A stretch of DNA of 22,302 bases, from the IMG/VR virus record IMGVR_UViG_3300032242_002651, positions 1 through 22,302 of that record. One strand, 5' to 3'. This DNA is from a virus. The position numbers and the translations under genes are program-made. The notes beneath the pieces were generated by a model. The model was given only the letters and a program-made list of their open reading frames with translations. It had not been told where the DNA came from and did no database searches. Below, one piece after another: positions 1 through 22,302 of this stretch (position 1 is the stretch's first letter; the number at the start of each line of letters is the position of its first letter).

Positions 1-618
1 AGGTGTAGAACTAGCCATTGTTGCTTGTCCTAGGCTTGGCAACTTAGTATTTAAACTCGCCAGGTTACCACCTGATTCTAATGCTAATGAACTAGTATTA
101 AGATTAGTGCCTGCATTAGCTGTGACAGTACCGGACACTCCTTGAGTGGTTTGCCAGAATGTTCCTGATACAGGGATAGAAGATTGATTGCTAGCTATAA
201 CTACAGGACTAGAACTAGCCATTGTTGCTTGTCCCAAAGACGGAGTTTTAGTATTTAAACTCGCCAGGTTACCACCTGATTCTAATGCTAATGAACTAGT
301 ATTAAGATTAGTGCCTGCATTAGCTGTTACGGTACCAGACACCCCTACAGAAGATAGCGGATTTTGATAACTAACACCATCATCATAATAGATTGTAAAT
401 TTAGAATTATTATTTAATGTTATTGTTGGTGGTTGTAAAACCAATGTGCTGTTTGTTGCCTGGTTATAACTAGCATATCCAACACCGTCAGCTAAAGAGT
501 ACAAAATAGTTCCACCACTAGTAATAAGAAGTATGCGCTCTGCAGGAATACTTTGCCCAGTAAAGCTAAGCGTGTATGTTGCGGGGTCGTAAGTATATGT
601 TGTTAATAATTGCTTCAT
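1..618 (-). CDS. Repeat-containing tail fibre-like protein, C-terminus outside window
   Basis: The reading frame opens at the ATG at 618-616 and stays open for 206 codons to the left edge, so the protein is incomplete at its C-terminus. It begins MKQLLTTYTYDPATYTLSF, a short beta-rich head, then enters tandem repeats rich in Ser, Thr, Asn, Gly and Ala with the signatures TVTANAGTNLNTSSLALESG and QATMASSSPVVIASNQSSIP. The repeat period is 68 residues (204 bp). Repeats of this kind are typical of phage fibre or virion surface proteins; that role is inference from composition and position. Its start overlaps the stop of the upstream fibre gene as ATGA, so the two are probably translationally coupled in the leftward structural operon. 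Real coding is well supported; the exact function is not. Confidence 0.75.
   Translation of the reverse strand, partial: MKQLLTTYTYDPATYTLSFTGQSIPAERILLITSGGTILYSLADGVGYASYNQATNSTLVLQPPTITLNNNSKFTIYYDDGVSYQNPLSSVGVSGTVTANAGTNLNTSSLALESGGNLASLNTKTPSLGQATMASSSPVVIASNQSSIPVSGTFWQTTQGVSGTVTANAGTNLNTSSLALESGGNLASLNTKLPSLGQATMASSTP
44..123 (-). repeat. Direct repeat, copy 2 (80 bp exact)
   Basis: An 80-bp segment identical to 248-327, at an offset of 204 bp, inside the fibre-like gene. The offset is a multiple of three, so the repeat keeps frame and encodes the same SSLALESGGNLASLNTK block. The sequence flanking the identical block has diverged between the copies. Confidence 0.9.
248..327 (-). repeat. 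Direct repeat, copy 1 (80 bp exact)
   Basis: The partner of 44-123. Nucleotide identity including silent positions means recent duplication or ongoing recombination between repeat units. More units may follow beyond the left edge. Confidence 0.9.
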
Positions 619-1067
619 AATGCTATTGAGAATGCTATCGCTTGATTTTTTACTTTATTAATGGCTGTTTCTTGCGCAGAACTAACTGGTTTATTGGCAT
701 CGCTGGTGTTATCCACATTTGATAGACCCACGTCGCTTTTTGAAAGTGTTATAGCTCCTGTTCTTGTATTAACAGTCTGTACTGTGTTTGTGATAAGCGC
801 CCAATTATTAGGTGATGATATGCAAATATATAATAAAGCTGTGCTGGTCTCGTAAACGAGTTGACCTATTGTACCAATTAAAGCTAATCTTGCAGTTGCA
901 TTGGTTACTTGTGTAAAAGCTAGTGTATTATAAGAATTAGAAACCAGTGAGCTGTCTATTTTACCATCAGAATTTAATAATATCAGCTTATAGGCATCAT
1001 CAGATCCAGCACTAGTAAATGCTGCTCCCTTTGCTGGTAACCTAGATAAAATTACACTATCGGCCAT
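615..1067 (-). CDS. Short tail fibre protein with fibre-repeat motif
   Basis: The product has 150 residues. The N-terminal part (MADSVILSRLPAKGAAFTSAGSDDAYKLILLNSDGKID) resembles the attachment segment of phage fibre proteins. The central part includes an ITNTVQTVNTRTGAITL stretch. Residues 105-130 carry LSKSDVGLSNVDNTSDANKP, the classic phage tail-fibre repeat (GL-NVDNTSD--KPVS). The product is therefore very likely a virion fibre or fibre-base subunit outside the cell envelope. It is short for a complete fibre, and the next gene overlaps its stop by ATGA, so the two may form one appendage from separate polypeptides. A weak AGG lies upstream of the start. Family recognition is by motif only. 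Confidence 0.85.
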   Translation of the reverse strand: MADSVILSRLPAKGAAFTSAGSDDAYKLILLNSDGKIDSSLVSNSYNTLAFTQVTNATARLALIGTIGQLVYETSTALLYICISSPNNWALITNTVQTVNTRTGAITLSKSDVGLSNVDNTSDANKPVSSAQETAINKVKNQAIAFSIAL

Positions 1068-1106
1068 AGATACCTATTTTATGGATTTGGTACCCTTGGA
1101 GCAAGT

Positions 1107-1493
1107 TTAAACTGGATTACTTATGTTTTTTGAGGGTGGGTTGACTTCATCACCATCTGCCTCGTTACCTGTACTATAATAATTGATTTCTTTCTCAGAA
1201 TAGAAGCTTGGTTTTGCTGGTTCTGATTCTGTTGAATCTGAAGAATTTTCGTCTGATTCCACTTTATCAGCACTTTTAAACACTCCTCTAACAGAGTCAT
1301 CATAAACTTTATTCACAAGGAGCAAATCACTGGTACCATGCTCACCCATAAATATGCCTTGTTTAGGTTTTGTCATAGAGTGCTCTACACATGTCCATTG
1401 TTGTTCTGGAACGCCTAGCATAATGAGGGCCTCTATTCTCTCTGCAGATATTTCTTTTCCGCTTACCTGGCAATAGTGTTTTTTGTCTGTCAT
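1107..1493 (-). CDS. Small protein with degenerate DksA/TraR-like zinc-finger motif
   Basis: The product has 128 residues. The N-terminal segment reads YCQVSGKEISAERIEAL, then GVPEQQWTCVEHS. This resembles the C-terminal zinc finger of the DksA/TraR family (C-x2-C-G-x-I-x3-R-x-x-A-L ... C-x2-C), but the second cysteine is Ser11 and the fourth position is His38, leaving C8, C35 and H38 as possible ligands. The remainder is acidic and Ser/Glu-rich (ESDENSSDSTESEP) and looks disordered. It sits between the portal and fibre genes on the same strand, so a virion or assembly role is as likely as a transcription-factor-like one. I do not recognise the whole protein. The resemblance is short and could be convergent. 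Confidence 0.7.
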   Translation of the reverse strand: MTDKKHYCQVSGKEISAERIEALIMLGVPEQQWTCVEHSMTKPKQGIFMGEHGTSDLLLVNKVYDDSVRGVFKSADKVESDENSSDSTESEPAKPSFYSEKEINYYSTGNEADGDEVNPPSKNISNPV

Positions 1494-1513
1494 ATTTATA
1501 TTGTGGTTGTGGT

Positions 1514-3250
1514 TTACTGCTGTTGTGTTTGTTGTTTACTACTGGATAGTCCCTGACTTCTAGCTTGGGATGTCATCTGGTCTAACTGGGCTTTTACATT
1601 AGCGTATAGTTCTTGATCTTGCCCCTTGATCTCTTGAAGCTTTTCTCTACGCTGCGCACCATCTAATGGGAATAACTGCTGAGCAATCTGCTGGGCTTTT
1701 TGTAATGCATCTTGAGGTGTTACTCCTCCACCGGCAGCAGATCCCTGTTGTTGTTGCTGATTGAATATACTAGCTTCACTAGATTGCTGTAGCTGTTGTT
1801 TTTTTTGTTCTTCTGTTTGAATCTCCTTAGCAACACGATCCTCGTCATTCTTTTTTCTAAGTTGATCCTCATAATCAAAGTTATAGAGATTAAGAAGCTC
1901 TGACCTGGCGATAGCATTAGCAGATACCAGCTGACCAATAACACTCTTACGCTCTATATCATCAGAGAAAGTAATAGGAATAAGGCTGATCTTTGCTTTG
2001 GGTAAAGATAGAATCTTACCAATCACGTCTCCCAAATGATCTAATAAGTGATTGTAATTTGTAGGAATAACATTCCAAGAATTTTCGAACAGTCTCAACG
2101 CAGGCCCGGCTGCTTCTGATTTTAGAGTCATCTGGAACAACTCAACAGGTATATTTAGGGCGTTAAGAATGTTGTTCTTATAGTTCTCCATCATTTCAAC
2201 AGGAGCAAGATTCTTACCTTCTCCACCAAGCTGTTGATAGTTAATAGGAAAAGGGAACTTATGGTAAGCCCCCGGATCTTGGCGGTGCTGACTAATCATC
2301 TCGTCAACTGTAGCACTCCACACAGCTCCGTTTTGATGGAGAATAGGGTTAGCTGCGCTATTGTTCTCTGCACTCATAGATATAACTCTAAACGGGGCGA
2401 TATCTTCGTAGCAGATAACTTCATTATATTTCTTTAAAGTTTGGAGCATGAAAAGATCCTCGAACAAAAACATGCATGGAGGAATAGATTTACCATCTGT
2501 GCGTATTGTAGATGGTGTTTCTAATTTTAGATGTAAGAAGTTCTTGGTGTTAAAACTAAGCATCTTTTTCTCAAAAATACAGTCATAGATAACTTTAGGA
2601 GTTTTCTTGCTATAGAACTTGTTGTTCTTAGAGGTAACCTTTTTAATATACTGCTGTGGAATATCCCAGAAATATTCATATTCCCCAGTTGTATCTTCAT
2701 GGCGAATCTTGATTTCTTTTGCTGGCCAATGCACAACATGGATCTTGTTTACATCTGTGGAAGGTTTGTCCAGCACAGGATGCTCCCCTTTAAAACCACA
2801 CTTTAAACAAGCCTTTACGTACCTGCCTTTGTTAAACTCAAAGTTGTTTAACTTATCGATATTGTCCACACGCCCACACTTAGGACATTGAAGATTTCTG
2901 TTAAAACCCTGGTTCACAGTAAGAAACTCATTACCATAAGCTAATAAATTTAAACCGCTAACCGCCAGGATTTGTCTCCATTTTAGCTGCTCTAATACAT
3001 CCATGTATTTATCTTTGGCTTCATGGTCGTCGCACTCTACCTGTAGAGAAGTAATAAAATAGTTAGCTATTCTGCTAAGTGCCTGCTTATAGAAGCCATT
3101 ACGAAAAAGAAAATGTTCCGCCCATAGTAACTGTCCCTCTATATTAAGAGGCATGTATTGTAATGGAATATTATAGAAAGGATTACTATAGCGGTCTTTG
3201 CCCCCTAGGCCTTCATTAAAGAAATTTTGTGGTTGGTTTGAATCTATCAT
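1514..3250 (-). CDS. Probable portal protein with zinc-ribbon insertion
   Basis: The product has 578 residues, within the normal range for phage portals. The portal forms the dodecameric DNA channel at the head vertex. Supporting features are an N-terminal helical segment, a central alpha/beta body, the stretch ALNIPVELFQMTLKSEAAGP followed by ALRLFENSW near residues 364-392 (portal-like stem and wing context), and a long Gln-rich disordered tail (about 470-578). Unusually, residues 122-151 hold two CxxC pairs (CPKC at 122-125, CLKC at 148-151), a zinc ribbon inserted in the N-terminal half. The neighbours are fibre and small structural genes. The call rests on motif style, length and context; a related head-completion protein is the main alternative. 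Confidence 0.7.
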   Translation of the reverse strand: MIDSNQPQNFFNEGLGGKDRYSNPFYNIPLQYMPLNIEGQLLWAEHFLFRNGFYKQALSRIANYFITSLQVECDDHEAKDKYMDVLEQLKWRQILAVSGLNLLAYGNEFLTVNQGFNRNLQCPKCGRVDNIDKLNNFEFNKGRYVKACLKCGFKGEHPVLDKPSTDVNKIHVVHWPAKEIKIRHEDTTGEYEYFWDIPQQYIKKVTSKNNKFYSKKTPKVIYDCIFEKKMLSFNTKNFLHLKLETPSTIRTDGKSIPPCMFLFEDLFMLQTLKKYNEVICYEDIAPFRVISMSAENNSAANPILHQNGAVWSATVDEMISQHRQDPGAYHKFPFPINYQQLGGEGKNLAPVEMMENYKNNILNALNIPVELFQMTLKSEAAGPALRLFENSWNVIPTNYNHLLDHLGDVIGKILSLPKAKISLIPITFSDDIERKSVIGQLVSANAIARSELLNLYNFDYEDQLRKKNDEDRVAKEIQTEEQKKQQLQQSSEASIFNQQQQQGSAAGGGVTPQDALQKAQQIAQQLFPLDGAQRREKLQEIKGQDQELYANVKAQLDQMTSQARSQGLSSSKQQTQQQ

Positions 3251-3262
3251 GGTGTGTAAAGA

Positions 3263-3430
3263 TTATTTGACAGAGTCTGTGGGAGATTGTTCAATCTTTT
3301 TTGGATCTGCTAGAAGATTTTTATTTTCCTGGTCTGCCACCATAAAACCGGACTCATCATAATACTCAGCTTTCTTTGAGCTGTTGAAATCAGATTTTGA
3401 CTCTGTGGTGAGCATTCCGTATTTATTCAT
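3263..3430 (-). CDS. Small hypothetical protein (55 aa)
   Basis: The frame runs from the ATG at 3430-3428 to TAA at 3265-3263. The protein begins MNKYGMLTTESKSDFNSSKK and ends IEQSPTDSVK. It is hydrophilic, rich in Lys, Ser, Asp and Glu, with no membrane segment or recognisable domain. Its start overlaps the end of the upstream 197-residue gene by 8 bp, and its stop lies 12 bp before the portal start, so it fills the only gap in the leftward operon. Tight packing is the main evidence that it is real. The function is unknown. Confidence 0.6.
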   Translation of the reverse strand: MNKYGMLTTESKSDFNSSKKAEYYDESGFMVADQENKNLLADPKKIEQSPTDSVK

Positions 3431-4016
3431 TTTCCTCTTCCTTTTTAAAGAGAATCATAGCTCTTTTAACACCATCAGTCCATTCAAATATAACCCCGGG
3501 ATAGTAAACTAGTTGTGGTATCTTGTTTCTATAGAACTTCAGGGTTTCTCCTACCTTAGGTTCAAACACAACTTCATCATCACTAGAGAATATAAGCATC
3601 ATGGCTTGTTCATGGTCTATCACGGTCTCTACTTTTGCTCTTATCTTTCCAAAGTCATTCTCAAATATCACGGTTTCTAAGGTTGTCTGAACGGGTGAAA
3701 GCTGTTCTTCAACAACAGAGTTCATTTCCTGAGTAATGGGCCAAAGTGGAATTTCACCTGTGTTAGTATATTCTTTTTTCTTAACTTTTTGTTTTTTAAT
3801 TTTACCTTTAACTCCCTGAGGGGGGGAGACGACTTCTCCGCCCATGGCCTGGGCTTCTTTGATAATTCTATTTCTCATGGCTACCACAGCCTCATGGTCT
3901 CCTGCTAGATGTACTCCATCGGTTATTTTAGCTCCTGTGGATGTATATACTGATTTTGATGGGTCGCTGTTCCCCACCACTAAATCTCCTACTTTTAAGT
4001 TTGTGTTATCATTCAT
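3423..4016 (-). CDS. Hypothetical protein, first gene of leftward structural operon
   Basis: The product has 197 residues. The N-terminal half is polar (NTNLKVGDLVVGNSDPSKSV), with a basic linker near residues 70-82 (KGKIKKQKVKKKEY). The C-terminal half (about 110-195) looks like a compact beta domain: ETVIFENDFGKIRAKVETVI, then GETLKFYRNKIPQLVYYPG and a hydrophobic strand ending VKRAMILFKKEEENE. No family is recognised. It is the promoter-proximal gene of the operon that carries the portal, so a head or neck accessory role is plausible inference. The start ATG follows the leader AACAAGAACAACCTT, with no Shine-Dalgarno. Confidence 0.7.
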   Translation of the reverse strand: MNDNTNLKVGDLVVGNSDPSKSVYTSTGAKITDGVHLAGDHEAVVAMRNRIIKEAQAMGGEVVSPPQGVKGKIKKQKVKKKEYTNTGEIPLWPITQEMNSVVEEQLSPVQTTLETVIFENDFGKIRAKVETVIDHEQAMMLIFSSDDEVVFEPKVGETLKFYRNKIPQLVYYPGVIFEWTDGVKRAMILFKKEEENE

Positions 4017-4040
4017 AAGGTTGTTCTTGTTAGCTTTTGA

Positions 4041-4068
4041 ACTTTACGCTACCATAAACCAAAGTCAA
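4041..4068 (-). promoter_or_regulatory. Predicted sigma70-type promoter for leftward operon
   Basis: On the minus strand TTGACT (4068-4063) and TAAAGT (4046-4041) are separated by 16 bp. The predicted transcription start is near 4034, about 18 nt before the ATG at 4016. It lies in the only divergent intergenic gap of the window (4017-4082). The 16-bp spacer matches the promoter predicted at 11590. I see no equally good promoter for the rightward gene at 4083. Confidence 0.5.
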
Positions 4069-4082
4069 ATTCTTTTTTAACC

Positions 4083-4754
4083 ATGGCAACTTTTAATTTA
4101 GCTAAGACCACGTCAGCATGGGCACCGGATATATCATCATATAAAATGACGGTAGAAATAACAAGTGCCGAGGATGCTCCTAGAGAAATATTCGTAATTA
4201 AAAGAACCAGAGATTTTGTAAAAGATCAATTTGAAGATGTATTTGCCGCTGTTGCCACGCCGGTACAATTAGAAGATTTCCCTATACGTGCGCCCAGGGA
4301 AAATTCATCATATTATAGAACAAACGTAGCCACACTTATAGTGAGAACTGCCGAGGGTATGCAGGCTGTATTTGACTCTATGGTTTACGAAATTAAAAAA
4401 CTCGCACTAGATCTAGAGGCGCTCAACAATGGGTTATCCTATACAAGTACATACCAAATTTCTGGGGATATTGCGGCATTTAATCATATAGAAGCCAATC
4501 AGCCTGCACAAAAATCGATATATGCATCCCTGCCCCCATACACAGAGATTGACGTTATTACTAGAGATGCTGACCAGCACCCAACTTATTTAATACTAAA
4601 AAATAATGGAGTGCCTATAGGTAATATCACACAAAATTATAATGAGCAAAAAAGATTAGTGTCTATTGTGCTTTTAACAAACAGCGGAATAACAGACACA
4701 TGGAATATCACATATGATGCCTTAGGTAATGTGGACACCGTTACAAAAAGCTAA
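4083..4754 (+). CDS. Probable virion-associated protein, first gene rightward
   Basis: The product has 223 residues. Its N-terminal two thirds (MATFNLAKTTSAWAPDISSY to about 145) is an alpha/beta region with no family I recognise. The C-terminal ~55 residues form a beta-hairpin-rich module (YLILKNNGVPIGNITQNYNE ... WNITYDALGNVDTVTKS) that resembles the end of the 108-residue protein at 16628 (LLKKGNNTVATLTITYDGSN). This shared ending suggests a virion component, perhaps part of an appendage. The ATG follows an A/T-rich leader (TTCTTTTTTAACC) without Shine-Dalgarno. The gene faces away from the leftward operon across a 66-bp gap. The role is inferred from the shared module and context only. 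Confidence 0.7.
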   Translation: MATFNLAKTTSAWAPDISSYKMTVEITSAEDAPREIFVIKRTRDFVKDQFEDVFAAVATPVQLEDFPIRAPRENSSYYRTNVATLIVRTAEGMQAVFDSMVYEIKKLALDLEALNNGLSYTSTYQISGDIAAFNHIEANQPAQKSIYASLPPYTEIDVITRDADQHPTYLILKNNGVPIGNITQNYNEQKRLVSIVLLTNSGITDTWNITYDALGNVDTVTKS

Positions 4755-4762
4755 CTCAACGC

Positions 4763-5074
4763 ATGGTTAAAAAATTGTATGTTGGTGGAGTAGGTAGAAA
4801 AAAATTTGAAGTTTTGTTTGACCAGGAAGATTACCTGAAGTATAAAACTAAAAAATTACGAAGACTCACTGATGGTAGGATTTATTATACCTCTGGAGGA
4901 AAAAGAATTTTCATTCAGAGGGAAATATTAAATTTGACAAGCTCGTGGGATAGAGTATTTTTTAAGACTGCGAATAAACAGGATATGCGTAAATCAAATC
5001 TTGAGATAAGGACTGTGCCTTCCCTTAACAGGGGCAAATATGCTGTACAATTTCCTGAACAACCAAAAAATTAA
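4763..5074 (+). CDS. HNH endonuclease-like protein with degenerate catalytic motif
   Basis: The product has 103 residues and is basic. Residues 48-84 follow the pattern of HNH_3-type homing endonucleases: RIFIQREILNL in place of the usual I-x-HR-x-I, VFFKTANKQD in place of VDHINGNKLD, and MRKSNLEIRTV in place of NRRSNLR. The final N-x2-D-x-R-x2-NL part is well kept, but the catalytic His before Arg is Gln52, and the VDH histidine is missing. The protein may bind DNA without cutting, or be a decaying mobile gene. It lies 8 bp after the preceding gene, so it is probably cotranscribed, and a hairpin follows it. Pattern matching is by eye. Confidence 0.65.
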   Translation: MVKKLYVGGVGRKKFEVLFDQEDYLKYKTKKLRRLTDGRIYYTSGGKRIFIQREILNLTSSWDRVFFKTANKQDMRKSNLEIRTVPSLNRGKYAVQFPEQPKN

Positions 5075-5094
5075 ACCCGATCAAATTAAGAGTT

Positions 5095-5117
5095 AAACCC
5101 TTACACAGAAAGGGTTT
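5095..5117 (+). terminator. Hairpin after the HNH-like gene
   Basis: A perfect 8-bp stem (AAACCCTT at 5095-5102, AAGGGTTT at 5110-5117) closes a 7-nt loop. No run of T follows, so it may be a processing or weak termination hairpin. It lies in the 88-bp gap before the phosphoesterase, whose ATG follows an A-rich leader (AAAAAAATAAAAA). Confidence 0.45.
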
Positions 5118-5162
5118 ATAGCAAATATCTCAAAAAATCTGAGCGGATTAAAAAAATAAAAA

Positions 5163-6683
5163 ATGCAAAACACCGACCTATACAACACACTACAAAAGCT
5201 TCAATCACAGAAAAAGGGCCTTCGATCATCGTTGATGAAAATGGGATACAAGGCCAAAGAAGCAGATAAAATTGTAAATACCTACCGCCAAACTAAAGGT
5301 AAGCCCTCGGCGTTCACAGCAGGAGTTAAGAGTAAGTCTATTGATATAGATATGAACACCACCATGAGTGAGGAAGATTGGAAGGGTGGATTAAAGTTCA
5401 CCAACAAATATGTATACAACAAAGAAGATGACAAATACGTTGTGTACCTCAAGGCAGCTAATGGCAACATAGTAATTCCTGGGAATACCATGAGAGGCAT
5501 TCAGGAGAACTACTCTAATTGGAATGGCACACCAGGAACCACCGGCGAAATCTGCAGAAACTACCAAATCCCAAAGGCCTATTTTAATGAGTTGAAACAA
5601 GTAATGGGCTTTACACATAATTCAGAACCATTTACAAATGAACAACTTATGGAAAAAGATGTTGATGAATTGACATCTGATATCCTAGAAAAAAAGAAGT
5701 TCCAACTCTATCAGAACTTCCAGAAGCGTAGCTGGGCAGATACAGAAACAGCCGCGCACAAGTGGATGGAATTTATGGAGGGCACATACAATCCCATGGA
5801 GAACATGCTCAAGAACTGGCAGCCTCCAGCATATGTACCTATCAAGAGTCCAGCTATCCCCAAGAGCAAGCCCGTGGGTGTAGAGAGCATGATTGTTGGA
5901 TTGTCTGATATTCACTTTGGTTCATATTCAGAGAAGAACCTTTCTTATCGTAAGAAGGGTAACAGCACAGAAGACACAGTTAAGAGCATTGAAAACTATG
6001 CAAACGACATTGCCCGCATTGCTAACTCCAGGAGCTACACCTTCAAAGAGTGCGTTGTTACTTCATTAGGAGATATCCTACATACCACAGGTCAAGGATT
6101 CACCACAAAAGGCACTCCATTAACCTATGACTGCTTGAAAGAAGAACAGTTCAATGCCGCTTTTGATTCACTGGTTAAGTTTATCAGTGCTATGCTGGAT
6201 ATCTTTCCAAAGGTAAAGGTTAAGAGTGTGAAAGGTAATCATAATGACTTTGGTGATTATGTATTATTCAAGGCTATGGCTGCTTATTTCAGGACTGAAA
6301 AACGTGTGGAGTTCGATGTGTTCCAGAGTGATCATGGATTGTTCAAAGTTAACAATACCCTGTTTGTGATCTCTCATGGATATAGCGCAGAATATAAAGG
6401 ACGCTTACCGTCCGGTGGCAAGGCTCGTGAGAGCTATATTGCTAATCTGTTCTTGGCTAACCCCGAAGCATTGCTAGGTGTTAAGACCAAGGTTATTCTC
6501 ACAGCCGACCAGCACCATTGGGAGAGCAAAGAGTATGCAGAGTTTGATCACTATATGTTGAGCACGGCTGTTAAGGGTGACCAGCATTCAGAATCTATGG
6601 GTATGAACAACGTACCTCGTCAGAGCTGCTTTATTGTGGGCGATATCGGAATTTCTGAAATCGTTTACAGCTATATACGATAA
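5163..6683 (+). CDS. Large calcineurin-like metallophosphoesterase with N-terminal helical region
   Basis: The product has 506 residues. The catalytic domain (about 240-506) shows the two-metal phosphoesterase motifs in order: GLSDIHFG (D249, H251), LGDILHTTG (D304), KGNHND (N359, H360), ISHG (H405), and ADQHHW (H451, H452) in place of the usual GHxH. The N-terminal ~220 residues are not catalytic. They include a basic helix at 17-45 and a segment near 117-150 (TTGEICRNYQIPKAYFNELK) that looks like a helix-turn-helix. It probably hydrolyses phosphate esters or nucleic acid; the substrate is unknown. Codons look richer in G and C than in neighbouring genes, hinting at a different origin or high expression. 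A terminator follows immediately. Confidence 0.85.
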   Translation: MQNTDLYNTLQKLQSQKKGLRSSLMKMGYKAKEADKIVNTYRQTKGKPSAFTAGVKSKSIDIDMNTTMSEEDWKGGLKFTNKYVYNKEDDKYVVYLKAANGNIVIPGNTMRGIQENYSNWNGTPGTTGEICRNYQIPKAYFNELKQVMGFTHNSEPFTNEQLMEKDVDELTSDILEKKKFQLYQNFQKRSWADTETAAHKWMEFMEGTYNPMENMLKNWQPPAYVPIKSPAIPKSKPVGVESMIVGLSDIHFGSYSEKNLSYRKKGNSTEDTVKSIENYANDIARIANSRSYTFKECVVTSLGDILHTTGQGFTTKGTPLTYDCLKEEQFNAAFDSLVKFISAMLDIFPKVKVKSVKGNHNDFGDYVLFKAMAAYFRTEKRVEFDVFQSDHGLFKVNNTLFVISHGYSAEYKGRLPSGGKARESYIANLFLANPEALLGVKTKVILTADQHHWESKEYAEFDHYMLSTAVKGDQHSESMGMNNVPRQSCFIVGDIGISEIVYSYIR

Positions 6684-6695
6684 CTAAAAAGGTTT

Positions 6696-6740
6696 TATAC
6701 CCCCCAAAGGATTTTTATCTTTTTGGGGGTATAATCTTTT
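6696..6740 (+). terminator. Rho-independent terminator
   Basis: A strong stem pairs TATACCCCC (from 6696) with GGGGGTATA (ending 6733), extended by AAA/TTT past a one-base bulge, and is followed by ATCTTTTAG. It lies 12 bp after the phosphoesterase stop and separates that gene from the first tRNA. The stem is nearly symmetric, so it could also act on the opposite strand. Confidence 0.75.
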
Positions 6741-6777
6741 AGAGATAGGACCCTTTATTGGCCTCTTATTTTTAACC

Positions 6778-6871
6778 GCTTGGTTAGTGTAACTGGAAGC
6801 ACCGACAGATTTATATCCTGTGTGCCCTAGATGAGGGCCGAGCGTAGGTTCGATTCCTACACCAAGCACCA
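6778..6871 (+). tRNA. Class II tRNA with long variable arm, apparent anticodon UAU
   Basis: The acceptor stem GCTTGGT/ACCAAGC is perfect, with an encoded ACCA end. The D-arm is GTGT/GCAC with GG in the loop, and the T-arm is GTAGG/CCTAC around TTCGATT. A long variable arm (GCCCT/AGGGC, 6824-6838) marks a class II body as in Leu, Ser or Tyr tRNAs. The anticodon stem ACAGA/CCTGT has four pairs and an A-C mismatch next to the loop. The loop TTTATAT then gives anticodon UAU at 6812-6814, which would read AUA (Ile). Amino acid identity is uncertain because body and anticodon disagree. Confidence 0.8.
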
Positions 6872-6881
6872 CCAAATTAAC

Positions 6882-7082
6882 ATGAAGACCAACATACCCC
6901 GCCCATATGACTGTCACAGGTGCGGATCAACATCTTGGAAAAGTGATCCGTATCATTATTTAGACTGTGGAATGAAAAAGCCCACAATGATTTCATGGTT
7001 ATGGCAAAAGCAAACTGAAGAATGCAAACGCCGTGAAGTTGCAAAGCTAGTCAGACAAGCACTCAAATCTGAAAACAAATGA
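6882..7082 (+). CDS. Small cysteine-rich (zinc-finger-like) protein
   Basis: The product has 66 residues starting at the ATG at 6882. An upstream in-frame ATG at 6831 lies inside the tRNA and is rejected as the start. The segment YDCHRCGSTSWKSDPYHYLD followed by CG gives a CxxC pair (C11, C14), a histidine and a third cysteine, like an incomplete zinc ribbon. The C-terminal half is helical and basic (QKQTEECKRREVAKLVRQAL). It overlaps the next gene, a phosphoesterase, as ATGA, so the two are probably coupled. The function is unknown; nucleic acid binding is plausible from charge and cysteines. Confidence 0.65.
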   Translation: MKTNIPRPYDCHRCGSTSWKSDPYHYLDCGMKKPTMISWLWQKQTEECKRREVAKLVRQALKSENK

Positions 7083-7621
7083 AGAGAACATTCCTAATAG
7101 CAGATCTCCATTTCGGAGACTCTGATATGGTGAGTATTTTGGATGGTGGAACTCATCCAATGCGCCCATTCAATAGCATAGAAGAACATGACCAAGCAAT
7201 CATAGATAATTGGAATAGGGTAGTAACTCACCCTAGTGACAAAGTCTATGTGCTAGGGGATGTAGCCCAGAAGAAAAAGGATTTAGGAAACTTCAGCAAG
7301 CTCACAGGTAAAAAGATTCTTATAAAAGGGAATCACGATATCTATGAGCTAAAAGAGTACGCAAAGTACTTTAAAGATGTGAGAGCAACGCACAGGCTGG
7401 ATAACGGAATCTTAATGAGCCATATTCCTATTCATCCTGGGACGTTTGGTAAAGCCCATAAGCTTAATGTTCACGGGCACATACACGACAAGAGAGTTTT
7501 AAAAACTTTTAATTATCTCCCATTGGTAGATGAAAAATATTTTTGTGTATCTTGTGAAAGAATAGGATATACTCCCATAAACCTAGAGGAAATATGCAAA
7601 TTAGAGAGATTATCAGAATAA
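7079..7621 (+). CDS. Calcineurin-like phosphoesterase, compact
   Basis: The product has 180 residues, the usual length of a minimal phage or bacterial metallophosphoesterase. All metal-binding motifs are present: IADLHFGD (D9, H11), VLGDVAQ (D61), KGNHDIY (N85, H86, D87), SHIPIHP (H115) and VHGHIHDKR (H134, H136). It likely acts in the cytoplasm on a phosphomonoester or phosphodiester; the substrate cannot be told from sequence. It starts inside the stop of the small cysteine protein (ATGA) and its end overlaps a 25-residue membrane peptide gene. It is much shorter than, and not an obvious copy of, the phosphoesterase at 5163. Confidence 0.9.
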   Translation: MKRTFLIADLHFGDSDMVSILDGGTHPMRPFNSIEEHDQAIIDNWNRVVTHPSDKVYVLGDVAQKKKDLGNFSKLTGKKILIKGNHDIYELKEYAKYFKDVRATHRLDNGILMSHIPIHPGTFGKAHKLNVHGHIHDKRVLKTFNYLPLVDEKYFCVSCERIGYTPINLEEICKLERLSE

Positions 7622-7671
7622 TAGAAATACTTGCACTACTCAGTGCAGGGTATTATATTATCTTCAAATGA
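7594..7671 (+). CDS. Putative 25-residue membrane peptide
   Basis: The frame ATG 7594 to TGA 7669-7671 encodes MQIREIIRIIEILALLSAGY followed by YIIFK, a single hydrophobic helix with a basic start. It overlaps the end of the phosphoesterase by 28 bp and its stop overlaps the next start as ATGA. That coupling on the right and the membrane-peptide character support it. At this length chance cannot be excluded. Confidence 0.4.
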   Translation: MQIREIIRIIEILALLSAGYYIIFK

Positions 7672-7847
7672 AAGATGCTTTCTATATAATTCCTCATATA
7701 GCAGGAATCATTTTATCTCTGGGTTTTATAGGCTTCTTGATCATGATTTCTCCCGGCATAAGAAAAATGCTCAAAAGAAATAGAAAGATAAGAAGAAGAT
7801 TAAAAGGAATCAAGGTAGCGTCCAAAGCTAGGGATTACCAGATATGA
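7668..7847 (+). CDS. Small single-pass membrane protein (59 aa)
   Basis: The product begins MKDAFYIIPHIAGIILSLGF and has one transmembrane helix (about residues 6-28), followed by a strongly basic tail (RKMLKRNRKIRRRLKGIKVA) likely on the cytoplasmic side. Both ends overlap neighbours by ATGA (start at 7668, stop at 7845-7847), making a three-gene coupled run of membrane peptides. Small basic-tailed membrane proteins in phages can act in lysis, superinfection exclusion or host takeover; which applies here cannot be told. Confidence 0.65.
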   Translation: MKDAFYIIPHIAGIILSLGFIGFLIMISPGIRKMLKRNRKIRRRLKGIKVASKARDYQI

Positions 7848-7972
7848 AAGAAACCAGTATAGTTTTTGCAAAACTAATGCTAGTTGTATTTTGTTTTGCA
7901 ACTTTCATAATAGCAATTACACCGCCTATATTGATAGCAGTCCATTGGTATTTTAACCTTTGGGGATTATAG
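7844..7972 (+). CDS. Small membrane protein (42 aa)
   Basis: The product begins MKETSIVFAKLMLVVFCFAT and ends AVHWYFNLWGL. It is almost entirely hydrophobic, with one long or two short helices broken by TPP near residues 27-29. The start overlaps the preceding stop as ATGA. It is the last of three consecutive membrane peptides and is followed after 58 bp by the tRNA cluster. The function is unknown; a membrane-acting accessory protein is the natural reading. Confidence 0.6.
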   Translation: MKETSIVFAKLMLVVFCFATFIIAITPPILIAVHWYFNLWGL

Positions 7973-7977
7973 ATGGG

Positions 7978-8005
7978 TTGACAACTAGAGTACTTGTAGT
8001 AGGTT
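7978..8005 (+). promoter_or_regulatory. Possible promoter before the tRNA cluster
   Basis: TTGACA (7978-7983) is followed after 16 bp by TAGGTT (8000-8005), a weak -10. The -35 context GTTGACAAC and the spacer length match the better promoter at 11590. An imperfect inverted repeat (GAGTA...TACTC) overlaps it, and a 6-bp hairpin (CTAAAA/TTTTAG, 8015-8031) abuts the first tRNA and may direct 5' processing. Confidence 0.35.
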
Positions 8006-8030
8006 ACTCTATAGCTAAAAATTAATTTTA

Positions 8031-8103
8031 GCCTGTGTAGTCCAACGGCAGAGACAAGCGACTTAAAATCGCTACAGTATCGGTTCGAATCCGATCACAG
8101 GTA
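8031..8103 (+). tRNA. tRNA with anticodon UAA (Leu), class I body
   Basis: The acceptor is GCCTGTG/CACAGGT (first pair G-U) and the D-stem is GTC/GAC. The anticodon stem AGCGA/TCGCT is perfect, with loop CTTAAAA giving UAA at 8064-8066. The T-arm is ATCGG/CCGAT around TTCGAAT. The variable loop is only five bases (ACAGT), whereas standard bacterial leucine tRNAs carry a long variable arm. CCA is not encoded. It would read UUA, a common leucine codon here. Confidence 0.88.
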
Positions 8104-8110
8104 TCACCTT

Positions 8111-8186
8111 CCCCTTGTAGCTCAATGGTCAGAGCAGTCGGCTCATAACTGATTGGTTGGGGGTTCGAATCCCTCCGGGGGGACCA
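8111..8186 (+). tRNA. tRNA with anticodon CAU (Met or Ile2)
   Basis: The acceptor CCCCTTG/CGGGGGG pairs with two wobbles. The D-arm is GCTC/GAGC, and the anticodon stem GTCGG/CTGAT frames loop CTCATAA with anticodon CAU. The T-arm is GGGGG/CCCTC around TTCGAAT, and CCA is encoded at 8184-8186. CAU can be elongator Met, or Ile2 reading AUA after lysidine modification; sequence alone does not decide. It lies 7 bp after the Leu tRNA. Confidence 0.9.
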
Positions 8187-8191
8187 TTTTA

Positions 8192-8266
8192 GTTCCCATA
8201 GTGTAGCGGTTAGCACATCTCCCTTTCACGGAGGTAGCAGGGGTTCAAATCCCCTTGGGAATGCCA
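8192..8266 (+). tRNA. tRNA-Glu(UUC)
   Basis: The acceptor is GTTCCCA/TGGGAAT (first pair G-U). The anticodon stem TCTCC/GGAGG has loop CTTTCAC, giving UUC. The T-arm is AGGGG/CCCCT around TTCAAAT. The discriminator is G and CCA is encoded at 8264-8266. It is the third tRNA of the cluster and reads GAA/GAG. Confidence 0.92.
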
Positions 8267-8272
8267 TTTAAT

Positions 8273-8431
8273 ATGAATATAGATATATTGATTAAGAAGT
8301 ACGAAGATAAGCTAAAAGCTAGAAAGAAACTACAACAAACCGGCCACAACGACGTAGTAGAGGGAGTTATTATAACTCTCGAACTAGTAATTGAGGACCT
8401 AAAGAAACTAAAACAAACAAACACACTATGA
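8273..8431 (+). CDS. Small helical hypothetical protein (52 aa)
   Basis: The frame ATG 8273 to TGA 8429-8431 begins MNIDILIKKYEDKLKARKKL and continues with VIITLELVIEDLKKLKQ, so it is almost all amphipathic helix with coiled-coil character. The start lies 6 bp after the tRNA-Glu CCA end. The stop overlaps the next start as ATGA, so it leads a chain of overlapping small genes to 9437. No family is recognised. Confidence 0.65.
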   Translation: MNIDILIKKYEDKLKARKKLQQTGHNDVVEGVIITLELVIEDLKKLKQTNTL

Positions 8432-8655
8432 CATTGAACCAGCGCCTTTTGGCGTTAGAGGCAGTACTGCTTGTGATGGAACACCCTGACATTCCTGTGG
8501 AGATAAGGGACTATTGCAACAAAATTCAGGAGCATCTTGATATCTACTTCGGTGAGAAGTATGCAGATGATCCAATAGATACCATGCTCAAGGATCAGTT
8601 AGCGGCTCTTAAGGAGTTGCTCAAACACCCCCGGATCTTTGGATATGAAAGTTAG
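8428..8655 (+). CDS. Hypothetical protein (75 aa)
   Basis: The product is acidic and helical: MTLNQRLLALEAVLLVMEHP, then IRDYCNKIQEHLDIYFGEKY and a helix near the C-terminus (KDQLAALKELLKHPRIF). No known family is recognised. It is coupled to the preceding gene by ATGA and overlaps the next start by 11 bp. The arrangement and uninterrupted frame make it a convincing gene of unknown role. Confidence 0.65.
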   Translation: MTLNQRLLALEAVLLVMEHPDIPVEIRDYCNKIQEHLDIYFGEKYADDPIDTMLKDQLAALKELLKHPRIFGYES

Positions 8656-8854
8656 CCGAACACTGGACGGAAGGTTGATTCTGGATGGAATACTCCAGAA
8701 TAACCACCGCTCACAAGTAATCATCAGAGAGGCCAGAGGAAAGTATATGTGGACTAGCAGACCACCAACACCAAGCGAGGATAATACTATGCTCGCTAAA
8801 GTGTATAGATTCTTTCCTGTAAGGCACAACAACACACAACCATGTATAAAATGA
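8645..8854 (+). CDS. Hypothetical protein (69 aa)
   Basis: I choose the ATG at 8645; a TTG two codons earlier is possible but unnecessary. The product starts MKVSRTLDGRLILDGIL and looks like a small beta-rich, basic domain (SQVIIREARGKYMWTSRPPT) ending in KVYRFFPVRHNN. No family is recognised. It overlaps both neighbours (11 bp left, 13 bp right), consistent with a compact phage early-gene cluster. Confidence 0.6.
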   Translation: MKVSRTLDGRLILDGILQNNHRSQVIIREARGKYMWTSRPPTPSEDNTMLAKVYRFFPVRHNNTQPCIK

Positions 8855-9009
8855 TTAAAAAAATGAAACTCAAGTGGAGTTTTTTTGCTGTTAACTACAA
8901 ATTAAGGTATGATATCCAAACAGCAGAGTTAAAAATAAAAGCTCTGCAAGAAGTGATATATACAGGAAACGCCCTAATTTACTTAGTTAATAATCCTAAT
9001 GAAGTCTAA
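8842..9009 (+). CDS. Small hypothetical protein (55 aa)
   Basis: The frame ATG 8842 to TAA 9007-9009 begins MYKMIKKMKLKWSFFAVNYK and ends IYLVNNPNEV. A very basic start leads into a mixed helix (YDIQTAELKIKALQEVIYTG). Methionines at positions 4 and 8 are alternative starts. It overlaps the preceding gene by 13 bp and the next by 11 bp. The function is unknown. Confidence 0.55.
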   Translation: MYKMIKKMKLKWSFFAVNYKLRYDIQTAELKIKALQEVIYTGNALIYLVNNPNEV

Positions 9010-9259
9010 GTCTAACCTCACCTCTAAACAAAAAGCAGATCTATATGTAGACTTCTATAAACTGTATAAAACCGGATCACCTAACAGTTCCGGATTAACG
9101 GAACTTGAGCTCAGCAAAAAATGGGATTTGCTCATGGAAGATTTTCTGGAAGATCAGAAAACTTTTCCTGGACGTGAGAGGTTGCGTAGGCTAGGTTTTC
9201 TAATAGAGGAACCTAAAGATGAACGTAAACCAGCTAATAGAAAGCTTGCAAAAATATAG
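8999..9259 (+). CDS. Hypothetical protein (86 aa)
   Basis: The product is charged and helical: MKSKSNLTSKQKADLYVDFY, LTELELSKKWDLLMEDFLED, and a basic end ([11 protein letters not shown]). It resembles small soluble phage early proteins in style, but no family is recognised. It starts within the preceding gene and its last 41 bp overlap the start of the next. A long overlap is unusual in this window, so one of the two ends may be misassigned, although both frames are otherwise convincing. Confidence 0.6.
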   Translation: MKSKSNLTSKQKADLYVDFYKLYKTGSPNSSGLTELELSKKWDLLMEDFLEDQKTFPGRERLRRLGFLIEEPKDERKPANRKLAKI

Positions 9260-9437
9260 TGGGGAAACCCTAGTCCTGGTGGATGGCTACGAGGGAGGCT
9301 TTGATACACCTAGCGAAATAAAAACATTAGATGTAGTAGGACCTAATCCTCATGCCCCTTGGTGGGATGGTAGCTATGAAGCAGCTAAAGATGGTGATGT
9401 TAAAATCACGGGAGTTTACATTCCTAGAGTGAGTTAA
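9219..9437 (+). CDS. Conserved-type small protein with VDGYEGGFD motif
   Basis: The product has 72 residues. The beginning [20 protein letters not shown] followed by [19 protein letters not shown] matches a widespread type of small phage and bacterial protein of unknown function that starts with an -LI--LQK- helix, then a strand with VxGYEGGFDD. The rest is beta-rich and ends [13 protein letters not shown]. This recognition is from memory of the pattern and gives no biochemical role. The stop TAA (9435-9437) directly abuts the first base of tRNA-Ser, so tRNA processing would trim the mRNA right at its stop codon. Confidence 0.7.
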
Positions 9438-9525
9438 GGATAGGTGGCAGAGTGGTCTAACGCACTAGTCTTGAAAACTAGAGGGCTGAAAGGCTCCGTG
9501 GGTTCGAATCCTACCCTATCCGCCA
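9438..9525 (+). tRNA. tRNA-Ser(UGA)
   Basis: The acceptor GGATAGG/CCTATCC is perfect. The anticodon stem CTAGT/ACTAG has loop CTTGAAA, giving UGA. A long variable arm (GGGCTGAAAGGCTCC region) is the expected class II feature of serine. The discriminator is G, with encoded CCA at 9523-9525. It starts on the base after the preceding stop codon. Confidence 0.92.
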
Positions 9526-9534
9526 CTTTATAAC

Positions 9535-9610
9535 GCACTCGTAGCTCAGTGGATAGAGCAGGGGTTTTCTAAACCCTTGGTCGCAGGTTCGATCCCTGCC
9601 GGGTGTACCA
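9535..9610 (+). tRNA. tRNA-Arg(UCU)
   Basis: The acceptor is GCACTCG/CGGGTGT and the D-arm GCTC/GAGC. The anticodon stem GGGGT/ACCCT has loop TTTCTAA, giving UCU. The T-arm is GCAGG/CCTGC around TTCGATC, and CCA is encoded at 9608-9610. It reads AGA/AGG, the arginine codons used most in these genes. Confidence 0.92.
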
Positions 9611-9613
9611 TTT

Positions 9614-9685
9614 GGAATCCTAGCTCAATGGTAGAGCAGTACCCTTTTAAGGTATTGGTTCTGGGTTCGAGTCCCAGGGGTTCCA
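9614..9685 (+). tRNA. tRNA-Lys(UUU)
   Basis: The acceptor is GGAATCC/GGGTTCC, with one wobble. The anticodon stem GTACC/GGTAT has loop CTTTTAA, giving UUU. The T-arm is CTGGG/CCCAG around TTCGAGT, and the discriminator is A. CCA is not encoded (CAT follows). It lies 3 bp after tRNA-Arg. Confidence 0.92.
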
Positions 9686-9716
9686 CATTTTAAAACAAAA
9701 GTAACAAAAAAAACAT

Positions 9717-9953
9717 ATGATGATATCAAAACTTAAAACAGAAACAAGAGAGCATTACAGGATTAGAGATATCGAAGATGAGGAGTATACGTTTATCATA
9801 AGGTACGAAACAGGCCGTGAAATACGTAAAACCAAAGAGATATTGATAAATAGTAGCACAGGCAAAAAGATTAAACCTCTTAATGCTCCTCATAAGTTCT
9901 ACAAGATATCCGAGGCAGTAAAAAAATTCATAGACCAAGAACATGCCAACTAG
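9717..9953 (+). CDS. Hypothetical protein (78 aa)
   Basis: The product is basic and begins MMISKLKTETREHYRIRDIE; the second Met (9720) is an equally good start. It has a beta-like segment (EEYTFIIRYETGREIRKTKE) and a C-terminal helix (YKISEAVKKFIDQEHAN). No family is recognised. It lies 31 bp after tRNA-Lys behind an A-rich leader and overlaps the start of uvsE by 11 bp, so it is probably cotranscribed and coupled with it. Confidence 0.6.
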   Translation: MMISKLKTETREHYRIRDIEDEEYTFIIRYETGREIRKTKEILINSSTGKKIKPLNAPHKFYKISEAVKKFIDQEHAN

Positions 9954-10866
9954 ACTAGGCTATTGCTGCATCTCCCTAGGAGAACATAAATCAACCTTTA
10001 AGACTATAACCCTGACTCGTGGATTCGATTTAGGATTGGGATCAGAAGAGTTGAGGGATAAACTTCATGGTATTTGGAAACATAATTTAGAAGAATACCG
10101 TCGTGTATTAACATATAACCTATTATCTAATTTTGGACTATATAGGATTAGTAGTGCTTTATTCCCGCTAGCAGACCACATAAACTTCAAGTACTTATGG
10201 ACAGAATTCATAGGTGAAAAGTATGTAGACACTTGGTATGATAGCAGAAAAATAACAGAGCTATACCTTAGGTTTGGTAGGCTCTGTATGCATCCTGACC
10301 AATTTGTTAGCTTAGGAAGTCCTAGCGAAACAGTAAGGGAAAACTCTATTAATAACCTGGAATTTCACAATGAATTCCTTGAGCTAATAGGTGTGCCCTC
10401 TGGTTATGGTTGTCCCTTGAACATACATCTCAGCAGCGGCAAGGATAATATAAAAAACATGGAGTATTTCATTGGTAGTTTAAGTAAACTATCAAAAAAT
10501 ACCCATGGTAGGCTGGTGTTCGAAACAGAGGACAAAGGATTCTGGACATGGCAAAAGATTCTAGAACACTTTCCTGGTTATCCTATAACCTTGGATTTTC
10601 ACCATAGGAATATAAATAACGAAGGAGAGAGTGTTAAAGAAGCTATAGATAACTGTGTTAGTACATGGGGAACCTTTATACCTATGATGCATATTTCAGA
10701 GGGCAGGGATAAACCATTAGACAGAACGCACAGTGATTTTGTAGAAACACTGCCACCGGAACTATTAGATTACTGTAAAAAGCTGCCGGTTGATCTAGAG
10801 ATAGAAGCAAAGCAAAAAGACCTTGCAGTTTTAGAATTATGGAGTAAATATCATGGAGTAACTTAA
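9943..10866 (+). CDS. uvsE: UV damage endonuclease UvsE/UvdE
   Basis: The product has 307 residues, the normal full length of this TIM-barrel enzyme. UvdE nicks DNA immediately 5' of UV photoproducts, starting an alternative excision repair. Family landmarks appear in order: RLGYCC (4-9), YRISSALFP (67-75), CMHPDQF (115-121, H117), NIHLSSGKDN (160-169, H162), FETEDKG (193-199, E194), LDFHH (217-221), MMHISEG (H250), HSDFVETLP (H263), and DLEIEAKQKDLAVLEL (284-299). The His, Glu and Asp residues expected to bind the metal cluster are present, so it should be active. It follows a small coupled gene. It would let the phage repair its own genome under sunlight or in a damaged host. Confidence 0.95.
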   Translation: MPTRLGYCCISLGEHKSTFKTITLTRGFDLGLGSEELRDKLHGIWKHNLEEYRRVLTYNLLSNFGLYRISSALFPLADHINFKYLWTEFIGEKYVDTWYDSRKITELYLRFGRLCMHPDQFVSLGSPSETVRENSINNLEFHNEFLELIGVPSGYGCPLNIHLSSGKDNIKNMEYFIGSLSKLSKNTHGRLVFETEDKGFWTWQKILEHFPGYPITLDFHHRNINNEGESVKEAIDNCVSTWGTFIPMMHISEGRDKPLDRTHSDFVETLPPELLDYCKKLPVDLEIEAKQKDLAVLELWSKYHGVT

Positions 10867-10870
10867 TGAT

Positions 10871-11209
10871 ATGTACATACCAGCGCAAAACTTCTCTGAG
10901 CAACAAGATCTAGAGGTGTATTGCCCTATCTCAGGCGAGAGATATGTGTGGGTGGATGCTGATAATAGCAGTCAGCTTCCACCGCACCTCTCTCCTGGTG
11001 CAATAGAAAGATTACCTAACAGGTTCTTTCAAAACCCCTTGGTGAGCAGGCACGAGAATCAAATCAGGGTACATTTTGTACCCACAACACCCGAACCTAC
11101 CATGACTAAAAAAGATGACGACGAAGAATTGGTTATAGCTGCAAAAGCAGCAGGAGGATCAGTAGTCCCTGAGGCTATTAAAACCCCAGAACCAGAAAAA
11201 CATGACTAG
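10871..11209 (+). CDS. Hypothetical protein (112 aa)
   Basis: The N-terminal ~70 residues look like a small folded domain: MYIPAQNFSEQQDLEVYCPI, then SGERYVWVDADNSSQLPPHL and ENQIRVHFVPTTPE. The rest is acidic and probably disordered (TKKDDDEELVIAAKAAGGSV ... TPEPEKHD). The single Cys18 rules out a zinc ribbon. It starts 4 bp after uvsE and overlaps the next gene by 8 bp, so it belongs to the same transcript. An internal ATG at residue 78 could give a short acidic product, but nothing favours it. Family unknown. Confidence 0.6.
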   Translation: MYIPAQNFSEQQDLEVYCPISGERYVWVDADNSSQLPPHLSPGAIERLPNRFFQNPLVSRHENQIRVHFVPTTPEPTMTKKDDDEELVIAAKAAGGSVVPEAIKTPEPEKHD

Positions 11210-11456
11210 TATGGAAGTAGCCATAAACGATACAACATTCTGGAAAGTATGGAACACTCTGAGAGACACAGAGCGATTTCTAGCCAACTTGGATGTATCC
11301 GGCATGACTGAAGATGAGTCAGAAGACACAGAACAACTGCTAGCTGATGTTCGTTGGAGAATGAACAACCTAGCTCCACAAATGGAAATACTCAAAGAAA
11401 ATGAAAACAATTGTAAAGAAAGTCTCAACAGAACATATGTATATAGTGAAGATTGA
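11202..11456 (+). CDS. Helical hypothetical protein (84 aa)
   Basis: The product is acidic and helical: MTSMEVAINDTTFWKVWNTL, then a helical pair (EDTEQLLADVRWRMNNLAPQ) and a charged end. No family is recognised. The start overlaps the previous stop by 8 bp; Met4 is an alternative start that would leave no overlap. Its last 56 bp overlap the next gene in another frame, so the C-terminus may be under dual coding constraint if both genes are real. Confidence 0.6.
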   Translation: MTSMEVAINDTTFWKVWNTLRDTERFLANLDVSGMTEDESEDTEQLLADVRWRMNNLAPQMEILKENENNCKESLNRTYVYSED

Positions 11457-11604
11457 AGATTCTCCTATCTATCATTTATGGGTAAGAGAAAACCATCTCA
11501 CGGATATGCCTAGGTATCAGGTTGAGAACGCTGAAACCGGAAAACAGGTGGTGGATAGAGCTGAGTTTGATAGGGTTAAAAATAGTGTGTTGACAACATG
11601 CTAG
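11401..11604 (+). CDS. Small beta-rich hypothetical protein (67 aa)
   Basis: The product begins MKTIVKKVSTEHMYIVKIED and continues with SPIYHLWVRENHLTDMPRY and a basic C-terminal part (DRAEFDRVKNSVLTTC). It looks like a small beta-sheet domain; no family is recognised. Met13 (11437) is an alternative start that would shorten the overlap with the preceding gene. The promoter for the downstream RNA candidate overlaps its last codons (TTGACA at 11590-11595), so this gene ends the uvsE transcript region. Confidence 0.6.
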   Translation: MKTIVKKVSTEHMYIVKIEDSPIYHLWVRENHLTDMPRYQVENAETGKQVVDRAEFDRVKNSVLTTC

Positions 11605-11617
11605 ATTGGATTAGTAT
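11590..11617 (+). promoter_or_regulatory. Predicted sigma70 promoter of the structured RNA
   Basis: A consensus -35 TTGACA (11590-11595), a 16-bp spacer and a -10 TAGTAT (11612-11617). The expected start, about 7 bp downstream, falls at 11623-11625, exactly where the 15-bp terminal stem of the RNA begins. It is the best promoter match found in the window. Confidence 0.65.
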
Positions 11618-11622
11618 GAATT

Positions 11623-11797
11623 TCTCCTACAGTTGTAGCCGTTGCCGCCGCATACGGCGGAACGCGCTCTGACTGCGACGAATTTCCCTGAGAAGAGATT
11701 CTAGGGACAGCGAGTAATCGGGGCACAACAGTTAACGCAGGGAATCTCACCTTGTATCGCTGCTCTGTGATTCCCCCGTAGTTACAACTGTAGGAGA
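11623..11797 (+). ncRNA. Candidate structured RNA with pseudoknot (about 175 nt)
   Basis: The region has no convincing ORF and is much richer in G and C than its surroundings. Ends 11623-11637 and 11783-11797 form a perfect 15-bp helix. Inside are a 6-bp hairpin (CCGCCG/CGGCGG around CATA, 11645-11660, extended by GTT/AAC), a TCCCT/AGGGA hairpin (11685-11689 with 11703-11707), and a hairpin of GGGAAT plus CAC (11740-11750) with GTG plus ATTCCC (11767-11775), bulged by two bases. The last hairpin's loop holds TCGCTG (11757-11762), complementary to CAGCGA (11708-11713), a likely pseudoknot. The alternative pairings TTCCCTG/CAGGGAA and GAGATTC/GAATCTC compete and may allow switching. No T-run follows; the next ATG is 22 bp on, so it could also be a leader. 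No tRNA-like, tmRNA or known ribozyme core is recognised. Confidence 0.7.
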
Positions 11798-11818
11798 TTA
11801 ACCTTAACCCCTAAAAAA

Positions 11819-12130
11819 ATGTTTAACTTATTCCCCAACCTGCTAGCCTTCGATTCTATGAAAGAGTTTTTAAAAGATCAACAGTCTAACTTTAGCTGGA
11901 ACTATTATCCTCCTGCAAACAAAGAGGATGTGTTGAAAGGTGAAGAGCAACAACCACAACAGGAGAAGCTCACCAAAGCCCAGAAAGATATAAAACTCAA
12001 GCTCGCTGCTAGAGTAGCCCAAGGGGAGACTTATGCAGATATTGCCTTGGAGTTAGCAGAAGAGCTGGCAAAGAAAGATCGTAAAATCAAAACCCTAAAC
12101 AATAAAATCACAAACCTCAGATCAAATTAA
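11819..12130 (+). CDS. Coiled-coil hypothetical protein downstream of the structured RNA
   Basis: The product has 103 residues. The N-terminus MFNLFPNLLAFDSMKEFLKD leads to a Pro/Gln/Glu linker (GEEQQPQQEKLTKAQKD) and a long charged C-terminal helix (ELAEELAKKDRKIKTLNNKI) with coiled-coil heptads. No family is recognised. The ATG follows CTAAAAAAA, an A-rich leader without Shine-Dalgarno. It is the first gene after the RNA candidate and may share its promoter, in which case the RNA would be its 5' leader. Confidence 0.65.
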   Translation: MFNLFPNLLAFDSMKEFLKDQQSNFSWNYYPPANKEDVLKGEEQQPQQEKLTKAQKDIKLKLAARVAQGETYADIALELAEELAKKDRKIKTLNNKITNLRSN

Positions 12131-12136
12131 AAGATA

Positions 12137-12505
12137 ATGACATACCCACAGTTTGAAAGAGCGATCTTAAGATTGCAACACATACAGACCAAGTGTCAGA
12201 AGATAAGAGAAACGGGAATAGACATAATAGACTTCACAGATAACTTCTACTTTGTGATAGACACCCTATTAGAATCTATTTTTTCAGAAGCACAAGTTGA
12301 TCTAATCAACTGGTATCTTCTAGAGAGGGATCCTAAACTTGGGTTAATAGCAAAAGATAAAGAAGGTAATGAAATCTGCTATGATATACCTAGTCTTTGG
12401 AAAGAACTAGATAGCCTAGGGTGGAAAAATGAATGTGAAAAAATTATATCTAACACAAGAGATATAGAGTACTACAGAGAAATGGCAGAAAGAGGAGAAA
12501 TCTAA
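12137..12505 (+). CDS. Hypothetical protein (122 aa)
   Basis: The product is soluble and acidic: MTYPQFERAILRLQHIQTKC, then FYFVIDTLLESIFSEAQVDL and INWYLLERDPKLGLIAKDKE. It resembles, in style only, small phage proteins made of two helical hairpins; no family can be named. It starts 6 bp after the coiled-coil gene. The segment AGAGGAG just before its TAA could serve as a Shine-Dalgarno for the overlapping peptide gene that follows. Confidence 0.65.
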   Translation: MTYPQFERAILRLQHIQTKCQKIRETGIDIIDFTDNFYFVIDTLLESIFSEAQVDLINWYLLERDPKLGLIAKDKEGNEICYDIPSLWKELDSLGWKNECEKIISNTRDIEYYREMAERGEI

Positions 12506-12585
12506 TGACACCTGCGAAAAAAACAGCATTAATACTAGTAATCATATATTTGATTTTGGTAGTATATCATCTTCTAAAACAGTAA
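12505..12585 (+). CDS. Putative 26-residue membrane peptide
   Basis: The product starts MTPAKKTALILVIIYLILVV and ends YHLLKQ: one transmembrane helix with a basic start. The start overlaps the previous stop as TAATG, and an AGAGGAG sits 6-7 bp upstream of the ATG, one of the few good Shine-Dalgarno matches here. It is small but well placed. Confidence 0.5.
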   Translation: MTPAKKTALILVIIYLILVVYHLLKQ

Positions 12586-12589
12586 TAAC

Positions 12590-12679
12590 ATGCCCCAGAA
12601 CGAGGATAAGCTTAAATTTATAGTACTAGCTATTATAATAGCTTTCTTTTTAGCTGTTCTAAGCACATCCAAGTTTTAA
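12590..12679 (+). CDS. Putative 29-residue membrane peptide
   Basis: The product starts MPQNEDKLKFIVLAIIIAFF and ends LAVLSTSKF: a polar N-terminus then one transmembrane helix. It begins 4 bp after the preceding membrane peptide's stop, so two membrane peptides stand in tandem. The function is unknown. Confidence 0.45.
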   Translation: MPQNEDKLKFIVLAIIIAFFLAVLSTSKF

Positions 12680-12685
12680 TAACCT

Positions 12686-12826
12686 ATGAAAACATCTAAA
12701 AAGAAACAACCCGAATATAAAACATTCGGGGTAGCTATAGCTAAGTTCTGGGAAAAAAGAGGAGTTAACACTCAGCAGTGGCAGCTCAAAGGAAAGAAGA
12801 TAGTATACGGAACCAAACAACAATAA
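12686..12826 (+). CDS. Small basic protein (46 aa)
   Basis: The product starts MKTSKKKQPEYKTFGVAIAK and ends GKKIVYGTKQQ, with a Trp-containing centre (FWEKRGVNTQQWQLKG). It is strongly basic and probably binds nucleic acid or a host protein; that is inference from charge alone. It lies 6 bp after the preceding peptide gene. Confidence 0.5.
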   Translation: MKTSKKKQPEYKTFGVAIAKFWEKRGVNTQQWQLKGKKIVYGTKQQ

Positions 12827-12835
12827 TATAACTAT

Positions 12836-12982
12836 ATGGGAAAAGGATCATTTCCAAGAAACAACACCAGTAAAGAATTCTTTAGTAACTTTGATGAGAT
12901 CAAGTTCAAGAAGAGTAAAGACACACCAGAGCAAAAGAAGTCTTCAAAGAGGATAAAGAAGACATATATCTATAAGTCTTAA
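12836..12982 (+). CDS. Small basic protein (48 aa)
   Basis: The product starts MGKGSFPRNNTSKEFFSNFD and has a lysine-rich second half (KFKKSKDTPEQKKSSKRIKK). It is polar with no membrane segment. It is the last gene of the 11819-12982 run and ends 18 bp before the conserved TTAGTTAT promoter element. Family unknown. Confidence 0.5.
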   Translation: MGKGSFPRNNTSKEFFSNFDEIKFKKSKDTPEQKKSSKRIKKTYIYKS

Positions 12983-12999
12983 CCCCCCACACTAATAAA

Positions 13000-13018
13000 T
13001 TAGTTATTTTGGTATAGT
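13000..13018 (+). promoter_or_regulatory. Extended -10 promoter element, copy 1
   Basis: TTAGTTAT (13000-13007) followed by TG-G-TATAGT (13010-13018), then ATTATGAAG. This is the same arrangement as at 13467-13487, including the shared tail GGTATAGTATTATGAAG. There is no good -35. The predicted start near 13025 leaves a leader of about 50 nt before the gene at 13074. Confidence 0.55.
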
Positions 13019-13073
13019 ATTATGAAGATAGGAATGTTTCCTTTTCTTCTTTTAACCCCTAACCAAAAGACAA

Positions 13074-13391
13074 ATGCAAAAAGTAAGCAGAAGAGCTGGG
13101 AGTGTAGTAACCCAGTTAGAAGTCAGGACAGAAGAAGATTGGCTGAGAGAGATAGAAAAAATTCACAAGTCCATACGTTGGCCCATAGCAAAGATAGTTT
13201 GGTGGGACTTCTTTAGCTATAGACCCTGCACAAACAGGGCCAAGGGATTTGATATCTACCTGAATGTAGATCTAGAGCAATACCCACCTAATAAACTAGC
13301 AATTCACCTAGAAAAGGTGGGATACAGCAGAGAGATGGCCATAGCCAGGGTTAGCGGAAAGGGTGGTTTGATGCGCGCTAATAAGGTATAG
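13074..13391 (+). CDS. Hypothetical protein (105 aa)
   Basis: The product is basic and Trp-rich: MQKVSRRAGSVVTQLEVRTE, then IRWPIAKIVWWDFFSYRPCT, GFDIYLNVDLEQYPPNKLAI and a C-terminal segment with REMAIARVSGKGGLMRANKV. No family is recognised; its length and mixed secondary structure suggest a single folded domain. It is a monocistronic unit: the extended -10 promoter lies upstream and a terminator hairpin follows the stop by 11 bp. An out-of-frame ORF starting at 13022 is rejected in favour of this frame, which has the A-rich start context (AAAAGACAAATG). Confidence 0.6.
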   Translation: MQKVSRRAGSVVTQLEVRTEEDWLREIEKIHKSIRWPIAKIVWWDFFSYRPCTNRAKGFDIYLNVDLEQYPPNKLAIHLEKVGYSREMAIARVSGKGGLMRANKV

Positions 13392-13402
13392 ATTCATAGA
13401 TC

Positions 13403-13428
13403 AGGGGACTAACAATCCCCTTTTCTTT
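13403..13428 (+). terminator. Rho-independent terminator
   Basis: The stem AGGGGA/TCCCCT (13403-13408 with 13416-13421) has a 7-nt loop and is followed by TTTCTTT. It ends the 13074 gene. A second, imperfect C/G-rich hairpin (CTACCCC/GGGGTGTAG, about 13448-13466) lies just upstream of the next promoter and could back it up. Confidence 0.7.
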
Positions 13429-13466
13429 AGCTATTCTAACCCCTCCCCTACCCCCCTGGGGTGTAG

Positions 13467-13487
13467 TTAGCTATTAACTGGTATAGT
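13467..13487 (+). promoter_or_regulatory. Extended -10 promoter element, copy 2
   Basis: TTAGCTAT (13467-13474) then TG-G-TATAGT (13479-13487), continuing ATTATGAAG as in copy 1. The predicted start is near 13494, and it drives the 13507/13581 unit. No -35 hexamer is visible at 16-18 bp, so an extended -10 or a phage-specific factor is likely. Confidence 0.55.
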
Positions 13488-13506
13488 ATTATGAAGCGAG
13501 AGAATA

Positions 13507-13584
13507 ATGCCCGTTCAATATAGAAAGTGCAGGAAACCTTTCTTTTACTTCAACCCTAAAAAACCAAAACAAATCAGTATATGA
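13507..13584 (+). CDS. Possible 25-residue leader peptide
   Basis: The frame starts MPVQYRKCRKPFFYFNPKKP and its TGA overlaps the next ATG as ATGA. The only support is that overlap. The region also aligns in style with the untranslated leader before 13074 (TTTCTTTTACTTCAACCC-like), so it may simply be a leader. Confidence 0.25.
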   Translation: MPVQYRKCRKPFFYFNPKKPKQISI

Positions 13585-13748
13585 ATAAGTTGATCATTGC
13601 AGGAATCGGTGCAGGTGCCACAGTTATCGGATACACGATCGGTAGCATCTTCGGAAATAAGGTGAATGGTAAAGTCAAGAACGTCTTTAAGAAAAAAGAA
13701 AAAGGGGACGCTCCTTGCCAAACCCAAGGTGAGCCCCAGGCAGCCTAA
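13581..13748 (+). CDS. Small membrane-anchored protein with glycine-zipper helix (55 aa)
   Basis: The product starts MNKLIIAGIGAGATVIGYTI and continues GSIFGNKVNGKVKNVFKKKE. One transmembrane helix carries small residues every few positions (GIGAGATVIGYTIGSIFG), a glycine-zipper pattern that favours helix packing or oligomers. A basic stretch and a polar tail ending GEPQAA follow. It lies alone between its own promoter (13467) and terminator (13764). Such proteins in phages can alter the host membrane; the role here is unknown. Confidence 0.6.
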   Translation: MNKLIIAGIGAGATVIGYTIGSIFGNKVNGKVKNVFKKKEKGDAPCQTQGEPQAA

Positions 13749-13763
13749 TTGGTAACAGGGAAT

Positions 13764-13805
13764 GCTCTCTACCTCTAACGGGGTAGAGAGCTGACCCTAA
13801 TTTTT
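13764..13805 (+). terminator. Rho-independent terminator
   Basis: The perfect 10-bp stem GCTCTCTACC/GGTAGAGAGC (13764-13773 with 13782-13791) has an 8-nt loop. A T-run (ATTTTTA) comes 7 nt after the stem, slightly far for a classic terminator. It lies 15 bp after the membrane protein stop. Confidence 0.6.
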
Positions 13806-13819
13806 AACTATCTATCATT

Positions 13820-14053
13820 ATGGAATGCCCCCGTTGCCAGAAAACAATGGTGTTAAAAATCAAAGATTATCTATGTAGCTATAGATGTGAAAGAGTAAAG
13901 AACGCAGAAAAAACCAGCATAGAAGAACATGATTATATGCTTAGGATTAAAGCAGCTGGGTTTAGGTCTAGTGATAGACTAGAATACCAGGAAATCTATT
14001 TCTTAAAAACCGCATCTGAACGTTATTGGGATAGTCTCTGGAATGGAAAATAA
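13820..14053 (+). CDS. Small zinc-ribbon protein (77 aa)
   Basis: The product starts MECPRCQKTMVLKIKDYLCS and continues YRCERVKNAEKTSI. Four cysteines (CPRC at 3-6, then C19 and C23) form a short zinc-ribbon-like knuckle. The rest is a mixed helical segment (LEYQEIYFLKTASERYWDSL). A nucleic-acid or protein-binding role is likely for the ribbon; no family is named. It is preceded by TTTTTAACTATCTATCATT, a weak relative of the TTAGCTAT promoter element, and followed at once by a terminator. Confidence 0.65.
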   Translation: MECPRCQKTMVLKIKDYLCSYRCERVKNAEKTSIEEHDYMLRIKAAGFRSSDRLEYQEIYFLKTASERYWDSLWNGK

Positions 14054-14055
14054 AG

Positions 14056-14095
14056 AGTTGGGGGAGTAAAATCCCTCAGCTTTTTCCTTTTTTTT
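14056..14095 (+). terminator. Rho-independent terminator
   Basis: The stem AGTTGGGGGA/TCCCTCAGCT (14056-14065 with 14072-14081) has ten pairs, two of them wobble. It is followed by TTTTTCCTTTTTTTT, the clearest terminator in the window. The T-run merges into the next promoter element. Confidence 0.85.
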
Positions 14096-14113
14096 AGCTA
14101 TCTCTGATAGTAT
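14094..14113 (+). promoter_or_regulatory. Extended -10 promoter element, copy 3 (structural module)
   Basis: TTAGCTAT (14094-14101), then TG-A-TAGTAT (14105-14113). An overlapping TATACT (14111-14116) is an alternative -10. It lies 13 bp before the ATG of the 828-residue protein, so the transcript leader would be only a few bases. Confidence 0.5.
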
Positions 14114-14126
14114 ACTTTAGTGACCT

Positions 14127-16613
14127 ATGGATGTACGTGCGTTTCCCAGATATAATAATCTTGATTCAGCTGGTGGTTATACACTGTTCAAACCTAGCAA
14201 TTTTACTCCTGATTGGATGCGCCATATCATGGGTCCTGAACAGCTAAATATAAATTTTGATAACATACTTCGTAAAGTATTCCCTGGTCTTCCCGCAGAC
14301 CCTAATTATGTAAAAGAGCATGGTATAAGAGATACCATACAAAATATGAATCTGGGAATGACTAACGCACCTATTGTAGATGTAGGTAATTTTGAAAGAG
14401 GCCGGCCTATTATCACAGGGTCTAGAACTATAGGTATGGAAGACCCTAACCATCTTGATAAGAATGAGATGCTAGAAATGATGTTAAAAAATAGCTCTGA
14501 TAAGAGTGAAGAATTAAAAGCTCAGGTTAAAAAGTTAATAAATGAACAAAAAGCACCTAAAATCTCTATGCTCTCCGAAGAATTTAAAAAAACCATCGTA
14601 AAAAATAAAAATAATACCAAGACAGCGTTCATAAACCCTAAGCTGCTAAACACCACAATGAACTATGGCTTAGGTGGCTTAGGAACATATCAGCTAGGAC
14701 ATGCTGGTGCTAATACCCTTCAAGGAAATATAGGTGGCGCAGTACATCAACTTGGGGAAGCGGCTAATACGCTAAGATACACTCCGTTCATTACAAGTAG
14801 TCTAGCTAATTCCCCAAAAGCACTTAGTGGACTAGGAGCTTTTGCTGCCCCATTTGCAGCAGCTAACACATTAGGAAATATTAAAGATTTTGGCACAGAT
14901 TGGAATAAGGGTAATGTTGGTGGACTAACTTATGACACAGCTATGGGTGGTCTTAACGCTGGTATGGCTTATAGTGGAGCAAAACAGGGATTAGGTACTT
15001 ACAAAGCAATAGCTAACAGATTTCCTGGTATTTTAAACAGCGCTAGAACAGGGTTAAATACTGGCTTGAATGCTGCTAGAGGATTAGGGGCATCTGGTTT
15101 AAACGCAGCCAGAGGATTAGGTGCTGCTGGAGGAGCTAATTCAATTATGTTGGGTAGAGGGCTAGCTGGGGCTGGAGCGTATGCTGGGCTGCAAAAGGTT
15201 ACTCCTGAATTTGATAATACAAATGGTGTGGGTAGTATGTTTGGTAATCTAGCCAGAGATATGTCTATAGGTGCAGCTTCAGGGGGTATTGCTGCCGGAG
15301 CACCAGGAGCAGCATTAGGCGCAATATCAGCACCTATAACAACTGTTAATAGATTGAATAGTGATATGGCTAGAGTTAATAATTATACTAATGATAGTAA
15401 TAATTCACTAAACAACACAATAGCTTTGGCTAATAAAACTAGATTATCTCAAAATGCCGATGCTCAAGCCCATGGCTATAAAGATAGAACTAGTCAGATA
15501 TTTGCTAACCATGGCATGCAATACAATGGATCCACGCAGAGGGCAACACCACTAGCTCCTCAACAAGCGGCACCACTCCAAAATCCCACACCACAACCAG
15601 CTAACACAGCTGCTGGCTCATCGGTTAAACCATTAGCGCAGCCGGCACCAGTAAACCCGGCCACAAAACCAGTAGCTCCCGTTGTGTCAGCAACTTCAGC
15701 TCCAGTAGAGGTACCCCCAGCAACACAACCACAAACTTTAAATAACCAGCCTCAAGCCACGCAAAAATTTATAGAAAATGAACAAAAACCAATAAACCTA
15801 AATCCTGTACAGAATACACTAGAGAAAGATCCAACAGCTATGGGAACACCTGGTCAAATGGGTGTGGCACCTGAGGAAGCACAACCTAAACAACCAGTAG
15901 TTCATAACCAGGAGAAACCAGTTATACAAGCACCTAGCGCCACACCAGAGGAGAATAGGGCTAGACTTCAGGAAATGGCGGACTATAGGCATGCAAACAA
16001 CATACCCGCTCCAGGAAGAATTACACATATAGACAGCCAAACAGGTCAAGTGGGTACAAGATTCACACCTGATAATAGATATGGAACTGAAGATAATCTA
16101 AGGCAATTAGCTAGCCAACAACATCAGAGCGCTGTGGATGCTGACCAGTTAACCAGGCACAGTATGGACATGCCTAATGATCCACGGTATAAAAATCAGT
16201 CAGCAGAGAGCTATAACCAACTACATCCCAAAGACAAGCCTATCAACGCAGATTCTGTGTTAACAGGCCCAGGTGGAAAAGTTGTTGGAACAATGAGTTC
16301 AAGAGCTGCCACACCAGAAGAAATGGCTGCATATCATAAGAAACCTTCTATGATTGATGGTATTCCTAGCTCACAATACTGGGCCCAGCATGGCGGAGCT
16401 CCTAAAACATATGCGCAGAATGGAGGCTACCCTGAGAAAAGAGGACAGCTGAGAAGAAGGAATACAGGCATAGGTGAATGGGTTAACCCTAAAGATTTTG
16501 AATATTTGAGCAAGAGCGCGGCATTTAACGTGATCACAAAAGAAGAATATGTTAATCTACCATTACATCCCAGAGTAGAAAGCATTCACGAGTTTTTCTT
16601 TCCGCAGGGATAA
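14127..16613 (+). CDS. Large virion-like protein, Gly/Ala-rich core and Pro/Gln-rich region
   Basis: The product has 828 residues. The N-terminal domain (1-170) starts MDVRAFPRYNNLDSAGGYTL and ends with a lysine-rich helix. Residues about 175-410 are Gly/Ala-rich and mildly hydrophobic, with an internal repeat GLNAARGLGASGLNAARGLG; this could insert in or cross a membrane. Residues about 465-600 are Pro/Gln/Thr-rich and disordered. The C-terminus is basic (EKRGQLRRRNTGIGEWVN), then EYLSKSAAFNVITKEEYVNL. The layout is reminiscent of internal virion or DNA-ejection proteins of tailed phages, but no family is recognised, and it could be a structural scaffold. It heads the rightward structural module, behind a strong terminator and a close promoter element. 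Confidence 0.7.
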   Translation: MDVRAFPRYNNLDSAGGYTLFKPSNFTPDWMRHIMGPEQLNINFDNILRKVFPGLPADPNYVKEHGIRDTIQNMNLGMTNAPIVDVGNFERGRPIITGSRTIGMEDPNHLDKNEMLEMMLKNSSDKSEELKAQVKKLINEQKAPKISMLSEEFKKTIVKNKNNTKTAFINPKLLNTTMNYGLGGLGTYQLGHAGANTLQGNIGGAVHQLGEAANTLRYTPFITSSLANSPKALSGLGAFAAPFAAANTLGNIKDFGTDWNKGNVGGLTYDTAMGGLNAGMAYSGAKQGLGTYKAIANRFPGILNSARTGLNTGLNAARGLGASGLNAARGLGAAGGANSIMLGRGLAGAGAYAGLQKVTPEFDNTNGVGSMFGNLARDMSIGAASGGIAAGAPGAALGAISAPITTVNRLNSDMARVNNYTNDSNNSLNNTIALANKTRLSQNADAQAHGYKDRTSQIFANHGMQYNGSTQRATPLAPQQAAPLQNPTPQPANTAAGSSVKPLAQPAPVNPATKPVAPVVSATSAPVEVPPATQPQTLNNQPQATQKFIENEQKPINLNPVQNTLEKDPTAMGTPGQMGVAPEEAQPKQPVVHNQEKPVIQAPSATPEENRARLQEMADYRHANNIPAPGRITHIDSQTGQVGTRFTPDNRYGTEDNLRQLASQQHQSAVDADQLTRHSMDMPNDPRYKNQSAESYNQLHPKDKPINADSVLTGPGGKVVGTMSSRAATPEEMAAYHKKPSMIDGIPSSQYWAQHGGAPKTYAQNGGYPEKRGQLRRRNTGIGEWVNPKDFEYLSKSAAFNVITKEEYVNLPLHPRVESIHEFFFPQG

Positions 16614-16627
16614 AATTTATTAGATAT

Positions 16628-16954
16628 ATGAGCAAAATTTTAACAGGGCTATATTCAGCTATACCTAGTGCTGCAGCTAACACAGGAGCTTATTACTATG
16701 CTACTGACACAGAAGTATATTGGTTGGCTGATGGTGATAAATGGATTCAAAGCACGCCGTCTCTTGATGGCTGGGTAGGTATTCCTGAGATGCCTGGGTT
16801 CCAACTTCCCCCATATGATGGTATTGTTTGCTCTAATTTTGCTGCTGCTGATAAGCCTAGGTCTATACTTTTAAAAAAGGGAAACAACACAGTAGCAACG
16901 CTAACCATCACTTATGATGGAAGTAATAATCTGACTTCCATTGTGTCTAGCTAA
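16628..16954 (+). CDS. Small virion-like protein with shared N-terminal module
   Basis: The product has 108 residues. Residues 1-44 (SKILTGLYSAIPSAAANTGA, then YYYATDTEVYWLADGDKWIQ) closely match the beginning of the protein at 19977, and 20 nucleotides (16730-16749) are identical between them. The C-terminus (LLKKGNNTVATLTITYDGSN) resembles the end of the protein at 4083. It is therefore a short two-module protein: a shared adaptor-like head plus a beta-hairpin end. A role in an appendage or as a chaperone-like adaptor is inferred from neighbours that look like spikes. It lies 14 bp after the 828-residue gene and 11 bp before the LamG protein. Confidence 0.7.
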   Translation: MSKILTGLYSAIPSAAANTGAYYYATDTEVYWLADGDKWIQSTPSLDGWVGIPEMPGFQLPPYDGIVCSNFAAADKPRSILLKKGNNTVATLTITYDGSNNLTSIVSS

Positions 16955-16965
16955 AGGGTGCTGAT

Positions 16966-19554
16966 ATGGCGCTCAAAGATGGAATTTTAGCGTATTGGAA
17001 GCTAGATAACTCTAGCTGGATTGATTCTACAGGAAATGGCTATACTTTAGTCAATGCCGGGTCATCTGATGTAAGCACTGGAAGTGGAATTATCGGTGGT
17101 GGCGCTGGTGTTGACTCCTCGGCTTATTTATACAATGGAGATATAGCTGTAGGGGATTCTTACTCAGTATCTATATGGGTTAATCCGATCAGCTTTGCTA
17201 GCAATGTTGATACTGCTTGGAGCTTTAATGACGCAAACTCCGCCACAGGAGTTGTTGGTCAGGGGCAATGCTATTTCTTTGTGGGTAACAAAGGGGAAGG
17301 AGACTATAACCTCAACCCAGGATATCCTCAAGCAAATGGCTGGACTCATTTAGTATATGTGATTGATAATACTAATCATCTGCAAAATTTTTATGTAAAT
17401 GGTAATTTAATTGCGTCAGGTAACGACACAGGAAATTGGGGTAACTGGAATGGCTTTTATTTAGGAGCATATCCAGGTAGGGGGTTAAGTTCGAATTCTA
17501 ATATAGACGAAGTTGGCTTATGGACCAGGGCTTTGTCAGGTGCCGAGGTTGGCGATCTTTATGGGGCAGGCGCAGGGTTGCCATATCCCCTGTCTGTTCT
17601 ATATTACAGTGATGCACAAGAAGACGGTGACTGGGGTAATTTGCTAAATTGGTGGCAGGACTCTTCTTACACAGTCCAAGCAACAGCATTACCATCATCT
17701 TCAACGCCTGTTATATTATATAATCATGTAACTCAAAATAGTGCTGAAGATAATTGTTATTGCCGTAATGCTAATTTTTTTAATGCTGATTTTGAATCTG
17801 GGCTAACACTCAGTTCAACAGGAGCTGTTAATTTTTGGGGTAACTCTGCTTTTAAGGGCACAACATCAAGCAATACAACCATGCATGATAGTTCTACTAT
17901 TAGTAGTACTGGTGTTGTGCATGGTAATGTAGTTATGAGGGATGGGTCCTCGAGTCTTGGTTTAATAGATGGAAATGTAGATATATATTATGACGGGGGA
18001 GACGGTAATTATCCTATTGGTGGCACAGTTACTGGAACTAAACAATATCATGGGTTTAATTTTGGCGAGACTTGTTATTTTAATAATGCAGTAAATGATG
18101 ATTGGACGAACTCTAGAAATTGGTGGATTGATTCGGCCCACACAATATGGAGAGACTTTATACCGGATATTACAAATAACGTTGTTTTTAACTATGATGT
18201 ATGCCAAACAACAGATCCCTCGTCATACACACTCACTGTTAAATCCGCAGTTTTGAACAATTGTAATTTTGGTCAGGGATATGGACTCAATCTAACTGCT
18301 GTGAATGGGGTTGTTTTAAATAACTCTAGAAATGGAGAAACAATAAACGCAAACACAATATTTAATAACTCTAGAAATACAACTGTCGACTCTGGTGGAA
18401 CTGTAAATGGAAATGCCGTGTTCAATGGTCACTCGTATAATGTTCAAATTGACCAGGGACAGGGTGGTGTTATTCAATATTCAACAGTTTCGGGGAATGT
18501 AGACGCATATTATCCTGCTTATGTTAAATCTGCGGGCATTGGGGGAACATTAACAAGGCACGGTTATACACTTAATAATACTTGTGACTGGCATTGGAGC
18601 ATGGATGAAACAAGCGGAACAAGACACACACCAGACTTATATCTAGAGCCTGAGTATATTTATGAGTTGGTTTTAGGGGGCGGTTCTACAATAGATGGAA
18701 CGTACTATAGGTCTAGCGGAAGAGACACATACTTTTATGGAACGCGCGCTTTATATTATGACCCAGGAGAAAACATTTGGACAGTTTCAGATGGTAGTGA
18801 TAATTATTACTGTGTAAATGATGGTACCTTTTCTAATTGGAGCACTTATGGAGAGGCCACAATCCCATCACTGGTGTCTAGCCAAACAAGAAATACAGCC
18901 GTTGGGTATAGTGCTGGAAAATTTGGGAATGCCTCGCTGTTTAATGGAACAAACTGTTTGTATAATGCAAATCTTGTTCAGGCTTCTGACTTTACAATCT
19001 CTGGATGGGTTAATTTTAGCAATATATCATCAGGAGCTGCACAAGCTATTATAGGTACAGCAAATACAGCGTATGGGGGATACGGAAACCCATTAACAAT
19101 ATATTTACAAGATGGTGTTTTGCGTATGTACGACGATTCTTTAGGACATGATATTGCTGGTCCATCTATTTCGGCAAACACATGGTACAATTTTGTTGGA
19201 GTGTATAGTGGCGAAACATTCTCATTCTATGTTAATGGTGTTAATTATGGGTCAGCAAGTTGTGATGGATATGTATATTTTGTAGATTTTTCGGTGTCTA
19301 AATTCTTTGATGCTTATCCTCTTCCTGCTGGAGCATTAGTAGATGAACTGAATGTGTTTAACGTAGCACTCACAGAGAGCCAAATAACAGAGCTATATAG
19401 CATGGGCGATGGCTTTATATATCCATTCATACACAGCAGCAATGGTATATCTCCTATAGTATATGCCAGACTGCTAAATCTTCCGTTTTTTATAGACTCT
19501 AAAAGTCCAAGTTATGGTAGACTATTAGGACTACCTTGGTTTATAAATATTTAA
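16966..19554 (+). CDS. Tail spike/adhesin-like protein with two LamG (concanavalin-like) domains
   Basis: The product has 862 residues. LamG domain 1 (about 5-205) opens GILAYWKLDNSSWIDSTGNG and closes IDEVGLWTRALSGAEVGDLY. Two ~160-residue repeats follow (about 212-368 and 369-540), each starting with a W-rich NLLNWWQDSS or NSRNWWIDSA motif and ending with GNVD-YY, IGGT and a TC pair; the stretches between look like beta-solenoid. LamG domain 2 starts at about 540 (HWSMDETSGTR), is interrupted by an inserted domain (about 556-640, IWTVSDGSDNYYCVNDG), then resumes with YSAGKFGNASLFNG and closes VDELNVFNVALTESQITELY. The C-terminus repeats ARLLNLPFFID/GRLLGLPWFIN. LamG domains bind glycans, so this is a probable receptor-binding spike. 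SD-like AAAGGG precedes the start. Confidence 0.85.
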   Translation: MALKDGILAYWKLDNSSWIDSTGNGYTLVNAGSSDVSTGSGIIGGGAGVDSSAYLYNGDIAVGDSYSVSIWVNPISFASNVDTAWSFNDANSATGVVGQGQCYFFVGNKGEGDYNLNPGYPQANGWTHLVYVIDNTNHLQNFYVNGNLIASGNDTGNWGNWNGFYLGAYPGRGLSSNSNIDEVGLWTRALSGAEVGDLYGAGAGLPYPLSVLYYSDAQEDGDWGNLLNWWQDSSYTVQATALPSSSTPVILYNHVTQNSAEDNCYCRNANFFNADFESGLTLSSTGAVNFWGNSAFKGTTSSNTTMHDSSTISSTGVVHGNVVMRDGSSSLGLIDGNVDIYYDGGDGNYPIGGTVTGTKQYHGFNFGETCYFNNAVNDDWTNSRNWWIDSAHTIWRDFIPDITNNVVFNYDVCQTTDPSSYTLTVKSAVLNNCNFGQGYGLNLTAVNGVVLNNSRNGETINANTIFNNSRNTTVDSGGTVNGNAVFNGHSYNVQIDQGQGGVIQYSTVSGNVDAYYPAYVKSAGIGGTLTRHGYTLNNTCDWHWSMDETSGTRHTPDLYLEPEYIYELVLGGGSTIDGTYYRSSGRDTYFYGTRALYYDPGENIWTVSDGSDNYYCVNDGTFSNWSTYGEATIPSLVSSQTRNTAVGYSAGKFGNASLFNGTNCLYNANLVQASDFTISGWVNFSNISSGAAQAIIGTANTAYGGYGNPLTIYLQDGVLRMYDDSLGHDIAGPSISANTWYNFVGVYSGETFSFYVNGVNYGSASCDGYVYFVDFSVSKFFDAYPLPAGALVDELNVFNVALTESQITELYSMGDGFIYPFIHSSNGISPIVYARLLNLPFFIDSKSPSYGRLLGLPWFINI

Positions 19555-19555
19555 T

Positions 19556-19924
19556 ATGATTAAGTTCAAAACTATTACACCTGTTGTTTTCCCTAGCATA
19601 GACAAGGGACCGTTTAATCCTTTGAAGTTATTATCTTTGGATTGGACTGTGACATACGATAATCTTTCTAAAAAAGCATATGCTACCTTCAAAGGTAACA
19701 ATAGAAAGATAACCCTATGGGAAGGTGAAGATTATGATAAAATAGGGCAGTTTACTGACACTGATGTAGAGGCTAGGGTTATAGAGCTTATGGGAATAAA
19801 ACAAAAAGACATACTTCAAGCCGACACAAATGAAAATAAGCAAGACCCACAGCCGACAATAAATCCAGTACCTCAGGGCCGTGGCTTTATAGATACAATC
19901 AAGAGTATGTTCGGATTATCCTAG
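19556..19924 (+). CDS. Hypothetical protein of structural module (122 aa)
   Basis: The product starts MIKFKTITPVVFPSIDKGPF. The first ~85 residues form a beta-rich domain (LSLDWTVTYDNLSKKAYATF, KITLWEGEDYDKIGQFTDTD) ending in a short helix (VEARVIELMG). A polar Pro/Gln linker follows, with a C-terminal amphipathic helix (GFIDTIKSMFGLS). No family is recognised. It begins right after the LamG gene stop (one base gap), so it is tightly coupled to the spike; a small accessory or capping subunit would fit. Confidence 0.65.
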   Translation: MIKFKTITPVVFPSIDKGPFNPLKLLSLDWTVTYDNLSKKAYATFKGNNRKITLWEGEDYDKIGQFTDTDVEARVIELMGIKQKDILQADTNENKQDPQPTINPVPQGRGFIDTIKSMFGLS

Positions 19925-19963
19925 CCTTAAATCTAAAAAATAAATATAATGCAGATTAAAGAA

Positions 19964-19979
19964 ACTATATAAATTTATG
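19964..19979 (+). promoter_or_regulatory. Repeated AT-rich start-site element, copy 1
   Basis: ACTATATAAATTTATG at 19964-19979, the ATG being the start codon of the 19977 gene. The same 15 bases (ACTATATAAATTTAT) occur immediately before the ATG at 21463. A looser relative (AAATTTATTAGATATATG) precedes 16628. It may be a late promoter giving near-leaderless mRNA, or a translation enhancer. Confidence 0.45.
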
Positions 19980-20858
19980 CCAAACATTCTAAAAGGACTA
20001 TACGCAAACATACCTAGCCCTCAGGCTAACACAGGATCATACTATTACGCAACAGACTCAGGAACATACTACCTAGCAGATGGTGATAAATGGATTCAGA
20101 GCACTCCTGATGTTGATAACTCTAGTACTCCTATTAATCAAGATGGCGGATTAGCTGTGCATGTATTGAATACTGAGGATAATTCTGGAGTAACCGGAAC
20201 AATCACAGCTTCAGCCACAACTTTCACAGTAACCACCACAGGCTATTCAACACTGACATTTCAGGCAGTTAAATCTGGCACTCTCAGCGCCGGGTCTATA
20301 AGTGTTTATGGTTCTGTTGACGGCACAACTTTTAGCGTGCTTACATCATATGTTCCTTTAACTTCAGGAAACACAGCATCAACATTCTCAGCAACAAACA
20401 CAATAACTGCAGGGCAAATTGATACTGTAGGGCTAAAAGCTATTCAGTTTGTGGGTTCTAGCTTTTCTGGTGGTGGTAGTGTGGTATTCACGGTTAATCA
20501 GAGTGTGTATGTGTCTAATGTTATGTTGGATAACTCTCTTCCACAGGGTACAAATGTTATTGGCGGTGTTTCAACTCAGGCTGCAAATGTGAGCGTTACA
20601 TTTAGTAACACCACTACATCAGGAACTATAGGCACAGCCACAACATTGTTATCTGCAGGCACAGCAACAAAGTCTTTATCTATCCAGAATACTTCAGCAA
20701 GTGCTACTATTTATGTAGGAACACCAACAACACCATCAACAACTAATAGTATTAATATTGGTCCTGGTGTTGGTTATCAATTCCCAGTGGTACCTACTAA
20801 CGCTTTAAACGTTACTGGATCAGCTGCTAGCGTTCCTTACGTTATCTGGTACGCTTAA
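19977..20858 (+). CDS. Virion surface/fibre-like protein with shared N-terminal module
   Basis: The product has 293 residues. The head (1-44, NILKGLYANIPSPQANTGSY, then YYATDSGTYYLADGDKWIQS) is paralogous to the 16628 protein. The body is Ser/Thr/Gly-rich beta: residues about 55-185 (STLTFQAVKSGTLSAGSISV, YGSVDGTTFSVLTSYVPL) resemble phage fibre or decoration domains, and about 190-293 (TTLLSAGTATKSLSIQNTSA, INIGPGVGYQFPVV) resemble a second small jelly-roll-like domain. Composition and style match the repeat protein at 1-618. A shared head on two proteins suggests both dock at the same virion site. No enzyme motif is seen. Confidence 0.75.
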   Translation: MPNILKGLYANIPSPQANTGSYYYATDSGTYYLADGDKWIQSTPDVDNSSTPINQDGGLAVHVLNTEDNSGVTGTITASATTFTVTTTGYSTLTFQAVKSGTLSAGSISVYGSVDGTTFSVLTSYVPLTSGNTASTFSATNTITAGQIDTVGLKAIQFVGSSFSGGGSVVFTVNQSVYVSNVMLDNSLPQGTNVIGGVSTQAANVSVTFSNTTTSGTIGTATTLLSAGTATKSLSIQNTSASATIYVGTPTTPSTTNSINIGPGVGYQFPVVPTNALNVTGSAASVPYVIWYA

Positions 20859-20875
20859 CCCGGAACCCATAATTT

Positions 20876-21409
20876 ATGGGATTTATTCTTAATGGCGATT
20901 TTCCTGTTAGCGGTGGGTTTATAAAACTCAACGTTAACAACTACGTTAGTGGGTTGTATAAAACCACGTATAGTGGATACTTTAATGACAACCCAGCGTT
21001 CTTTGCGTCAGCTTCAATCACAGCCACGGCAGTAGATTCTACACTTGCTGATGCTAATATTCCTAGTACAACAAGCTATCAATATTTAGGTTATTTTACC
21101 CCAACCACCTCAGAAACATATACCTTCTATGTGACCTCTGATGACGCCGGCTATTTATGGGTTGGGTCTAACGCGCTGTCAGGATTCTCTACATCTAATG
21201 CCACGGTTAATGGTGGTGGTGAACACGGAGCTAATCAATATAGTGGCACAATAGCTCTAACCGCAGGAACAAAATATCCTATAAGAATTCAAGTAGGTAA
21301 TAACGGAGGCCCTGGTTCTTTGGCTACTAGCTTTTCAACTTCTACAATATCAAAAACAAGTACATTCGCAGGCTTGGTGTCGTATAACCCAGCCACTAAC
21401 GGGTTCTAG
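20876..21409 (+). CDS. PA14/GLEYA-like carbohydrate-binding protein
   Basis: The product has 177 residues. After a short head (MGFILNGDFPVSGGFIKLN), residues about 27-155 follow the PA14/GLEYA fold pattern: GLYKTTYSGYFNDNPAFF, then YQYLGYFTPTTSETYTFYVT with SDDAGYLWVG (the Asp-Asp calcium/sugar motif), and TAGTKYPIRIQVGNNGGPGS. PA14-type domains bind glycans in adhesins, so a receptor-binding or decoration role is likely, complementing the LamG protein. The start codon lies inside a small hairpin (CCCATA/TATGGG, 20866-20880) and no Shine-Dalgarno is visible. Confidence 0.8.
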   Translation: MGFILNGDFPVSGGFIKLNVNNYVSGLYKTTYSGYFNDNPAFFASASITATAVDSTLADANIPSTTSYQYLGYFTPTTSETYTFYVTSDDAGYLWVGSNALSGFSTSNATVNGGGEHGANQYSGTIALTAGTKYPIRIQVGNNGGPGSLATSFSTSTISKTSTFAGLVSYNPATNGF

Positions 21410-21447
21410 TGCTATGTTTGAGGTTGTGTAAAACAAAATTTTAAAGT

Positions 21448-21462
21448 ACTATATAAATTTAT
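21448..21462 (+). promoter_or_regulatory. Repeated AT-rich start-site element, copy 2
   Basis: ACTATATAAATTTAT, identical to the element at 19964-19978, ends on the base before the ATG at 21463. It is the only conspicuous sequence in the 53-bp gap after the PA14 gene. Confidence 0.45.
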
Positions 21463-22302
21463 ATGAACACCCTAAAAAGAATATTAGCTGAAAAATTAGG
21501 TATAGAGCTCGCTAACTTTCAAGGCGACTTGTCAAATAGCCTCAAACCCGCACATATCGGTGATGTTAGAGGATTAAACCTTCCTACTAATCGTGAGGAG
21601 CCTAACAGTGTAAAAAGCGCTGCTGATGCAAAACACCCTGGACTCTGGGCAAACATCAGAGCTAAGAGAGCTCGTGGTGGAAAGCCAGCAAAACCAGGAA
21701 GTGAAGCTTATCCTGATAAAAAGAACTGGGATAAGTTAACAAAGAAGCAAGCAGGAGTTTCTCCTAAGATCTATGAACAAATGATGGAAGCGCTCGACAC
21801 GGTTGGTAAAAATGTACCTCATGACATTATTAATGATTTGACCACACCTAGACCTACTATAGCACCTATCAAACCCCTAACAAATGATCTAATGGCTAGG
21901 GAAAGACAAAAAATATTAATAGACAGGCTGTTAAGAAAATCAGGAGGTGAAGGTAGTATTCCTGATGTTGGAGCACCTCACAATAACCATAACAGTGTGA
22001 GTGATGCTATATTAAAAAATCAAGCTGATCCATCACCAGCACTTAGCCACCCATATGAGGATAATACCTTGCATGCATTACCTCCCCCTGGGTATAAACC
22101 AGAGCCGGCAACACCTCAAGTCCCCGTGGGTCCAGGTGGTGAATATGACATAAAAAACACAATGGCTGCTCCTCTAGCGGTAAACAAGCTAGCTATGTAT
22201 ATAGAGGCATTGAACAAGTTAGCAAAGGCTAATGTTGTTATGCACAAAGAAGATAAGAATCCATCAGGTGGATTAACTCAACACGGCAGAGATAAATATA
22301 AC
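21463..22302 (+). CDS. Virion-associated-type protein with GGLT-GRDKYN motif, C-terminus outside window
   Basis: The frame is open for 280 codons to the right edge. The protein starts MNTLKRILAEKLGIELANFQ. Residues 61-85 (HPGLWANIRAKRARGGKPAK) match the GLW-NI-AKR motif common in phage proteins. The middle is Pro-rich and disordered (LPPPGYKPEPATPQVPVGPG), then a helix (LAVNKLAMYIEALNKLAKA). The last residues in view, NPSGGLTQHGRDKYN, match the beginning of the DUF6321-type domain (GGL---GR--Y), whose remainder would lie beyond the window. A virion or head-associated role is suspected from co-occurrence in phages; the biochemical function is unknown. The family name is from memory. Confidence 0.75.
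   Translation, partial: MNTLKRILAEKLGIELANFQGDLSNSLKPAHIGDVRGLNLPTNREEPNSVKSAADAKHPGLWANIRAKRARGGKPAKPGSEAYPDKKNWDKLTKKQAGVSPKIYEQMMEALDTVGKNVPHDIINDLTTPRPTIAPIKPLTNDLMARERQKILIDRLLRKSGGEGSIPDVGAPHNNHNSVSDAILKNQADPSPALSHPYEDNTLHALPPPGYKPEPATPQVPVGPGGEYDIKNTMAAPLAVNKLAMYIEALNKLAKANVVMHKEDKNPSGGLTQHGRDKYN

What the first reader, a model, noticed from the sequence alone, without database searches (positions are those of the whole stretch)
11590..11819. Possible undescribed phage structured RNA with its own promoter
Seen: a GC-rich island without convincing ORF in AT-rich DNA; a perfect 15-bp end-to-end helix; two or three internal hairpins; a loop complementary to an upstream hexamer (TCGCTG/CAGCGA, pseudoknot); and competing pairings of the CAGGGAATCTC segment with two upstream segments. 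A TTGACA-N16-TAGTAT promoter predicts a start within two bases of the first helix nucleotide. Known phage RNAs of similar size with paired ends include the phi29 packaging RNA (174 nt), but I see no sequence match. It might be a regulatory RNA, packaging-type RNA, ribozyme, or switchable leader of the 11819 gene.
Basis: partly seen in the sequence, partly recalled or inferred. Interest (0 to 1): 0.8.

Follow-up and report, generated by a model that had tools for sequence, protein, structure and literature searches.

The report
New structured RNA gene in a phage
A large tailed bacterial virus carries an undescribed ~175-letter RNA gene that folds into a sealed, branched shape, is conserved in a related virus as strongly as transfer RNA genes, and seems to use the same kind of promoter as those genes; its task is still unknown.

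Summary
Window 11623-11797 folds far better than chance (z = -6.7), begins where a TTGACA-N16-TAGTAT promoter would start transcription, has no credible ORF and matches no Rfam family. The two copies share a 61-pair structure with no broken pair and 10 double compensatory changes; 300 column shuffles never reach its energy or its compensatory count. Fourfold-degenerate sites of neighbouring genes are ~40% identical between the two phages, the RNA 80%, the tRNAs 76-93%. T(T/G)GACA-N16-TAGNNT occurs only twice in each genome: before this RNA and before the tRNA-Leu cluster. Best reading: a stable phage RNA gene made like a tRNA and probably acting in trans (about 55%). Main rival: a cis-acting leader of the operon that starts 22 nt downstream. 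The proposed pseudoknot is allowed but unproven; the proposed competing pairings of CAGGGAATCTC are not conserved. Only two homologs exist in everything I could search; expression and function are untested.

The parts
11590..11617 (+). Sigma-70-like promoter TTGACA-N16-TAGTAT
   Evidence: Both hexamers identical in L009 (7999-8026) although about half of the 16 spacer bases differ; T[TG]GACA-N16-TAGNNT occurs only here and before the tRNA-Leu cluster, in both genomes
11623..11639 (+). P1, 5' strand of the end-to-end closing helix; predicted transcription start about 11623 (inferred from the promoter)
   Evidence: 17 pairs with 11781-11797; two double compensatory changes, three one-sided, none broken
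11640..11664 (+). P2 hairpin, variable in sequence (11 of 25 identical) but kept as a helix
   Evidence: Three double compensatory changes
11665..11724 (+). Nearly invariant core (P3 and the junction towards P4)
   Evidence: 55 of 60 positions identical
11666..11715 (+). P3 domain: P3a (CUCUGACUG/CAGCGAG) plus two mutually exclusive apical hairpins of equal energy
   Evidence: The two apical hairpins give -69.1 / -68.5 kcal/mol here and -60.0 / -59.8 in the homolog
11719..11778 (+). P4 domain with apical hairpin P4b (11737-11742 / 11750-11755) and conserved loop CUCA
   Evidence: Four double compensatory changes, two of them transversion pairs in P4b
11781..11797 (+). P1, 3' strand; end of the conserved RNA
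   Evidence: Identity falls to about 55% between here and the 11819 start codon
11819..12130 (+). Downstream gene (103 aa, helical, no known family); only its N-terminus is well conserved
   Evidence: 36-38% identical to L009:8224-8541; no Pfam or PHROGs match; low-confidence helical model
13403..13421 (+). First well-formed intrinsic terminator downstream, conserved in L009 at 10339-10356
7978..8005 (+). Promoter of the tRNA-Leu/Met/Glu cluster, TTGACA-N16-TAGGTT, same architecture as the promoter of this RNA
   Evidence: Same layout in L014 and L009 (T[TG]GACA-N16-TAGGTT) and nearly so in L023 (TAGGCT)

Best explanation
A genuine, undescribed phage gene for a structured RNA of about 175-180 nt. 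Shown by sequence: a conserved promoter, a four-way-junction fold closed end to end by a 17-bp helix, a variable scaffold that keeps its pairing through compensatory changes, and a nearly invariant core. Inferred: host RNA polymerase starts at the first base of P1; the RNA is made from a stable-RNA type promoter shared with the phage tRNA cluster; its 3' end is made by processing within a polycistronic transcript, as the interspersed phage tRNAs must be; P1 protects the ends; and the invariant core binds a host or phage macromolecule in trans. Which partner is unknown.
For: Fold z -6.7. Syntenic homolog with 61 shared pairs, 10 doubly changed, 0 broken. Consensus energy -72.1 against -31.0 +/- 3.9 and 10 compensatory pairs against 2.2 +/- 1.5 in 300 column shuffles. 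Plus strand -72 against minus strand -41. RNA 80% identical where fourfold sites are about 40% identical and tRNAs 76-93%. In G001 it is the most stably folding non-coding gap of 25. The same promoter architecture is found only before the tRNA cluster and this RNA. tRNA-Lys and tRNA-Glu of the window are likewise followed directly by ORFs without terminators.
Against: Only two homologs, so covariation rests on one pairwise comparison. There is no intrinsic terminator after the RNA and the next ORF begins 22 nt downstream, which also fits a leader. The promoter motif was defined after seeing the sites, and chance gives about 0.8 in 182 kb. Most relatives of this phage lack the RNA or are too fragmentary to show it. 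No expression data.
Confidence: 0.55

Rival explanations
1. A cis-acting 5' leader of the operon 11819 to about 13391: the nascent RNA controls elongation or expression downstream, for example a put-like RNA that makes RNA polymerase resist termination, or a switch using the two isoenergetic P3 hairpins.
For: Flush with its promoter, no terminator, the next ORF starts 22 nt (window) or about 16-18 nt (L009) after P1; RNA and 11819 homolog stay adjacent although the next genes on both sides differ; two P3 hairpins of equal energy in both copies; conserved operon terminator 13403-13421.
Against: No terminator or antiterminator at its 3' end. None of the phage genes inspected has a Shine-Dalgarno site, so ribosome-site sequestration is not available. 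The 11819 protein is one of the fastest-changing neighbours (36-38%) while the RNA is 80% identical. It is larger and more branched than put RNA (about 70 nt, two stem-loops; PMC9378689).
Confidence: 0.27
2. A packaging-type RNA like the phi29 prohead RNA.
For: Similar length and paired ends; a weak possible loop-loop match (GAG/CUC) between the P3 and P4 hairpins.
Against: No match to any Rfam family, pRNA included. This is a large phage with 13 tRNAs in the homologous contig and a terminase large subunit of family phrog_675, whereas pRNA is described as unique to phi29 and related Bacillus phages (PMC11476376). The fold has four helices at the junction.
Confidence: 0.04
3. A self-cleaving or otherwise catalytic RNA.
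For: Compact branched fold with a nearly invariant 60-nt core and a possible pseudoknot.
Confidence: 0.06
4. A DNA-level element (origin, protein-binding palindrome) or a chance fold with no RNA function.
For: A perfect inverted repeat can also form in DNA.
Against: G-U pairs tolerated on the plus strand only (consensus -72 against -41 on the minus strand); compensatory changes throughout; conserved promoter immediately upstream.
Confidence: 0.04

Closest known systems
GOLLD and ROOL RNAs
   Same: Phage or prophage encoded, structured, often near tRNA islands, function unknown (PMC12286853)
   Different: Many GOLLD members exceed 800 nt with ornate pseudoknots; this is about 175 nt and matches neither Rfam model
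T4 stable RNAs C and D (from my own knowledge, not tested)
   Same: Small stable non-tRNA RNAs of unknown function encoded with a phage tRNA cluster
   Different: Lie inside the T4 tRNA transcript; no similarity found in the phage collection
phi29 prohead RNA
   Same: Similar length (174 nt), paired 5' and 3' ends
   Different: Different branching, no sequence or model match, different kind of phage
HK022 put RNA
   Same: Structured RNA directly behind an early promoter in front of an operon
   Different: About 70 nt with two stem-loops; this one is sealed end to end and more than twice as long
6S RNA
   Same: About 180 nt, long closing stem at the ends
   Different: Branched fold instead of one interrupted hairpin with a central bubble; no match to the 6S models

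Membership tests
Any Rfam 15 family | Score above the curated threshold | tested here: not met
   Only tRNAs in the window; permissive scans of both copies give chance hits or nothing
phi29 pRNA | Match to the family model / sequence | tested here: not met
phi29 pRNA | Encoded by a small phi29-like phage with the p16 packaging ATPase | tested here: not met
   182-kb relative with terminase phrog_675
phi29 pRNA | Present on proheads and required for packaging | not testable with these tools
   needs the phage
GOLLD / ROOL | Match to the family model and large size | tested here: not met
   about 175 nt
GOLLD / ROOL | Encoded by a phage near tRNA genes | tested here: met
   Six tRNAs 1.9-3.6 kb upstream; same layout in L009
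T4 RNA C / RNA D type | Stable non-tRNA RNA produced with a phage tRNA cluster | tested here: inconclusive
   Shared promoter architecture with the tRNA cluster, but a separate transcription unit; no expression data; no similarity in 50,697 phage records
6S RNA | Single long hairpin with a central open bubble; match to 6S models | tested here: not met
   Four-way-junction consensus; no 6S hit
Retron ncRNA | Adjacent reverse transcriptase | tested here: not met
   No RVT_1 match in the 182-kb relative; no such neighbour in the window among those scanned
put-type antiterminator leader | Immediately downstream of a promoter, in front of an operon, no terminator in between | tested here: met
put-type antiterminator leader | Two stem-loops of about 70 nt | tested here: not met
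   The fold and size differ (put RNA features from PMC9378689)
put-type antiterminator leader | Binds RNA polymerase and suppresses termination in cis | not testable with these tools
   needs a transcription or reporter assay
Type III toxin-antitoxin RNA | Tandem repeats upstream of a toxin endoribonuclease gene | tested here: not met
   No repeat array in 11400-11950; 11819 protein has no family match

The most novel reading that the evidence does not exclude
A new class of phage trans-acting RNA: a small sealed four-way-junction RNA, produced like the phage tRNAs, whose bistable and nearly invariant core acts on the host transcription, translation or defence machinery.
Probability: 0.35. Interest if true: 0.8.

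Novelty: new variant of a known kind. Interest (0 to 1): 0.55.

Why it matters
Few phage-encoded structured RNAs are known and most of those (GOLLD, ROOL, T4 RNAs C and D) have no known job. A compact one, with a clear promoter, sealed ends and a sharply bounded invariant core, is small enough for in-vitro folding, pull-down and structure work, and its apparent co-regulation with tRNA genes gives a testable lead. It also shows that comparing two environmental phage contigs is enough to turn an unannotated gap into a credible RNA gene.

Tried and rejected
A scan for the 17-mer of the P1 arm gave 7 viral contigs, all chance. A looser two-block pattern gave one extra contig (L064), also chance. 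The structured windows seen downstream of UvdE in L018 and part of those in L019 are tRNAs; one in L019 ends in a strong terminator-like hairpin. L069, which shares two neighbours, has no equivalent of comparable stability. Covariance-model searches of about 115 related loci and 62 whole related contigs found only the one homolog; genome contigs, plasmids and named phages gave nothing. Filters-off hits in L018/L019/L010/L011 are bare palindromes matching only the P1 ends. Shine-Dalgarno sequestration by GGAGA of P1 was rejected because the phage genes inspected lack such sites and the spacing to ATG is too long. Bacteroidota-type promoter motifs were inconclusive. A structure model of the 11819 protein was too weak to use.

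Full report
What is there. The window is a 22.3-kb virus record from a large tailed phage; its closest long relative is the 182-kb contig IMGVR_UViG_3300006112_000008 (L009, whole contig G001), which shares the portal-like gene at 93% amino-acid identity and encodes a terminase, a family A-like DNA polymerase, a ribonucleotide reductase and 13 tRNAs. Between the gene ending at 11604 and the gene starting at 11819 lies a GC-rich stretch without a credible ORF. It folds at -86 kcal/mol, 6.7 standard deviations below shuffles, and no other stretch of 10861-12600 comes near it.

The homolog. BLASTN found one syntenic homolog, L009:8014-8235, E = 1e-39. The promoter hexamers TTGACA and TAGTAT are identical with a 16-nt spacer in both, although about half of the spacer bases differ. 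RNAalifold gives one structure with 61 pairs: P1 (17 pairs, end to end), P2, P3 and P4 around a four-way junction. None of the 61 pairs is broken in either copy, and 10 are changed on both sides and kept. With columns shuffled within their conservation class, the consensus energy averages -31.0 +/- 3.9 (observed -72.1) and compensatory pairs average 2.2 (observed 10, maximum 7 in 300 shuffles). The opposite strand gives only -41, which argues for an RNA read from the plus strand and against a DNA palindrome.

Selection. Fourfold-degenerate sites of the UvdE and portal genes are only 39-41% identical between the two phages (smaller genes give similar or lower values on few sites). The RNA is 80% identical, in the range of the tRNAs (76-93%). 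The change is concentrated in P2 (11 of 25 identical) and in the P4 hairpin, while 55 of 60 core positions (11665-11724) are identical. This is the pattern of a functional RNA with a variable scaffold and a constrained centre.

Fine structure. P4b is settled by two transversion compensations (A-U to U-A, G-C to C-G). This overrules the window-only minimum-energy hairpin of CAGGGAATCTC, several pairs of which are broken in the homolog. The P3 apex can form either GAAUUUC/GAGAUUC or UCCCUGAG/YUC-U-AGGGA, with equal energy in both copies; the first has one double change, the second only invariant or one-sided changes. The proposed pseudoknot CAGCGA/UYGCUG is pairable in both copies but competes with P3a and P4, where all bases are invariant too, so two sequences cannot decide it.

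Expression context. T[TG]GACA-N16-TAGNNT occurs exactly twice in the 182-kb relative and twice in the window: before this RNA and before the tRNA-Leu/Met/Glu cluster. The tRNA promoter keeps the same 16-nt spacing in L014 and L009, and TTGACA is about threefold depleted in the relative (36 against 109 in block shuffles). The pattern was chosen after looking at the sites and shuffles give 0.8 in 182 kb, so this is suggestive, not proof. The start would fall at the first base of P1. There is no terminator behind the RNA; the first well-formed conserved terminator is at 13403-13421, after the 13074 gene. The window's tRNA-Lys and tRNA-Glu are likewise followed directly by ORFs, so processing out of a longer transcript is plausible but not shown. 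None of the phage genes inspected shows a clear Shine-Dalgarno site, which removes the simplest translational-switch reading.

How it most likely works. I favour a stable, trans-acting phage RNA (about 55%), with a cis-acting leader of the 11819 operon as the main rival (about 27%). For the leader: adjacency to the 11819 gene survives replacement of the next genes on both sides. Against it: no expression platform, and the RNA is far more conserved than the protein it would control. Packaging RNA and ribozyme are minor options.

Known families. No Rfam family matches either copy, and no named phage, plasmid or searched bacterial genome carries it. GOLLD and ROOL share the setting, phage and tRNA islands (PMC12286853), not the size or model. 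phi29 pRNA shares length and paired ends, but is described as unique to phi29 and related Bacillus phages (PMC11476376). HK022 put RNA is about 70 nt with two stem-loops (PMC9378689). T4 RNAs C and D are, from my own knowledge, the nearest analogy in setting.

Limits. Two sequences, one comparison; IMG/VR scans by pattern and by protein neighbours found no third. Many relatives end before this locus. No transcript has been seen.

Noticed in passing
window 13454-13496 (and 13010-13027): ACCCCCCTGGGG followed by TGGTATAGTATTATGAAG; the 18-mer is identical at G001:162498(-), where the same C-rich block precedes it, and recurs at window 13010. Possibly a second promoter type of this phage.
   Followed up: partly
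window 615-21409: None of the 36 inspected ORF starts shows a clear, well-spaced Shine-Dalgarno site; leaders are mostly A-rich, suggesting a host group with SD-independent initiation.
   Followed up: partly
window 6698-6745: A strong conserved hairpin (CCCCCCAAAGG...TTTTTGGGGG) upstream of tRNA-Ile, followed by TATAATCTTTTAGA; kept in L009, L013 and L023.
   Followed up: no
window 9943-10866: UvdE-type UV damage endonuclease gene; only a minority of the portal-related contigs carry one near this region.
   Followed up: partly
window 11819-11835: The first 17 nt of the 11819 ORF are identical in L009 although the protein is only 36-38% identical.
   Followed up: no
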